Assembly: GCA_003220225.1 (NCBI GenBank)
Contig: QHRU01000036.1
Span: 1-64,000, forward strand
Reading direction: 5' to 3'
DNA length: 64,000 nt
Origin: Candidatus Rokuibacteriota bacterium
GTDB lineage: Bacteria; Methylomirabilota; Methylomirabilia; Rokubacteriales; CSP1-6
Position 1 is the stretch's first letter; every line of letters starts with the position of its first letter. The notes beneath the pieces were generated by a model, which saw only the letters and a list, made by a program, of their open reading frames with translations, was not told where the DNA came from and did not search any database. Positions 1-64,000 of the stretch are shown piece by piece. The translations under genes and the position numbers were made by a program.

Positions 1-326
<326 letters not shown>

Positions 327-370
327 TCCCCGCTACCTCCCGTGCGCGTCCTTCGTCGGCGAAACGAATC

Positions 371-446
371 TGGAGCCCATGTCCGGGATTGAACCGGAGA
401 CCTCGCCCTTACCAAGGGCGTGCTCTGCCAACTGAGCTACATGGGC
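371..446 (-). tRNA. tRNA-Thr(GGU)
   Basis: A 76-nt cloverleaf with encoded CCA. The acceptor stem GCCCATG pairs with CATGGGC, and the anticodon loop TTGGTAA between CGCCC and GGGCG gives anticodon GGU. It lies 44 nt upstream of the tuf start and corresponds in position to thrT of the E. coli tufB operon. Confidence 0.95.
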
Positions 447-460
447 GCTGCCGATCTTCA

Positions 461-532
461 TGGGGGCCCCGATACGGCCCCCAAACCCCCATACGCTCGG
501 GGCGCCTCGGGGAACCCGTGGCGCCGCTCGGT
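461..532 (-). repeat. Two-hairpin dispersed repeat, copy A, in the tRNA operon
   Basis: The spacer between tRNA-Gly and tRNA-Thr holds a copy of the dispersed element also found at 19785, 38386, 47111-47437, 60268 and 63169. Read on the minus strand it has a GGCGCC-type first hairpin followed by a G6/C6-type second hairpin (GGGGGCC to GGCCCCC). It may act as an RNA-processing or folding signal in the tRNA precursor; this is inference. Confidence 0.7.
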
Positions 533-544
533 GACCGAGATTCG

Positions 545-619
545 TGGAGCGGGAAACGGGATTCGAACCCGCGACCCCCAGCTTGGAAGGCTGGCGCTCT
601 ACCGCTGAGCTATTCCCGC
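545..619 (-). tRNA. tRNA-Gly(UCC)
   Basis: A 75-nt cloverleaf with encoded CCA. The acceptor stem begins GCGGGAA, the T arm is GCGGGTTCGAATCCCGT, and the anticodon stem CCAGC/GCTGG encloses CTTCCAA, giving anticodon UCC. It lies between tRNA-Tyr and tRNA-Thr(GGU), equivalent to glyT. Confidence 0.95.
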
Positions 620-628
620 CTGAGTCAG

Positions 629-714
629 TGGTGGGGAGGGGAGGATTTGAACCCCCGAAGGCGTCCGCCAGCAGATTTACAGTCTGCCCCCTTTGGCCAC
701 TTGGGTACCTCCCC
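629..714 (-). tRNA. tRNA-Tyr(GUA)
   Basis: An 86-nt class II tRNA with a long variable arm and encoded CCA. The acceptor stem is GGGGAGG/CCTCCCC and the anticodon arm GCAGACTGTAAATCTGC gives anticodon GUA. It is 9 nt upstream of tRNA-Gly, equivalent to tyrU. Confidence 0.95.
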
Positions 715-767
715 GAACCTGCCGGCATGCGATGAGAACCTCTCGTTGGCTAACGCGGCACAAAAGC

Positions 768-842
768 TGGCGCTGGCGGGAGGATTTGAACCCCCGACCC
801 ACTGCTTACAAGGCAGTTGCTCTGCCCCTGAGCTACGCCAGC
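768..842 (-). tRNA. tRNA-Thr(UGU)
   Basis: A 75-nt cloverleaf with encoded CCA. The acceptor stem is GCTGGCG/CGCCAGC and the anticodon stem ACTGC/GCAGT encloses CTTGTAA, giving anticodon UGU. It is the first gene of the tRNA-tuf unit, equivalent to thrU, and starts about 14 nt after a good promoter. Confidence 0.95.
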
Positions 843-856
843 ACGGACAAAGTTCC

Positions 857-885
857 AATTTAGTTTCGAGAACCTGATAAGTCAA
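857..885 (-). promoter_or_regulatory. Promoter of the tRNA-tuf operon
   Basis: On the minus strand a -35 box TTGACT (880-885) is followed by a 17-nt spacer and a -10 box TAAATT (857-862). The expected start is near 850, only a few bases before the first tRNA. The -35 box overlaps the rlmB stop codon (882-884), so the stable-RNA operon has its own promoter tucked into the end of the upstream operon. Confidence 0.7.
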
Positions 886-1625
886 GTACTTTGATGGCGT
901 TGCCGGGCTACCTCGTAGCACAGGACCGCAGCGGCGGCCGCGACATTCAGGGACTCGGTGGCGCCTGCCATCGGAATGGCGAGGACAGCATCGCAAGCGC
1001 GGGCGACGAGAGGCCGTAACCCCTCCCCCTCGCTACCCAGCACCAAGCATACAGGACCGTGCAAGTCCGCCGCCCACGGGGCGACCCCCTCGCCGACAGC
1101 CGCGCCGTACACCCAACTTCCGGATTCTTTTATCGTTTCGAGGGCGGCCACGAGGTTCGTCGCGCGGGCCACGGGCACGCGTTCTAGCGCGCCCATCGCC
1201 GTGCGCGCGGCGGCGTCGGTGAGGCCCACCGCGTGGTGCTTGGGGATCACGACCCCGTGGACCCCGAAGGCCTCGGCCGTCCGGAGGATCGCGCCGAGGT
1301 TGCGCGGGTCCTGGACCTGGTCGAGTACCAGGTAAAACGGCGGCTGCCCGCGATCGACGGGCTCGGCCAGGAGGTCCTCGAGGTCGACGTACTCGGCGGA
1401 CGTGACGCGCGCGACGACGCCCTGGTGCTCGGGCGAGCCGGCCATCGCCGTGAGCTGGTCGCGCGTCCGGAACGACACCTTCACGCCGGCGCGGCGCGCG
1501 AGCGCGACGACCTCGCCGAGCGGACCGCGCCCGCCGGCCAGCACCGCGATCTCGTCCGCGCGGCGGCCGCCGCTCCGCAGCAACGCCAGCACGGGGTTGC
1601 GGCCGTAGACGCGGCCCTCGGCCAT
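882..1625 (-). CDS. rlmB: 23S rRNA 2'-O-methyltransferase of the TrmH/RlmB (SpoU) family
   Basis: Predicted SAM-dependent ribose methyltransferase acting on a guanosine of 23S rRNA. The 247 aa comprise an N-terminal L30e-like substrate domain (about residues 1-75) and a SPOUT catalytic domain. SPOUT motifs are visible as LDQVQDPRNLGAILRTAEAF (motif 1), LVLGSEGEGL (motif 2) and IPMAGATESLNVAAAAAVL (motif 3), which form the knotted SAM site. The ATG overlaps the cysS stop as TGATG, implying coupled translation. The pairing of cysS with rlmB is common in bacteria. The exact target base is inferred from the family. Confidence 0.9.
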   Translation of the reverse strand: MAEGRVYGRNPVLALLRSGGRRADEIAVLAGGRGPLGEVVALARRAGVKVSFRTRDQLTAMAGSPEHQGVVARVTSAEYVDLEDLLAEPVDRGQPPFYLVLDQVQDPRNLGAILRTAEAFGVHGVVIPKHHAVGLTDAAARTAMGALERVPVARATNLVAALETIKESGSWVYGAAVGEGVAPWAADLHGPVCLVLGSEGEGLRPLVARACDAVLAIPMAGATESLNVAAAAAVLCYEVARQRHQST

Positions 1626-3025
1626 CAGCCGCTCTTGCGTGTCAGCCGCGGACCGCCCGGCGTGTCCTCCACCAGCCAGCCGAGCCGCTGGATCTCCGCG
1701 CGCAGCTCGTCGGAGCGTCGGAAGTCGCGCCGCGCGCGCGCCTCCGTGCGCTCGCCGACCAATCGCTCGACCTCCGGCGGCGGCCCGCCCCCCTCGAGGC
1801 GGCGCTGGAGCAGGCCCAGCACGCGCGCCAGCCGCACCAGCTCGGCGACGCCGGCCACGAAGTCGGCGCGCGCCTCGGGCGTGCCGAGTCCGCGATCACG
1901 CTGCTCGGACAGCGCGCGCGCGAAATCGAACAGCACGCCGAGCGCCTGCGGCGTGTTGAAGTCGTCGTCCATCGCCGCCACGAAGCGCGGGGCGAAGCCC
2001 GCGAAGGCCGAGGGCACCGACCCGGCGGCCGCGCCGAGTGCCGAGGCATCGTCGACCAGGCGCGTCAGGCGAGCGAGGGCGCGCGCCGCCTCCTCGACGC
2101 GCTCCTCCGACCACTCGAGGAGATGGCGATAGTGGGTGCCGAGGATCCACAGCCGCAGCGCCTCGGGATGGTGCCGCTTGACGATGTCGCGGATCGTCAG
2201 TGTGTTGCCGAGCGACTTCGACATCTTGGCCTTGCCCAGGTTGACGAAGCCGTTGTGCACCCAGTAGCGGGCCAACGGCTTGTGCGTCACCGCCTCGGCC
2301 TGGGCGATCTCGCACTCGTGGTGCGGGAAGATGAGGTCTTGGCCTCCGCCGTGGATGTCGAAGGACTCCCCGAGATACCGCATGGCCATGGCCGAGCACT
2401 CGATGTGCCAGCCGGGGCGGCCCGGGCCCCACGGGCTCGGCCACGACGGCTCGTCCGGCTTGGCCGCCTTCCACAACGCGAAGTCGCGGGGGTCGCGCTT
2501 GCGCTCGTCCACGTCGACGCGCGCGCCCGCCAGCAGCTCGTCAAGGTTCTTGCCCGAGAGCTTGCCGTAGGCCGGGAAGCGTCGGACCTCGAAGTACACG
2601 TCGCCGTCCATCACGTACGCGTAGCCGCCGGCGACGAGACGCTCGATCAACGCGACCATCTCCGCCACGTGGTCGGTCGCCTTCGGCTCCGCGTCCGGTG
2701 CCTCCACGCCCAGGGCCGCGATATCCTCGCGAAACGCCGCGATGTAGCGCTCGGAAATCTCGCGGGCCGGCACGCCCTCCTCGTTGGCTCGCCGGATGAT
2801 CTTGTCCTCGATGTCCGTGAAGTTCCGCACGAAGGTCACGCGATAGCCCGCGGCCTTCAGATATCGGGCGATCACGTCGAAGACGATCATCATCTTCGCG
2901 TGGCCGACGTGCGAGAGGTCGTAGACCGTCACCCCGCACGAGTACATCCGGATCTCGCCCGGGGTCAGCGGCACGAGCTCTTCCTTGGTGCGCGTCATCG
3001 TGTTGTAGACCTTCAACCCGCCCAC
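1625..3025 (-). CDS. cysS: Cysteinyl-tRNA synthetase
   Basis: Class I aminoacyl-tRNA synthetase that charges tRNA-Cys. The 466-aa length is typical. Visible motifs are [15 protein letters not shown] (HIGH region), the zinc-site Cys/His segments HIECSAMAM and HHECEIAQ, and KMSKSLGN. The start is GTG at 3023-3025, chosen because GGAGGT lies 7 nt upstream. The intergenic stretch just before it is filled by three tandem copies of a 44-nt repeat. It overlaps rlmB by one base. Confidence 0.96.
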
Positions 3026-3034
3026 TCAGCCGAC

Positions 3035-3178
3035 CTCCAGGCTCACAGGCTCGCCTCGCCTGCGGCTGCGGCTCGCACTTCCAGGCTCACAGGCTCGCCT
3101 CGCCTCCGGCTGCGGCTCGCACTTCCAGGCTCACAGGCTCGCCTCGCCTCCGGCTGCGGCTCGCACTTCCACACTGAC
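3035..3178 (-). repeat. Three tandem 44-nt units built on the 32-nt dispersed element
   Basis: Units start at 3037, 3081 and 3125. Each contains a conserved 32-nt core (3047-3078, 3091-3122, 3135-3166) separated by a 12-nt linker ending in GGCTCAC. The cores differ at one central base. The third core encodes the last residues and the stop of ispF. A fourth copy of the same core lies at 13947-13978 before hisH. Confidence 0.85.
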
Positions 3179-3634
3179 CACGGCCATGGCCGCGATGCCT
3201 TCGCGGCGCCCGAGCAGCCCGAGCCCCTCCGGGCTTTTTGCTTTGACGCTCACGGCGTCCACACCGATTCCGAGCGTGTCGGCCAGGCGCTTGGCCATCT
3301 CCGGCAGGAGCGGCGCCAGCTTCGGCGCCTGCGCCAGCACGCTGGCGTCCACGTTGACGAGCCGCGCGCCGCGCGCGGCGACGAGATCGAGCGCGCCCTT
3401 GAGGAGCACCAGGCTCGAGACGCCGCGCCAGCGCGGGTCGGTGTCGGGAAAGTGGCGGCCGAGGTCGCCGAGCGCGAGCGCGCCGAGCAGCGCCTCGGCC
3501 ACGGCGTGCGAGAGCACGTCGGCGTCGGAGTGGCCGTCGAGCCCCGCCTCCGACGGCACCGTGACGCCTCCGAGCACGAGCGGGCGGCCGGCGACGAGCG
3601 GGTGCAGGTCGAAGCCGAAGCCGACCCGCGTCAT
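3131..3634 (-). CDS. ispF: 2-C-methyl-D-erythritol 2,4-cyclodiphosphate synthase
   Basis: Fifth enzyme of the MEP isoprenoid pathway; it cyclises CDP-ME-2-phosphate with loss of CMP. The 167 aa include the zinc ligands in GFDLHPL (Asp8, His10) and in GLDGHSDADVLSHAV, plus the KAKSPEGLG substrate motif. The ATG overlaps the ispD stop by 4 nt. The C-terminus is unusual: the last codons (VRAAAGGEASL and stop) are supplied by a copy of the 32-nt dispersed element, so the native end was probably replaced or extended. Confidence 0.95.
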   Translation of the reverse strand: MTRVGFGFDLHPLVAGRPLVLGGVTVPSEAGLDGHSDADVLSHAVAEALLGALALGDLGRHFPDTDPRWRGVSSLVLLKGALDLVAARGARLVNVDASVLAQAPKLAPLLPEMAKRLADTLGIGVDAVSVKAKSPEGLGLLGRREGIAAMAVVSVEVRAAAGGEASL

Positions 3635-4311
3635 CGTGGCTTCCGGCGGGTGGGCCGGGCCCCGCGGGCGCGCCGCAGATCGTCGGGCGTGGTGATCTTC
3701 ACGTTGCCGGGGAGCCCGGGCACGACGCGCACGCCGTGACCGAGCCGCTCGACCAGCATCGCGTCGTCGGTGCCGGCCACCCCGTCGCGACGCGCCTTGT
3801 CGTGCGCTTCGCGCAGGATCTCGGTGCGGAAGGCCTGCGGCGTCTGCACCGCCCACAGCCCCGCGCGCTCGACGGTCGCCTCGACGAGGCCGTCGCGCAC
3901 GCGCTTGACGGTCTCGGCCACGGGCACGGCGCAGATCGCTGCGCCGTCGGCGCGCGCCGCCGCGAGCACGGCATCGACCAGGGAACGCGTGACGAACGGC
4001 CGCACGGCGTCGTGCACCAGCGCGATGGGGACGCCGTGCGGCGCCGCCTCGAGCGCGAGCCGCACCGAGTCCTGCCGCGTGGCCCCGCCGGCGACGACGG
4101 TGACGCCGGCGCTCAGCAGGCGGCGGGCGCGCGCGACGTGCGCGGCGGGCGCGGCCACGACGATGGCGGCGACGCGCGGATGCCGGCGGAAGTGCCGGAT
4201 GGTCGCCACGAGGATCGCCTCGCGGCCGAGGCGCAGGAACTGCTTGGGCGTGCGCCCGCCGAGCCGCGCGCCGACGCCGCCGGCCGGGATCAGCACCGCG
4301 ACGTCACGCAT
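3631..4311 (-). CDS. ispD: 2-C-methyl-D-erythritol 4-phosphate cytidylyltransferase
   Basis: Third enzyme of the MEP pathway; it joins CTP and MEP to CDP-ME. The 226 aa show the nucleotide-binding signature PAGGVGARLGGRTPKQFL, the VHDAVRPF motif and TPQAF. It overlaps the upstream PIN-TRAM gene by 8 nt and ispF by 4 nt. The order PIN-TRAM, ispD, ispF, cysS recurs in many bacteria and supports the calls. Confidence 0.95.
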   Translation of the reverse strand: MRDVAVLIPAGGVGARLGGRTPKQFLRLGREAILVATIRHFRRHPRVAAIVVAAPAAHVARARRLLSAGVTVVAGGATRQDSVRLALEAAPHGVPIALVHDAVRPFVTRSLVDAVLAAARADGAAICAVPVAETVKRVRDGLVEATVERAGLWAVQTPQAFRTEILREAHDKARRDGVAGTDDAMLVERLGHGVRVVPGLPGNVKITTPDDLRRARGARPTRRKPR

Positions 4312-5080
4312 CGCGAGCCTCGTCGTCGCCGCGCGGCCGCGCGAAGACCATGCGGCCCGCCGACGTCTGGAGCGCGCTCGTCACCACCACCGGGACCTCC
4401 TGGCCGAGCAGCCGACGTCCCTGCTCGACGACGACCATCGTACCGTCCTCGAGGAATCCCACGCCCTGCCCGGGCTCCTTGCCCTCGCGCAGCACCTGCA
4501 CGCGCAGGCTCTCGCCCGGGAGCACGACGGGCTTCAGCGCGTTGGCGAGGTCGTTGACGTTGAGGACGCTCACGCCGCTCAGCTCGGCCACGCGGTTCAG
4601 ATTGTAGTCGGTGGTGACGACGCGCGCGCCGCGCTGGCGCGCCAGCTCCACGAGCTTGGCGTCCACGTCGACCGCGCCCGGCACGTCGGCGTCGAGGATC
4701 TCCACGCTCCGGAGATCTTGCAGCCGCTTGAGGATCTCGAAGCCGCGCTTGCCGCGGTTGCGCCGCAGCGGATCGGCGCCGTCGGCCAGACGCTGCAGCT
4801 CGCGCAGCACGAAGCGCGGCACGAGCAGCGGTCCCTCGAGGTAGCCGGTGGTGACGACGTCGGCGATCCGGCCGTCGATGATGGCCGACGTGTCGAGCAG
4901 CTTCGAGGCGTCGGACGGGCGAACCCGCGCGGCGGAACGCGGCTCGCGCCGCAGGGCGACCGCGAGCTCGAGGCCGACCGCAGCGGCGCCGAGCGCCGCG
5001 CCCGCGAGCGCCGCCGCGCCGAGCGGCAGCCGCAGCGCCACCGCCAGCGCCGCTCCCGCGAGGGCCGCGCACACCACCAC
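4304..5080 (-). CDS. Membrane-anchored PIN-TRAM domain protein (YacL-like)
   Basis: Putative RNA-acting nuclease. Two hydrophobic N-terminal segments (about residues 1-45) are followed by a PIN domain beginning LLDTSAIIDGRIADV, with the expected acidic residues, and a C-terminal TRAM domain (LPGESLRVQVLREGKEPGQG). No ATG is available. GTG codons at 5080, 5077 and 5074 are possible and I take the first, so the N-terminus is uncertain by a few residues. It lies between radA and ispD, as its relatives do in other bacteria. The substrate is unknown. Confidence 0.82.
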   Translation of the reverse strand: MVVCAALAGAALAVALRLPLGAAALAGAALGAAAVGLELAVALRREPRSAARVRPSDASKLLDTSAIIDGRIADVVTTGYLEGPLLVPRFVLRELQRLADGADPLRRNRGKRGFEILKRLQDLRSVEILDADVPGAVDVDAKLVELARQRGARVVTTDYNLNRVAELSGVSVLNVNDLANALKPVVLPGESLRVQVLREGKEPGQGVGFLEDGTMVVVEQGRRLLGQEVPVVVTSALQTSAGRMVFARPRGDDEARDA

Positions 5081-5103
5081 GAGCAGCCGGACGCTCGCGA
5101 GCG

Positions 5104-7959
5104 TCAGGGCAGCAGCGCCTCGAGGGCCTCGGTCACCGTGGTCACGCCACGGACCCTCAGCGGCGCCGAGCGAAGCTCGGCGGCCCCGCTCTTGGGCACG
5201 AGGGCCGCACGAAACCCGAGTTGGGCGGCGCAGCGCAGCCGCGACTCGAGGCCCGCCACCGCGCGCACCTCGCCGGTGAGCCCGACCTCGCCCAGCACCA
5301 CGACGTCGGCCGGCAGCGGGCGCTCCATGTAGGACGACGCCGCGGCGAGGACGATCGCGAGGTCCGCCGCGGGCTCGACGACGCGGCCGCCGCCCGCGAC
5401 GTTGACGAAGACGTCCTGGTTGCCGATCGGCAGCTGCGCGCGCTTTTCCAGCACGGCGAGCAGCAGGCAGACGCGGTTGTAGTCGGCGCCCAGCACGGTG
5501 CGGCGCGGCGTGCCGAACGAGGCGCGCGCGACGAGCGCCTGCAGCTCCAGGAGCATCGGCCGCGTGCCCTCGAGGCTGGCCACCACCGCCGAGCCCGGCG
5601 CGTCGACCGGGCGCTCGGAGAGGAAGAAGCCGGACGGGTTCGCCACCTCGACGAGCCCGCGCTCGGCCATCTCGAAGACGCCGATCTCGTTGGTGGAGCC
5701 GAAGCGGTTCTTCACCGCGCGCAGCACGCGGTACGCGTGGTGCTGCTCGCCCTCGAAGTAGAGCACGGTGTCGACCAGGTGCTCGAGCACGCGCGGGCCG
5801 GCGATCGCGCCGTCCTTCGTGACGTGGCCGACGAGGAAGGTCGCGAGGCCGCGTCCCTTGGCCTGCGTCATGAGGCGCGCCGCGCACTCGCGCACCTGGG
5901 CGACCGAGCCGGGCGCCGACTCGAGGTCGGGCAGGAACACCGTCTGGATGGAGTCCACGATCAGCGCCTGCGGCTTGACGTCGTCGAGCGCGGCCTGCAC
6001 GGCGATGAGATCCGTCTCCGCCCACAGCAGGAGCCCGTCGCCGGCGATGCCGAGACGGTCGGCGCGCATCTTGACCTGGGCCGCGGACTCCTCGGCGGAG
6101 ACGTAGAGCACGGGTGGACGCGTTTTCCCGAGCGCGCGCGCGGCCTGAAGCAGTAACGTGGAGTTGTGAATAATGAGGTCGTTGGCGACGAAACTTGGCT
6201 CGCCAGCGACCGTGAGATCGAAGACTGGCGCTTCTCCGGCCGGACGCACGTCGACGACTTCGTCCCACCAGACGTCCCCGAGCCCGAGCGCCTCGAGCAT
6301 TGGATCACGCAGGGTATGCGTCAACGCAGCGACTGTGCGTCGGCAGAGCGGACGGTCGTGACGCCTGTTCAGAATGATGACTCCCGACTCTCGACGCAGT
6401 CCTGCGAAGGTCAGAGGCTCTGCGGCACGCCGCACTTGCGCCCAGAACGCGCCACCCGTCGGAACAGTATCCATGCCGGTCGATGGCGTTGTGGCGGGTG
6501 GCATCTCGCGTATCGTGTCGCATGCCTTCTCGCGACCGATGATCCCGATCTCGTCGAGAAACGCGGTCACCGCGGCCGGTCCGAACATCTGGAGCTCATA
6601 CGCGCGGTACGGCTTGCCATTCACGACCTGATGCTTCGTTCGCAACCTCGTCACCAGGCCGAACCTCAGCAGCAGATGCTGGACGTCGGCTGCCAGTCGT
6701 TCGCTGATGGTGCTGTACGACACGCCAGGCACCCCAGCCCTGTTGACGTACACCGACCCATCGCAGCTGAACAGCGTCCTCAAGAACACCACCATGGTTT
6801 CGCGAGGCAGCCTGAAAATTGCGGCCGGCACGCGCTTGCTCGCGGCCCGTGTGAAGCGAACGCCGTGTGATTCGAGGAAATCGGCGATCGGCGTCCTGGC
6901 GGCGGCCCGGTCTCGAGCGGCTGGGGCGAGGTCATCCAAAGCGACCGAGGCGGCCATCGCGAGACGTTTCAATGCGCCCCGTGAGGGAACCGCCTCGGCG
7001 CGCCGCCAGACGTTCAGAAGCGCGAACGAAACTCCCGAGCGCCGTGCCCATTCTTGCCAGCTGATCCCGAGCGCGCGACGCGTGGCATGAAGTGTCGTGG
7101 CCAGTTCTCGGCGAGCGCTGACACGGTCGTTGGCGTCATGACGAGTGACGAAGCGATACTGGCGAGCCGCGTTTCCCGGCTTGTCGTATGCGACAAGCCG
7201 CATTTCGAAGGCGTCGGCAATCGCCTTGAGGTCTTCTTCGACACCGGGCAGCGCGCTTGTCACGTCGATCGCAGACTGGGCGGATCCGTCCGAGAGGATG
7301 TACGCGATCAGTTTGATCGCTTCAGGGCTCATGGCCTCCTGCCCGAAGTAAGGCAGTGCGCGAGCCGACGCGATCCGCGCTCCGCAGGTCAGACGACCGG
7401 CCTCCCGCCACCCCTTCTCAGTGAGGAGAGGATGGTCCGGTGTGCAGCGCAGCCTCCGCCCCAACCGCGTAGTGACATCGATGACTGGACGGATGCCTCG
7501 CTCGTGAAAGACCTGAACGGACGATGGGTGAAGAAGCAGCGAATTCTCGTTGATGGAGAGCACCGATGCTCGGCGATCGCGTAGCGCCGTGATCGGAAGG
7601 TAATCTCCTGTCTCCGGGTCAAAGACTCGGGTGTCACCCGTGACGCATTTGCCGCAGCCAGGCTCCCCGCCGAGCAGCACGAGCGAGCCGCGCACGACGC
7701 CACCGCCGAGCACGCGGTCGAGCTCGCCGATGCCCGTCGGCACGCGGTCACCGGCCTCGAGGACGACGTCCTTGAGCGGCTGTGGGCGGCTCGACGACGG
7801 AGCGCCGGGGCGACGACTCGCGGTGCGCGCCTCGGAGCGCTCCTCCACCAGCTGCACGTACGCGCCGCCGCCGCGCAGACAATCGGGACACGTGCCGGGC
7901 TTGGGGCTGGCGAAGCCGCACTCCTGGCAGCGGTAGACCGAGGTCGCGCGCGGACTCAC
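5104..7959 (-). CDS. radA: DNA repair protein RadA (Sms) interrupted by an intein
   Basis: Branch-migration ATPase for recombinational repair. The host protein has an N-terminal zinc ribbon (CQEC, CPDC), a RecA-like ATPase core, the RadA signature KNRFGS and a Lon-like C-terminal domain (NVAGGG). The Walker A motif is split: GEPGCGK is residues 98-104 and its continuation STLLLQ resumes at residue 600, with an intein of 495 aa between them. Removal leaves 456 aa, the normal RadA length. The start is GTG, overlapping the mlaD stop as GTGA. Activity requires protein splicing, because Walker A is otherwise broken. Confidence 0.95.
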   Translation of the reverse strand: MSPRATSVYRCQECGFASPKPGTCPDCLRGGGAYVQLVEERSEARTASRRPGAPSSSRPQPLKDVVLEAGDRVPTGIGELDRVLGGGVVRGSLVLLGGEPGCGKCVTGDTRVFDPETGDYLPITALRDRRASVLSINENSLLLHPSSVQVFHERGIRPVIDVTTRLGRRLRCTPDHPLLTEKGWREAGRLTCGARIASARALPYFGQEAMSPEAIKLIAYILSDGSAQSAIDVTSALPGVEEDLKAIADAFEMRLVAYDKPGNAARQYRFVTRHDANDRVSARRELATTLHATRRALGISWQEWARRSGVSFALLNVWRRAEAVPSRGALKRLAMAASVALDDLAPAARDRAAARTPIADFLESHGVRFTRAASKRVPAAIFRLPRETMVVFLRTLFSCDGSVYVNRAGVPGVSYSTISERLAADVQHLLLRFGLVTRLRTKHQVVNGKPYRAYELQMFGPAAVTAFLDEIGIIGREKACDTIREMPPATTPSTGMDTVPTGGAFWAQVRRAAEPLTFAGLRRESGVIILNRRHDRPLCRRTVAALTHTLRDPMLEALGLGDVWWDEVVDVRPAGEAPVFDLTVAGEPSFVANDLIIHNSTLLLQAARALGKTRPPVLYVSAEESAAQVKMRADRLGIAGDGLLLWAETDLIAVQAALDDVKPQALIVDSIQTVFLPDLESAPGSVAQVRECAARLMTQAKGRGLATFLVGHVTKDGAIAGPRVLEHLVDTVLYFEGEQHHAYRVLRAVKNRFGSTNEIGVFEMAERGLVEVANPSGFFLSERPVDAPGSAVVASLEGTRPMLLELQALVARASFGTPRRTVLGADYNRVCLLLAVLEKRAQLPIGNQDVFVNVAGGGRVVEPAADLAIVLAAASSYMERPLPADVVVLGEVGLTGEVRAVAGLESRLRCAAQLGFRAALVPKSGAAELRSAPLRVRGVTTVTEALEALLP
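6163..7647 (-). mobile_element. RadA intein with LAGLIDADG homing endonuclease
   Basis: A 495-residue intein (RadA residues 105-599). Splicing blocks are complete: it begins CVTGDTRVFD (block A nucleophile Cys), has CTPDHPLLT (block B with TxxH), and ends VFDLTVAGEPSFVANDLIIHN in two parts: block F (VFDLTVAGEPSFVAND) and block G (LIIHN), followed by extein Ser. Two LAGLIDADG-type blocks are present, LIAYILSDGS and FLRTLFSCDGS, each with its catalytic Asp, so the endonuclease may be active. Between them lies an XRE-like helix-turn-helix (nt 6925-7089). GC content falls visibly here compared with the flanking radA. Confidence 0.95.
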
Positions 7960-9161
7960 TCGCCCTCCTTCGGCTTGCCGCCGCCGCCGAGGCTCTTGAG
8001 CAGGCCGCGGAGCAGGAAGCTCCGCTGAGCGCCCTCGAGGATCGTGACGAGACGCTCGTAGACCGTCGGATCGGCGATGAGGGCGCCGAGGGTGCCTTCG
8101 CCCTCGTTGATCTTCGCGGTGATCTCCCTGAGGTTGGCCAACGCGGCTTGCAAATCTCGCGACGCCTGGCGGATGCTCGCGTCGGCCGGCTCGTCCTTGA
8201 TGAGGCCGCCGAGCGTGCCCTTGCCGCCCACCAGGCGGTCGGAGACGTCGCGGAAGTTGTGCGCGACGACTTTCAAGTCTTCGAGCACGTTCTTGTACTT
8301 GGGATCGAACAGCAGCGCGGGCACCAGGCCCTCGTCGGCGCTGCCCGGCTGCTCGGACATCCGCGCGAGCTTGTCCATCGCGGCCACGAAGCGCCGCGCG
8401 GACGCCGTGGACGCGTCGGAGGTGAGCACACCCGCCGCGCCCTCGCCGCGCTCCACGCGGTCGAGCAGCCTCTGCGTGCTCGCGATCACGTCGTTCATCT
8501 TCCGCAGCGCCACCGGCTCGTCGTAGATCAGCGCGTGGGCCCAGCCGCGGCCCTTCTCGACCTCGGTCACGATCCGGCCGACCTGGTCGGTGACCTTGCG
8601 CGCGGACGCGAGGGTGGCCGAGGCGTCCTCGATCAGCTTCGATTGCTTCAGGCTGTCTGCCGTCCCCCTCAGGCTCTCGGCGAGATCCGCCACGTTCTTC
8701 ACGGTCTCCGCGCCCTGGCTGACGATCTTGCTGAAGTCGGTGGGGTCGCGCGCGAGGACGACGTCGCCGTCCTTCGTCGGCGGCGCCTCCGTGGTGCCCA
8801 CGCTCAGCTCGACGATCCGGTCGCCGAGCAGCCCCTGGGTCTCGACGCGCGCCACCGAGTTCTTGCGCACGCGGTTGCTGAATCGCGTGGCGATCGAGAG
8901 GTCCACGCGCACCTTGCCGCCGGGCTCGGGCGGGAGGTTCACGCGCTTCACGCGGCCGATCTGCACGCCGGCCAGCCGCACGGTGGCGCCCTCGTTGAGC
9001 CCGCCGACCTCCGTGAAATCGGCGTGCACCGTGTAGCGCGACTCGAACAGGCGGGCGCGCGCGCCGAGCGCGTACACCATCCCGAGGCCGGCCAGGAGCG
9101 ACATCAGGACGAAGACGCCCACGCGGAATTTCTTTGCGACCTCGGTGCGCTCGTCGTTCAC
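7956..9161 (-). CDS. mlaD: MlaD/MCE-family substrate-binding protein of a lipid ABC transporter
   Basis: Periplasmic lipid-binding subunit anchored to the inner membrane. The 401 aa show one N-terminal membrane helix (FRVGVFVLMSLLAGLGMVYA) and an MCE domain (about residues 38-120; GLNEGATVRLAGVQIGRV), then a long helical C-terminal region. That region repeats a pattern of G-GTLG(G/A)LI motifs, longer than in E. coli MlaD. The GTG start has GAGGTGA 5 nt upstream and follows mlaF by 4 nt. It overlaps radA by 4 nt. Confidence 0.9.
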   Translation of the reverse strand: MNDERTEVAKKFRVGVFVLMSLLAGLGMVYALGARARLFESRYTVHADFTEVGGLNEGATVRLAGVQIGRVKRVNLPPEPGGKVRVDLSIATRFSNRVRKNSVARVETQGLLGDRIVELSVGTTEAPPTKDGDVVLARDPTDFSKIVSQGAETVKNVADLAESLRGTADSLKQSKLIEDASATLASARKVTDQVGRIVTEVEKGRGWAHALIYDEPVALRKMNDVIASTQRLLDRVERGEGAAGVLTSDASTASARRFVAAMDKLARMSEQPGSADEGLVPALLFDPKYKNVLEDLKVVAHNFRDVSDRLVGGKGTLGGLIKDEPADASIRQASRDLQAALANLREITAKINEGEGTLGALIADPTVYERLVTILEGAQRSFLLRGLLKSLGGGGKPKEGE

Positions 9162-9165
9162 GTCG

Positions 9166-9909
9166 TCACCTCGCTTCGCCGGCCAGGAAGGCCTGCACGG
9201 CGGGCTCGCCCGAAGTCATCACCTCGTCGGGACGCCCGACGGTGGCGAACCGGCCATCCATCAGGATGGCGAGCCGGTCGGCCACCGTCCGCGCCAGCTC
9301 GACGTCGTGGGTCACCACGATCGACGTATCGCACGGTCCGCGCTTCAGCTCCAGGATCAGCTCGCCGACCACCTTGCTGTTGGTCGGATCGAGCCCGGCC
9401 GTCGGCTCGTCGAAGAGCATCAGCTCCGGCTCGATGACCAGCGCCCGCGCGATGCCCACGCGCTTGCGCATCCCGCCCGACAGCTCCGACGGCAGCAGCG
9501 GCAGCACGTCCTCGCCGAGCCCCACCAGCGAGAGCACGTGCACGACGCGCTCGTGGATCTCGCCCTCGGACAGGCTCGTGTGCTCGCGCAGCGGGAAGGC
9601 GACGTTGTCGTGCACCGACAGCGAGTCGAAGAGGGCGGCGCCCTGGAAGACGTAGCCCATGCGCCGGCGGACGGGCAGCAGCTCCTCCTCCGAGAGCCGC
9701 TCGATGTTGCGGCCGAACACGCGCACCTCGCCCGCGTCGGGGCGCAGGAGCCCCGCCGCGTGGCGGAGCAGCACCGTCTTGCCCGAGCCGCTGCCGCCCA
9801 TCACCACGAGCGTCTCGCCCTTGTCGAGCCGGAACGACACGCCGCGCAGCACCTCGGCGCGATCGAACGACTTGCGGAGATTCACGACCTCGACCGCGAA
9901 TGTCGCCAT
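9166..9909 (-). CDS. mlaF: MlaF-like ABC transporter ATPase
   Basis: Energises lipid transport by the MlaE/MlaD complex. The 247 aa contain Walker A GGSGSGKT, the signature LSGGMRKRVGIARAL (the MlaF-type GGM form) and Walker B LMLFDEPTAGLD. It lies between mlaE (3-nt gap) and mlaD (4-nt gap). No mlaB or mlaC homologue is seen in the window. Confidence 0.93.
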   Translation of the reverse strand: MATFAVEVVNLRKSFDRAEVLRGVSFRLDKGETLVVMGGSGSGKTVLLRHAAGLLRPDAGEVRVFGRNIERLSEEELLPVRRRMGYVFQGAALFDSLSVHDNVAFPLREHTSLSEGEIHERVVHVLSLVGLGEDVLPLLPSELSGGMRKRVGIARALVIEPELMLFDEPTAGLDPTNSKVVGELILELKRGPCDTSIVVTHDVELARTVADRLAILMDGRFATVGRPDEVMTSGEPAVQAFLAGEAR

Positions 9910-9912
9910 GGC

Positions 9913-10674
9913 TCACCAGAAGATCATCAGGAAGATCTTGGTGAGGAAGAAGTCGGACACGATCACGCCCATCGTGACGTGCACGACGGTGGCGGTGGTG
10001 GCGCGGCCCAGCCCCTCGGTGCCGCCGGTCGTCGAGAGGCCGTTGTAGCAGCCGATCAGCGTGACGATGCCGCCGAAGAAGAACGACTTGCCGATGCCGG
10101 TCAGGAAGTCGCGCGGCACCACCCAGTAGGTGGTCACGTTCCAGTAGGTGTACATGTCGGCGCCGCGCTCGATGTACATGATCAGCATCCCCCCCAGCAC
10201 GCCGACCACGTCGGCCAGCACGGTGAGGAGCGGGAACACGACGAGCGCCGCCAGCACGCGGGGGACGATCAGCCGCTTGATGTAGTTCACGCCGAGCGTC
10301 CGCAGCGCGTCGATCTGCTCGGTCACGCGCATGGAGCCCAGCTCGGCCGTGATGCCCGACGCCACCTTGCCGCCGACGAGGATCGCGGTGAGGACAGGCC
10401 CGAGCTCGCGGAGGATGGCCAGCGCCGCGAGCGGCCCCACGTAGGCCTCGGCGCCGAAGCGCGCCATGTTCACCGCGCTCTGGATCGCGAAGACCATGCC
10501 GGTGAAGATCGCGGCGGTCAGCGCGACGCCGAGCGAGCGCACCCCCATCACCTCGATCTCGTTGATGACGAGGCGGAAGTACTTCGGCGGCAGGGCGAGG
10601 CTGCGCGCGACCTGCGCGGTGAGCAGGCCGACGCCGCCGTACCAGATCGCCGTGCGCCTGAGATAGGCCTCCAT
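9913..10674 (-). CDS. mlaE: MlaE-like lipid ABC transporter permease
   Basis: Integral membrane permease of the MCE/Mla system. The 253 aa have several hydrophobic helices and the family core AAIFTGMVFAIQSA, ELGPVLTAILVGGKVAS and ELGSMRVTEQIDAL. It ends in a hydrophobic segment KIFLMIFW. The order lipoprotein-mlaE-mlaF-mlaD is typical. Substrate, probably phospholipid moved between inner and outer membranes, is inferred from the family. Confidence 0.93.
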   Translation of the reverse strand: MEAYLRRTAIWYGGVGLLTAQVARSLALPPKYFRLVINEIEVMGVRSLGVALTAAIFTGMVFAIQSAVNMARFGAEAYVGPLAALAILRELGPVLTAILVGGKVASGITAELGSMRVTEQIDALRTLGVNYIKRLIVPRVLAALVVFPLLTVLADVVGVLGGMLIMYIERGADMYTYWNVTTYWVVPRDFLTGIGKSFFFGGIVTLIGCYNGLSTTGGTEGLGRATTATVVHVTMGVIVSDFFLTKIFLMIFW

Positions 10675-10677
10675 CGC

Positions 10678-11190
10678 TCACTCCATCACGAAGCTCTGCA
10701 CGAACCGCCGGAAGTCCCCGCGGCCGCCGTCGAACTCGTCCGGCGGCGCGACGTAGAGCAGGTCGTACACGCAGCGCGCGTCCTTGAGCACGTAGCTCTC
10801 GATGCGCATGCGCTCCTCGCCGTCGCGCGGCCGGCCTTCCACCACCCGGTGGGCGGCCCGCCGGCCGCCGAGGTCGGTCTCGTCTTCTTCGAGGGTCGCG
10901 CGATCCCGCAGGCCGAGCAAGAGGTGACGCTCCAGCAGGCCGAAGTCCCGGCGCGCCGCCTCCGGCCGGCAGGTCGCGTGGGCCAGCATTCCGGCGCCGC
11001 CGTCGGCGCGCCGCAACTCCAGCTCGGCGCGCGAGCCGTTCACCACGTTCCACGCGGGGCCGGGAACGGTCACTCGGAAGCCGTGCGCCGAGCGAAAGAC
11101 GCCGTCCTGCAGCCGCCGTCCGGCGCAGCCGGCGAGGACGCTGAAGGCGACGGCCGTGACGAGCGCCGCGCGCCGGGCGCCGGCGCTCAC
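10678..11190 (-). CDS. Putative lipoprotein upstream of mlaE
   Basis: A 170-aa protein with a short basic N-terminus, a hydrophobic stretch and a lipobox (VLAGC, Cys22), so likely lipid-anchored. The mature part has a conserved-looking sequence FRSAHGFRVTVPG and ends in FVQSFVME, like small exported proteins that bind surfaces or lipids. The start is GTG. It sits 3 nt from both hisIE and mlaE, suggesting an accessory role in the Mla system. I do not recognise a named family. Confidence 0.75.
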   Translation of the reverse strand: MSAGARRAALVTAVAFSVLAGCAGRRLQDGVFRSAHGFRVTVPGPAWNVVNGSRAELELRRADGGAGMLAHATCRPEAARRDFGLLERHLLLGLRDRATLEEDETDLGGRRAAHRVVEGRPRDGEERMRIESYVLKDARCVYDLLYVAPPDEFDGGRGDFRRFVQSFVME

Positions 11191-11193
11191 GCG

Positions 11194-11826
11194 CTAGCCT
11201 CGCGAAGCCGCGCGCTCCCGGTGTCGGCGCGCCAGCTCCTCGAGGACGTCGCGGAGCGGGATGCCACGCTCCCCGAGCAACACCAGCGTGTGGAACCAGA
11301 GATCGGCGACCTCCGAGACGACCCGGGCGTCACCCTCGCCGCCGAGCGCCGCCGTCACGACCTCGATCGCCTCCTCGCCGATCTTGCGGCACACCGCGGC
11401 CTCGCCCTTCGCGAGCAGGCCCGCCACGTACGAGCCGGACGCCGGCGCCGACTTGCGCTCCTCCACGATGCGCTCGATGCGTTCGAGCATGTTCGCCGCC
11501 GCGCCCGGTCCCGACAGCGCGTTGAAGAAGCACGTACGCGCGCCGGTGTGGCAGGCGACGCCCTCCTGGTGGACCTGGACGACGAGCGTGTCGCCGTCGC
11601 AGTCGGCGTAGACGCCCTGGACGTGCTGGACGTGGCCCGACGTCTCGCCCTTCTGCCACGGCGCCTGCCGCGAGCGCGACCAGAAGTGCGTGACGCCGGA
11701 GGTCAGCGTCTTCGCCACGGCGTCGCGATCCATCCACGCGACCATCAGCACCTCGCCGGTCTCCGCCTCCTGCACGACGGCCGGGATCAGGCCGCGCGCG
11801 TCGTACGTCAGCTCGTCCGGCGTCAC
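11194..11826 (-). CDS. hisIE: Bifunctional phosphoribosyl-AMP cyclohydrolase / phosphoribosyl-ATP pyrophosphatase
   Basis: Catalyses steps 2 and 3 of histidine synthesis. The 210 aa are a HisI domain (about 1-105; metal site VYADCDGD and [11 protein letters not shown]) fused to an all-helical HisE domain (about 115-205; [10 protein letters not shown] and EVADLWFH). The GTG start overlaps the hisF stop as GTGA. HisI and HisE together supply the substrate for hisA upstream in the same run. Confidence 0.95.
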
Positions 11827-12578
11827 CGCCGCACCTGGACGCCGCGCTCGGCGAGATAGCGCTTGGTCTCGGCGATGGTGTGGATGCCGAAGTGGAAGAG
11901 CGACGCCGCCAGCGCCGCGTCCGCCCGGCCATCGACCAGCGCCTCGTGGAAGTGCTCGAGCGTTCCCGCGCCGCCGGAGGCGATCACCGGCACCGTTACC
12001 GCGTCGGAGACCGCACGCGTCAGCTCGAGGTCGTAGCCGTCCTTGGTCCCGTCGCGGTCCATGCTCGTGAGGAGGATCTCGCCCGCGCCCAGCGCCACCG
12101 CTTCCTGCGCCCATGCGACCGCGTCGCGCCCGGCGGGGTTCCGGCCCCCGTGTGTGTACACGTCCCAGTGGTCGTGCTCACGTCGCGCGTCGATCGCGAC
12201 GACGATGCACTGGCTGCCGAAGCGCTCCGCGGCCTCGCGGATGACCTCGGGGCGCGCCAGCGCCGCCGTGTTGAGCGAGACCTTGTCGGCGCCGGCGCGC
12301 AGCAGCCGCCGCACGTCGTCCACCGAGCGGATGCCGCCGCCGACGGTCAGCGGCATGTAGATGCCCTCCGCGGTGCGCTTCACGACGTCGAGCATGATGT
12401 CGCGCGCCTCGTGCGAGGCCGTGATGTCGAGGAACACCAGCTCGTCCGCGCCCTGCGCGTCGTAGGCGATCGCCGCCTCGACGGGATCACCGGCGTCGCG
12501 CAGGTCCACGAAGCGGACGCCCTTCACCACGCGGCCATCCTTGACGTCGAGGCAGGGGATGATCCGCTTGGCCAGCAT
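11823..12578 (-). CDS. hisF: Imidazole glycerol phosphate synthase, cyclase subunit
   Basis: Uses ammonia from HisH to form IGP and AICAR. The 251-aa TIM barrel begins [20 protein letters not shown], with the catalytic Asp in CLDVKDG and the second in [13 protein letters not shown]. Phosphate-binding loops GGGIRS and ASGGAG are present. It follows hisA by 1 nt and overlaps hisIE by 4 nt. Confidence 0.97.
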
Positions 12579-12579
12579 G

Positions 12580-13311
12580 CTAGGCCCCGCGCGCGACGGC
12601 GCGCATCGCCTCCGGCAGCGAGACGGCCCCGGTGTAGAGCGCGCGGCCGACGATGACGCCCTCGATGCCCGCGTCGGCGACCGCCGCCAGCGCCGCGATG
12701 TGCGCGACGCTGCCAACTCCGCCGGAGGCGAGAATCGGCATGCGCACCGACCGGGCGAGCGCCACCGTGTCCTCGACATTCGGTCCGCGCTCCGTACCGT
12801 CGCGCGAGACGTCGGTATAGAGGAGGGCCGCCGCGCCGGCGTCGGAGGCGCGGCGACCGACGTCGACCACGGTGTCGTCGATGACCTCGGTCCAGCCCTT
12901 CACCGCCACCCGCGCGCCGCGCGCATCGACCGCGATGATGATCTTGCCGCGGAAGGTCCCGCACACCTGGCGCAGGAACGCGTGATCGAGGGCGGCGCGC
13001 GTGCCGACCACGACCCAGCGCGCGCCGGCCTCGAGCACCGACTCGACGGCCGCGACGTCGCGCAGCCCGCCGCCCACCTCCACCGGCACCGGCGCCACCG
13101 CCGCGACGATCTTGGCCACGAGCGCCGTCTGGCGCGGGGCACCGAAGGCGCCGTCGAGGTCGACCACGTGCAGGCGCTGAGCTCCGCGCGCCGCCCACTG
13201 CGTGGCCATGGCCACCGGGTCCTCCGAGAAGACCGTCTCGGCGTCGGCGCGACCCTCGCGCAGCCGCACGCAGCGGCCGTCCTTGACGTCGACGGCGGGA
13301 ATGACGATCAC
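12580..13311 (-). CDS. hisA: ProFAR isomerase (HisA)
   Basis: Isomerises ProFAR to PRFAR. The 243-aa TIM barrel begins at a GTG ([16 protein letters not shown]), chosen because it overlaps the hisH stop as GTGA and matches the family start. The catalytic residues fall in PAVDVKDG and [10 protein letters not shown]. The phosphate loops GGGLRD and ASGGVG are intact. Confidence 0.96.
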
Positions 13312-13946
13312 GCCGACTCCTTCACGATGGCCGCGAAGTTCTCCAGCAGCCGCAGCCCCCAGCCCTGGCTCTTCTCCGGGTGGAACTGGGTGGCGTGGAC
13401 GCGCCCCAGCTCGACGGCGGCGGCGAAGCGGACGCCGTAGTCGCACCACGCGTGCTTCAGCGGCCCCGCGCCCGTCGTCGCGCCATCAGCCGTCCGCGTC
13501 TCCGGATAATAGGAGTGCACGAAGTAAAAGCGCGCGCCGTCGGGCACGCCCTCGAAGAGGCGCAGCCGCCCGCCGTGCTCGACGCTGTTCCAGCCCATGT
13601 GCGGCACCTTGCGTCCCGTCGGGAAGCGCCGCACCACGCCCGGGATCACGTCGAGGCCGTGGCCCTCACCGAACTCCTCGCTGCTCGTGAAGAGCAGCTG
13701 GTAGCCGAGACAGATGCCCAGGAACGGCCGCGTGCCGTCGAGGGCGCGACGCAGCGGCGCCAGCAGGCCGAGCGTCTGGAGGTTGGCCATCGCGTCGTGG
13801 AAGGCGCCGTCGCCCGGCAGCACGACGGCCGCCGCGTCGTCCACGGCGCGCGGGTCCTGGGTGACCGTCGCCGGCACGCCGAGGCGCGCGAAGGCCTTCT
13901 CGACCGAGCCGAGGTTGCCCCGCCCGTAATCCACGATCGCAATCAC
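13308..13946 (-). CDS. hisH: Imidazole glycerol phosphate synthase, glutamine amidotransferase subunit
   Basis: Class I glutaminase feeding ammonia to HisF. The 212 aa have the nucleophile Cys in GICLGYQLL and the His-Glu pair in HATQFHPEKSQ. The start is GTG (MIAIVDYGRGN). Just upstream lies a copy of the 32-nt dispersed element, and the first 16 nt of hisH are duplicated on its far side (13981-13996), so the original start was probably there, directly after the hisB stop. Confidence 0.96.
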   Translation of the reverse strand: MIAIVDYGRGNLGSVEKAFARLGVPATVTQDPRAVDDAAAVVLPGDGAFHDAMANLQTLGLLAPLRRALDGTRPFLGICLGYQLLFTSSEEFGEGHGLDVIPGVVRRFPTGRKVPHMGWNSVEHGGRLRLFEGVPDGARFYFVHSYYPETRTADGATTGAGPLKHAWCDYGVRFAAAVELGRVHATQFHPEKSQGWGLRLLENFAAIVKESA

Positions 13947-13996
13947 AGGCTCGCCTCGCCTTCGGCTGCGGCTCGCACTGCCACGATCGCGATCAC
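13931..13996 (-). repeat. Single copy of the 32-nt dispersed element with duplicated flanks
   Basis: The core (13947-13978) matches the three cores at 3047-3166 except at one central base. It is bracketed by 16-nt direct repeats (13931-13946 and 13981-13996; 15 of 16 identical), one of which is the hisH start region. This looks like an insertion with target duplication or a templated duplication. It separates hisB from hisH by 50 nt, the only real gap in the his run. Confidence 0.8.
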
Positions 13997-14593
13997 CTAG
14001 AGCGTCCCCTTGGTGGAGGGCAGGATCCCCGCGATGCGCGGGTCGTGGCGCGTGGCCTGCGCGATCGCGCGGCCGACCGCCTTGAACACCGCCTCGGTGA
14101 TGTGGTGCAGGTTGTGGCCATAGTGCATGGTGACGTGCAGCGTGATCTCCGCGTTGAACGCGAGCGCGCGGAAGAACTCCTGCAGCAGGTCGCAGTCGAA
14201 ATTCGAGACGCGCCCGCGCGTCACCGGCACGCTGAAGACGAGGAACGGCCGCCCCGAGACGTCCACCGCCGCCGAGACGAGCGTCTCGTCCATCGGAATC
14301 GCGGCGGTGCCGAAGCGCACGATGCCTTTCTTGTCACCGAGCGCCTGCTTGAGGGCCTGGCCGAGCACGATGCCGACGTCCTCGACGATGTGGTGCTGAT
14401 CGACCTCGACGTCGCCCTGCGCGTCGACGGCAAGGTCCACCAGCCCATGCTTGGAGAACGCCTCGAGCATGTGGCTGAAGAACGGGATCTGCGTCTTCAC
14501 CTTTGACGCGCCGGTGCCGTCCAGCCCCAGCGCGAGCGTGATCTCCGTCTCCTTGGTCTTGCGCTCCACGCGCGCCTGCCGTCCCTCGCTCAT
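13997..14593 (-). CDS. hisB: Imidazoleglycerol-phosphate dehydratase
   Basis: Dehydrates IGP to imidazole-acetol phosphate. The 198 aa form is monofunctional, without the phosphatase domain of E. coli HisB. Metal-binding repeats HHIVEDVGI and HHITEAVFKA and the DLLQEFFRAL segment are present. The ATG overlaps the hisD stop (ATGA). No hisC or histidinol-phosphatase gene is in the window. Confidence 0.96.
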   Translation of the reverse strand: MSEGRQARVERKTKETEITLALGLDGTGASKVKTQIPFFSHMLEAFSKHGLVDLAVDAQGDVEVDQHHIVEDVGIVLGQALKQALGDKKGIVRFGTAAIPMDETLVSAAVDVSGRPFLVFSVPVTRGRVSNFDCDLLQEFFRALAFNAEITLHVTMHYGHNLHHITEAVFKAVGRAIAQATRHDPRIAGILPSTKGTL

Positions 14594-15906
14594 GCATGCC
14601 CCCCCTGGTCCTTCTTCGTGCGCGCCTCCGCGGCGCTCCCGTGGGCCGTCAGTCCCTCGATCCGCGACAGCGTCGTCAGGTGCGGCAGCGCCGCGGCCAG
14701 CCCCGACGGCGAGTACTCGAGCACGCTCGAGCGCTTCACGAAGTCCTCCGTGCCGAGCGGCGACGCGAAGCGCGCCGTCCCCGCCGTCGGCAGGACGTGG
14801 TTCGGCCCCGCCACGTAGTCGCCGACGACCTCGGGCGTGTGGGCGCCCAGGAAGATCGCCCCGGCATGGCGCACGCGCGGCAGCAGCGCGGCCGGCACCG
14901 CCACCATCAGCTCGAGGTGCTCGGGGGCCAGGCGGTTGGCGATCTCGACGGCGCGCTCGAGGCTCTCGGTCAGGATCAGCGCGCCGTGGTCGCGCAGCGC
15001 GGCGGCCGCGATCTCGCGCCGCGGCAGCATGGCGAGCCGCGCTGCCAGCGCCTTCTCGACGCGCGGGGCCAGCGCCGGGGCGTCGGTGATCAGCACGGCA
15101 CGCGCCATCGGATCGTGCTCGGCCTGCGCGAGCAGGTCGGCCGCGATCCAGTCCGGATCGGCGGCGGCGTCGGCGACGACGACGACCTCGCTCGGCCCCG
15201 CCATCATGTCGATGCCGACCTCACCAACGACCCGGGTCTTCGCGAGCGCGACGTAGATGTTGCCCGGGCCGACGATCTTGTCCACGCGACGGATGGTGGC
15301 CGTGCCGTACGCGAGGGCGGCCACCGCCTGAGCGCCGCCGATGCGCCAGCCCTCGGTGACGCCGGCCACGCGCGCGGCCGCGAGCACCACCGGGTTCACG
15401 CTGCCGTCGGCGCCGGGCGGCGTGACGAGCACGATCTCCTTGACCCCGGCCACGCGCGCCGGCACCGCCGTCATCAGCACCGTCGACGGATAGGCCGCGC
15501 GGCCGCCGGGAATGTAGATGCCGACGCGGTCGAGCGGCCGGACTTCCTGGCCCAGGCTCGAGCCGTGCTCGTCGGTCAGCCGCCACGACTTCGGCATCGC
15601 GGCCGCGTGGTAGCGCTCGATGCGCTCGGCGGCGTAATCGAGCGCCGCGCGCGCCGCGGGCTCCAGTGCGCGCAGCGCGGCGTCCATGGCGGCGGTGGCG
15701 ATCGCCAGCGCCGGTGCGGATGGCGCCGCGAAGCCGTCGAGCTTCGCGGTGTACGCGAGCACGGCGGCGTCGCCACGCGCGCGCACGCCCGCGAGGATCT
15801 CGTCCACCGCGGCCGACACGCCCGACGGCGCCCGGGAGGGCGGGCGCTCGAGCGCGGTCACGACCGCGTCCACGCCCAGCGCGCGGGCGTCGAGCGTGCG
15901 GATCAT
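14590..15906 (-). CDS. hisD: Histidinol dehydrogenase
   Basis: NAD-dependent enzyme that oxidises histidinol to histidine, the last two steps. The 438 aa match the family length. Motifs include RVGIYIPGGRAAYPSTVLM, KIVGPGNIYVALAK, the zinc/catalytic region DMMAGPSEVVV, and APEHLEL. The ATG overlaps the hisG stop by 4 nt. Confidence 0.97.
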   Translation of the reverse strand: MIRTLDARALGVDAVVTALERPPSRAPSGVSAAVDEILAGVRARGDAAVLAYTAKLDGFAAPSAPALAIATAAMDAALRALEPAARAALDYAAERIERYHAAAMPKSWRLTDEHGSSLGQEVRPLDRVGIYIPGGRAAYPSTVLMTAVPARVAGVKEIVLVTPPGADGSVNPVVLAAARVAGVTEGWRIGGAQAVAALAYGTATIRRVDKIVGPGNIYVALAKTRVVGEVGIDMMAGPSEVVVVADAAADPDWIAADLLAQAEHDPMARAVLITDAPALAPRVEKALAARLAMLPRREIAAAALRDHGALILTESLERAVEIANRLAPEHLELMVAVPAALLPRVRHAGAIFLGAHTPEVVGDYVAGPNHVLPTAGTARFASPLGTEDFVKRSSVLEYSPSGLAAALPHLTTLSRIEGLTAHGSAAEARTKKDQGGHA

Positions 15907-16547
15907 CGCGACGCCCCCAGGCGCGCGCGCATGTCGTCGATCAGCTGGGTGACCGCGCCGTGCTCGGTCTTCATCGAGGCACGGTTGACGATCACCCGCG
16001 CGGTCGAGCGCGTGATCTCCGCGACCTCGACCAGCCCGTTCGCGCGCAGCGTCTCGCCCGACTGCACGAGGTCCACGATGCGGTCGGCGAGCCCGACCAG
16101 CGGCGCCAGCTCGATCGAGCCGTCGAGCCGCACGATCTCCACCTGGATGCCGCGCGCCGAGAAGTACGCCTCGGTGAGCCGCGGGTACTTCGTGGCCACG
16201 CGGACCCACGACCACTTGGCCGGGTCGTCGCGCTCCCAGAGCGCGCGCGGCTCCGCCACCACGAGGCGGCAGAAGCCGAAGCCGAGGTCGAGCGGCTCGT
16301 ACACGTCGGGCTCCTGCTCCAGCAGGATGTCCTTGCCGACCACGCCGAGGTCGGCGGCGCCGTAGGTGACGTACGCCGGCACGTCGGCGGGCTTGAGCAG
16401 GAGGATCTCGAGGTCGTGGCCCGCGTCGCGGAAGATGAGCTTGCGCGAGTCGGGATCGATCCCGCTCACGCCCAGCTCGCGGAGCAGGTCGAGCGCCGGG
16501 TCGAGCAGCCGGCCCTTCGGCAGCGCGAGCGTCAGCCCGTTCTTCAT
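15903..16547 (-). CDS. hisG: ATP phosphoribosyltransferase, short form
   Basis: First and committed enzyme of histidine synthesis. The 214 aa contain [20 protein letters not shown] and [13 protein letters not shown]. It lacks the C-terminal regulatory domain of the long form, and such short HisG proteins normally work with HisZ, which is not in this window. The ATG overlaps the murA stop (ATGA). Confidence 0.95.
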
Positions 16548-17800
16548 CGCGATGTGCGCTCGATGCGGGCGCCGAGGGCCGCCAGCTTTTGCTCGAGGTG
16601 CTCGTAGCCTCGGTCGAGGTGGTAGATACGCGAGACCTCGGTCGTGCCGCGCGCCGCGAGCCCCGCCAGCACGAGCGCGGCCGACGCGCGCAGGTCGGAG
16701 GCCATCACCGGCGCGCCCTGGTAGGCGGCGACGCCGCGCACGACGGCGATGGCGCCGTCGGTCTCGATGCGCGCGCCCAGCCGCACGAGCTCCGCCGCGT
16801 GCATGAAGCGGTTCTCGAAGATCGTCTCGGTGACGCGTGACTGCCCGTCGGCGAGCCCCAGCAGCGTCATGAGCTGCGCCTGCATGTCCGTGGGGAAGCC
16901 CGGGAACGGGCTCGTCGTCACGTCGGCCGCGCCCGGTCGCGCCGGCCCCCGCACCCGCACCCAGGCCGGCCCCACGTCGAGGTCGACCCCGCACTCGTCG
17001 AGCTTGGCCAGCACCGCCTCGAGGTGCTCGGGCGCCACGTCCGTCACCGTGACGTCGCCGGCCGTGATCGCGCCGGCCGTGATCAGCGTACCCGCCTCGA
17101 TGCGGTCGGCGATCACCTGGTGTGTGGCGCCGGCGAGCGCCGGCACGCCCTGGATCTCGAGGTGGCCGGTCCCGACGCCGTCGAGCTTGGCGCCCATCGA
17201 GGTCAGCAGCGCGGCGAGGTCGGCCACCTCGGGCTCGCGCGCCGCGTTCTCGATGATGGTGGTCCCATCCGCGAGCACGGCCGCCATCATGAGGTTCTCG
17301 GTGCCGGTCACCGTCACGAGGTCCGTCGTGATGCGCGCGCCGCGCAGGCGACGGGCCCGCGCGACGACGTAGCCGTTCTCGATCGCGATGTCGGCGCCGA
17401 GCTTGGCCAGCCCCTTGAGGTGCTGGTCGATCGGCCTCACGCCGATCGCGCAGCCGCCGGGCAGCGCGACGCGCGCGGAGCCGTGGCGCGCCACCAGCGG
17501 CCCGAGCACCAGCACGGAGGCGCGCATCGTCGAGACCAGCTCGTAGGACGCCTCGTCGTTGGCGACGCGCGGCACGCGCACCTCGACCCGGCGGCCGTCG
17601 CGTGCGACGGCGGCGCCGTGGGTCTCGAGCAGCCTCAGCATCGTACGGATGTCGCCGAGGTCGGGCACGTTGGTCAGCGTCACGGGCTCGCTGGTGAGGA
17701 GCGCCGCCGCCAGCGCCGGCAGCGTCGCGTTCTTCGCCGCGCCGACCGCGACGCGCCCGCGCAGCGGGACGCCGCCCTCGATCACGAGGCGCGCGGGCAT
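16544..17800 (-). CDS. murA: UDP-N-acetylglucosamine 1-carboxyvinyltransferase
   Basis: First committed step of peptidoglycan synthesis: transfer of enolpyruvate from PEP to UDP-GlcNAc. The 418 aa include the N-terminal [18 protein letters not shown] and the active-site loop [15 protein letters not shown] with the catalytic Cys retained, so fosfomycin sensitivity at this residue is expected. [14 protein letters not shown] is the second hallmark. Its start overlaps the prmC stop as TAATG. Confidence 0.97.
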
Positions 17801-18689
17801 TACAGGATTCTCCCCGCGACGAAGCGCTCGACGCCGGCGAGGTCGCGCCTCGTCTGGACGCCGGTGAAGCTCGCCTTCTCCATGAGGGCGACGACGGCGC
17901 GCGCCTGATCGCCCCCCGCGGTCTCCAGCACGAGCGCGCCGCCGGGCAGCAGCCGCTGCGGCGCCTCGGCGACGATGCGCCGGATGACCCTCAGCCCGTC
18001 CACGCCGCCGTCGAGCGCTCCGCGCGGGTCGTACTGGCTGACCTCGGGCGCCAGCGTCGCGATCAGCCCCGTCGGCAGATACGGCGGATTGCAGACGATG
18101 ACGTCGGCGAGGGTCGCCCCCAGCGCCGAGAACAGCTCGGAGACCTCGACCCTGACGCGCCCCGAGAGTCCGAGCGCGGCGACGTTCTCCCGCGCCAGCG
18201 TCACGGCGCGGGCCGCCGCCTCGAGCGCGATCACCTCGACGTCCGGACGCTCCGACGCGATCGCGCACGCGATGCAGCCCGTCCCCGTGCCCAGATCGAT
18301 CGCGAGCGGCCGCCGCGGGCCGCGGGGCAGGAGGTCCAGCGCCCACGCGGCGAGAAGCTCCGTTTCGGGGCGGGGCACCATGGCGTCGGCGGTGACCCTC
18401 ACCGTGACGTGCCGGAACGGCTGGCTGCCGAGGATGTGCTGCAGCGGCTCGCGCTTCATGCGGCGCCTCAGCGCGGCCACGTACCACCCGGCCTCCGGCG
18501 CCTCCAGCGTCCGCCGCGGCTCGGCGCTCAGCGCGCCGTGCGAGACCCGGAGGGCCCCGGCCAGCAGCCACTCGGCATCCACGGGCGCACTCTCCACGCC
18601 CGCGCTCCGCAGCGCGTCGGCCCCGAGGGCGAGGGCCGCCTGGACGCTCGGCCGCGAGCCGATCAGCGTGTCCGGATCCACGGCGCGTC

Positions 18690-18693
<4 letters not shown>
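17800..18693 (-). CDS. prmC: Peptide chain release factor N5-glutamine methyltransferase
   Basis: Methylates the Gln of the GGQ motif of release factors, including that encoded by the gene just upstream. The 297 aa have a helical N-terminal domain and a class I SAM fold ([14 protein letters not shown]) with the substrate motif CNPPYLP. The GTG start overlaps the prfA stop as GTGA. The prfA-prmC pairing is widespread. Confidence 0.95.
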
Positions 18694-19763
<1,070 letters not shown>

Positions 19764-19784
19764 GGCTCAACTCCGCACGGCGGA

Positions 19785-19826
19785 GACGGCGCTGGGGGGG
19801 GTGGGGGGCCATGTCGGGGCCCCCCA
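19785..19826 (+). repeat. Two-hairpin dispersed repeat, copy B, partial
   Basis: The G6/C6 hairpin (GGGGGGCC, loop, GGCCCCCC) is complete but the first hairpin is reduced to a GGCGCT remnant. It lies between rpmE and prfA, and in contrast to the other copies it points opposite to the neighbouring genes. It could end rpmE transcripts, but there is no T run. Confidence 0.65.
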
Positions 19827-19831
19827 AGTGA

Positions 19832-20047
19832 TTATTGAGCGGCCGCAGGCTGCCGCTTGTACTTGCGCTGGAAGCGCTCGACGCGGCCGGCCGTGTCCAT
19901 GAGCTTCTGCTTGCCCGTGAAGAACGGATGGCACTTCGAGCACACCTCGACGTGGATGTTCGGCCGCGTGGAGCGGGTCTTGACAACCTCGCCGCACGCG
20001 CAAGTGATCGTGGTGTCGACGTAATCCGGATGAATACCCACCTTCAC
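19832..20047 (-). CDS. rpmE: Ribosomal protein L31
   Basis: Large-subunit ribosomal protein of 71 aa. It starts [19 protein letters not shown] and has the zinc-type cysteines (CACG and [13 protein letters not shown]), so it is the zinc-containing C+ paralogue. The GTG start is supported by AGGGAGGG upstream. rpmE next to prfA and rho is a frequent order. Confidence 0.97.
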
Positions 20048-20073
20048 GGCTCAGCCCTCCCTCAGGAAGCCTA

Positions 20074-20102
20074 ACGATACCAGCGACGCCCCGGAAATGC
20101 AA
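20074..20102 (-). promoter_or_regulatory. Candidate promoter for rpmE
   Basis: On the minus strand TTGCAT (20097-20102), a 17-nt spacer and TATCGT (20074-20079) precede rpmE by about 26 nt. Match to consensus is partial. The -35 overlaps the T run of the candidate rho terminator. Confidence 0.35.
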
Positions 20103-20125
20103 AAAGCGCGGGCGTTTAATCGCCC
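20101..20125 (-). terminator. Candidate weak intrinsic terminator after rho
   Basis: On the minus strand GGGCG, loop ATTAAA, CGCCC, then GCGC and TTTTT. The stem is only 5 bp and the T run is 4 nt away, so this is a modest candidate. Two stronger hairpins without T runs lie closer to rho (20189-20209 and 20271-20298). Confidence 0.4.
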
Positions 20126-20186
20126 TTAGGATGTCGATCGCAAGGAACAGGATGCCGGCTCGTTCTCGGCGACCAGGAGCGTTCGC

Positions 20187-20209
20187 CGCTTTCGAGCGCG
20201 GGCTTCGCC
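20187..20209 (-). other. GC-rich hairpin between rho and rpmE
   Basis: GCGCGGGC, TTCG-type loop, GCCCGCGC: a perfect inverted repeat capped by a TTCG-like loop. There is no T run, so it may be an mRNA 3'-end stabiliser or a Rho-assisted stop. The rest of 20048-20300 shows no gene. Confidence 0.5.
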
Positions 20210-20270
20210 CGCGCAATCCGAGTCTGGGAGAGGCAGGGAGGAGCGCGTCTGAGGCGCGCGACGACCGTCG

Positions 20271-20298
20271 GAAGGGGGGCGAAGCCCCCCTCCGAGGT
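20271..20298 (-). terminator. GC hairpin just downstream of the rho stop codon
   Basis: On the minus strand GGAGGGGGGC, TTCG, GCCCCCCTTCC begins 3 nt after the rho stop. It lacks a T run. The same G6-type stem with a TTCG or TACG loop occurs as an extra module inside repeat copies at 38386 and 47213. Confidence 0.45.
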
Positions 20299-20300
20299 TC

Positions 20301-21629
<1,329 letters not shown>

Positions 21630-21762
21630 CAACGGGCTCCGGGGGCGGCACTCATGGCCGCATGGCGTTAGAGTTCTGCGCTTTTTGCAGGGTTTCTACG
21701 GGGTTGGAGCTACGACGTTGGATGTCATCCTCGCATCGCCAGGGGGGCGCTGTCAATATTTT

Positions 21763-22839
21763 TCACATACGGATCTCGATGATCGCCCGCTGCTTGATCT
21801 CCTTGAGCCAGGCCTCCAGCCGGGCCTCGTACTTCTGGCGGAACAGGATTTCGCGGATTTGCTGCTTGACCCGGGTGAGCCCGTCGCCCTCCAGGGACTC
21901 CTTCGACTCCAGCCGGAAGACGTGATACCCGAGCGAGGACCGGTAGGGGGGTGAGACCTGCCCCGGCTCCAGTCCAAGGATCTCGGTCTCGATGTCCTGA
22001 GCGAGCTCACCACGCTTCAGGGTGCCCAGGTCGCCGCCGTCCTTGGCGCTGGCATCCCTGGAGTACTCGCGGGCGACGGCCACGAAGTCGCCCCCGTCCA
22101 GGACCTGCGCGCGGAGCAGGTCGGCCTTGATCCGGGCACTCTCCCACGCGGCGTCGTCGCTGCCTTCGGGGACGACGAGGAGATGCCGCGCATGATAGGA
22201 GAGGCCCGTCTCGAGCTTCTGGCGATTCTCCTCGACGTACTGCACGATCTCGGCGTCGGTCACCGACACGCGCAGCACCACCTTGCGCCGGATCACCTTC
22301 TGCACGCGCAGGCCCTCCCGCACGCGCTTCTTGACGGAGTCCATCGTGATGCCCTGCTCTTTGACGAGCTTCTCGAACTCTTCGAGGGTCTTCGCGTTGT
22401 AGATCTTGATCCGCTCGGTCAGCTCGTCGGAAACTTCCTGATCATCGACGGTGATCCTCTCGCGGTCCGCCTCCTGCAGCTGCAGGCGACTGTCGATGAG
22501 CTTCGGCAGGAATTGCTTGGCCAGCTCGTCGTCGCCGGGACCGGCGCCCCGCTGCTGCCGGTTCTCGGCGCGGTAGGCGACGATGGTTTCCTGCAGCTCG
22601 CTCAGCGTGATCGCGTCGTTGTTGACGACGGCCACCACGCGGTCCGCGATGCCCTCGTCGTGCTCGGGCGGGCGAATGCGCACGTCGCCCGGCATCGGCA
22701 TGTCCGGCGACAACGGCTTGCCGGCCACGGGCGCCGGCGGCGGCGGGCCCTTCGGCTTGCCGATCAGCGGCACCCACGAGGGCACCGCGCAGCCGCCGAG
22801 CAGGAGCGCGAGGGCAACGATGCGCAGCGCCGGCGTCAT
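21763..22839 (-). CDS. SurA-like lipoprotein peptidyl-prolyl isomerase
   Basis: Putative periplasmic folding factor. The 358 aa start with a lipoprotein signal (LLLGGC, Cys17), followed by a proline-rich linker, a SurA N-terminal helical domain (VVAVVNNDAITLSELQETI) and one parvulin PPIase domain (about residues 205-305; GGDLGTLKRGELAQDIE, SLGYHVFRLES). Unlike E. coli SurA it has one PPIase domain and a lipid anchor. The ATG overlaps the mfd stop (ATGA), a recurrent mfd-surA/prsA linkage. Confidence 0.88.
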   Translation of the reverse strand: MTPALRIVALALLLGGCAVPSWVPLIGKPKGPPPPAPVAGKPLSPDMPMPGDVRIRPPEHDEGIADRVVAVVNNDAITLSELQETIVAYRAENRQQRGAGPGDDELAKQFLPKLIDSRLQLQEADRERITVDDQEVSDELTERIKIYNAKTLEEFEKLVKEQGITMDSVKKRVREGLRVQKVIRRKVVLRVSVTDAEIVQYVEENRQKLETGLSYHARHLLVVPEGSDDAAWESARIKADLLRAQVLDGGDFVAVAREYSRDASAKDGGDLGTLKRGELAQDIETEILGLEPGQVSPPYRSSLGYHVFRLESKESLEGDGLTRVKQQIREILFRQKYEARLEAWLKEIKQRAIIEIRM

Positions 22840-25800
22840 GAGCGCGCGAGGTCGTCGAGGGTACGGAGGATGGAGTCGCGCACCGCGGGCCACGCGCCCT
22901 TCGCGATCGAGGCCTCGATCGTGAACTCGCGCTTCATCTTGAGCCGGCCGCGGCTGTCGTGGATGGCGTGCACGAGCCGCGCGGGCTCCAGCCGGGTGGT
23001 CGCCGCGAAGGTGATCAACGCGCGGCCCTCGCCGGCCTCGATCTTCTCGACGTGCAGGGCGCGGGCGGCCACGCGGATGCGGACGATGTCGAGCAGGCGC
23101 CGCGCGGGCTCCGGCAGCGGGCCGAAGCGATCGATGAGCTCGGCGCGGATGTCCTCCACTTCGGCGTCGTCGGTGGCGCCGGCCAGCCGCTTGTAGAACG
23201 CGAGTCGCTGATTGACCTCGGGGACATAGTCTTCGGGGACGAAGCCTTCCTCCGCGACGCTGATCACGGGCTCGACGCTCGCGGCGGCCGGTTCGCCGCC
23301 CAATTCTCGCACGGCTTCCGCAAGAAGCTTGGCGTAAAGATCGTAGCCCACGGCGGCGATGTGGCCGTGCTGCTGGGCCCCGAGGAGGTTGCCGGCGCCG
23401 CGGATCTCGAGGTCGCGCATGGCCAGCTTGAACCCCGAGCCCAATTCGGTCAGCTCCTGCAGCGCACGCAGGCGCCGCTGGGCCTGATCGTCCACGCGCC
23501 CGTCGGCCGGCACCAGGAGATAGGCGTAGGCCTGCTGGCGCTCGCGGCCCACGCGGCCGCGCAGCTGGTAGAGCTGGGCCAGGCCGAAGCGGTCGGCGCG
23601 GTTGACGATGATCGTGTTCGACGCGGGAATGTCGAGACCCGATTCCACGATGGCCGTCGAGACGAGCACGTCCGCCTGGCCGTCCACGAAGCGCACCATC
23701 GCTCCCTCGAGCTCGCGTTCGTCCATTTGCCCATGCGCCATGATGACGCGAGCGTCTGGAACAAGCTCTCGAACGAAGCGAGCCATCGACGGCAGCGACT
23801 GGACTCTGTTGTGCACGAAGAAGACCTGGCCGCCACGCGCCAGCTCGCGCTCGAGCGCCTCCTTGATGACGGCGCGGTTGAAGCGGCGCACGACCGTCTC
23901 GATGGGCAGCCGGTCCACCGGCGGCGTCTCGATGACCGACATGTCGCGCACCCCGGAGAGCGACATATACAAGGTGCGCGGGATCGGGGTGGCCGTCATG
24001 GCCAGCACGTCCACCGAGGCGCGCAATTGCTTCACGCGCTCCTTGTGGGCGACGCCGAAGCGGTGCTCCTCGTCCACGATCAGCAGGCCGAGGTTCTTGA
24101 ACTCCACGTCCTTGCCGAGCAGCCGGTGCGTGCCGATGACGACGTCGACGGTGCCGTGCTTCAGCCCCTCGACGATCTTCTTCTGCTCCTTCGGCGAGCG
24201 GAAGCGCGAGAGCAGCTCGACCTTGGCCGGGAACGGCGCGAAGCGCTCGGCAAACGTCGACCAGTGCTGCTGGGCCAGCACCGTCGTCGGCACCAGCACC
24301 GCGACCTGCATGCCGTCGGCCACCGCCTTGAACGCCGCACGCAGCGCGACTTCCGTCTTGCCGTAGCCGACGTCGCCGGCCACGAGCCGGTCCATCGGCC
24401 GCGGGCTCTCCATGTCGCGTTTGACGTCCTTGATCGCGCGCAGCTGGTCCGGCGTCTCCTCGAAGCGGAACGACGCCTCGAACTCCCGCTGCCACGGCGT
24501 GTCCGGCTGATAGGTGTGGCCCTGGGCCACCGAGCGCCGCGCGTAGAGCTTCAGCAGCTCCTCGGCCATCTCGCGCAGCGCCGCACGGACCGATTCCTTG
24601 ACGCGCTGCCACGACGCGCCGCCGAGGCGGTCCAGGCGCGCGGCGCCCGCGTCGGCGCCGAGGTACTTCGAGACGAGGTCGAGGCGGTCGACGGGGACGT
24701 AGAGCTGGTTGTTGTCGGCGTACTCGAGCAGCAGGAAGTCGGCGTCCTTGTCGCTGATGCGCATCGTGCGCAGCCCGAGATACTTCCCGATGCCGTGATC
24801 TTCGTGGACGACGAGGTCGCCGACGGCGAGATCGGTGAACGCGGTCAGGGCGGCGCCGCGCTGGTACTTGGGCCGCCGCAGCGTGCGCCGGCGCGCGCCG
24901 AAGATCTCCGTCTCGGCCAGGACCACCAGTCCCACCGCGGGCACCGCGAAGCCGCTCGACAGCTCGCCCACCACGATGGCGATCGAGTCCGGCGCCTCCA
25001 GCCCCTCGACCACGCGCGTGTCGAGATCATGGTCGTGGAGGATCTCGCGCAGGTGCTCGGCCTGGCCCGGATCGGCGGCGACGAGGCGGACGGTGAAGCC
25101 CTCGCCGCGCCAGCGGTTGACGTCGTCGACGAGCCGGTCGAACTTGCCCGAGTACGGATCCACGGAGAGCGCCTCGAGCGTGACGTCGGCCTCCCCGGCG
25201 GCGAGGATTTCCAGCTCGACGCGCGGACGGCCGGCGATGATCTCGACCAGCGGCCGGCGGCCCGGCGCGTCTTCGGAGGTCTCGTCGAGCAGCCGCGGCG
25301 CGTCCACGATGACGGGCGCGCCGGCGGGCAGATACTGGAGGAGGCGCGTGGCGCCCGCGTCAGCCGTCTCCGGCACCGCGACCAGCGGCAGCACGAGCAG
25401 CTCGTCGAGCGTCCCCGTCGAGCGCTGCGTCGTCGGATCGAAGAGGCGGATCGACTCGATGTCGTCGCCGTCGAACTCCAGCCGCGCCGGGCTCGGATGC
25501 ATGGGCGAGAAGACGTCGACGATGCCGCCGCGGGCGCTCCACTGCCCGACCTCGACGACGGTGTCGGCGCGCTCGTAGCCGGCCTTCTCGAGCGCCTCCA
25601 GCAGCAGCTCGCGGTCGAGGCTGTCCTTCGTCGCGAGGCGCAGCGTGCCCTCGCGGAACGCGCCCGGCGCCTGCAGCGGCGTGTCCAGCGCCGCCGGCGT
25701 CACCACGACCGCGATCGGCTCGCCCGCCGTCAGCCGCCGCACGATCATCGCGCGCTCGGCTTCCGCCTCGCGATGGTGGCCGCCCTTCCAGAGCTGCGGC

Positions 25801-26033
25801 TCGCGCTCCGGGAACTCGAACGCGGGGGCGCCGAAGAACTTGAGGTCCTGCGCGAAGCGGTGGGCGTCGGCGAGCGACGCGACGACGATGACGACGGGCC
25901 GCGGATGGGCGTGCAGAAGCTCGGCGACGGCGAGCGCGCGCGCCGCGCCGGCGAGCCCGGCCACGCGGAGGCAGACGTCTCCCTCGGCGAACCTCTTTGC
26001 CAGGTCCCCAAACGCCTGCCAGTCCCTCAACAT
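22836..26033 (-). CDS. mfd: Transcription-repair coupling factor
   Basis: ATP-dependent translocase that removes stalled RNA polymerase and recruits UvrA. The 1065 aa have an N-terminal UvrB-like module, the CarD-like RNA polymerase interaction domain (VGDLVVHEDHGIGKYLGL), SF2 helicase motifs (GDVGYGKTEVALRAAFKA, IVDEEHRFGV, MTATPIPRTL) and a C-terminal D7 domain. On the minus strand TGGTACCGT lies 11 nt before the ATG and may be an extended -10, giving a very short leader. Confidence 0.97.
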   Translation of the reverse strand: MLRDWQAFGDLAKRFAEGDVCLRVAGLAGAARALAVAELLHAHPRPVVIVVASLADAHRFAQDLKFFGAPAFEFPEREPQLWKGGHHREAEAERAMIVRRLTAGEPIAVVVTPAALDTPLQAPGAFREGTLRLATKDSLDRELLLEALEKAGYERADTVVEVGQWSARGGIVDVFSPMHPSPARLEFDGDDIESIRLFDPTTQRSTGTLDELLVLPLVAVPETADAGATRLLQYLPAGAPVIVDAPRLLDETSEDAPGRRPLVEIIAGRPRVELEILAAGEADVTLEALSVDPYSGKFDRLVDDVNRWRGEGFTVRLVAADPGQAEHLREILHDHDLDTRVVEGLEAPDSIAIVVGELSSGFAVPAVGLVVLAETEIFGARRRTLRRPKYQRGAALTAFTDLAVGDLVVHEDHGIGKYLGLRTMRISDKDADFLLLEYADNNQLYVPVDRLDLVSKYLGADAGAARLDRLGGASWQRVKESVRAALREMAEELLKLYARRSVAQGHTYQPDTPWQREFEASFRFEETPDQLRAIKDVKRDMESPRPMDRLVAGDVGYGKTEVALRAAFKAVADGMQVAVLVPTTVLAQQHWSTFAERFAPFPAKVELLSRFRSPKEQKKIVEGLKHGTVDVVIGTHRLLGKDVEFKNLGLLIVDEEHRFGVAHKERVKQLRASVDVLAMTATPIPRTLYMSLSGVRDMSVIETPPVDRLPIETVVRRFNRAVIKEALERELARGGQVFFVHNRVQSLPSMARFVRELVPDARVIMAHGQMDERELEGAMVRFVDGQADVLVSTAIVESGLDIPASNTIIVNRADRFGLAQLYQLRGRVGRERQQAYAYLLVPADGRVDDQAQRRLRALQELTELGSGFKLAMRDLEIRGAGNLLGAQQHGHIAAVGYDLYAKLLAEAVRELGGEPAAASVEPVISVAEEGFVPEDYVPEVNQRLAFYKRLAGATDDAEVEDIRAELIDRFGPLPEPARRLLDIVRIRVAARALHVEKIEAGEGRALITFAATTRLEPARLVHAIHDSRGRLKMKREFTIEASIAKGAWPAVRDSILRTLDDLARS

Positions 26034-26074
26034 CTCGACGGCTTACGGTACCACGGGGAGGGCGGACGTCAGCC

Positions 26075-26725
26075 CTAGCGCGCCCCCTGCGCCAGGTAGA
26101 ACGACAGCGTCTCCAGCTCGATCGAGAGGTCGACGTTCTTCAGCCGCACCTCGCGCGGCACCTTCAAACGCGCCGGCGCGAAGTTCAGGATCGCGCGGAT
26201 GCCGGCGCTGACGAGCCGGTCGGTGACGGCCTGCGCCGACTCGGCGGGGACGGCGACGATCGCGATCTGGATGCCGCGCGCCTTCACCTCGCGCGCGAGG
26301 TCGCGGCTCGGAACGACGGGCACGGATTCCACCTCGCGCGCGACCTTGGCGGGATCGTCGTCGACGATGGCGGCGATGCGGAAGCCCTGGCGGCCGAAGC
26401 CCTTGTAGTGGAAGAGCGCGGAGCCGAGGTTGCCGAAGCCGACCAGCACGACGGGCCACTGGCGGTCGAGCCCCAGGATCTGCTGCAGCTCGGCCTTGAG
26501 GCCGGCGACGTAGTAGCCGATGCCACGCACGCCGAACTCGCCGAAGTAGGCGAGGTCCTTGCGCACCTGGGCGGAGTTCAGATTGAAACGGTCCGCCATC
26601 TCCTGCGAGGAGATGGTCTTGACGCCGTCCTCCTCGAGCTGGAGCAGGCAGCGCGTGTAGACGGAGAGACGGTGAATCGTCATCTCCGGGATCCTCGACG
26701 CGCGGTACGCGGACCGACGTGGCAT
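26075..26725 (-). CDS. rex: Redox-sensing transcriptional repressor Rex
   Basis: Repressor that senses NADH/NAD and controls respiratory and fermentative genes. The 216 aa have an N-terminal winged helix (IHRLSVYTRCLLQLEEDG, SSQEMADRFNLNSAQVRKDL) and a Rossmann domain (LVGFGNLGSALFHY). The ATG at 26725 is chosen because family members keep the IPE residues before TIHRL; an alternative ATG at residue 15 has a better ribosome site. It sits directly behind the F0 ATP synthase terminator. Confidence 0.95.
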   Translation of the reverse strand: MPRRSAYRASRIPEMTIHRLSVYTRCLLQLEEDGVKTISSQEMADRFNLNSAQVRKDLAYFGEFGVRGIGYYVAGLKAELQQILGLDRQWPVVLVGFGNLGSALFHYKGFGRQGFRIAAIVDDDPAKVAREVESVPVVPSRDLAREVKARGIQIAIVAVPAESAQAVTDRLVSAGIRAILNFAPARLKVPREVRLKNVDLSIELETLSFYLAQGAR

Positions 26726-26728
26726 GTG

Positions 26729-26764
26729 AAAAAGGCCGGGCGCCGTCGAGACGGACGCCCGGCC
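26729..26764 (-). terminator. Intrinsic terminator of the F0 ATP synthase operon
   Basis: On the minus strand GGCCGGGCG and CGCCCGGCC form a 9-bp stem, extended by an inner CCGT/ACGG pairing, followed at once by TTTTT. It lies 23 nt after the atpE stop and ends 4 nt before the rex start codon. It is the clearest Rho-independent terminator in the window. Confidence 0.9.
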
Positions 26765-26786
26765 GAGTCAGCCTACCCGAGTGACA

Positions 26787-27116
26787 TCACGCGAAGTTGA
26801 TGCCCTTCCCGAACAGCAGGATCAAGGCGATGACCAGCGTGTAGATGGCCAGCGACTCGATCAGGGCGAGACCGATGACCATGGCCAGCTGGATGCGCGG
26901 CGCCGCGCCCGGCTGCCGCGCCATCGCCTCGACGGCCGCGGCCACCGCCCGACCCTGCCCGAGTCCGCACAGGCCGGCGGCGATCGCCATGCCGATGGCG
27001 GCGGCGATCACCGTGAACGGGGCGAGCCACCCGCCGGTGGCGGGGGCGTCGGCCGCGAGGGCCAAACCGGGGAACGCCAGAACGAACAGAGCTCCCAGCA
27101 TCAGTGAACGTCGCAC
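26787..27116 (-). CDS. atpE: F0F1 ATP synthase subunit c, with N-terminal signal-like extension
   Basis: Proteolipid that forms the rotor ring. The 109 aa consist of a cleavable-looking leader (LMLGALFVLAFPGLALAADA) and the two-helix hairpin. Loop residues ARQPGA and the ion-binding Glu in GLALIESLAIYTL are present. A Gln in the first helix (GLGQGRA) and Ser after the Glu match much of the Na+-binding site known from Ilyobacter. The GTG at 27114-27116 is chosen for its AGGAGGA 5 nt upstream. Confidence 0.93.
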   Translation of the reverse strand: MRRSLMLGALFVLAFPGLALAADAPATGGWLAPFTVIAAAIGMAIAAGLCGLGQGRAVAAAVEAMARQPGAAPRIQLAMVIGLALIESLAIYTLVIALILLFGKGINFA

Positions 27117-27147
27117 GACCGTCCTCCTCTGTACGTGTGATCTGCGG

Positions 27148-27933
27148 CTAGTGATGGCCCGCGTCGTGGTGCTCCGCACCGTGACCGTGGTCCGCCTCTT
27201 CGATCGCTCCCGAGATGTACAGCATCGTCAGCATGACGAAGATGAACGCCTGGAGGAAGGACACCAGGAGCTTCAAGGGATAGAGAAAGATCACCGTGAA
27301 CGCGATGGTGACGGCCGCGCCGACGCCGCCGACGAGCGCGCCGACCACGCTGCCCGACAGCGCCCAGCCGAGCAATCCCTGCAGGCCCATCAGGAAGAAG
27401 ATGACGGCGAGCAGGATGTGCCCGCCCACCATGTTGCCGAAGAGCCGGAGCGTGAGCGACAGCGGCCGGGCGAGGTGGCTGATGAACTCGATCGGCATGA
27501 TGAGCCAGGCGAGCCACCACACCGGTCCCATGAAGTGCTTGATGTAGTTGACGACGCCCTGCTTGCGGATGCCGACCGCGTGATAGGTGAAGAAGACGAT
27601 CAGGGCGCAGGCCGCCGTCGTGTTGAGGTTCGTGGTGGGCCCGGCCAGGCCCGGCACCAGGCTCATGAGGTTCGCGGTGAAGATGAACAGGCCGAGGGTC
27701 GCGATCAGCGGCAGGTAGGGACGCCCGGCGGCGCCCATGACGTCCTCGATGGTTTGCTGGAACTGCTCGAGCACGATCTCTAGCGCGTTCTGCGCGCCGC
27801 GCGGGACCAGCTCCAGCCGGCGCGTCGCCATGAACGCGACCCCGGCCAGGATGATCATCACCAGCCACGTGTAGGTGACGTGGTCCGGCATGCCGGGCAG
27901 ATGGAAAATCGGCGGGTGCTCGATGGCCTCCAC
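27148..27933 (-). CDS. atpB: F0F1 ATP synthase subunit a
   Basis: Membrane stator subunit providing the ion half-channels. The 261 aa have several membrane helices and the essential Arg in RPLSLTLRLFGNMVGGH. The C-terminus ends in a His-rich tail (HGHGAEHHDAGHH), unusual and possibly metal-binding. GTG starts directly after the atpI stop (TGAGTG). Confidence 0.95.
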   Translation of the reverse strand: MEAIEHPPIFHLPGMPDHVTYTWLVMIILAGVAFMATRRLELVPRGAQNALEIVLEQFQQTIEDVMGAAGRPYLPLIATLGLFIFTANLMSLVPGLAGPTTNLNTTAACALIVFFTYHAVGIRKQGVVNYIKHFMGPVWWLAWLIMPIEFISHLARPLSLTLRLFGNMVGGHILLAVIFFLMGLQGLLGWALSGSVVGALVGGVGAAVTIAFTVIFLYPLKLLVSFLQAFIFVMLTMLYISGAIEEADHGHGAEHHDAGHH

Positions 27934-28299
27934 TCAGGCCTCCGCGCGCGCGCCGCGCAGACCGTGCGCGACGACGGCGACCGGCAGCACGCTCAGCCCG
28001 CACACCACCGCGAGCGGATGCGCGTGACCGCTGACGAGCACCAGCCCCACCGCCGCCGCCAGCGCGGCGAGCCGCAGCACGGCGGCGAGCGTCCACAGGG
28101 CGCGGATCGTGGACCCGGCGTCGAGCCCTCCCGTGACCCGCGACGCGAGCCAGCGAAAGTTGCCGACGGCGATGACGGCGCCGGCGGCGGCGCCCAGCGC
28201 GCCGTCGAGCCCGCCGAGCCACGCGGCGGGGCCGGCCACGGCCATGCCCAGCACGCACGCGTCGCGCGACACGCGCGACGTCAGGTCACTTGGAGTCAT
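27934..28299 (-). CDS. atpI: ATP synthase subunit I (AtpI-like)
   Basis: Small membrane protein of 121 aa with about four hydrophobic segments (GALGAAAGAVIAVGNF, ALAAAVGLVLVSG). Size, topology and position before atpB match AtpI, thought to help assemble the c-ring or carry Mg2+. Its start lies inside the 3' end of atpZ (14-nt overlap). Confidence 0.8.
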   Translation of the reverse strand: MTPSDLTSRVSRDACVLGMAVAGPAAWLGGLDGALGAAAGAVIAVGNFRWLASRVTGGLDAGSTIRALWTLAAVLRLAALAAAVGLVLVSGHAHPLAVVCGLSVLPVAVVAHGLRGARAEA

Positions 28300-28522
28300 C
28301 GATCTCCCGTCCGGCTTTGCTGACCGATCGAAAGAACATCACGAACCCCGCGGCGATCCCGAGGCCGAGCCCGATCAGCAGGAGCCACGGCTCGGTGCCG
28401 AGCCACGTGTCGGCATAGTAGCCGCCGACGAATCCGATCACGGTCGCGAGCACCATCGCGATGCCGATCGAGGACAGCTCGGCGAGCGCGGTCCAGGGCG
28501 ATTTCTTCCCGGGCGGCGCCAT
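28286..28522 (-). CDS. atpZ: AtpZ/AtpI-type F0 accessory protein
   Basis: A 78-aa protein with two membrane helices (GIAMVLATVIGFVGGYYAD and PWLLLIGLGLGIAAGFVMFF), the classic AtpZ hairpin with a short polar loop. AtpZ and AtpI are reported to act together in other bacteria. The ATG at 28520-28522 is used because a promoter -10 lies 10 nt upstream, leaving almost no leader. It is the first gene of atpZ-I-B-E; subunits b, delta, alpha, gamma, beta and epsilon are elsewhere. Confidence 0.85.
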   Translation of the reverse strand: MAPPGKKSPWTALAELSSIGIAMVLATVIGFVGGYYADTWLGTEPWLLLIGLGLGIAAGFVMFFRSVSKAGREIDDSK

Positions 28523-28532
28523 GTGACGCGAA

Positions 28533-28561
28533 ACACTAGCACAGCCCCCGGGGCTTGTGAA
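28533..28561 (-). promoter_or_regulatory. Promoter of the atpZ-I-B-E operon
   Basis: On the minus strand TTCACA (28556-28561), 17-nt spacer and TAGTGT (28533-28538). The predicted start is about 3-4 nt before the atpZ ATG, so the transcript would be nearly leaderless. No Shine-Dalgarno is seen. Confidence 0.6.
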
Positions 28562-28589
28562 GAGATCGCACAACCGCGGCTCGCTCGGG

Positions 28590-28595
28590 TAGAGT
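28590..28595 (+). promoter_or_regulatory. Candidate -10 box for a leaderless HAD transcript
   Basis: TAGAGT lies 7 nt before the GTG of the HAD gene. No good -35 is visible. This matches the spacing seen at 49313, 49354, 61965 and 61984. Confidence 0.4.
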
Positions 28596-28602
28596 CGCGC
28601 CC

Positions 28603-29250
28603 GTGAGCAACCCCGTCCGGCTCGTGATCTTCGATTGCGACGGCGTGCTGGTGGACAGCGAGCGGATCACCGTGCGGATCGACGTCGCCGTGCTCGCGCA
28701 ACTCGGGTGGACGCTGACGGAGGCGGAAGTGCTCGAGCGATTCCTGGGCCGGACGGACGAGTACATGGCGTCGCAGATCGAGGCCCACCTCGGCCGGCCG
28801 CTTGCCGCGAACTGGGACGAGCCCTTCCAGCGCTTGTATCGGGACGCGTTCGAAGCCGACCTCAAACCGGTGCCCGGGATTCTCGAGGCGCTCGACGCGA
28901 TCGTCGTTCCGACCTGCGTCGCGTCGAGCGGGACCCACGAGAGGATTCGCTACACGCTGGGCCTCACCGGGCTCTACAGCCGCTTCGCGGGCCGAATCTT
29001 CGGCGCCGGCGATGTCGTCCGGGGCAAGCCGGCGCCCGATCTCTTCCTCCACGCGGCGGATCGCATGGGCGTGCGCCCCGCAGACTGCGCCGTCGTCGAA
29101 GACAGCCGCTATGGCATCGAGGCCGCGCGCGCGGCCGGCATGCGCGCGTTCGGTTATGCCGGCGGGTTGACGCCCAGGCACTGGCTCGAGGGACGCGGGA
29201 CGGTGGTGTTCCAGGACATGCGCGAGCTGCCCCGACTCCTCGGCCCTTAA
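28603..29250 (+). CDS. HAD-superfamily sugar-phosphatase/phosphoglucomutase-like hydrolase
   Basis: A 215-aa HAD subfamily IA hydrolase. Motif I is FDCDGVLVDSE, motif II VASSG, motif III GKPAPDLF and motif IV VVEDSRYGIEAARAAGM. The helical cap between residues 20 and 85 is of the beta-phosphoglucomutase type. Relatives include YieH-like 6-phosphogluconate phosphatases and phosphoglycolate phosphatases, so the substrate is open. It starts at GTG and is convergent with the ABC permease gene, sharing a TTAA that serves as both stop codons. Confidence 0.85.
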   Translation: MSNPVRLVIFDCDGVLVDSERITVRIDVAVLAQLGWTLTEAEVLERFLGRTDEYMASQIEAHLGRPLAANWDEPFQRLYRDAFEADLKPVPGILEALDAIVVPTCVASSGTHERIRYTLGLTGLYSRFAGRIFGAGDVVRGKPAPDLFLHAADRMGVRPADCAVVEDSRYGIEAARAAGMRAFGYAGGLTPRHWLEGRGTVVFQDMRELPRLLGP

Positions 29251-30953
29251 CCGAACATGCCGCCCATGCGCGTGCCCGCGATGCGGTTGATCGCGAGCAC
29301 GCTGACGGTGGCGACGGCGATCAGGATCACGCCGAGCGCGGCCGCCTCGTTGGCGCTGCCTGCGATGTAGAAGGCGAAGATGCCGACGGGAATCGTCTCC
29401 CAGCCGCCCAGCGACAGGAAGAGGACGGCCGAGGCCTCCTGCAGCGACGTCATGAACGAGAACAGCGAGCCGACGAGCACGCCGCGCCAGATCAGCGGCA
29501 GCGTCACGTCGCGGAAGGAGCGGACGCCCGTCGCGCCCACGCTGGCCGCCGCTTCTTCCATGGAGCGGTGGACGAGCAGCAGCGACGCGTACGAGCCGCG
29601 CACCGTGTACGGCAGCCGGCGCACGGCGAGCACGATCGGCAGGATGATCCACAGGCTCGTGAGCGGCACCCCGAGCCACGGCAGCTCGACGTGGAAGGCG
29701 CGGATGTACGCGATGCCGATGGCGGTGCCGGGCACGGCGAGGATCAGCGTGTTGAGCCCGTCGAGCGTGTCGCGCCCGGGCAGCCGGGTGCGCGCGAGGA
29801 TCCACGCGATCGGCACGCCGACGACGATGCAGATCACCACGGCCAGGACGGAGTACAGCAGGCTGTTCACGATGTACTTCGGTGTCTCGACGATCACGCG
29901 CTCGAAGAAGAGCCACGTGTAGCGCACCGGGAACGGCGTCATCGACCAGCCCTTGCCGACCGAGGCGAGGGCGACTCCCAGATACGGGATGAACGAGAAC
30001 GCCATCACGGCCGACAGGAAGGTCACCGCCGCCGTCGCGCCGAGCGGGCCCAGACGCCGTCGGGCCACGCGCGAGTAGGACAGCGACGAGTAGTCCTTGA
30101 TCGCGACGTAACGCCGGGCGGCCACCAGAAACACGACCGCGAGCGCGACCATCAGCGCCGAGATGACGAGGCCCATGCGGAAGAGGCGCCGGTCCACGAA
30201 CTGCACGATGTTGAGATAGGCCTGGGAGGCGAGCAGGTCATGCACGCCCAGCACGAGGGGCGTCGCGAAGTCCGAGAACGTCCAGATGAAGACGAGCAGC
30301 GCACCTGCCACGTAGCCCGGCGTCGTCAGCGGCAGCGTGATCGTGCGCAGCTTGCGCCAGCCGCGTGCGCCGACGCTCTCGGCCGCCTCCTCCAGCGAGG
30401 GGTCGATCTTGCTCAGCGCGTCCACCACGTTGAGCGTGATCATCGGAAAGAGGTGCAGCGTCTCCACCAGCAGCACGCCGTGCACGCCGTAGACGAAGTT
30501 AATCGGCTTCGCCAGCCCGAACCAGTCCTCGAGCAGGATGTTGACGGTGCCCGCCTTGCCCATGATGAAGGTGAAGCCGAGCACGCCCACCAGCGGCGGC
30601 GAGATGATCGGGATGAGCGTGAGATAACCGAAGAGCCCGCGGCCCGGGAAGTCGTAGCGCACCAGCAGCAGCGCGATCGCGAAGCCGAGCACGGAGGTCG
30701 CCGCCACCGTGCCGGCGCCGAGCACCAGCGAGTTCCAGAGCGAGCGACGATAGAACGCGTCGCCCGCGAACGCCGTGAAGTTCGCGAGCGTCAGCCGTCC
30801 GGCCTCGTCGCTGAACGCGTCGTAGAAGACGCGCAGCAGCGGGTAGACGAGAAAGAGGGCCAGGAACGCCCAGATCAGCGCGACGCCCAGCGCGGGCAGC
30901 GCCGTCGCCAGGGCCCGGCGCGCGGGTGCGGCCGCGAGGGCGCCGTCGGTCAC
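29247..30953 (-). CDS. Fused two-domain ABC transporter permease, iron(III) type
   Basis: Inner-membrane permease of 568 aa with two fused MetI-like halves and about 12 helices. Each half carries an EAA loop for the ATPase: EEAAESVGARGWRKLRTITL and EEAAASVGATGVRSFRDVTL. This FbpB/AfuB layout serves Fe3+ or related small substrates. The GTG start overlaps the stop of a seven-codon reading frame that has the only strong ribosome site nearby. With the ATPase and binding protein genes upstream it forms one transporter. Confidence 0.88.
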   Translation of the reverse strand: MTDGALAAAPARRALATALPALGVALIWAFLALFLVYPLLRVFYDAFSDEAGRLTLANFTAFAGDAFYRRSLWNSLVLGAGTVAATSVLGFAIALLLVRYDFPGRGLFGYLTLIPIISPPLVGVLGFTFIMGKAGTVNILLEDWFGLAKPINFVYGVHGVLLVETLHLFPMITLNVVDALSKIDPSLEEAAESVGARGWRKLRTITLPLTTPGYVAGALLVFIWTFSDFATPLVLGVHDLLASQAYLNIVQFVDRRLFRMGLVISALMVALAVVFLVAARRYVAIKDYSSLSYSRVARRRLGPLGATAAVTFLSAVMAFSFIPYLGVALASVGKGWSMTPFPVRYTWLFFERVIVETPKYIVNSLLYSVLAVVICIVVGVPIAWILARTRLPGRDTLDGLNTLILAVPGTAIGIAYIRAFHVELPWLGVPLTSLWIILPIVLAVRRLPYTVRGSYASLLLVHRSMEEAAASVGATGVRSFRDVTLPLIWRGVLVGSLFSFMTSLQEASAVLFLSLGGWETIPVGIFAFYIAGSANEAAALGVILIAVATVSVLAINRIAGTRMGGMFG

Positions 30954-30973
30954 CGGACGACCAACACCTTCAT
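30950..30973 (-). CDS. Seven-codon leader reading frame coupled to the permease
   Basis: ATG preceded by GAGGAGG (5 nt apart) opens a frame MKVLVVR whose TGA overlaps the permease GTG as GTGA. The permease itself has no other ribosome site. Translation of this mini-frame would deliver ribosomes to the permease start. Whether the peptide has any role is unknown. Confidence 0.5.
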   Translation of the reverse strand: MKVLVVR

Positions 30974-30986
30974 GACGTCCTCCTCT

Positions 30987-32048
30987 TCAGTCGTCGCGCA
31001 GCACGAGGGTGACCGACGCGGGAAACGCGACGCGCACGGCGCGCCCCGCCGGCAGCACCTCGTGATGCCACGGGTCGCCGACGTCCACCTTGAGCACCAG
31101 CCCCGTCGTCGTCTCGACGTCGTAGCGAAGCGTGTTGCCGAGATAGGCGGCCAGCCGCACCCGCCCCTCGACGACGTTCTCGCCGGCGCCGTCCAGCGCG
31201 ACGTTCTCCGGGCGCACGGCGAGCACGCACGCGGCACCGGGCGCCAGCTCCGCCGCCGGACGGGCGCGCACGGGACCGAGCGCCGTCTGCACGAGCGCGT
31301 GGGCACCCGCGCGCTCCTTGACCACGCCCGGAATGAAGTTGTTGGTCCCGACGAAGTCCGCCACGAAGCGGTTCGCGGGGCGCTCGTAGAGCGCCTTGGG
31401 CGGCGCCACCTGCTGCACGCGGCCGTCGCGCATGACGGCCACGCGGTCGGACAGCGAGAGCGCTTCCTCCTGATCGTGGGTGACGTACACCGTCGTGATG
31501 CCGAGGTCCTTCTGGAGCGCGCGGATCTCGCCGCGCACCTGCACGCGGATCTTCGCATCCAGGTTCGAGAGCGGCTCGTCGAGCAGCAGGATGTCGGGGC
31601 TCAGCACCAGCGCGCGCGCCAGCGCCACCCGCTGCTGCTGGCCGCCGGAGAGCTGGCCGGGATAGCGGTCCTCGAGGCCGGTCAGGTTCACCTTGGCCAG
31701 CCCCGCCGCCAGCCGCCGTCCGATCTCGGCGGCGGCCAGCTTGCGCAGACGCAGCCCGTACGTCACGTTGCCGCGCACGGTCATGTGGGGCCAGAGCGCG
31801 TAGTTCTGGAAGACCATGCCGATGTTGCGCTCGTACGGCGGCAGGCCGTCCACGCGACGCTCGCCGAACCGGATCTCGCCGCCGTCGACGGGATAGAAGC
31901 CCGCGATCATCCGCAGCAGCGTCGTCTTGCCGCAGCCGGAGGGGCCGAGCAGCGTGAACAGCTCGCCGTCGCCGACCCCGAGCGAGACGCGGTCGACGGC
32001 GGTGGCCGCGCCGAACCGCTTGACGACGTCGCGGAGCTCGATCCTCAC
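30987..32048 (-). CDS. ABC transporter ATPase, iron/polyamine type with TOBE domain
   Basis: Energises the adjacent permease. The 353 aa include Walker A GPSGCGKTT, signature LSGGQQQRVALARAL, Walker B LLLDEPLSNLDAKIR and the H-loop TVYVTHDQEEAL, followed by a C-terminal TOBE-like domain (about residues 245-350). The GTG start lies 7 nt after the binding-protein stop. A separate ugp locus nearby lacks its own ATPase and might share this one; that is inference. Confidence 0.92.
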   Translation of the reverse strand: MRIELRDVVKRFGAATAVDRVSLGVGDGELFTLLGPSGCGKTTLLRMIAGFYPVDGGEIRFGERRVDGLPPYERNIGMVFQNYALWPHMTVRGNVTYGLRLRKLAAAEIGRRLAAGLAKVNLTGLEDRYPGQLSGGQQQRVALARALVLSPDILLLDEPLSNLDAKIRVQVRGEIRALQKDLGITTVYVTHDQEEALSLSDRVAVMRDGRVQQVAPPKALYERPANRFVADFVGTNNFIPGVVKERAGAHALVQTALGPVRARPAAELAPGAACVLAVRPENVALDGAGENVVEGRVRLAAYLGNTLRYDVETTTGLVLKVDVGDPWHHEVLPAGRAVRVAFPASVTLVLRDD

Positions 32049-32055
32049 GACATGG

Positions 32056-33171
32056 CTACGGCTTCTTCCACACCGCCTCGATGTCGCTGCGGAACTTCGT
32101 CTTGAGCGCCTCCGAGCGCCGGGCGGCCCCCGCGTCGTCGTAGACGTTGGATACCTCGCGGTCGAAGTACGAGCGCACGCCTCCCGTGAACTCCACCGCC
32201 ATCTCCGCCGTCGAGCCGAGCGGTCCCTGCACCTTGTACCTCGGGGTGATCGGGAAGAGACCACGCTCCATGAACACTTTCTGGCCGCGCTCGGTCAGCA
32301 GAAATTCGATGAACGCGCGCGCCGCCTTCGGATTGCGCGCGCCGGCGAGGATGGCCATCGGCTCCGGGGTGACGAACGCGTTCTTCGGCGCCACGAACTT
32401 GAGATCGAAGCCCGCGAGCTTCTCCTCGAACGCCATATACGACGGGACCGCGAATCCTGCCGTGTATTCCCCCTTCGCGACCACGGTCGGAACGTCACGG
32501 CTTCGCGCGGTGAAGTGCCCGGTGTTGGCGGCGAGCTTCTTGAGCCATTCCCAGCCCTTGTCCTCGCCGTACATCGACAGGATCACCTCGTACGTCGCGT
32601 TCGACGACGACGAGCGCGTGGGCGCGCACTGCGCGACCTCGCCCCTGAGCTTGGGGTTCAGCAGGTCGTCCCACTCCCTGGGCTCGGCGATGCCGAGGCG
32701 CTGGATCTTCTTGGGGTGATAGACGAGGCCGTACGGCTCCAGCGCGGTGCCGATCCAGTAGCCCTCCTTGTCCTTGAGCGGGATCGGCTTCGGCTTGCCG
32801 ATGGAGGCCGGGACCGACTCCCAGGCGTCGCGTGAGATCTCGACCTTCTGCAGGAGCTTCTGGTCGGCGAGCTTCTCGAACAGCGCCGACTCTCCGCCCC
32901 AGAAGATGTCGACCTCGGGCTTGCCCTTCCATTCCACGATGCGGCCGTACGCGATCGGCGTCCCCGCCGGGATCGCGTTCACCTTCACCGCGACGTTCCA
33001 CTTCTCCTTCGCGTACTCGGCGAACGCCTTCAGCGCCGCGTCGTGGATGAACTTCGACACCGGCGTGATGAGATTCAGCTCGCTCTCGATCGGCGCCTGG
33101 GCGCCGGCCCCGCTCGCCGCGGCCACCGCCGCCAGCGCGGCGAGGGTCAGCACCATCATTCGTCGCGTCAT
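32056..33171 (-). CDS. Periplasmic substrate-binding protein, iron(III) ABC type
   Basis: Solute receptor of 371 aa with a signal peptide (residues 1-24, ending GAGAQA). The mature part resembles the FbpA/AfuA class (VDIFWGGESALFEKLADQKL, AFVTPEPMAILAGARNPKAARAFIEFLL written here in parts: AFVTPEPMAILAG and ARAFIEFLLTERGQ). AGGAGG precedes the ATG by 9 nt, inside the end of the PNPOx-like gene. The ligand, Fe3+ or a small organic anion, is not proven. Confidence 0.88.
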   Translation of the reverse strand: MTRRMMVLTLAALAAVAAASGAGAQAPIESELNLITPVSKFIHDAALKAFAEYAKEKWNVAVKVNAIPAGTPIAYGRIVEWKGKPEVDIFWGGESALFEKLADQKLLQKVEISRDAWESVPASIGKPKPIPLKDKEGYWIGTALEPYGLVYHPKKIQRLGIAEPREWDDLLNPKLRGEVAQCAPTRSSSSNATYEVILSMYGEDKGWEWLKKLAANTGHFTARSRDVPTVVAKGEYTAGFAVPSYMAFEEKLAGFDLKFVAPKNAFVTPEPMAILAGARNPKAARAFIEFLLTERGQKVFMERGLFPITPRYKVQGPLGSTAEMAVEFTGGVRSYFDREVSNVYDDAGAARRSEALKTKFRSDIEAVWKKP

Positions 33172-33173
33172 CG

Positions 33174-33659
33174 TCACGCTCCTCCTGTCGCGGCTCCCGG
33201 CGCGCGCCACGTGCTGTGCACCGGTCGCATCTGTGGCGTTAGCACGTTCTCCCATCGCGTATGCATGACCCGATCGATCCACAGCTCGAACAGGACTTCA
33301 GACGCATCCGCCATGTGCTTGGCGTCTCGAAAGACTGCGTCGCGCACCGCCGGATCCTCGACCAGCCTGGCGTTGCCTGCGACGTAGAACTCGTCGCTTC
33401 CCGCCCTGGGCTGCGGGAACGTCTGCAGCGCGTATCGGCCATCCCGTACCAGGTCGTGTCGCTTCGGTGACGCTGGCGTCACGAGGACGAAGAGACGATC
33501 GCTGGAGAGAACAGGGCATACCGGATGCAGGCGGGGCGCGCCGTCCTTGCGCACCGTCGCCAGAAAGGCCAGTCCGATACCAGGCCCGTGGAGGAGCAGC
33601 GAGCGGCCGGTCTCGGCCAGGTCCCGCCTGGCGCTCGCGAACTCCTTCCACGTCACCAC
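33174..33659 (-). CDS. Pyridoxamine 5'-phosphate oxidase-fold protein
   Basis: A 161-aa split-barrel flavin-binding-fold protein (LAFLATVRKDGAPRLHPVCP, YALQTFPQPRAGSDEFYVAG). Members bind FMN, F420 or heme and reduce varied substrates; true PdxH C-terminal motifs are absent. It starts at GTG 19 nt after glpK and ends 2 nt before the binding-protein ATG, so it is likely co-transcribed with both. Confidence 0.75.
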   Translation of the reverse strand: MVTWKEFASARRDLAETGRSLLLHGPGIGLAFLATVRKDGAPRLHPVCPVLSSDRLFVLVTPASPKRHDLVRDGRYALQTFPQPRAGSDEFYVAGNARLVEDPAVRDAVFRDAKHMADASEVLFELWIDRVMHTRWENVLTPQMRPVHSTWRAPGAATGGA

Positions 33660-33678
33660 TCCATCACCCCACGCCCGA

Positions 33679-35176
<1,498 letters not shown>

Positions 35177-35178
<2 letters not shown>

Positions 35179-35198
35179 GATAGCGGGAGGCTATCATA
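35177..35198. promoter_or_regulatory. Palindromic divergent promoter/operator between glpK and the binding-protein gene
   Basis: ATGATAGC, 5-nt spacer, GCTATCAT is a perfect inverted repeat (35177-35197). It contains TATCAT (35192-35197) for the plus gene and TATGAT (35193-35198 read in reverse) for glpK, so one site may fire both ways or bind a dimeric regulator. Confidence 0.5.
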
Positions 35199-35224
35199 GG
35201 GCCTCGTTGAAGGAGGCGCGCGCG

Positions 35225-36763
35225 ATGCGACTCGTTCGAAGACTCCTCCTCGCGTTGCTCCTGCTCGCGATCCCGCCCCTCGGCGCGACGCCGAGCCACG
35301 CCTCGCCCGAAGGCCAGATGACCTGGGCGGTTCACTTCTCGCTCGCTCCGACCTGGTTCGACCCCGCCGAGACGTCCGGGATCATCACGCCGTTCGTGGT
35401 GCTGTACGCGCTGCACGACGCGATGGTGAAGCCGCTGCCGGGCAACCCCATGGCGCCGAGCCTGGCCGAGTCGTGGAGCGCGTCGACGGACTGGCTCGTC
35501 TACGAGTTCGTGCTCCGCAAAGGCGTGCGATTCCACAACGGCGAGCCGGTCACCGCCGAGGACGTCAAGTTCTCGCTGGAGCGCTATCGCGGGGCGTCCA
35601 ACAGGATGCTCAAGGACCGTGTGCTGGCCATCGAGACTCCGGATCCGGGGCGGGTCCGCATCCGCCTGAAGCAGCCATGGCCCGACTTCATGACCTTTTA
35701 CTCGATCGCCACCGGGGCGGGCTGGATCGTGCCGAAGAAGTACGTCGAGAAGGTCGGCGAGGACGGCTTCAAGAAGGCGCCGATCGGCGCCGGGCCCTAT
35801 CGGTTCGTCTCGTTCACACCGGGCGTGGAGCTCGTGCTGGAAGCGTTCGATCAGTACTGGCGCAAGACGCCGAGCGTGAAGCGCCTCGTCTTCAGAGCGA
35901 TCCCGGACGACTCCACGCGGCTGGCCGCGCTCAAGCGTGGTGAGGTCGACATCGGGTACGCGTTCTTCGGCGCGCTGGCCGAAGAAGCCCGGCGCACACC
36001 CGGGCTCACGCTGAAGGCGACCGTGGTGCCGACCACGTTCTGGGTGTACTTCGCCGACCAGTGGGATCCGAAATCACCGTGGCACGATCGGCGCGTGCGT
36101 CTGGCCGCGAACCACGCCATCGATCGGCAGGCGATCAACGAGGCGGAGAACCTGGGACACGCGAAGATCACGGGGAGCCTCATCCCCACGAGCTTCGACT
36201 TCTACTGGCAGCCGTCGGCGTACGCGTACGATCCCGCCCGGGCCCGGCAGCTCCTGGCGGAGGCAGGCTACCCGAACGGCTTCGACGCGGGCGACTACTT
36301 CGTCGACGCGGCGTTCGTGAACGTGGCCGAGGCGACGGTGAACTATCTTCAGGCCTCCGGCATCCGGGCGAAGGTGCGGCCGCTCGAGCGGGCCGCGTTC
36401 TTCAAGGCGTTCGGCGACAAGAAGCTGAAGAACCTCGTCCAGGGTGGCAGCGGCGCGTTCGGCAACGCCGCCACGCGGATCGAGGCCTTCGTCGCCTCCG
36501 GCGGCACCTACGTGTATGGAAGCTATCCGGACATCGACGGGCTGTTCCGCGAACAGGCGACGGAGCTGGATCGCAAGCGGCGCGAGGCGACCCTGCACCG
36601 GATCCAGCAGCTCATGCACGACAAGGTGATCTTCGCGCCGATCTGGCAGCTGGCCGCCATGAGCGGCGTCGGGCCGCGGGTGGAGGAGTCGGGGATCGGC
36701 CTCGTGGCCGGCTACGCCTTCTTCTCGTCGCCCTACGAGGACGTGCGGCTGAAATCACGCTGA
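35225..36763 (+). CDS. Oligopeptide/nickel-type ABC substrate-binding protein (SBP family 5)
   Basis: Periplasmic solute receptor of 512 aa with a signal peptide (residues 1-26). The family 5 pattern is clear: LAESWSASTDWLVYEFVLRK, GVRFHNGEPVTAEDVKFSLE, GAGPYRF and FDQYWRK. AAGGAGG precedes the ATG by 8 nt. It stands alone, divergent from glpK and convergent with a GDPD gene, with no permease adjacent, so it may feed a transporter encoded elsewhere. Confidence 0.92.
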   Translation: MRLVRRLLLALLLLAIPPLGATPSHASPEGQMTWAVHFSLAPTWFDPAETSGIITPFVVLYALHDAMVKPLPGNPMAPSLAESWSASTDWLVYEFVLRKGVRFHNGEPVTAEDVKFSLERYRGASNRMLKDRVLAIETPDPGRVRIRLKQPWPDFMTFYSIATGAGWIVPKKYVEKVGEDGFKKAPIGAGPYRFVSFTPGVELVLEAFDQYWRKTPSVKRLVFRAIPDDSTRLAALKRGEVDIGYAFFGALAEEARRTPGLTLKATVVPTTFWVYFADQWDPKSPWHDRRVRLAANHAIDRQAINEAENLGHAKITGSLIPTSFDFYWQPSAYAYDPARARQLLAEAGYPNGFDAGDYFVDAAFVNVAEATVNYLQASGIRAKVRPLERAAFFKAFGDKKLKNLVQGGSGAFGNAATRIEAFVASGGTYVYGSYPDIDGLFREQATELDRKRREATLHRIQQLMHDKVIFAPIWQLAAMSGVGPRVEESGIGLVAGYAFFSSPYEDVRLKSR

Positions 36764-36768
36764 TCGAG

Positions 36769-37587
36769 TCAGCGTCTCCCGAATAGCCGGAGCGCCAGGT
36801 CCGGGCGGTCGGTCATCACGACATCGACGCCCAATGTGCGCATGCGCAGCAGGTCGGCCTCCGCGTTCACGGTCCAGGCCGAGAGGCGCACGCGGGCAGC
36901 CCGTGCGGCCGCGACGACGCGCGCGTCCACGAGGTGGTGGTCGATGCCGACGTCGGTCGTCCCGACGCCGGCGGCCCGGCGCACGGCGTCCACCGCGCTG
37001 ATGCCCTCGACACCCAGGCGCGTTCGGCTCACGAGCAGCATCGTTCGCGCCGACGGCGTCCGCGCGCGCACGCGCGCCAGCGTGGCCGGGTCGAAGGACT
37101 GCACGACCGCTCGCGGCGAGAGACCGCGCGCGGCAAGGGCCTCGAGCACGAGCACCTCGAGACCGCCGTAGGGAGCGCCGTTGACCTGTGGCTTGATCTC
37201 CGGCAAGACGTCGACCTTCGACGACGCCGCGAGATCGAGGACCTGGGCCAGCGTCGGCACGCGCTCGTCCGTCGGCGCGCCGGTCGCGTCGCGCAGCCGC
37301 GCGGTCGAGAGCGCGTCGCGCGTCGCCTCGAGCACGAGCCCGCGCGCCGTGGTGGTGCGATCGAGCGTGGGATCGTGGATGACGACGGGCTCGCCACTCG
37401 CGGTCAGGTGGACGTCGAACTCGAGCGCGTCCACGCCGAGCGCGATGGCGCCGCGGAACGCGGCGAGGCTGTTCTCGGGCCATAGCCGTGCCCCGCCACG
37501 ATGCGCGGCGATGAGCGGTCCCGGCCCGGCGGACGCGGAGCTCGCGAGGGCAAGCAGCACTCCCGCGATGGCGACGCGCCGGATCAC
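36769..37587 (-). CDS. Glycerophosphodiester phosphodiesterase, exported paralogue
   Basis: Splits glycerophosphodiesters to G3P and an alcohol. The 272 aa start with a signal-like segment (VLLALASSASAGPG), so it is probably periplasmic, then the GDPD core: AAHRGGARLWPENSLAAF, EFDVHLT, VIHDPTLDRTT and PEIKPQ. It overlaps the next GDPD gene upstream by 4 nt (GTGA) and is closely similar to it, indicating a tandem duplication. Confidence 0.92.
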   Translation of the reverse strand: MIRRVAIAGVLLALASSASAGPGPLIAAHRGGARLWPENSLAAFRGAIALGVDALEFDVHLTASGEPVVIHDPTLDRTTTARGLVLEATRDALSTARLRDATGAPTDERVPTLAQVLDLAASSKVDVLPEIKPQVNGAPYGGLEVLVLEALAARGLSPRAVVQSFDPATLARVRARTPSARTMLLVSRTRLGVEGISAVDAVRRAAGVGTTDVGIDHHLVDARVVAAARAARVRLSAWTVNAEADLLRMRTLGVDVVMTDRPDLALRLFGRR

Positions 37588-38378
37588 GCCCGCCCGAGCG
37601 CGCGCAGCGCGAGGTCCGGACGATCGCTGGTCAGCACGTCCACGCCGAGAGCGATCACCCGGCGCATCTCCGGCTCGTCGTTGACGGTCCACACGCCGAC
37701 CTTCACCCGGGCCGCCCGCGCGGCCGCCATCACGCGCTCGTCGACGAGCGTGTACTTGAGCCCGACGTCGGTGGCGCCGTACCGGAGCGCCCACGCCACC
37801 GTGTCGGCCGGCCGGGCGCGGGCCAGCCGGACGTGCATCGCGGACACGAGCAGCGTCGTGCTCAGCCTGGGGGCCAGCGTCCGGGCGCGCTCGATGACCG
37901 CCGGGTTGAACGACATGAGGTTGGCGCGCTCGAGGAGCCTCGCGCTCGACAGCGCGGCGATGGCCCGCTCCTCGAGTCCCTGGTATCGCGCGCCCGGCCT
38001 GATCCGGGAGCGCGGAAAGTAGCGGACGCCGAGGCTCCGGCCCGGCGCCTTGACTTCCACGAGCACGCCGCCGCCGGCCTCGGCCACGATCGCGAGGGCG
38101 TCCTCGAGCATCGGCACGTGCTCGGCCGTCAGCCGTCGGTCCGGGCCGCGCAGCCGCGCGCGCCGAAGCTCGGCGGCCGTGCGCGTGCGCACGCGGCCGA
38201 GCCGGTCCGTGGTGCGACGCAGCGTCGCGTCGTGGATGACCGCGAGCGCCCCGTCGGCGGTGAGGTGCACGTCCAGCTCGACGAGGTCGGCGCCGAGCGC
38301 CAGCGACTCGCGGAACGCGCGCAGGCTGTTCTCGGGCCAGAGGCGCGCGCCGCCGCGGTGCGCGGCCAGCCGCGTCAT
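37584..38378 (-). CDS. ugpQ: Glycerophosphodiester phosphodiesterase, cytoplasmic paralogue
   Basis: A 264-aa GDPD without a signal peptide: LAAHRGGARLWPENSLRAF, ELDVHLTADG, VIHDATLRRTT and VEVKAPG carry the catalytic His and acidic metal ligands. It follows ugpB-A-E in the same direction, the position of ugpQ in enterobacteria, and should produce cytoplasmic G3P from imported glycerophosphodiesters. The 38379-38517 gap upstream carries a dispersed repeat. Confidence 0.9.
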   Translation of the reverse strand: MTRLAAHRGGARLWPENSLRAFRESLALGADLVELDVHLTADGALAVIHDATLRRTTDRLGRVRTRTAAELRRARLRGPDRRLTAEHVPMLEDALAIVAEAGGGVLVEVKAPGRSLGVRYFPRSRIRPGARYQGLEERAIAALSSARLLERANLMSFNPAVIERARTLAPRLSTTLLVSAMHVRLARARPADTVAWALRYGATDVGLKYTLVDERVMAAARAARVKVGVWTVNDEPEMRRVIALGVDVLTSDRPDLALRALGRA

Positions 38379-38385
38379 TGGTCAC

Positions 38386-38517
38386 CGTGGGGGGCCCCGA
38401 CATGGCCCCCCAGCCTCTTCAAGCGAAGGGGGCTACGCCCCCCCCGGACTCCCCCGGCGAGCGCTCGGACGCGCCCCGGCGAAGCCGTGGCGCGCCTCGG
38501 GGTTGACACAGAATGTC
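38386..38517 (-). repeat. Two-hairpin dispersed repeat, copy C, long variant
   Basis: Read on the minus strand, the element begins at the ugpE stop codon with a short GACATTCTGTGTC inverted repeat, then the GGCGC hairpin, an extra AGGGGGC/GCCCCC hairpin module and the G6/C6 hairpin. The same stop-adjacent sequence occurs at nuoL (47418-47440). Confidence 0.75.
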
Positions 38518-39393
38518 TCACTTCTCGGTCTCGATCAGGCCCTTCACGAACCAGCGCTGCATGGCCACGATCACGGCCACCGGCGGCGCCAGCACCATCA
38601 TGGCCACCGCCATCGCGACGTTCCACTCGGGCAGCTGCGAGGTGCGCGGCACCAGCGTCTCGATCCCGATCACGGCGGTGCGCATCTCGGGCGTGTTGGT
38701 GATCATCAGGGGCCACAGGTAGTCGTTCCAGCCGTAGACGAACAGGATCACGAAGAGCGCGGCCATGTTGGCCTTCGACAGCGGAATCAAGATCGTCCAC
38801 AGGAAGCGCATCGGCCCCGCGCCGTCGAGCTGCGCCGCCTCCGCCAGCGAGTCGGGGATCGTGCGGAAGAACTGGCGGAACAGGAACGTCCCGGTGGCCG
38901 ACGCCATGAGCGGCACCGTCAGCCCCCAGTACGTGTTGACCCAGCCGAGCACGCTCACGACCTGGTAGGTGGAGACGATGCGGACGGGCACGGGCAGCAT
39001 CAGGGTGACGAAGATCATCCAGAAGACGACGTTCTTGCCGCGGAAGTCGAAGTACACGATGGCGAACGCGGAGAGCAGCGAGATCACGATCTTGCCGATG
39101 GCCACGCCGAGCGCCACGATCGCGCTGTTGACCAGCATCCGGCCCATCTGCGCGCGGTGCCACGCCTCCGCGTAGTTCGCGAGCAACGCGGTGGACGGCC
39201 ACGGCTTCGGCGGCGTGGTGGTGACCTGCGACAGCGTCTGCGTGCTGATGACGAACGCGTAGTAGAGGGGAAACGCCAGCAGGGCCACCGAGGCGATCAG
39301 GATCACGTGGGCGGTGAAGCCGTGCCAGTCCCTCCGTCGCGGACGCTCCTGCGCGGCGGCCAGCGTCGCCGGCTGGGCCAGCGTGCGCGCCAT
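38518..39393 (-). CDS. ugpE: Glycerol-3-phosphate/sugar ABC permease, UgpE/MalG type
   Basis: Inner-membrane permease of 291 aa with about six helices and the EAA motif EAAQLDGAGPMRFLWTILIP. Topology and sequence are of the MalG class. The ATG overlaps the ugpA stop as TGATG. Assignment to G3P or glycerophosphodiesters rests on the neighbouring GDPD, glpD and glpK genes; a sugar substrate is also possible. Confidence 0.85.
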   Translation of the reverse strand: MARTLAQPATLAAAQERPRRRDWHGFTAHVILIASVALLAFPLYYAFVISTQTLSQVTTTPPKPWPSTALLANYAEAWHRAQMGRMLVNSAIVALGVAIGKIVISLLSAFAIVYFDFRGKNVVFWMIFVTLMLPVPVRIVSTYQVVSVLGWVNTYWGLTVPLMASATGTFLFRQFFRTIPDSLAEAAQLDGAGPMRFLWTILIPLSKANMAALFVILFVYGWNDYLWPLMITNTPEMRTAVIGIETLVPRTSQLPEWNVAMAVAMMVLAPPVAVIVAMQRWFVKGLIETEK

Positions 39394-40274
39394 CAGTAGG
39401 TCACCTTCTTCTCCGCGAAGCGGAACTGGAACGCGGTCAGCATGATCACGAGCGCCATCAGCACCACCGACTGCGCCGCGGAGTAGCCGAGCTGCAGGCC
39501 CTCGAAGCCGTCCCGCCACGCGCGGTAGACGAGGATCGACGTGGCGTCGCCGGGGCCGCCCTGGGTCACCGCGTGCACGAGGCCGAACGTGTCGAAGAAC
39601 GAGAACGTCATGTTGAGCGTGAACAGGAAGAACGTCACCGGCGAGAGCAGCGGGAACGTGATCGCGAAAAAGCGCCGGATCGGCCCCGCCCCGTCCACGC
39701 TGGCCGCCTCCAGCACGGAGCTCTCGATCGCCTGCAGCCCGGCCAGGTAGAAGGCGAGGTTGTAGCCGAACTGCTTCCAGATGGCGGCCACGATGATGAG
39801 CGCCATCGCGACCCAACCCTTGAGGAACCAGTTGAACTGGTACGCGGTCACGAACGAGAGCAGCCACGGCAGGATCCCGTACGACGGGTGGAAGACGAAC
39901 AGCCAGATGATGCCGGCGATGGCCGGCGCGATGCCGTACGGCCACAACAGCAGCGAGCGGTAGACGGCGAGCCCGCGGATCCTGGCGTTGGCCATCGAGG
40001 CGAGCAGCAGCGCCAGCGCCAGCCCCGCGAAGGTGACCACGAACGAGAAGACGAAGCTCGTGATCACCGAGCGCAGATACGCGTCATCGCGGAACAGGCG
40101 CTCGAAGTTCGTCAGCCCGACGTAGATGAGGCGGTCGCCGAAGGGCGACGCGCGGTAGAGCGACAGCCGCAGCGACTCGAAGGCCGGCCAGAAGAAGAAG
40201 ACGAGCGTGATGATGACTTGAGGACCGACGAGCAGATAGGGCAGCCACCGGTTCGGAAAGACGCTGCGCTTCAT
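39393..40274 (-). CDS. ugpA: Glycerol-3-phosphate/sugar ABC permease, UgpA/MalF type
   Basis: Inner-membrane permease of 293 aa, about six helices, with the EAA motif EAASVDGAGPIRRFFAITFP. It follows ugpB by 24 nt and overlaps ugpE by one base. The N-terminal LPYLLVGPQVIITLVFFFWP and the TQGGPGDAT segment are typical of UgpA. Confidence 0.86.
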   Translation of the reverse strand: MKRSVFPNRWLPYLLVGPQVIITLVFFFWPAFESLRLSLYRASPFGDRLIYVGLTNFERLFRDDAYLRSVITSFVFSFVVTFAGLALALLLASMANARIRGLAVYRSLLLWPYGIAPAIAGIIWLFVFHPSYGILPWLLSFVTAYQFNWFLKGWVAMALIIVAAIWKQFGYNLAFYLAGLQAIESSVLEAASVDGAGPIRRFFAITFPLLSPVTFFLFTLNMTFSFFDTFGLVHAVTQGGPGDATSILVYRAWRDGFEGLQLGYSAAQSVVLMALVIMLTAFQFRFAEKKVTY

Positions 40275-40298
40275 GGCCGGTGGCCGCCCTTGACGCCT

Positions 40299-41609
40299 CT
40301 ATTTATAGAGCGCGGCGAACTCCTTCAGGATGTCGCTCGACTTCGCCACCGCGTCGTCGAGGCCCTGCTTCGCCGTCTTCTTGCCGCTGAAGATGTTCTC
40401 CATCTGCTCCTCGATGGCGTCGCGGACGGACGGGAAGTTGCCGAGCCGGATGCCCTGGCTGTTGGGCGTGACCTTGCCGAGCTGCATCTGCGTGATGGCC
40501 GTGCGCTGCTGCGGGTTCTTCTGGAAGTGGCCGGAAGCCTCCATCGCCTTCACTGCGCTGTTCGAGATCGGCAGGTAGCCGGTCACGCCCGCCCACCACG
40601 CCTGGTTCTCCGTGGACGCGAGATACCTGAAGAACTGCGCGACGCCCCTGTACTCCTCGGGCTTGGCGCCCTTGAGCACCCAGAGCGTGGCACCGCCGAT
40701 GATCGAGCTGCCCTGCGGGAAGCCGCCCATCCGCGGCAGCGGCCCGGTCGCCCACGTGAACTTCCCCTCGGAGGCGCGCGTGAGGTTGCCGATGTAGGCC
40801 GACGAGCTGAGGAACACGCCGCACTCGCCGTTGCCCATGTTGGCCTCGGCCTTGTTGAGGCGACCGTTGTAGGTGAACCAGCCTTCCTTGGCGCCGCGCT
40901 GGAGCAGCTCCATCATCTTCACGCCGAAGGGGCCGTTGATCTTCAGCGTGGTCGCCAGCCCGTCGAAGCCGTTGGCGTGATCGGCGAACGGCTGGTCGTG
41001 CAGCGCGTGCATGTTCTCCATGAGCGTCCACGACGGCCACGCCGCGCTGAACCCGCACCGGGCCCCGGAGGCGACGAGCTTCCTGGCGGCGGCCTCGACC
41101 TCGTCCCACGTGGTGGGCGCTCGGTCCGGCAAGCCGGCCTTCTTGAAGAGGTCCTTGTTGTAGAAGAGGACGGGCGTCGAGGAGTTGAACGCCATCGAGT
41201 AGAGGTTGCCGCCCGACGCGTAGTAGCTCTTCACGGGCGGGATGACGTCGTTCCAGTCGATGGTCACGCCGTGGTCCTTCACGAGCTGGAAGACGGGGTA
41301 CACGGCGCCCGACGAGAGCATCGTCTGCGTGCCGACCTCGTATACCTGCACGATGTGCGGCGGCTGCTTGGCGCGGTAGGCGGCGATGGCCGCGTTCAGT
41401 GTGTCGGGATAGGAGCCCTTGTAGACGGCCTTCACCTCGTAGTCGTTCTGCGAGGCGTTGAACTTCGCGGCGATCTCGTTGATCCGCTCGCCGAGCACCG
41501 CGGTCATGGCGTGCCACCACTGGATGTCGGTCCTGGCGAGCGCGGCGGACGGGCTCACGAGGACGGCGACCGCGAGGAGCGCGACGGTGCGCGCGAGGAG
41601 CGCCTTCAT
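40299..41609 (-). CDS. ugpB: Glycerol-3-phosphate/sugar ABC substrate-binding protein, UgpB type
   Basis: Periplasmic receptor of 436 aa with a signal peptide (residues 1-25). Sequence matches UgpB: IQWWHAM, FNASQNDYEVKAVYKGSYPD, HIVQVYEVGTQTMLSSG and SMAFNSSTPVLFYNKDLF, including Trp and Tyr residues that bind G3P in E. coli UgpB. I start at ATG 41607-41609, with GGAGG 5 nt upstream; an ATG four codons earlier overlaps that ribosome site. Confidence 0.92.
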   Translation of the reverse strand: MKALLARTVALLAVAVLVSPSAALARTDIQWWHAMTAVLGERINEIAAKFNASQNDYEVKAVYKGSYPDTLNAAIAAYRAKQPPHIVQVYEVGTQTMLSSGAVYPVFQLVKDHGVTIDWNDVIPPVKSYYASGGNLYSMAFNSSTPVLFYNKDLFKKAGLPDRAPTTWDEVEAAARKLVASGARCGFSAAWPSWTLMENMHALHDQPFADHANGFDGLATTLKINGPFGVKMMELLQRGAKEGWFTYNGRLNKAEANMGNGECGVFLSSSAYIGNLTRASEGKFTWATGPLPRMGGFPQGSSIIGGATLWVLKGAKPEEYRGVAQFFRYLASTENQAWWAGVTGYLPISNSAVKAMEASGHFQKNPQQRTAITQMQLGKVTPNSQGIRLGNFPSVRDAIEEQMENIFSGKKTAKQGLDDAVAKSSDILKEFAALYK

Positions 41610-41648
41610 GCGTGCCTCCATGAGAGAGTTCGACCACGGCGGTGCCGC

Positions 41649-41654
41649 AATATA
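41649..41654 (-). promoter_or_regulatory. Candidate -10 box for the ugpB-A-E operon
   Basis: On the minus strand TATATT lies about 40 nt before the ugpB start in an otherwise GC-rich stretch. The -35 is not convincing. The 41622-41717 gap upstream otherwise shows nothing. Confidence 0.4.
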
Positions 41655-41717
41655 GCACAGCGAGCGCGACCCGAACGCGACGCGGAGGCGACGGCCTGTG
41701 AAAGGTGAGGAGGACCC

Positions 41718-43343
41718 TCACGCCAGAGCGCGGCGCGAGCGCGCCACGTGCGTGTGGTAGGCCTCCAGCTCGGCGTCGAGGCGCCGCTCGGACCAGCCGA
41801 GCAGCGTGGCCATGCGCCGGCCGATGGCGTCGGCGCAGTCCTCGCCCTGGCAGCGGCTGGTGCCGATCCCCGTGCGCCGCAGCAGGAAGTCCTGCAGCGA
41901 CACCGTCAGCTCCTCCTGCACCGCGTGGTGCAGCTCGGCCACGATGTCGGCGTTTCGCGGGCACAGACGCTCGGTGCCGCCGGGCACCTTGCCGGCCAGC
42001 TCGACGACACGCGGGTAGACGCGGCCGTACGTGGTCACCAGCGTCTGGAGTGTTCTGCGATCGAGGCCCGTGGCCGCCATCTCGCCCGACAGGTCGAGCC
42101 ACGCGCGCGCCTCCACCTGGCCCACCTCCTCGTCCACGCCGTCGAGCGTGCGCTGCGCGGTGAGACTCGGCCGCGGACGGCCGAGAGCGCGCGACACGCG
42201 GTCGCCCAGCGCCTCGGCGAGGCTGCGGAAGCACGTCAGCTTGGTGCCGGTGATCGAGAGGAAGCGCCCGCCCTCTTCCTCGACGATGCGGTGGGCGCGC
42301 GAGACCTTGGGAGCCGAGGTGCCCTCCTCGTAGGAGAGCGGCCGCACGCCGGCGTACGTATAGAGGACCTCTTCGCGGCGCACGCGCGGATCGGGCAGCG
42401 CTTTACGGGCTTCCCCGAGCAGGTAGTCCACTTCGTCGCGCGTGGCCTGGACGCGGTCGAGGTCGCCGTCGAAGTCGGTGTCGGTGGTGCCCACCAGCGA
42501 GAACTCGCGCCACGGGATGATGAAGATCATGCGGTCGTCGCTGGTCGACTGGTAGATCGCGCGGTCGGTCAGACGCGGCAGCAGGCAGTGGATGCCCTTG
42601 GTCCGGCGCAGGATGCGCGTGCCGCGCTCGGTGATGCCCGCCGCCGCGCGCACGGCGTCCACCCAGGGGCCGGAGGCGTTCACCACCACGCGCGCGCCCA
42701 GCCGCGCCGTCTCGCCGCTCAGCAGGTCGCGCGCGGCCACGCCGGCCACGGCGCCGCGCGCGTCGCGCGTGACTTCTTCGACCTGGCAATAGTTGAACGC
42801 GCGCGCCCCGTGACGGCAGGCGGACAGCACATTCTCGAGACACAGCCGCTCGGGCGAGAGCAGGAGGTCGTCGAAGTAATAGCCGGCGCCGCGCAGGTCG
42901 TCCGAGCGCAGCCCGGGCTCCAGGCTGAGGGCGTCGATCGGCGGCAGCACGCGGTAACGCTCGCGGTCGCGCCCGGGCGTGAGCCAGTCGTACAGCGTGA
43001 GCCCGATGCGCACCTTGATCAGCCCGCGCGTGGAGTCGCGGTAGATCGGCACCAGGAACGGCAGCGGCTTCACGAGGTGCGGGGCCAGCCGGCGAAGCCG
43101 CTCGCGCTCGGTGAGCGACTCGCGGACGAGCGCGAAGTCGAACAGCTCGAGGTAGCGCAGGCCGCCGTGCACGAGCTTGGAGGACCGCGAGGTGGTGGCG
43201 GCGCCGAAGTCGCCGCGGTCGAGGAGGGCCACCGCGAGGCCGCGCATGGCGAGGTCGCGCGCGACGCCCGCGCCCGCCATGCCGCCGCCGATGATGACGA
43301 CGTCGAAGTCGGCGTCGGTGAGCGGCTGGGGACGCGACGTCAT
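41718..43343 (-). CDS. glpD: Aerobic glycerol-3-phosphate dehydrogenase
   Basis: Membrane-associated FAD enzyme that oxidises G3P to DHAP and passes electrons to quinone. The 541 aa start with the dinucleotide fold VVIIGGGMAGAGVARDLAM, contain TTSRSSKLVHGGLRYLE, and end in a GlpD C-terminal helical domain. The ATG overlaps the HAD-IIA stop (ATGA). Its position right behind nuoL-M-N links two quinone-reducing routes. Confidence 0.96.
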   Translation of the reverse strand: MTSRPQPLTDADFDVVIIGGGMAGAGVARDLAMRGLAVALLDRGDFGAATTSRSSKLVHGGLRYLELFDFALVRESLTERERLRRLAPHLVKPLPFLVPIYRDSTRGLIKVRIGLTLYDWLTPGRDRERYRVLPPIDALSLEPGLRSDDLRGAGYYFDDLLLSPERLCLENVLSACRHGARAFNYCQVEEVTRDARGAVAGVAARDLLSGETARLGARVVVNASGPWVDAVRAAAGITERGTRILRRTKGIHCLLPRLTDRAIYQSTSDDRMIFIIPWREFSLVGTTDTDFDGDLDRVQATRDEVDYLLGEARKALPDPRVRREEVLYTYAGVRPLSYEEGTSAPKVSRAHRIVEEEGGRFLSITGTKLTCFRSLAEALGDRVSRALGRPRPSLTAQRTLDGVDEEVGQVEARAWLDLSGEMAATGLDRRTLQTLVTTYGRVYPRVVELAGKVPGGTERLCPRNADIVAELHHAVQEELTVSLQDFLLRRTGIGTSRCQGEDCADAIGRRMATLLGWSERRLDAELEAYHTHVARSRRALA

Positions 43344-44119
43344 CGGATCAACTCTCGAATCGATGGTAGCACGAGGTCCGGCGCGATCTCGGCCACGCGC
43401 GGGTCGTCCGCGCGCGTCACGCCCGAGAGGACGAGGACGGTGCCGAGGCCGAGCCGCTTGCCCATGACGATGTCGGTCTCGATGCGGTCGCCGACGATGA
43501 CGGCGTCGCGCGCGGGCACGCCGAGGCGGCCGAGCGCGACCTCGAGGATGATCGGCGAGGGCTTGCCGACGATCACCTCCACCGTCTTGCCGGTCACCGC
43601 CTCGACCGCCGCCGTCATGCCGGCGCAGTCGGGGATCTCGCCGCCCTCGACGGGGCACGTGCGGTCGGGATTGGTGGCGATGAGCCGCGCGCCCTGCCGC
43701 ACCGCCTGGAGCGCGGTGTTGAGCTTGGCGTAGTCGAACGTGCGGTCGAAGGCGATGACCACCCAGCGCACGCGGTGATCGGCGCGCACCTCGAAGCCGT
43801 GCGCCGCCAGCTCGGAGACCAGCGGCGGCTCGCCGATGACGAACACGGGCGCGCCGGGGTCGAGCGTCGCCAGGTGGCGCGCGAGGACCAGCGAGGAGTT
43901 GACGACGTCCTCGGCGGCGGCCGGCACGCCGAGCCGCGTGAGCTTGGCGGCGTAGTCCGCGCGCGTCTGGAGCGGCTTGTTCGAGAGGAACGCCACGCGG
44001 CGGCCGGCGGCGCGCAGCGCGGCGAGGGTCTCGGCGGCGCCGGGAATCAGCGCCTCGCCGCGGTAGACGGTGCCGTCGAGGTCGAAGAGCCAGCCGCGGT
44101 GCGGCAGGCGAGGCGCCAC
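43340..44119 (-). CDS. HAD-IIA phosphatase (NagD/PGP family), likely acting on a glycerol-phosphate or glycolate ester
   Basis: A 259-aa HAD subfamily IIA phosphatase: motif I FDLDGTVYRGE, motif II FLSNKP, Lys in VGKPSP and motif IV IVGDRIETDIVMG. The C2-type cap lies at about residues 80-185. It overlaps nuoN as TAGTG and glpD as ATGA. Some members of this subfamily hydrolyse glycerol 3-phosphate or 2-phosphoglycolate, and the glpD overlap favours a role in G3P balance. Confidence 0.88.
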   Translation of the reverse strand: MAPRLPHRGWLFDLDGTVYRGEALIPGAAETLAALRAAGRRVAFLSNKPLQTRADYAAKLTRLGVPAAAEDVVNSSLVLARHLATLDPGAPVFVIGEPPLVSELAAHGFEVRADHRVRWVVIAFDRTFDYAKLNTALQAVRQGARLIATNPDRTCPVEGGEIPDCAGMTAAVEAVTGKTVEVIVGKPSPIILEVALGRLGVPARDAVIVGDRIETDIVMGKRLGLGTVLVLSGVTRADDPRVAEIAPDLVLPSIRELIR

Positions 44120-45564
44120 TAGCGGAGGAGCGGCGCGACGGCGACCTGGGCGAGATCGGCGAACGGCGCGGGCATCACGCCCAGGAGCACGATGCCGACG
44201 AGGGCGATGGCGAGCGCGACGCCGCCCGCGAACGACGGCACGAGACGCACCTCCACGCCCTCCGGCTCGCGCATGTACATGTACACGATCACGCGCAGGT
44301 AGTAGTAGGCGGCGATCGCGGAGTTCAGCACGCCGATCACGGTCAGCCAGAGGTAGCCCGCGCGGACGGCGGAGCCGAACAGGTAGAACTTGCCGACGAA
44401 CCCGGCGAGGGGCGGGATGCCGACGAGCGAGAGCAGGAAGAGGCCGAGGGTCGCCGCCAGCACGGGATGGCGCCGCGCGAGCCCGGCGTAGTCGCCCACC
44501 TCCACCGCCTCGCCGTCGGAGCGCTCGACGAGCAGGATGGCGCCGAAGGCGCCGGCGGTGGTGAACGTGTACGCGAGGAGGTAGAAGAGGACGGCGCCCG
44601 CGCCGGGCACGCCGCCCGCCACCAGCCCCACCAGCATGTAGCCGACGTGGGCGATGGACGAGTACGCGAGCATGCGCTTGAGGTTCGACTGCGCGATGGC
44701 GATCACGTTCCCGGCGGTCATGGTCACCGCGGCCACCGCCCACAGCAGGACGCTCCAGTCCGGCTGCGCGGCCCGGAGCGCCACCGTCAGCACGCGAATG
44801 AGCGCGGCGAAGGCCGCGGCCTTGGAGCCGGTGGCGATGAGCGCCGTCACCGACGTCGGGGCGCCCTCGTAGACGTCGGGCGCCCACATGTGGAACGGCA
44901 CCGACGAGATCTTGAAGCCGAATCCGACCAGCAGCAGGCCGAGACCGATCGTCACCAGCGTGTCGCGCGGGCGCGCGGCGGCGGCGGCGGCGATGCGGTC
45001 GAAGTTGGTCGAGCCCGTGGCGCCGTAGATCAGCGCGATGCCGTAGAGCAGGAAGCCGGTGGCGAAGGCGCCGAGCAGGAAGTACTTCATGGAGGCCTCG
45101 CCCGAGGCCAGCCGCATCTTGAACAGCCCGGCCAGCACGTAGAGCGAGAGCGACATCAGCTCGATGCCGAGGAAGACGATCAGGAGATCGCCCGCGGAGG
45201 CGAGCAGCATCATGCCGGCGGTCGAGAAGAGCAGCAGCGCGTAGTACTCGCCCGACTCCACGCCGTTGCGCCGGAGGTAGTCGATCGAGAGCAGCACGGC
45301 GAGCGCGGCGGCATAGCAGATCACGACGTGGAAGAACAGCGCGTAGTTGTCGAGCAGCACCATGTCGCGGAAGGCGCGCGTCTCGTGGTTCCAGAGCGAG
45401 ATCGAGCCGAGGAGCGCGATCACGATCCCGGCCAGCGCGACGCCGCCCAGGTGGTCCTTCGTGCGCGGCGGCACCAGGTCGAGCAGCAGCACCAGCACGC
45501 CGGTGCCGAAGACGATGAGCGCGGGCAGGAGCGCGCCGAGGGCGACCGGCGGGGCCGGGATCAT
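44119..45564 (-). CDS. nuoN: NADH-quinone oxidoreductase subunit N
   Basis: Antiporter-like proton-pumping subunit of complex I. The 481 aa have about 14 helices and the conserved GIELMSLSLYVLAGL (helix 5 Glu), the discontinuous helix FKISSVPFHMWAPDVYEGAP and a key Lys in GSKAAAFA. It overlaps nuoM by 4 nt and the HAD-IIA gene by one base. Confidence 0.95.
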   Translation of the reverse strand: MIPAPPVALGALLPALIVFGTGVLVLLLDLVPPRTKDHLGGVALAGIVIALLGSISLWNHETRAFRDMVLLDNYALFFHVVICYAAALAVLLSIDYLRRNGVESGEYYALLLFSTAGMMLLASAGDLLIVFLGIELMSLSLYVLAGLFKMRLASGEASMKYFLLGAFATGFLLYGIALIYGATGSTNFDRIAAAAAARPRDTLVTIGLGLLLVGFGFKISSVPFHMWAPDVYEGAPTSVTALIATGSKAAAFAALIRVLTVALRAAQPDWSVLLWAVAAVTMTAGNVIAIAQSNLKRMLAYSSIAHVGYMLVGLVAGGVPGAGAVLFYLLAYTFTTAGAFGAILLVERSDGEAVEVGDYAGLARRHPVLAATLGLFLLSLVGIPPLAGFVGKFYLFGSAVRAGYLWLTVIGVLNSAIAAYYYLRVIVYMYMREPEGVEVRLVPSFAGGVALAIALVGIVLLGVMPAPFADLAQVAVAPLLR

Positions 45565-47102
45565 CGCGACGCCCACCACGGCAGCGGCGCGCGCGCGACC
45601 GCGGCCTTGCTCTCCACCTGGGCGATCAGGGCCAGCACCGACGCTTCCGTCTTGGCCGTGAACGCCTTCGGGTAGACGCCGATCCAGACGATGAGCACGA
45701 CCACGGGGACGAGCACCGCCCACTCGCGGGGCGTGAGGTCGGCCAGTCGCCGGTTCGCCTCGTGCCGGATCTCGCCGAAGGCCACGCGCTGGTACATCCA
45801 CAACAGATAGACGGCGGCGAAGATGATACCGGTGGTGGCGGCGGCCGCGAGCCACTTGTTGACCGAGAAGGTCCCGACGAGGATGAGGAACTCGCCGACG
45901 AAGCCGTTCAGGCCCGGCAGGCCCAGGGACGACAGACACACGATGAGGAGCAGCGCGGAGAAGCCCGGGATCACCGCCCACAGTCCGCCGAACTCCGAGA
46001 TCAGCCGGGTGTGGCGTCGCTCGTAGATCATGCCGACCATGAGGAAGAGCGCGCCCGTCGAGAGCCCGTGGTTGACCATCTGGATCACGCCGCCGACCAG
46101 GCCTTGCGGCGTCAGCGTGAACAGGCCGAGCATCACGAAGCCCAGGTGGCTCACGCTGGAGTAGGCGACGAGCTTCTTGAGGTCCGGCTGCACGGTCGAC
46201 ACGAACGCGCCGTAGACGATGCCGATCACGGCCAGCGCGTACACCCAGGGGCCGAAGTCCACGCTGGCGTCGGGGAAGAGCGGCAGGCAGAAGCGCAGGA
46301 AGCCGTACGTCCCCATCTTCAGCAGCACGCCGGCCAGGATCACCGAGCCCGCCGTCGGCGCCTCCACGTGCGCGTCGGGCAGCCACGTGTGGAACGGGAA
46401 CAGCGGGACCTTGATGGCGAAGGCCAGGGCGAAGGCGACGAACATGAGGTTCTGCGCGAGCCCCGGCGCCAGGACGTAGCGTGTGAGCGTCGGCAGGTCG
46501 AACGTGTAGGTGCCGGTGGCGGCGCCGTGCTGATAGTAGAGGGCGAGGATGGCCACCAGCATCAGCGCCGAGCCGACCATCGTGTAGAGGACGAACTTCA
46601 CCGCCGCGTACACGCGGTTGGCGCCACCCCACACGCCGATGACGAAGTACATCGGGATCAGCATCGCCTCCCAGAACACGAAGAAGAGGAAGAGATCGAG
46701 GGAGACGAACACGCCCACCATGCCCGCCTCCAGCAGCAGCATGGCGATCACGAACTCCTTCGTACGGTCCTCGATGGCGTGCCAGGCGGAGGCGAGGGCG
46801 ACCGGCATGAGGAACGTGGTGAGGAGCACGAGGAGCACGCTGATGCCGTCCACGCCGACGTGGTAGCCGACGCCGAGTCCCGGCATCCAGCGCAGCAGCT
46901 CCTCGAACTGCATGTCGGCATCGCCGGCGTCGAAGCCCGTCCACAGCGGCACCGACGCCGCGAAGGTGGCGAGGCTCACGACGAGGCCGCCCCAGCGCAG
47001 CGCCTCCTCGTGGCGGCGCGGCACCAGCAGGAGGATCAGCAGCGCGCCGACCGCCGGCAGGAAGGTGACGACGGTCAGCAGGCCGATCGGCGGCAGGCTC
47101 AT
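45561..47102 (-). CDS. nuoM: NADH-quinone oxidoreductase subunit M
   Basis: Antiporter-like subunit of complex I, 513 aa. Motifs: VGVDGISVLLVLLTTFLMP, FWEAMLIPMYFVIGVWGG (helix 5 Glu), PLFPFHTWLPDAHVEAPTAG and LLKMGTYGFLRF with its conserved Lys. The ATG is only about 10 nt past three dispersed repeats and has no clear ribosome site. Confidence 0.95.
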   Translation of the reverse strand: MSLPPIGLLTVVTFLPAVGALLILLLVPRRHEEALRWGGLVVSLATFAASVPLWTGFDAGDADMQFEELLRWMPGLGVGYHVGVDGISVLLVLLTTFLMPVALASAWHAIEDRTKEFVIAMLLLEAGMVGVFVSLDLFLFFVFWEAMLIPMYFVIGVWGGANRVYAAVKFVLYTMVGSALMLVAILALYYQHGAATGTYTFDLPTLTRYVLAPGLAQNLMFVAFALAFAIKVPLFPFHTWLPDAHVEAPTAGSVILAGVLLKMGTYGFLRFCLPLFPDASVDFGPWVYALAVIGIVYGAFVSTVQPDLKKLVAYSSVSHLGFVMLGLFTLTPQGLVGGVIQMVNHGLSTGALFLMVGMIYERRHTRLISEFGGLWAVIPGFSALLLIVCLSSLGLPGLNGFVGEFLILVGTFSVNKWLAAAATTGIIFAAVYLLWMYQRVAFGEIRHEANRRLADLTPREWAVLVPVVVLIVWIGVYPKAFTAKTEASVLALIAQVESKAAVARAPLPWWASR

Positions 47103-47110
47103 CTGTTTAT

Positions 47111-47437
47111 GTGGGGGGCCCCGAGATGGCCCCCCACACCCCCCGATGCTCGGAGCGCCCCGGGGAACCCGTGGCGCTCCTCGATCATCCGCGTGCTCAT
47201 CGATCGTCGTGGGGGGCCCCGAGATGGCCCCCCAGCCTCTTCAAGCGAAGGGGGCTACGCCCCCCTCGGACTCCCCCGGCCGATGCTCGGAGCGCCCCGG
47301 GGAACCCGTGGCGCTCCTCGATCTTCCGCGTGCTCATCGATCGTCGTGGGGGGCCCCGAGATGGCCCCCCACACCCCCCGACGCTCGGCCGCGCCCCGGC
47401 GGAGCCGTGGCGCGCCTCGGGGTTGACACAGGATGTC
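47111..47437 (-). repeat. Three tandem two-hairpin repeats (copies D, E, F) between nuoL and nuoM
   Basis: The 335-nt nuoL-nuoM gap has no gene and is filled by three units starting, in plus coordinates, at 47111, 47213 and 47345. The middle unit has the extra AGGGGGC/GCCCCC module, as at 38386. The unit next to nuoL includes the same stop-adjacent sequence as the ugpE copy. A linker with ATCGATCGTC joins the units, so they look like a tandem duplication. Confidence 0.85.
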
Positions 47438-49306
<1,869 letters not shown>

Positions 49307-49312
49307 CGCGCC

Positions 49313-49341
49313 AATCTAGCGGGGGGTCGGAGGGGTGTCAA
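49313..49341 (-). promoter_or_regulatory. Near-consensus promoter giving a leaderless nuoL mRNA
   Basis: On the minus strand TTGACA (49336-49341), 17-nt spacer, TAGATT (49313-49318), then 6 nt and the GTG. The start site would fall at or within a base of the start codon. Confidence 0.75.
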
Positions 49342-49350
49342 GCAACGGCG

Positions 49351-49359
49351 TGGTATCAT
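49351..49359 (+). promoter_or_regulatory. Extended -10 promoter for the M23 peptidase gene
   Basis: TGGTATCAT fits the extended -10 pattern TGnTAnnnT. The box ends 7 nt before the GTG at 49367, again predicting a leaderless transcript. It is divergent from, and 9 nt away from, the nuoL -35 box. Confidence 0.55.
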
Positions 49360-49366
49360 TCGCGTC

Positions 49367-50779
49367 GTGCCTCCGCGCTCGCGCTTCAAGGCCGGTCTGC
49401 TCGCCGTCCTGCTCGTGATCTTCGCCATCGTCGCGCCGATCTCGTATCTCGGCTGGCGCCAGACGGTGCCCGGGGTGCGCGCGTCGCGCGCCCTCCCGCG
49501 CTTCATCGGCCAAACGCCCGCGTTCACGGTGACGCTGGAAGCGTCGCGCGGCAACGTCACGCGCGCCGAGGTGCGCGTGGTACAGGGCGGGCGTCCGGTG
49601 ACCGTCGCGAAGTCCGACGCGCCGCTCGGGCCGCGCGCGGAGCTGCCCGTGAGGTTCGAGACGGCGTCGCTCGGCCTGCGCGAGGGCGCGGCCACATTGG
49701 AGGTGTGGGCGCGCGACGATTTCTGGCGGCCCTTCCGCGGCGCCGAGCGCCCCATCGTGAGCACACCCGTCACCATCGACCTCACGCCGCCGAAGGTCGA
49801 GATCCTCGCCGCGACGCGCTACGTGTCGCCCGGCGGCGTTCAGCTCGTCGCCTTCCGCGTGAGCGACGCCCAGCGCACCGACGTCACCGTCGGCCAGCGC
49901 GCGTTCCCCTCGTTCGCGTACGGCCCGCCCGACAAGGGCGCGCGCGTCGCGCTGGTCGCGCTGCCGTACGATCACGCGGCCGGCACGCCGATCGCCATCA
50001 CCGCGCGCGACGAGGCCGGCAACGTGGCCGCGCGCGGCGTGCCCGGCCAGCTGAAGCCGCGCGCCTTCCCGCGCGACACCATCAAGATCAGCGACGCATT
50101 CTTACAGATCAAGGTCCCCGAGCTGCTGCCGCAGCGGCCGCCCTCGCAGCCGCTGCTGGACGCCTTCCTCGTCATCAACCGCGAGCAGCGCAAGCAGGCG
50201 GAGACGACGAAGCGCGAGGTCGGCGCCAGGACCGCGGAGACGCCGCTCTGGGAGGGGCCGTTCACCCAGCCGCGGAACACGAAGGTCTTCTCCAACTTCG
50301 CGGAGACGCGCACCTACGTGTACGAGGGCCGCGCGGTCGACACGCAGGTCCACTACGGCTACGACCTCGCCTCCACCAAGCAGTCGCCGGTGCCGGCTGC
50401 CAACGCCGGTGTCGTCGCCTTCGCCGGCCCGCTCACGATCTACGGCAACGTGGTGATCCTCGACCACGGGCTCGGGCTGCAGACGCTCTACGCGCACCTC
50501 TCGTCGATCGAGGTGAAGGTCGGCGACCGGGTGACGAAGGGCCAGGAGCTGGGACGCACGGGCGCGACCGGCCTCGCCATCGGCGACCACCTGCACTTCG
50601 AGGTGCTCGTCTCCGGCGTGTCGGTGACGCCGCTCGAGTGGTGGGACGCGAAGTGGATCCGCGACCGCGTCAACCGGCCGCTCAAGGAAGCGGGTCTGCC
50701 CGAGATCGGCAACGCGGGCGGCGTCGCCAGGGACGGGCCCGCGCGCCCCGTCAGCGCCGCGCGCCGGCGCGCGCGCTAG
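49367..50779 (+). CDS. M23 family metallopeptidase, membrane-anchored
   Basis: Probable peptidoglycan endopeptidase or activator of amidases. The 470 aa have an N-terminal membrane helix (LLAVLLVIFAIVAPISYLGW), a beta-rich region of about 250 residues resembling Ig-like domains, and a C-terminal LytM domain with zinc ligands in VHYGYDLAS and HLHFEV plus LYAHLSSI. All metal ligands are intact. It is convergent with the RraA-like gene, sharing CTAG as overlapping stop codons. Confidence 0.9.
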   Translation: MPPRSRFKAGLLAVLLVIFAIVAPISYLGWRQTVPGVRASRALPRFIGQTPAFTVTLEASRGNVTRAEVRVVQGGRPVTVAKSDAPLGPRAELPVRFETASLGLREGAATLEVWARDDFWRPFRGAERPIVSTPVTIDLTPPKVEILAATRYVSPGGVQLVAFRVSDAQRTDVTVGQRAFPSFAYGPPDKGARVALVALPYDHAAGTPIAITARDEAGNVAARGVPGQLKPRAFPRDTIKISDAFLQIKVPELLPQRPPSQPLLDAFLVINREQRKQAETTKREVGARTAETPLWEGPFTQPRNTKVFSNFAETRTYVYEGRAVDTQVHYGYDLASTKQSPVPAANAGVVAFAGPLTIYGNVVILDHGLGLQTLYAHLSSIEVKVGDRVTKGQELGRTGATGLAIGDHLHFEVLVSGVSVTPLEWWDAKWIRDRVNRPLKEAGLPEIGNAGGVARDGPARPVSAARRRAR

Positions 50780-51444
50780 AACGCGCCGAATTTCTCGTAG
50801 GCGGCCAGCGGCGTCATCCCGCGCTTGACGGCCGTGCGCACCTTGCTCTCCGTGCTCACGAGCCGCTCGCAGCGCTCCAGCACCTCGTGCGCCACACGCC
50901 GCGGGACGACCACCACGCCGTCGAGGTCGCCGACCACGATGTCGCCGAGGCTCACGCGCACGCCGCCGACCGTCAGGGGCTGTCCCCAGTCGGTCACGCG
51001 CCAGCGCGGCACCGAGTCTTGAGGACTGCGATAGCGCACGAAGGTCGGAAAGCGCGTGCGCGCGATGGAGGCGGCGTCGCGCGTGCTGCCGTCGATCACG
51101 GCGCCCCGGACCTTCCGCGCGCGGAACCACTCCGCCGACAGCTCGCCGAAATGCGCGGCCTCCTGGTCGTTGGCGGCCAGCACCAGCACCGAGTCGGCGG
51201 GCACCGCGCCGAGCATGGCCAGGAACTTCCGCAGCGTGGCGTCGCGGTCGCGCGGCGAGCCGCGGTGGGTGCGGCCGCGCGCGGTGAACGCGTAACCCGC
51301 CACCCGCATGTCGGGCGTGAGGGGCTGGATCGCGTGGGGCAGCGTCTGGCGCAGCAGGCCCATCTCGTCCATGACGTCGGTGATGGCGGCGGTGTAGATC
51401 TTCGCAAAGCGGCGCGGCAGGTTGTCGGAGCGTCGCGAGGCCAT
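50776..51444 (-). CDS. RraA-like protein (HMG aldolase/demethylmenaquinone methyltransferase-like fold)
   Basis: A 222-aa member of the RraA/HMG-aldolase family: GYAFTARGRTH, VLVLAANDQEAAHFGELSAE, VRGAVIDGSTRD, and GDIVVGDLDGVVVVPRR. The Arg-Asp metal/pyruvate site (IDGSTRD) is kept, which favours aldolase or oxaloacetate decarboxylase activity over pure RNase E inhibition. TAGAAT, formed partly by the upstream stop codon, lies 8 nt before the ATG. Confidence 0.85.
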   Translation of the reverse strand: MASRRSDNLPRRFAKIYTAAITDVMDEMGLLRQTLPHAIQPLTPDMRVAGYAFTARGRTHRGSPRDRDATLRKFLAMLGAVPADSVLVLAANDQEAAHFGELSAEWFRARKVRGAVIDGSTRDAASIARTRFPTFVRYRSPQDSVPRWRVTDWGQPLTVGGVRVSLGDIVVGDLDGVVVVPRRVAHEVLERCERLVSTESKVRTAVKRGMTPLAAYEKFGAF

Positions 51445-51455
51445 GGCCCGCGATT

Positions 51456-52655
51456 CTACGACACGAGCAGACGGGGCAGCGCGCGCGGCGGCACGTAGTC
51501 GCCGATCACGCCGAGGAGCGCGTCGAGCACACGCGGCCGGGCGGCCAGGCAGCGGGCGGCCAGGTTGGCCAGGCGGCGGCGGCCGATCAGCGCCTGCAGC
51601 GCGCGCGTCGCGCGCTCCTTGTCCGCGAACGCGGCGCGCCGGGCGCGCCCGTAAGCGGCCAATGCCGCCGCCGAGACGTCGCCGGCGCGCAGCGCGGCCA
51701 CGAGCGTGTCCGCCGCCAGCTCGGCGGAGCGCAGCGCGGTGAAGATCCCCTCGCCCGTGAACGGGTCGTAGAAGCCCGCCGCGTCGCCGACGAAGAGGAC
51801 GCCGCCCTCGCGGGGGAGCGTCACGCGATAGGCGAGCGGCGCCATGGATTGCAGCGGCGCCACGCGCCGTGCCTCCGCCAGCCGCCGCGCCAGGTGCGGC
51901 AGGTGCTTCACCCGCGCGGCGAAGAAGTCCTCGAGGCGCGAGCACCACGGGACGGCGTGGGCGAGCGGCACCACGAGGCTCAGGTTGACGCGGTCGGGCG
52001 CGAGCGGGTTGAGGATCGCGTAGTCCGGCGGGTCGACGAAGATCTCGCCGACGTCGCGGCAGTCCGGTACGCCGGCCACGTAGGTGACGAGCGCCATCCG
52101 GGCGAGCGGGTGCGGATGGCGACAGCCGAGCGCGTGCGCGACCGCCGAGGCGCGGCCGTCGGCGGCGACGACGACGCGGGCGCGCGCCTCGACGCGGGCG
52201 CCGCCGGCGTCCGCGCCGAGGACGCCGACGACGCGCCCGTCCTCGACGACGACGTCGGTGACGCGGACGCCTTCGCGCAGGTCCACCGGCAGCGCGCGCA
52301 CCCGGTCGAGCAGCGCGCCGTCGAGGGTGGCGCGCGAGACGCCGATGGCGTGCTCGCGGTAGGGACGGAAGCCGCCGACGACGCCGTACCTGGCGGCGAG
52401 CACGGTGCCGTCGGGCGCCGTGATCCGCATCCCCGCCAGCGCGACGGCGCCGCCCGCGTCCACCGCCTTCAGCGCGCCGAGCCGGTCCAGCACGCGCCCG
52501 GCCTCGGGGCTCAGGTACTCGCCGCAGATCTTGGGCCGTGAACGCCGCACGCGCTCGAGCACGGTCACCGCGAGCCCGTGCTCGGCGAGCAGGATGGCCG
52601 TGGCCGCGCCGGCGGGACCGGCGCCGACGACGATGACGTCGGCCGCGCGCGTCAT
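51456..52655 (-). CDS. FAD-dependent oxidoreductase, geranylgeranyl reductase/hydroxylase type
   Basis: A 399-aa flavoprotein with the N-terminal FAD motif VIVVGAGPAGAATAILLAEH, the CGEYLSPE segment, VVAADGRASAVA and the second FAD motif LFVGDAAGFYDPFTGEGI. Such enzymes either hydroxylate aromatic rings or reduce polyprenyl chains. It overlaps the methyltransferase gene (ATGA) downstream of a type III PKS, so a role in tailoring the polyketide, probably ring hydroxylation, is likely. ATG at 52655 is chosen over an earlier in-frame start. Confidence 0.87.
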   Translation of the reverse strand: MTRAADVIVVGAGPAGAATAILLAEHGLAVTVLERVRRSRPKICGEYLSPEAGRVLDRLGALKAVDAGGAVALAGMRITAPDGTVLAARYGVVGGFRPYREHAIGVSRATLDGALLDRVRALPVDLREGVRVTDVVVEDGRVVGVLGADAGGARVEARARVVVAADGRASAVAHALGCRHPHPLARMALVTYVAGVPDCRDVGEIFVDPPDYAILNPLAPDRVNLSLVVPLAHAVPWCSRLEDFFAARVKHLPHLARRLAEARRVAPLQSMAPLAYRVTLPREGGVLFVGDAAGFYDPFTGEGIFTALRSAELAADTLVAALRAGDVSAAALAAYGRARRAAFADKERATRALQALIGRRRLANLAARCLAARPRVLDALLGVIGDYVPPRALPRLLVS

Positions 52656-53368
52656 GGATGCCCCCCGTGGGGCGACGTCGCCTCCACCACGAGCCGCCCG
52701 AGCCACGGGTAGCGCGTCACCGTGGTCCGCGTGACGCCGGCGGCGCCGAAGAGGTCACCCAGCTCGGCGGGCGCGTAGGCGCGCCGCACGGAGAGCGGCC
52801 CGTCGTGGCGCGACATCGGATGCACGGGCAGGACGCGGGTGGCGAGCCACACGAGGCCCAGCGTCAGCGGCGTGCGGGCCAGGTCGTTCACCACCAGCCG
52901 GCCGCGGCACGCGCGCCCCATCTCGCTCAGCGCCGCGACGGCATCGGCGGGCTCGAGATGGTGCAGCGTCAGCGCGGCGTGGACGACGTCGGCGGTGCCC
53001 GCGGCCAGCGGCAGCGCGGTGGCGTCGGCGCGGAGGACGACGATCTCCGGGTACGCGGCGCACTCGGCCGTGGCCAGCCGCGCGGTCGCCTCGTCGTCCT
53101 CGACCACCAGCACGCGCACGCGGCGGCCGGCGCGGCGCGCCCAGGAGGCCACGCGCCGCGCGAAGGCGCCGTCGCCGCCGCCCACGTCCACGACGCACAG
53201 CGTCCGCTCATGCGGTGCGGCCGCCGCGACGCGCCGCACGCGCGCGAGCGAGAGCGCGTGACCGCCGAACCAGGCGTTGAGGCGATCGAGGTCGGCGAGG
53301 GTGGAGGCGAGGTCGGCCGGGGGCACGCGGCCGTCGAGGTACTCGCGCGCACCGGCCGCCCGCCGCAT
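52652..53368 (-). CDS. Class I SAM-dependent methyltransferase
   Basis: A 238-aa methyltransferase: motif I VVDVGGGDGAFARRVASW, acidic loop VLVVEDDEATARLA, motif ADATALPLAAGTADVVHAAL and a post-motif LHHLEP. It overlaps both the PKS gene (TGATG) and the flavoprotein gene (ATGA), so the three are translated together. It probably methylates the PKS product. Confidence 0.88.
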   Translation of the reverse strand: MRRAAGAREYLDGRVPPADLASTLADLDRLNAWFGGHALSLARVRRVAAAAPHERTLCVVDVGGGDGAFARRVASWARRAGRRVRVLVVEDDEATARLATAECAAYPEIVVLRADATALPLAAGTADVVHAALTLHHLEPADAVAALSEMGRACRGRLVVNDLARTPLTLGLVWLATRVLPVHPMSRHDGPLSVRRAYAPAELGDLFGAAGVTRTTVTRYPWLGRLVVEATSPHGGHP

Positions 53369-54393
53369 CACCAGCGGAGCAGCGCGCCTTCGGCCGCGAA
53401 GCCGGGGCCGAGGCCGATCATGAGCCCCCAGTCGCCCGGCACGGGATGCTCGAGGCCCAGCAGGCGCTCGAGGACGAACAGGATGGTCGCCGACGACATG
53501 TTGCCGTGCTCGCGCAGCACCGCGCGCGGATGCGCCATCTGGGCGTCGGTGAGGTCGAGCAGCTCGCGCGCGCGGTCGAGCACGCGACGGCCCGCGGAGT
53601 GCAGCACCCAGTGCGCGACGTCGGCGCGCTTGAGGCCCTGCGTCTCCATGAGCACGCGCGCCATCTCGCCCATCATCGTGGCCCCGATGCGCCGGACGTC
53701 CTTGGAGAGGACCACGCGCGGCCGGCCGCCCGGATACTCGAATCCCATCGCCGACAGGTGCTCGGAGCTGAACAGCGTGCGGTGCCCGATGATCGCGGGC
53801 CCACGCGGGTGGTCGCCGCCGAGCGCCAGGGCGCCGGCGCCATCGGCGAAAATCGCATGGGCGACCGCGCTCTCGAGCCGGTCGTCGAGGAAATACGCGG
53901 TCGAGCAGATCTCCACCGCGATCACGAGCGCGCGGTGGCCGGGAAACGCGTGCAGGTGATTCCACGCTTGCTGCAGCGCGACCATCGCGGAGGCGCAGCC
54001 CGTGTCGCCTACGTGCACGCGCTGGATGTCGCTGCGACCGCCGAGGCGCGCGACGAGGTGCGCGTCGAGGCTCGGCGTGAGCCGGCCCGTGCAGGTGGTG
54101 GTGGCGATGAAGTCCACCTCCCCGGCCGACCATCCGGCGCGCTCCAGCGCGGCGCGCGCGGCCGACTCCGCGAGCGCCAGCGCGCCCTCGCGGAAGCGCG
54201 CGTTCAGGTCGTCCACCGTCTCGTTTGGCGTGAAGCGCGCCGGGTCGATCCAGAGGTGGCGGCCCTCGATGTCGCTCGCCGCGAAGAACCCGCGGCGGCG
54301 CGCGTCGGCGTAGCCGGCGAGCGCGAGGATCTGCGCCTGCGTGTAACGGTACGGCGGCACGGCGGTGGCGACAGCGGCAATCCGGGGCGTCAT
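53368..54393 (-). CDS. Type III polyketide synthase
   Basis: Homodimeric iterative synthase of the chalcone/alkylresorcinol class, 341 aa. The catalytic triad is present: Cys in VGDTGCASAM, His in HWVLHSAGRRVL and Asn in REHGNMSSAT. The MIGLGPGFAAE loop matches the family GFGPG motif. It probably extends a fatty acyl or aromatic starter with malonyl-CoA to a pyrone or resorcinol. The start ATG faces the carbonic anhydrase gene across a short divergent promoter. Confidence 0.93.
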   Translation of the reverse strand: MTPRIAAVATAVPPYRYTQAQILALAGYADARRRGFFAASDIEGRHLWIDPARFTPNETVDDLNARFREGALALAESAARAALERAGWSAGEVDFIATTTCTGRLTPSLDAHLVARLGGRSDIQRVHVGDTGCASAMVALQQAWNHLHAFPGHRALVIAVEICSTAYFLDDRLESAVAHAIFADGAGALALGGDHPRGPAIIGHRTLFSSEHLSAMGFEYPGGRPRVVLSKDVRRIGATMMGEMARVLMETQGLKRADVAHWVLHSAGRRVLDRARELLDLTDAQMAHPRAVLREHGNMSSATILFVLERLLGLEHPVPGDWGLMIGLGPGFAAEGALLRW

Positions 54394-54415
54394 ATAAGAT
54401 GGAGACTCAACGTCG

Positions 54416-54423
54416 AGCATACT
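54416..54423. promoter_or_regulatory. Candidate shared -10 between the PKS and carbonic anhydrase genes
   Basis: AGCATACT offers CATACT on the plus strand and TATGCT on the minus strand. It is the most AT-rich point of the 45-nt divergent spacer apart from the PKS start itself. -35 elements are not clear. Confidence 0.3.
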
Positions 54424-54438
54424 GCGAGGATCGAGCCC

Positions 54439-54969
54439 ATGCCACTCTTCAGCTTCGAAGGCAAGCGCCCCAACGTGCATCCAACCGCCTTCATCGCGCC
54501 CACCGCCGTCCTCATCGGCGACGTCACCGTGGAGGAGCGCGCGTCGGTCTGGTACAACGCCGTGCTGCGCGGTGACCTGAACCCCATCGTCGTGCGCGCC
54601 GGCGCCAACGTGCAGGACTGCTCGGTCGTGCACGTGACGGCGCGCGCCGGCGTCGAGATCGGCCGCGGCGCCACCGTCGGCCACAACTGCACCGTGCACG
54701 CCGCGTGGCTCGGCGAGGAGGCCCTCGTCGGCAACGGCAGCACGGTGCTCGACGGCGCGCGCATCGGCGCGGGCGCGATGGTCGCCGGCGGCGCGCTGGT
54801 CACGCCGGAGACGCAGGTCCCCGACGGCATGCTCGCCATGGGCACGCCCGCGAAGGTGAAGGGCCCGCTGGCGGGGACGCCGGCCGAGTTCTGGGTGAAG
54901 GCGAACCCGCAGGGGTACCAGAAGCTCGCCCAGCGCCACCTGGCGGGCATCGCCGAGGTTCCGCGATGA
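54439..54969 (+). CDS. Gamma-class carbonic anhydrase-like hexapeptide-repeat protein
   Basis: A 176-aa left-handed beta-helix protein with repeats such as VLIGDVTVEERASVWYNAVL and RGDLNPI. The metal-site residues are visible as His in VVHVTA and GHNCTVH. It resembles the PaaY/YrdA group, whose members bind zinc and some hydrate CO2 or hydrolyse thioesters. GAGGAT lies 8 nt before the ATG. Its stop overlaps the next gene as ATGA. Confidence 0.9.
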   Translation: MPLFSFEGKRPNVHPTAFIAPTAVLIGDVTVEERASVWYNAVLRGDLNPIVVRAGANVQDCSVVHVTARAGVEIGRGATVGHNCTVHAAWLGEEALVGNGSTVLDGARIGAGAMVAGGALVTPETQVPDGMLAMGTPAKVKGPLAGTPAEFWVKANPQGYQKLAQRHLAGIAEVPR

Positions 54970-55547
54970 CGCCGCGGCGGTTCGCGCTGCTGGCGTTCTC
55001 GAAGCTGACGTTCCTCGACCTCATCGGCGTCTACGACGCGCTCCGCCGTGTCACGCCGATGGGCGTGGCGCCGGGCGTGAGCGTGACGATCATCGGCACC
55101 GAGCCCGAGATCGTCGACGAGAGCGGCCTCGCCGTCCGCGCCCAGGCGGTGTACGAGGATCTCGCGGGCTACGACCTGCTGTTCCTGCCGGGCGGGGTCG
55201 GCACGCGCCCGCTCATGCACGACGCGCGCTTCTTGCAATATCTCGCGACGTGGGGCGACGCCCGGCCGCTCGCCTCCGTGTGCACGGGCTCGCTGCTGCT
55301 GGGCGCAGCGGGATATCTGAAAGCGCTCCGGGCGACGACGCACCACAACGCGTTCGACGCGCTGAAGCCGCTGTGTCGCGAGGTCGTCACCGATCGGCGG
55401 ATCGTCGAGGATGGGCGCGTGGTGACCGCGGGCGGCGTGGCGTCGTCGCTCGGCCTCGGGCTCTACCTCGTCGAGAAGTACTGGGGCGCCGCCGCGCGCG
55501 AGACAATCGCCGCGCAGCAGGAGTACACGGCCTACCGCGTCGTCTAG
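54966..55547 (+). CDS. DJ-1/PfpI family protein, isonitrile hydratase-like
   Basis: A 193-aa DJ-1/PfpI-fold protein with the nucleophile elbow SVCTGSLLLGAAG and the acidic residue near the N-terminus (FLDLIGVYDAL). It resembles InhA isonitrile hydratases and the ThiJ domain of some AraC regulators; no DNA-binding domain is attached. It is coupled to the carbonic anhydrase gene. Its stop codon abuts that of the convergent enoyl-CoA hydratase (TAGCTA). Confidence 0.85.
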   Translation: MTPRRFALLAFSKLTFLDLIGVYDALRRVTPMGVAPGVSVTIIGTEPEIVDESGLAVRAQAVYEDLAGYDLLFLPGGVGTRPLMHDARFLQYLATWGDARPLASVCTGSLLLGAAGYLKALRATTHHNAFDALKPLCREVVTDRRIVEDGRVVTAGGVASSLGLGLYLVEKYWGAAARETIAAQQEYTAYRVV

Positions 55548-56330
55548 CTACCGCCCCTGGAACTTCGGGGCGCGCTTCTCCGTGAACGCCGCCACGCCTT
55601 CCTTGTGGTCCGCCGTCTGGCGCACGATGGCCATGTGCGAGGACACGAGGTCGAGATGCGTCCGGAGGTCGAGCTTCATGCTCTGGTAGACGAGCCGCTT
55701 GATCATGCGGATCGGCACCTGTGGCCCGTCGGCGATCTGCCGCGCGAACGCGTAGGTGGCGTCACGCAGCTCGGCGTCGGGCACCACGCGCTGCACGATG
55801 CCCAGGCGGAGCGCCTCCGGCGCCTCGATGAAGTCCGCCGTCCACAGCAGCTCGAGCGCCTTGGCCGGGCCGACGAGCCGCGGCAGGAAGTACGTGTCGC
55901 CATCGCCGGGCACGAGCCCCACGCGGACGTAGCCCGTCGAGAAGCGCGCGGAGGCGGCGGCGAAGCGGACGTCGCACATCACAGTCATGCCCATGCCGGC
56001 GCCGACGGCGAGGCCGTTGACCATCGCGATCACCGGTTTGTCCAGCGTCTCGAGCGTCTTCGGCACCCGGTGGACGCCCTCCCACAGGTTGTTCTTGTGG
56101 TCGAGCTGGGTGGGCTCGCCCTGCCCCATGCGCGCCACGTCGCCGCCCGCGCAGAACGCGCGGCCGGAGCCGGTGACGATCACGACGTTGACGTCGGGAT
56201 CGGCCTGGGCGTCGGCGAGGGATTTCGCCCACGCCTCGATCATCGGCCCCGTGAAGGCGTTGAGCTTGTCGGGGCGGTTCAGCGTGATCGTCGCGATCCT
56301 GTCCTTCTTCTCGTAGAGGAGGTCACTCAT
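55548..56330 (-). CDS. Enoyl-CoA hydratase/isomerase family protein
   Basis: A 260-aa crotonase-fold enzyme: ITLNRPDKLNAF, the oxyanion-hole motif SGRAFCAGGDVARMG and VNGLAVGAGMGMTVMCD. The two catalytic glutamates of classic hydratases are replaced in part (VGLVPGDGDTYFLPRLVG has Asp), so an isomerase or other crotonase reaction is possible. It follows the acyl-CoA dehydrogenase gene by 2 nt and ends at the convergent TAGCTA. Confidence 0.9.
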   Translation of the reverse strand: MSDLLYEKKDRIATITLNRPDKLNAFTGPMIEAWAKSLADAQADPDVNVVIVTGSGRAFCAGGDVARMGQGEPTQLDHKNNLWEGVHRVPKTLETLDKPVIAMVNGLAVGAGMGMTVMCDVRFAAASARFSTGYVRVGLVPGDGDTYFLPRLVGPAKALELLWTADFIEAPEALRLGIVQRVVPDAELRDATYAFARQIADGPQVPIRMIKRLVYQSMKLDLRTHLDLVSSHMAIVRQTADHKEGVAAFTEKRAPKFQGR

Positions 56331-56332
56331 CG

Positions 56333-57511
56333 TCAGTCCTTCGGGAGGCCGAGCACGCGCTCGCCCAGGATGTTCTTGAGGATCTCGGTCGTTCCGGCGC
56401 GGATGCCGCTCGCGCGGGCGAGCAATTCGTAGAACTCCCACTGCCCGTCGTCGGGCGCCCACTCGGAGCCCTCCGCGATCTGGGCGTACGGCCCGATGAC
56501 CTCGGTGGCCGCGAGCGCCAGGTCCGAGTCGAGCTGGCTCCAGAAGAGCTTGGAGGTCGAGCCCTCGGGGCCGGGCTCGCCGCCGCGCAGGATCTTGGTG
56601 AGGCTGCGATAGGCGTTCATCTGGAGCGCCTGCTCGCCGATCCAGAGCGCGGCCACCTTCTGGCGCACGAGCGGGTCGCCGCCGCGCCTGCGCTCCTTCA
56701 CGAGCCGCACGAAGCGGTGCAGCGCGTTGCGCAGCGCGATGTGGCGGATGAAGGTCAAGAGATCGCGCTCGTAGGCGAGCGTGGTGATGGCGACCGCCCA
56801 GCCCTCGTGCAGCGTGCCGACGAGGTTGTCCCTGGCCACGCGCACGTTGTCGAAGAACACCTCGTTGAACTCCGCCTCGCCGGTGAGCTGGCGCAGCGGC
56901 CGGATCGTGATGCCCGGTGTCTTCATGTCGACGAGCAGGAAGCTGATCCCCTTGTGCCTGGGCGCATCGGGGTTGGTGCGCACGAGCAGGAAGCACCAGT
57001 CGGCGACGTGCGCCATCGACGTCCAGACCTTCTGGCCGTTGATGACGAAATGCTCGCCGTCCAGCACGCCGCGCGTCTGGAGGTTGGCGAGGTCGGAGCC
57101 CGCGTTCGGCTCCGAGAATCCCTGGCACCACAGCTCGTCGGCGGTCAGGACCTTCTGCAGATGTCGCGTCTGCTGGGCCGGCGTGCCGTACTTCATCAGC
57201 GTCGGGCCGAGCATCGAGAGCCCGCCGCGGTTGACGAACTGGGGCGACTCGGCGCGCGCCATTTCCTGGAAGAGGATGATCTGCTCGGTGAGCGGGGCGC
57301 CGCGGCCGCCGAACTCCTTCGGCCAGCTCATACCGACGTAGCCGGCCTCCCACATCGTCTTCTGCCAGGCGCGCAAGCGCCGGACCTCATCGACGTCCGC
57401 GCGCGACGACGCGAACGCCTTGCCGCGCAGGTCGTCCGGCACGTTGGCCTCGAGCCACGCGCGCACGTCCTTCCGAAACGCCTCTTCCTTCTCCGTAAAG
57501 TCGAAATCCAC
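56333..57511 (-). CDS. Acyl-CoA dehydrogenase family protein
   Basis: FAD enzyme that desaturates an acyl-CoA. The 392 aa contain CQGFSEPNAGSDLANLQT (FAD/substrate loop), INGQKVWTSMAHVADWC and RAGTTEILKNILGERVLGLP at the C-terminus. Its long N-terminal half and GSDLA motif resemble dehydrogenases of branched, steroid or aromatic acyl-CoAs. GTG at 57509-57511 is chosen from homology of VDFDFTEKEEAFRKDV and a GAGGTAGG upstream. Confidence 0.92.
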   Translation of the reverse strand: MDFDFTEKEEAFRKDVRAWLEANVPDDLRGKAFASSRADVDEVRRLRAWQKTMWEAGYVGMSWPKEFGGRGAPLTEQIILFQEMARAESPQFVNRGGLSMLGPTLMKYGTPAQQTRHLQKVLTADELWCQGFSEPNAGSDLANLQTRGVLDGEHFVINGQKVWTSMAHVADWCFLLVRTNPDAPRHKGISFLLVDMKTPGITIRPLRQLTGEAEFNEVFFDNVRVARDNLVGTLHEGWAVAITTLAYERDLLTFIRHIALRNALHRFVRLVKERRRGGDPLVRQKVAALWIGEQALQMNAYRSLTKILRGGEPGPEGSTSKLFWSQLDSDLALAATEVIGPYAQIAEGSEWAPDDGQWEFYELLARASGIRAGTTEILKNILGERVLGLPKD

Positions 57512-57561
57512 CGACCTGCCTACCTCACGCTCCGATACATCACGTACCGGACACCGTCGCA

Positions 57562-57681
57562 CGGGCGACGAGAATGGTGCAGATGCGAGGCGCCGACGAA
57601 GGGCGCGCCGAGGCGTATGCCGCATACGCCGCAGGCTCGCCCGAGGAGGCAACGAAGCAGATGCGCCATTCTCGTCGCCCG
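57562..57681. repeat. Large inverted-repeat structure between the SDR and acyl-CoA dehydrogenase genes
   Basis: A perfect 16-bp inverted repeat (57562-57577 with 57666-57681) encloses an 88-nt loop that itself contains GGCGTATG, CCG, CATACGCC (57612-57630). Near-copies of GCAGATGCG lie inside both arms as direct repeats. The 174-nt gap holds no gene. There is no T run, so it is not a simple terminator. Confidence 0.75.
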
Positions 57682-57685
57682 TCGC

Positions 57686-58486
57686 CTACCACATGACGCA
57701 GCCGCCGTCGACCATGAGGGCCTGGCCCGTGATGTAGCGCGCCTCGTCGGAGGCCAGGAATACCGCCGCGTTGCCGATGTCCTCCGGCGTCTGCTCGCAC
57801 TTCATGGGCACGATGTCGCTCACGCGCTTGTCGAAGACCTGGCGCGGGGTCATGCCCTTGAAGGCGGGGTTGGTGTCGGCGATGTGCTGGGCGAGCTTCT
57901 GCCAGAACTCCGTGTAGAGGACGCCGGGGCAGATCGCGTTGACGGTGATCCGGTGCGGCGCCAGCTCCTTGGCCACCACGCGCGTGAAGGTGATGACGCC
58001 CTGCTTGGCCACGCTGTAGGCGGGCATCGTCACCGCCGCCAGCGGCCCCGCGATGGACGCGATGTTGATGATGCGGCCCGCCTTGCGCTCGAGAAAGTAC
58101 GGCGTCACCGCCTTACAGGTCAGGAACACCGATTTCGTGTTCACGGCGAACGTGCGGTCCCAGTCCTCTTCCGTGTTGTTCATGAACGGCATGCCGGGCG
58201 GCGAGGCCATCCCCGCGTTGTTCACGAGCACGTCGATGCGGCCGAGCACGTCGCGCGTGCGATCCACCATGAGCTTCACGTCGGCGCTGCTGGTGACGTC
58301 GCACTTCATCGCCAGGACCTTGCGCCCGAGCGCCTTCGCCTCGTCGGCCGTCTTCTCGGCGTTGAGAACCTGGATGTCGGGGATCGCGATGTCGGCACCT
58401 TCCTTCGCCATCGCGAGGACGATGCCGCGTCCGATGCCGCTGCCGCCGCCCGTAACGATCGCGACCTTCCCCTCGAGCCGGGCCAT
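57686..58486 (-). CDS. Short-chain dehydrogenase/reductase (FabG-like)
   Basis: A 266-aa classical SDR: TGGGSGIGRGI cofactor motif, NNAGMASP, catalytic Ser in INIASIAG and YSVAK (Tyr and Lys), ending in MVDGGCVMW. Glucose dehydrogenase or 3-ketoacyl reductase activity is possible. GGAGGAG precedes the ATG. It is divergent from the IlvD/EDD gene and may supply or use sugar acids with it. Confidence 0.92.
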   Translation of the reverse strand: MARLEGKVAIVTGGGSGIGRGIVLAMAKEGADIAIPDIQVLNAEKTADEAKALGRKVLAMKCDVTSSADVKLMVDRTRDVLGRIDVLVNNAGMASPPGMPFMNNTEEDWDRTFAVNTKSVFLTCKAVTPYFLERKAGRIINIASIAGPLAAVTMPAYSVAKQGVITFTRVVAKELAPHRITVNAICPGVLYTEFWQKLAQHIADTNPAFKGMTPRQVFDKRVSDIVPMKCEQTPEDIGNAAVFLASDEARYITGQALMVDGGCVMW

Positions 58487-58499
58487 GCACTCCTCCGTC

Positions 58500-58507
58500 G
58501 ATATAAT
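58500..58507. promoter_or_regulatory. Symmetric -10 core between the SDR and IlvD/EDD genes
   Basis: The core holds a perfect TATAAT on the plus strand (58502-58507), 19 nt before the IlvD/EDD ATG, and a TTATAT-like -10 on the minus strand for the SDR gene. -35 boxes are weak on both sides. Confidence 0.5.
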
Positions 58508-58526
58508 CGGTGTCTCGGAGGGACAC

Positions 58527-60260
58527 ATGACAACACACACCTTGCGAAGCCGCAACTGGTTCGGGCGCATGGACCTCGACGGCTTTGCCACCCGCTCGTG
58601 GCTGAAGACCGAAGGCTTCAGCGACCTGATGTTCGACGGCCGGCCCGTGATCGGCATCGCGAACTCGTGGTCGGAGCTCACCAACTGCAACGCGCACCTG
58701 CGGCAGGTCGCCGAGGCCGTGAAGCGCGGGGCGCTGTCGGCGGGCGGCTTCCCGCTCGAGTTCCCGACGATCTCGCTCGGCGAGGTCCTCATGAAGCCGA
58801 CGACGATGCTGTTCCGGAACCTCATGGCGATGGACGTCGAGGAGTGCATCCGCGCCTATCCGCTCGACGCCGTGGTGCTCCTCTCCGGCTGCGACAAGAC
58901 GACGCCGGCCATGCTGATGGGCGCCGCGTCCGCCGACGTGCCGGCGATCATCGTCACGGGCGGGCCGATGCTGCGCGGCAAGTGGCGCCAGGAGGAGCTG
59001 GGCTCGGGCACGGACCTGTGGCGGCTCTGGGCCGAGCGGCGCGCGGGCCGGCTCACCGACGAGGAGCTCTGCGAGGCAGAGTCGTGCATGTCGCGATCGT
59101 CAGGCCACTGCATGGTGATGGGCACCGCGTCGACGATGGCGTCGATGGTGGAGGCGCTCGGGATGACGCTACCGGGCAACGCGGCGATCCCCGCGCCGGA
59201 TTCGCGGCGGCTCGCGCAGGCCGAGCTGGCCGGCCGCCGCGCCGTCGAGATGGCGAAGGCGGGCGGGCCGAAGCCGTCGGAGATCCTGACCGCGCGCGCC
59301 TTCGACAACGCGATCCGCGCGCTGATGGCCGTGGGCGGCTCCACGAACGCGGTGATCCACCTGCTCGCCGTGGCCGGGCGCGCCGGCGTGCCGCTCACCC
59401 TCGCGCGCTTCGACGAGCTCTCGCGCACCACGCCGTTCCTCCTGAATCTGAGGCCGTCGGGAAAATACCTGATGGAGGACTTCTTCTACGCGGGCGGGCT
59501 GCCGGTCGTGCTGAAGGAGCTGCTGCCGCTGCTGCACGCGGAGGCGCCGACCGTCAACGGTCGGAGCATCGCCGACAACGTGCGCGACGCGCACTGCTGG
59601 AACGACGACGTCATCCGTCCGCTCGGAGTGCCGCTGGCGTCCGAGGGCGGCCTGGCGATCCTCACCGGCAACCTCTGCCCCGACGGCGCCGTCATCAAGG
59701 TCTCCGCGGCTTCGCCGCAGCTCCTCACGCATCGTGGGCGCGCGGTGGTGTTCGAGGACCATGCGGATCTCCACGAGCGCATCGATGATCCGAAGCTCCC
59801 GATCGACGAGCACTCCGTGCTCGTGCTCAAGCAGGTCGGCCCCAAGGGTGCGCCGGGCATGCCGGAGTGGGGCGCGGCGCCCGTGCCCGCGCGGCTGCTC
59901 CAGCGTGGCGTGAAGGACATGGTGCGCATCTCGGATGCGCGCATGAGCGGCACGTCGTACGGCACCGTCGTGCTGCACGTGGCCCCGGAGTCGGCGGTGG
60001 GCGGGCCGCTGGCGCTCGTGCGCGACGGTGATGAGATCGAGCTCGACGCCCCTCGGCGCACGCTCACGCTGCGCGTCGGTGACGAGGAGCTGGCGAAGCG
60101 GAAGGCGGTCTGGAAGCCGCGCCCGCCGCACTTCGCGCGCGGCTACGGCCGGCTGTTCCTCGATCACGTGCTGCAGGCCAACGAGGGATGCGACTTCGAC
60201 TACCTCCGCGGCAGGACACCCGTGCGCTTCGAGGACAGCGCCGGCCCGTCCCACGCGTGA
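58527..60260 (+). CDS. IlvD/EDD family dehydratase, sugar-acid type
   Basis: Iron-sulfur dehydratase of 577 aa. The three cluster-binding cysteines are visible in TNCNAH, SGCDKTTPAMLMGAA and SGHCMVMGTAST. The GCDKTTPA and RSSGHC forms are those of L-arabonate, D-xylonate and related sugar-acid dehydratases more than of branched-chain IlvD. The ATG has GGAGGG 4 nt upstream. Its stop is followed at once by a dispersed two-hairpin repeat. Confidence 0.88.
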   Translation: MTTHTLRSRNWFGRMDLDGFATRSWLKTEGFSDLMFDGRPVIGIANSWSELTNCNAHLRQVAEAVKRGALSAGGFPLEFPTISLGEVLMKPTTMLFRNLMAMDVEECIRAYPLDAVVLLSGCDKTTPAMLMGAASADVPAIIVTGGPMLRGKWRQEELGSGTDLWRLWAERRAGRLTDEELCEAESCMSRSSGHCMVMGTASTMASMVEALGMTLPGNAAIPAPDSRRLAQAELAGRRAVEMAKAGGPKPSEILTARAFDNAIRALMAVGGSTNAVIHLLAVAGRAGVPLTLARFDELSRTTPFLLNLRPSGKYLMEDFFYAGGLPVVLKELLPLLHAEAPTVNGRSIADNVRDAHCWNDDVIRPLGVPLASEGGLAILTGNLCPDGAVIKVSAASPQLLTHRGRAVVFEDHADLHERIDDPKLPIDEHSVLVLKQVGPKGAPGMPEWGAAPVPARLLQRGVKDMVRISDARMSGTSYGTVVLHVAPESAVGGPLALVRDGDEIELDAPRRTLTLRVGDEELAKRKAVWKPRPPHFARGYGRLFLDHVLQANEGCDFDYLRGRTPVRFEDSAGPSHA

Positions 60261-60267
60261 GCGCGAC

Positions 60268-60342
60268 ATCGAGGAGCGCCACGGCTCCGCCGCGGCGCTC
60301 CGAGCGCTGGGGGGTTTGGGGGGCCAGGTCGGGGCCCCCCGA
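60268..60342 (+). repeat. Two-hairpin dispersed repeat, copy G
   Basis: Starting 8 nt after the IlvD/EDD stop: GAGCGCC to GGCGCTC first hairpin, a T-rich GGGGGGTTTGGGG link, and the GGGGGGCC to GGCCCCCC hairpin. It is in the same sense as the upstream gene. Confidence 0.8.
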
Positions 60343-60344
60343 CA

Positions 60345-60725
60345 TCAAGGCGATTGAATTTCGACGCGGTTGACGCCGCGGGCGACCGCGACGATGGACA
60401 GCGGCGCGAGTGGACGTCCGGCGGCGTGCGCCGCGATGACGGCGCGCGACGGCACGATCGTGGCGAGGCGCGAGGCGGTCACGATGCGCGGCGCCCTGAC
60501 GAGGGCCGGCGTCGCGCCCCGTCGCCGCGCGGGGGCGACGGCGCGGCGCACGACTTCGTCGCAGTCGCATCCGATGGCTTCGCGCGACGCGCGCGGCGCC
60601 GCGGCCGGCACGGGTATGGCCGCCGGTGCGGTCACGCGCGACGGCAACGCGGAGACGGCCGGCGGCGTCGGTGGCGGCTCTGACAGGGGCGTCGCCGCCA
60701 GCACGAGCGCGGCGGTCAGCGGCAC
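60345..60725 (-). CDS. Hypothetical alanine-rich protein
   Basis: A 126-aa frame beginning at GTG with a hydrophobic stretch (LTAALVLAATPL) and a Pro-rich linker, then REAIGCDCDEVVRRAV. It may be a small secreted or anchored protein. There is no ribosome site and the frame stays open upstream without a start. Long frames arise by chance in this GC-rich DNA, so support is limited. Confidence 0.3.
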   Translation of the reverse strand: MPLTAALVLAATPLSEPPPTPPAVSALPSRVTAPAAIPVPAAAPRASREAIGCDCDEVVRRAVAPARRRGATPALVRAPRIVTASRLATIVPSRAVIAAHAAGRPLAPLSIVAVARGVNRVEIQSP

Positions 60726-60973
60726 GCCGACGAAGAGTGCGGCGGCGCGTCCGGCCGACGGGTCGTCTCCGGCGGCGGGACGGCCTGGGTGTAGCCGGAC
60801 ATGACCCGCGTTGCACAGGTCGGACAGATGCCGTCAGAGAATTTTCACACGCAGGCCACGCCACCAGCCGACGCCAGGCAAGCGTGGATAGCCGTGATAT
60901 CGCGAGTGCCACGCGCACCGGATCAGCAGCACGCCCCTCGAGAGAGCACATGCGATGCCCGTACTCGCCGCAG
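60726..60973. other. Intergenic region without a convincing gene
   Basis: On the minus strand a short frame near 60790-60840 reads FSDGICPTCATRV, a CPxC zinc-knuckle-like stretch, but it lacks a start and soon hits a stop. It could be the broken end of an old gene. No promoter, RNA or repeat is recognised. Confidence 0.4.
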
Positions 60974-61957
60974 CTAGCGCCGCGCGAACCGAGCCTCCCC
61001 GCCGCCGCGTTCAATGACAGGGCGCAGGGACCCCGCCACCCGCAAGGCGCGGGCAGCGGCATCGGCCGGCAAGTCCCTGCGCGCCATCACGATCGCGACG
61101 GGCACGCGCCCGCCGGCGGCGGCCAGCAGGCGCCGCGCGCGGGCGGGCGGCACCGCGCCGATCTCGGCCACCAGGCGCGCCGCGCGCTCGCGCAGTTTGC
61201 GCGAGCGCGGCTGCACGTCGACCATGCGGTTGCCGTACACCTTCCCCAGCCGCGCCATGCTCGCCGTCGTCAGCGTGTTGAGGATCAGCTTGGTCGCGGT
61301 GCCCGCCTTGAGCCGCGTCGAGCCGGCGAGGACTTCGGGCCCCGGCGCTGGCGCGATGATCACGTTCGCCGTCTTTCTGGTTTGCCGTCGGGACGCCTTC
61401 GCAGGGCCTCCGGCGCCCGACGGTCTGCCCAAGAGAGCGCGCGCTGGATTACACGACACCAGCACCGTCTTCGCGCCGGCGCGGCGCGCGGCGGCGAGGG
61501 CGCCCTGCACGAACGGCGTGACGCCGCTCGCCGAGACACCGACGACCACGTCGCCGCCCCGGACGCCGGCCCGCACCGCGCGCGCCCCCGCGCGCGTGTC
61601 GTCCTCGGCGCCCTCGCGCGAGCGGAACACTGACGCGCGGCCACCGGCCATGATTGCCTGCACGCGGCTCGGCGGCGTGCCAAACGTCGGCGGGCACTCG
61701 GCGGCCTCGAGCACGCCGAGCCGGCCGCTGGTGCCGGCGCCGACGAAGATCAGCCGCCCGCCGGCGCCGAGCGCGGCGACGATCAGGTCCACGGCGGAGG
61801 CGATCTCGCGCGCGACGCGCCCGACCGCGCGCACCGCGCGCGCGTCCTCGCGATTCATCAGCGCCGCGATGCGGCGGGCGTCGAGACGGTCGAGGCGCGC
61901 GCTCGCGCGGTTGGCCCGCTCGGTGGCGAGCCGCTCGTAGCGGAGGCCGCGCGCCAT
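60974..61957 (-). CDS. murQ: N-acetylmuramic acid 6-phosphate etherase
   Basis: Cleaves the lactyl ether of MurNAc-6-phosphate to GlcNAc-6-phosphate in cell-wall recycling. The 327 aa have the SIS-domain signature FVGAGTSGRLGVLEAAECPP and VGVSASGVTPFV. The gene carries a 24-residue basic insertion or variant near RRQTRKTANV. I choose ATG 61955-61957, because a TACCAT -10 box lies 7 nt upstream; an ATG three codons earlier would overlap that box. It is divergent from a NamZ-like gene. Confidence 0.92.
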   Translation of the reverse strand: MARGLRYERLATERANRASARLDRLDARRIAALMNREDARAVRAVGRVAREIASAVDLIVAALGAGGRLIFVGAGTSGRLGVLEAAECPPTFGTPPSRVQAIMAGGRASVFRSREGAEDDTRAGARAVRAGVRGGDVVVGVSASGVTPFVQGALAAARRAGAKTVLVSCNPARALLGRPSGAGGPAKASRRQTRKTANVIIAPAPGPEVLAGSTRLKAGTATKLILNTLTTASMARLGKVYGNRMVDVQPRSRKLRERAARLVAEIGAVPPARARRLLAAAGGRVPVAIVMARRDLPADAAARALRVAGSLRPVIERGGGEARFARR

Positions 61958-61964
61958 GGCGCGC

Positions 61965-61989
61965 ATGGTATCACCGGCTGCGCTACCAT
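61965..61989. promoter_or_regulatory. Mirror-image -10 boxes of the murQ and namZ-like genes
   Basis: TACCAT on the minus strand (61965-61970) is 7 nt before the murQ ATG, and TACCAT on the plus strand (61984-61989) is 6 nt before the namZ-like GTG. The two are 13 nt apart, so polymerase on one must block the other. Confidence 0.5.
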
Positions 61990-61995
61990 CTGCGG

Positions 61996-63168
61996 GTGCC
62001 CGCCGTCCTGACCGGTCTCGACCTCCTCCTCCGCGACCGTCTTTCGAGCCTGCGCCGCCGCGCGATCGGGCTGCTCACGCACCAGGCGTCGGTGAATCGC
62101 CGGCTCGAGCACGCGGTGACGCTGCTCAGCGACGCGCGCGGCGTGCGCCTGACGCGGCTCTTCGCTCCCGAGCACGGGCTCTGGGGCGCGCCGCAAGACC
62201 ACGCGACGATCGCGAGCGACCGCGATCCCGTCACCGGGCTCCCGGTGATCAGCCTCTACGGCGCGCGCCGCGAGCCGACGCCGGCGATGCTGGCCGGGCT
62301 CGACGCGCTCGTGGTCGACCTCCAGGATGTCGGCGCGCGCTACTACACGTTTCAGTGGACGCTGGCCCTCGCCATGCGCGCCTGCGCGCGGGCGGGCGTC
62401 GAGGTCGTCGTGCTCGACCGGCCCAACCCGCTCGGCGGCGCCGTCGTCGAGGGCAACGTGCCGGATCCGGCCTTCGCGTCGTTCGTCGGCCTCTACCCGC
62501 TGCCCGCGCGGCCGGGCCTCACGCTCGGCGAGCTCGCGCGCTGGCTCGCGCTCGAGCACGGGCTCGGCGGCCGGCTCAGCGTCGTCGAAATGCGCGGCTG
62601 GCGGCGGGCGATGCTGTGGGAGGACACCGGCGTGCCGTGGGTGGCGCCGTCGCCGAACATGCCGACGCCCGACACCGCGCGCGTGTATCCCGGCGGCTGT
62701 CTGATCGAAGGCACGAACCTCTCGGAGGGGCGCGGGACGACGCGGCCCTTCGAGTGGGTCGGCGCGCCCTACCTCGACGCGCACGACTACACGGCGGCGC
62801 TCGACGCGCTCCGCTTGCCCGGCGTCGCCTTCCGTCCCGCGCGCTTCACGCCGACCTTCCACAAGTGGGCGGGACGGCTCTGCGGCGGCGTGCAGATCCA
62901 CGTCACCGACCGCGCGACGTTCAAGCCGTTCCTGACCGGGCTCGCGGTGATCAGCGCCGCGCGTCGACTGCGCCCGCGGCGCTTCGCGTGGAAGCGTCCG
63001 CCCTACGAGTTCGAGCGCCGGCGGCTGCCGATCGACATCCTGCTCGGCACCGACCGGATCCGCCGCGCGCTCGAGCGCGGTCGTCCCCTGCGAGAGATCG
63101 AGCGCAGTTGGACAGCCGACCTCGCGCGCTGGCGGCGGCGACGGGAACGCGTGCTGGCCTACCGGTGA
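61996..63168 (+). CDS. namZ: DUF1343 protein, NamZ-like exo-beta-N-acetylmuramidase
   Basis: Predicted glycosidase releasing MurNAc from peptidoglycan fragments. The 390 aa match the DUF1343 family: LTHQASVNRR, LFAPEHGLWGAPQDH, VVDLQDVGARYYTFQWTLAL, VVLDRPNPLGG and PGGCLIEGTNLSEGRGTTRP. Bacillus YbbC of this family was characterised as NamZ. The divergent murQ, acting on MurNAc-6-phosphate, strengthens the call. No signal peptide is seen, so it acts in the cytoplasm or the true start is further upstream. Confidence 0.88.
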   Translation: MPAVLTGLDLLLRDRLSSLRRRAIGLLTHQASVNRRLEHAVTLLSDARGVRLTRLFAPEHGLWGAPQDHATIASDRDPVTGLPVISLYGARREPTPAMLAGLDALVVDLQDVGARYYTFQWTLALAMRACARAGVEVVVLDRPNPLGGAVVEGNVPDPAFASFVGLYPLPARPGLTLGELARWLALEHGLGGRLSVVEMRGWRRAMLWEDTGVPWVAPSPNMPTPDTARVYPGGCLIEGTNLSEGRGTTRPFEWVGAPYLDAHDYTAALDALRLPGVAFRPARFTPTFHKWAGRLCGGVQIHVTDRATFKPFLTGLAVISAARRLRPRRFAWKRPPYEFERRRLPIDILLGTDRIRRALERGRPLREIERSWTADLARWRRRRERVLAYR

Positions 63169-63241
63169 TCGAGGGGCGCCACGGCTCCGCCGGGACGCCC
63201 CGAGCGCTGGGGGGTTTGGGGGGCCATCTCGGGGCCCCCCA
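63169..63241 (+). repeat. Two-hairpin dispersed repeat, copy H
   Basis: It begins directly after the namZ-like stop codon with the same ATCGAGG sequence as copies D and E, followed by the GGGGCGCC first hairpin and the G6/C6 second hairpin, and ends 4 nt before the stop of the convergent gene at 63246. Confidence 0.85.
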
Positions 63242-63245
63242 TTTC

Positions 63246-63611
63246 CTAGTTCGAGAAGAGCCGCGTGAAGAAGTTCTTCACGCTCGCGCCGAACGCGTCG
63301 GCGCTCTCCCTGATGCTCCCGTCCTTCAGGTGCCCCCAGGCGCTCTTGGCCGGAGGCTTCGCCGCCTGGCCGGACTCCTTGAGCTTCTCGCCGCTGAACT
63401 TCGCGCCCTCGACGACGGTGTGGCCGATGCCCTTCGCGGTCTCCTCGACGCCGGTGCCGAGCTTGCCTTCACCGATCTTTTTCGCGCCGGTCTCGACCTC
63501 GCGGGTGGCGGATTTGACCTTCGATTCGTCGGCGGCCGTGGCCGGCGCCGCCATCCAGCCGATCAGGGCCGCCAGCGGGATCGCGACGGCCAGGAGTCTC
63601 TTGGTGGTCAC
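63246..63611 (-). CDS. Small exported helical protein
   Basis: A 121-aa protein with a signal peptide (LLAVAIPLAALIGWMAAPATAADE) ending AxA. The signal is written here only by its core, cleavage being expected after ATA. The mature part is rich in Lys, Glu and Gly with loose 11-residue periodicity (ETGAKKIGEGKLGTGVEETA), suggesting an amphipathic helix. AGGAGG precedes the GTG by 9 nt. I do not recognise the family. Confidence 0.7.
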   Translation of the reverse strand: MTTKRLLAVAIPLAALIGWMAAPATAADESKVKSATREVETGAKKIGEGKLGTGVEETAKGIGHTVVEGAKFSGEKLKESGQAAKPPAKSAWGHLKDGSIRESADAFGASVKNFFTRLFSN

Positions 63612-63684
63612 GGTGGGTTGCCTCCTCGTGTGCTTCACGCCCCCAGGGTACCGCGGGGCGGTCGCCGGCGGAGGGTCCGGCGAC

Positions 63685-63900
63685 TCAGCCCCGGCGGTCG
63701 GGTAGGTCCGTCGACAATCGCGCCAGCGGATGGCCGGCCGGGATGACGGCCTCGTGGCCAAGCCGCACGACCGAATCGTGCTGCTCGATCATCCAGGCGT
63801 CGCCGCCCACGGCCGCACGCGCCGAGCCCCGGCCCTCGCGAACCGAGGCCAGCACGAGCCAGATCGCGGTGACGATCAGAACCGCCGCCAGCACCTTCAT
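63685..63900 (-). CDS. Small membrane-anchored hypothetical protein
   Basis: A 71-aa protein with an N-terminal membrane helix or signal (MKVLAAVLIVTAIWLVLAS) and a short polar tail (MIEQHDSVVRLGHEAVIPAG). ATG at 63898-63900 leaves 16 nt after the upstream stop; a GTG at 63933 would overlap that gene. Function unknown. Confidence 0.6.
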   Translation of the reverse strand: MKVLAAVLIVTAIWLVLASVREGRGSARAAVGGDAWMIEQHDSVVRLGHEAVIPAGHPLARLSTDLPDRRG

Positions 63901-63916
63901 GCCTGTCTTCTCTCGC

Positions 63917-64000
63917 TTACGAGGTGAAGCCACGCGCGCGCATGCAGCTCGCGTACGCGGCCCGATAGCGCTCGTCGTGCTTCTTGTTCTCGTTGAGACC
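63917..64000 (-). CDS. C-terminal end of a small exported protein (runs off the window)
   Basis: Only the last 27 codons are inside the window, reading NENKKHDERYRAAYASCMRA then RGFTS and stop. The YxxCMxxRGF ending is common in small lipoproteins of Gram-negative bacteria. Same direction as the two genes that follow it. Confidence 0.6.
   Translation of the reverse strand, partial: GLNENKKHDERYRAAYASCMRARGFTS

Follow-up and report, generated by a model that had tools for sequence, protein, structure and literature searches.

Results

The radA gene and its insert

What occupies the Walker A motif of this radA gene, and does its presence there place a DNA repair helicase under a post-translational switch? 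The gene lies at positions 5104-7959 on the minus strand of the window (the whole 64,000-nt stretch of Candidatus Rokuibacteriota contig QHRU01000036.1 that was analysed), and all features described below lie on that strand. It has a GTG start and, with its stop codon included, encodes a radA/sms precursor of 951 aa in a frame with no internal stop. The exteins matched the RadA/Sms family (TIGR00416) with 536 bits against a cut-off of 403, in two stretches on either side of an insert. The N-extein (7648-7959, 104 aa) holds a C4 zinc motif (CQEC..CPDC) and the first half of the Walker A motif, ending in GGEPGCGK. The C-extein (5107-6162, 352 aa), which covers TIGR00416 profile positions 102-454, starts with the Walker A Ser at position +1 (STLLLQ) and carries the KNRFG motif and a Lon-like domain, so that the zinc motif, GEPGCGK/S and KNRFG, all marks of RadA/Sms, can be read in the host sequence.

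A sequence-only reading of this DNA had placed an intein at the Lys/Ser bond of the Walker A motif (GEPGCGK/STLLLQ) and had expected a RadA of 456 aa and about 48 kDa upon its removal. We confirmed the insertion to the base (6163-7647; 1485 nt, 495 aa), directly after Lys104, and computed masses of 102 kDa for the precursor, 54.5 kDa for the intein and 47.9 kDa for the 456-aa mature RadA. That reading had named a second intact radA as a finding that would speak against it. We found none in the genome, a draft of 167 contigs that is 97% complete, where the remaining TIGR00416 matches reached at most 39 bits. By eye, cysS, ispF, ispD and PIN-domain-like frames lie downstream of radA and an MCE/MlaD-like frame lies upstream, an ordinary housekeeping setting that does not have the look of a mobile island. 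Elsewhere in the window, positions 371-842 hold a cluster of four tRNA genes (Thr-ggt, Gly-tcc, Tyr-gta and Thr-tgt).

Anatomy of the intein

Profile searches, alignments to PDB sequences and an AlphaFold model agreed on the nature of the insert. Pfam matched it to Intein_splicing (4e-16) and LAGLIDADG_3 (2e-16), and NCBIfam placed intein_Nterm on residues 1-76 and intein_Cterm on residues 474-495. The N-terminal splicing region (7360-7647, residues 1-96; TIGR01445 and PDB alignments) opens block A with Cys1 and contains block B, CTPDH, at residues 68-72 (about 7432-7446), while the C-terminal splicing region (6163-6279, residues 457-495; TIGR01443) contains blocks F (VFDLTV) and G (LIIHN). 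The complete set of splicing blocks reported from the sequence (Cys1, TPDH, terminal HN and +1 Ser) was recovered in full, as Cys1, C68-T69-P-D-H72, VFDLTV, H494-N495 and Ser+1. Cys1 and the block B residues T69 and H72 are invariant among the aligned RadA inteins, and 0 matches to the junction pattern are expected by chance within the window.

The endonuclease region begins with a first LAGLIDADG helix, LIAYILSDG (7285-7326, residues 108-121), which was placed by alignment and corresponds to a modelled helix at residues 108-120. The second LAGLIDADG half (6544-6792, residues 286-368; PF14528, 2e-16) contains LRTLFSCDG. Nested in the endonuclease is a putative helix-turn-helix domain (6931-7107, residues about 181-239), for which the evidence was an HTH_3 match with an E value of 0.005 that is below the gathering threshold, a match to an RstR model (2e-5) and a run of modelled helices. 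All nine complete RadA inteins in the clade described below have this region, as do 10 of 11 DnaB Walker A inteins; it was absent from the DnaB inteins at another site and the dCTP-deaminase-like inteins that we compared. The AlphaFold model of the insert, built with six aligned inteins, had a pLDDT of 85 and a pTM of 0.80. In Foldseek, its best solved matches were inteins with homing endonucleases (TliVMA, PI-PfuI and PI-SceI; E values of 1e-14 to 1e-17) and the RecA and DnaB mini-inteins, and DnaE inteins were also matched, which supports a Hint fold. Sequence and modelled fold identify the insert, at the K/S site of RadA, as a class 1 intein of full length whose LAGLIDADG homing endonuclease looks intact.

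After translation, such an intein would splice in cis through Cys1, the block B Thr and His, Asn495 and the Walker A Ser (+1). Splicing would release the intein and the mature RadA, and the P-loop would be whole only once the exteins were ligated.

Same-site inteins in other genomes

The earlier reading had proposed a search of bacterial RadA proteins for insertions at the same position, and in the genomes that we searched the intein lineage of the window recurred there in 12 more. A degenerate junction pattern (the Walker A Lys of RadA and then the start of an intein) was run over 84,980 species and returned 13 stretches. Eleven are RadA genes with an intein at the identical K/S position; the other two (L052 and L056) are chance matches and not RadA. 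The lineage of the window intein accounts for 10 of the 11 (L047-L051, L053-L055, L057 and L059), with 44-78% identity over the parts compared, and sampled genomes supplied two more members (G258 and G1440), for a total of 13 carriers including the window. Reading of the pattern-hit genomes in full gave seven complete precursors of this lineage.

The carriers belong to Candidatus Rokuibacteriota, Chloroflexota (Ktedonobacteria and Anaerolineae), Armatimonadetes, the CSP1-3/ANGP1 group and Candidatus Uhrbacteria, and thus span five phyla; in trees, their RadA inteins formed a single clade (support 100/100). The lineage was found in 3 of 95 Methylomirabilota/Rokubacteria genomes and 4 of 400 Chloroflexota genomes, and in 2/43, 1/291, 1/380 and 2/298 genomes of other samples (the last being one class), all of these samples including the very genomes they were drawn around. 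Because the same intein occupies the same spot in about a dozen species of five phyla, it is better described as a rare travelling parasite than as a one-off.

The remaining pattern match, in Anaerolineae bacterium RH21 (G102; L058/L128), is an intein of 409 aa that lacks the helix-turn-helix domain and occupies the identical RadA Walker A site. Because this intein is unrelated to the window lineage, and was kept outside its clade, at least two invasions of the RadA site have taken place.

The acidic residues of the endonuclease motifs are intact in eight of the nine complete copies of the lineage and lost in one. In this copy, from Anaerolineales SJ819 (G103; L124/L172), both LAGLIDADG motifs are mutated (YILMEG and LFTGGG) and the splicing residues are intact, so that it is probably a dead endonuclease inside an intein that still splices. 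Loss of the endonuclease in this manner fits the prediction of the homing cycle.

Mobility, divergence and base composition

Two congeners of the window species bear on how the intein reached this gene. One (G008) has an uninterrupted RadA, and thus an empty site; in the other (G009) the intein is present and is cut by a contig end. Extein dS was 0.25-0.34 between the window and G008 and 0.50-0.56 between the window and G009, whereas intein dS between the window and G009 was 1.53 (5-95% range 1.11-2.87), about three times the extein value, a contrast that may be inflated since the extreme extein GC3 lowers apparent extein dS. Because the window exteins are nearer to G008, while the intein is common with G009 and is more diverged, separate arrivals or replacement are favoured over a single inheritance. 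In the intein tree, the window and G009 copies group together (100/100) with that of G036 next (94/91), so descent with loss inside the family is also possible. Between the window and G009, dN/dS was 0.11 for the N half of the intein; for the C-extein it was 0.08, and both values indicate purifying selection.

GC3 of the window intein is 72%, versus 88-96% in its exteins. Low GC was considered as proof of recent arrival and is weakened as such, because all of the RadA inteins measured have GC3 below that of their exteins. We also compared the 32 codons beside the junction, which in the window lie within about 50 nt of 6163 and 7647, with those further away. GC3 was 0.78 versus 0.96 in the window, 0.81 versus 0.90 in G009, and 0.97 versus 0.97 in the empty G008. 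This drop at the junction is suggestive, although not conclusive, of a modest trace of co-conversion. It is tempered by some intein-less relatives that show the same drop, such as the family member L029, whose empty site has a junction-side GC3 of 0.75, perhaps the scar of a past insertion and loss.

No phage or plasmid carrier of the RadA-intein allele was found in IMG/VR or in the phage and plasmid records searched. The single junction-pattern match in IMG/VR fell within a frame of 17 codons and was rejected as chance. Viral relatives found by alignment were only inteins of about 25-35% identity, and the phage and plasmid records gave at most 41% identity, over short parts.

The scattered distribution, the intact endonuclease, the purifying selection and the empty congener together argue for a mobile element that is kept by homing. 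The endonuclease would cut intein-less radA at the P-loop codons, and repair of the break would copy the intein in. Homing combined with horizontal transfer would produce a rare, single-site presence across unrelated phyla. We conclude that the insert is very probably a mobile homing intein, a new P-loop allele of a known kind.

Splicing and RadA function

The P-loop Lys is needed for RadA activity in two bacteria. The K108R variant of Escherichia coli RadA has no ATPase activity and is dominant negative (PMC4786428), and the K101A variant of Streptococcus pneumoniae RadA is without helicase activity (PMC5512693). Because the intein splits the Walker A motif, Lys mutants are inactive and there is no second radA, the ATPase of RadA should need splicing in the window species, and the unspliced precursor would be without ATPase and helicase activity. 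The earlier claim that RadA function is conditional on splicing is supported to this extent, as a prediction. The same conditionality is common to any intein in a P-loop and is therefore not in itself evidence of regulation.

It had further been proposed that redox conditions or stress acting on Cys1 could gate DNA repair. The sequence did not support this as it was proposed. We saw no regulatory sign beyond what any Cys1 intein offers, with the exception of an extein Cys at position -3, which is itself not conserved. This residue (Cys102; codon at 7654-7656) is a candidate partner of Cys1 in a redox trap, in which oxidation would form a Cys102(-3)-Cys1 disulfide that blocks the first splicing step and reduction would undo it, so that RadA would be made only under reducing conditions. 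Its position is exactly that of the published Cys-3/Cys1 trap, described for an engineered Ssp DnaE intein and the native Pyrococcus abyssi MoaA intein (PMC3922620, PMC10663303), and the trapped DnaE structure 3nzm was among the fold matches of the intein model. However, position -3 was Ile in 18, Val in nine, Ala in two and Cys in one of 30 family RadAs, the single Cys being that of the window species, and the other 11 RadA-intein hosts that were read have Ile (10) or Ala (1). The evidence for Cys-3 comes from one draft assembly. The bacterial cytoplasm is, moreover, normally reducing.

We rejected a redox gate conserved across the family, given that Cys-3 is found in the window species only. 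Another possible partner of Cys1, the invariant Cys68 just ahead of the block B Thr, was also set aside; all 12 RadA inteins that include the region have this residue, and so do 2 of 11 DnaB relatives. Because a conserved switch would be expected to keep Cys-3, selected redox gating is unlikely. A redox switch is thus an improbable account of this locus: gating is possible in the window species itself and unlikely as the reason that the intein has persisted.

Damage-responsive splicing is about equally improbable. Here, binding of single-stranded DNA by the exteins would speed splicing of the precursor and supply a repair helicase on demand. The P-loop intein of Pyrococcus horikoshii RadA is a model for such a response, since splicing of the archaeal RadA intein depends on ssDNA and temperature (PMC10663303, PMC5790916), and bacterial RadA also binds ssDNA (PMC4786428). 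However, archaeal RadA is the orthologue of Rad51/RecA and not of RadA/Sms, its mini-intein did not appear among the sequence relatives of the window intein, and no feature of the window sequence points to ssDNA-responsive splicing. In its general form, the idea that a homing intein has become a post-translational switch, with a Cys-3/Cys1 trap or ssDNA-triggered release holding the split-P-loop RadA inactive until conditions favour recombination repair, has in our judgement only a small chance of being correct. If it were true, it would amount to an intein-controlled branch-migration helicase in bacteria.

We regard it as very unlikely that the intein is decayed, with defective splicing and a cell that is effectively RadA-negative. 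The His that is common in block F is missing here (GEPSF), and some bacteria can do without radA. However, the His position is variable in relatives as well (ANF, PANF and HNF), every nucleophile and every block B and G residue is still in place, and the intein N half and the C-extein are under purifying selection. An assembly artefact that joined radA to an unrelated intein gene might be feared in a draft of so many contigs and is excluded in practice, since the identical arrangement recurs in independent assemblies from five phyla, including that of a congener.

Discussion

Relatives of the RadA intein

Insertion in the P-loop at the point where the invariant Lys meets a nucleophilic Thr has been called "classic" and common in bacteria and archaea (PMC5050341). 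Outside RadA, the closest relatives of the window intein are class 1 DnaB Walker A inteins, which align end to end at 30-34% identity and interrupt a K/T bond. These inteins, from Anaerolineae and other Chloroflexota, CSP1-3 and Patescibacteria, are co-linear with the RadA inteins and resemble them in their K/S or K/T position within a homologous hexameric helicase, in their length of about 495 aa and in their LAGLIDADG endonuclease with a helix-turn-helix region; they differ in having DnaB as the host gene and in forming a clade separate from the RadA inteins. In trees, the RadA and DnaB Walker A inteins fell on one side of a branch and the other sampled inteins on the other, with a support (88/84) that is not decisive. 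Because the window intein and the DnaB inteins at the equivalent position have a common ancestry, a past jump between the P-loops of RadA and of DnaB, a paralogous RecA-fold helicase, is likely.

Other known systems are more distant. Site b of mycobacterial DnaB is the same Walker A loop, but the intein characterised there, Mycobacterium smegmatis DnaBi1, belongs to class 3 and is a mini-intein that lacks an endonuclease (PMC6195587). The RadA inteins of P. horikoshii and Thermococcus sibiricus also lie in the P-loop of a RecA-fold repair ATPase, and disrupt the ATPase of the precursor (PMC6195587, PMC5790916), but they are mini-inteins without an endonuclease in a Rad51 orthologue, and no archaeal RadA intein chain appeared among the PDB sequence matches up to an E value of 1. 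The mycobacterial RecA intein (PI-MtuI) and cyanobacterial DnaB inteins have splicing domains that are 29-37% identical to ours and mostly within 1-2 Å, in other host genes and at other insertion sites. PI-PfuI, PI-SceI and TliVMA have the same two-domain fold of splicing and LAGLIDADG domains (query TM-score about 0.45-0.59), at 9-14% sequence identity and in other host genes.

We noticed further inteins during this work. The window genome contains at least six more (five contigs; L064-L068; host names by eye). Two are in DnaB, one of them class-3-like in the Walker A loop (GK/AQPLDA...HN/T) and the other a mini-intein at LRE/C...HN/S; further hosts are DnaE, an error-prone DnaE2-like polymerase, a MoxR-type ATPase (DEVDR/C...HN/C) and a DUF362-like protein. 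With a class 1 intein in RadA and a class-3-like intein in DnaB, two intein classes split P-loops in one cell. Three other genomes (G045, G054 and G055; L071-L073) have inteins in a dCTP-deaminase-like protein (CLGK/C...HN/STYARCG) that are near-identical in two of them. In the CSP1-3 group, the intein query matched DnaB-like frames of three genomes (G525, G526 and G532; L165-L167) in at least two places per frame, a sign that each may contain several inteins.

Significance for RadA

The literature searched yielded no earlier report of an intein in bacterial RadA/Sms, and a review that names RadA places it among strand-exchange proteins (PMC5874633). Because the main census paper was outside this search, we make no claim to priority. 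Elements of this kind are well known; what appears to be new is the host gene, together with an allele that crosses phyla. RadA/Sms of bacteria, a recombination helicase found almost universally, thereby joins the genes parasitised at the "classic" K/S site of the P-loop. The pair of RadA and DnaB inteins offers a natural test of a homing endonuclease crossing between conserved motifs of paralogous proteins, and the natural Cys-3 of the window species provides a cheap test case for a redox trap arising in a bacterial repair protein.
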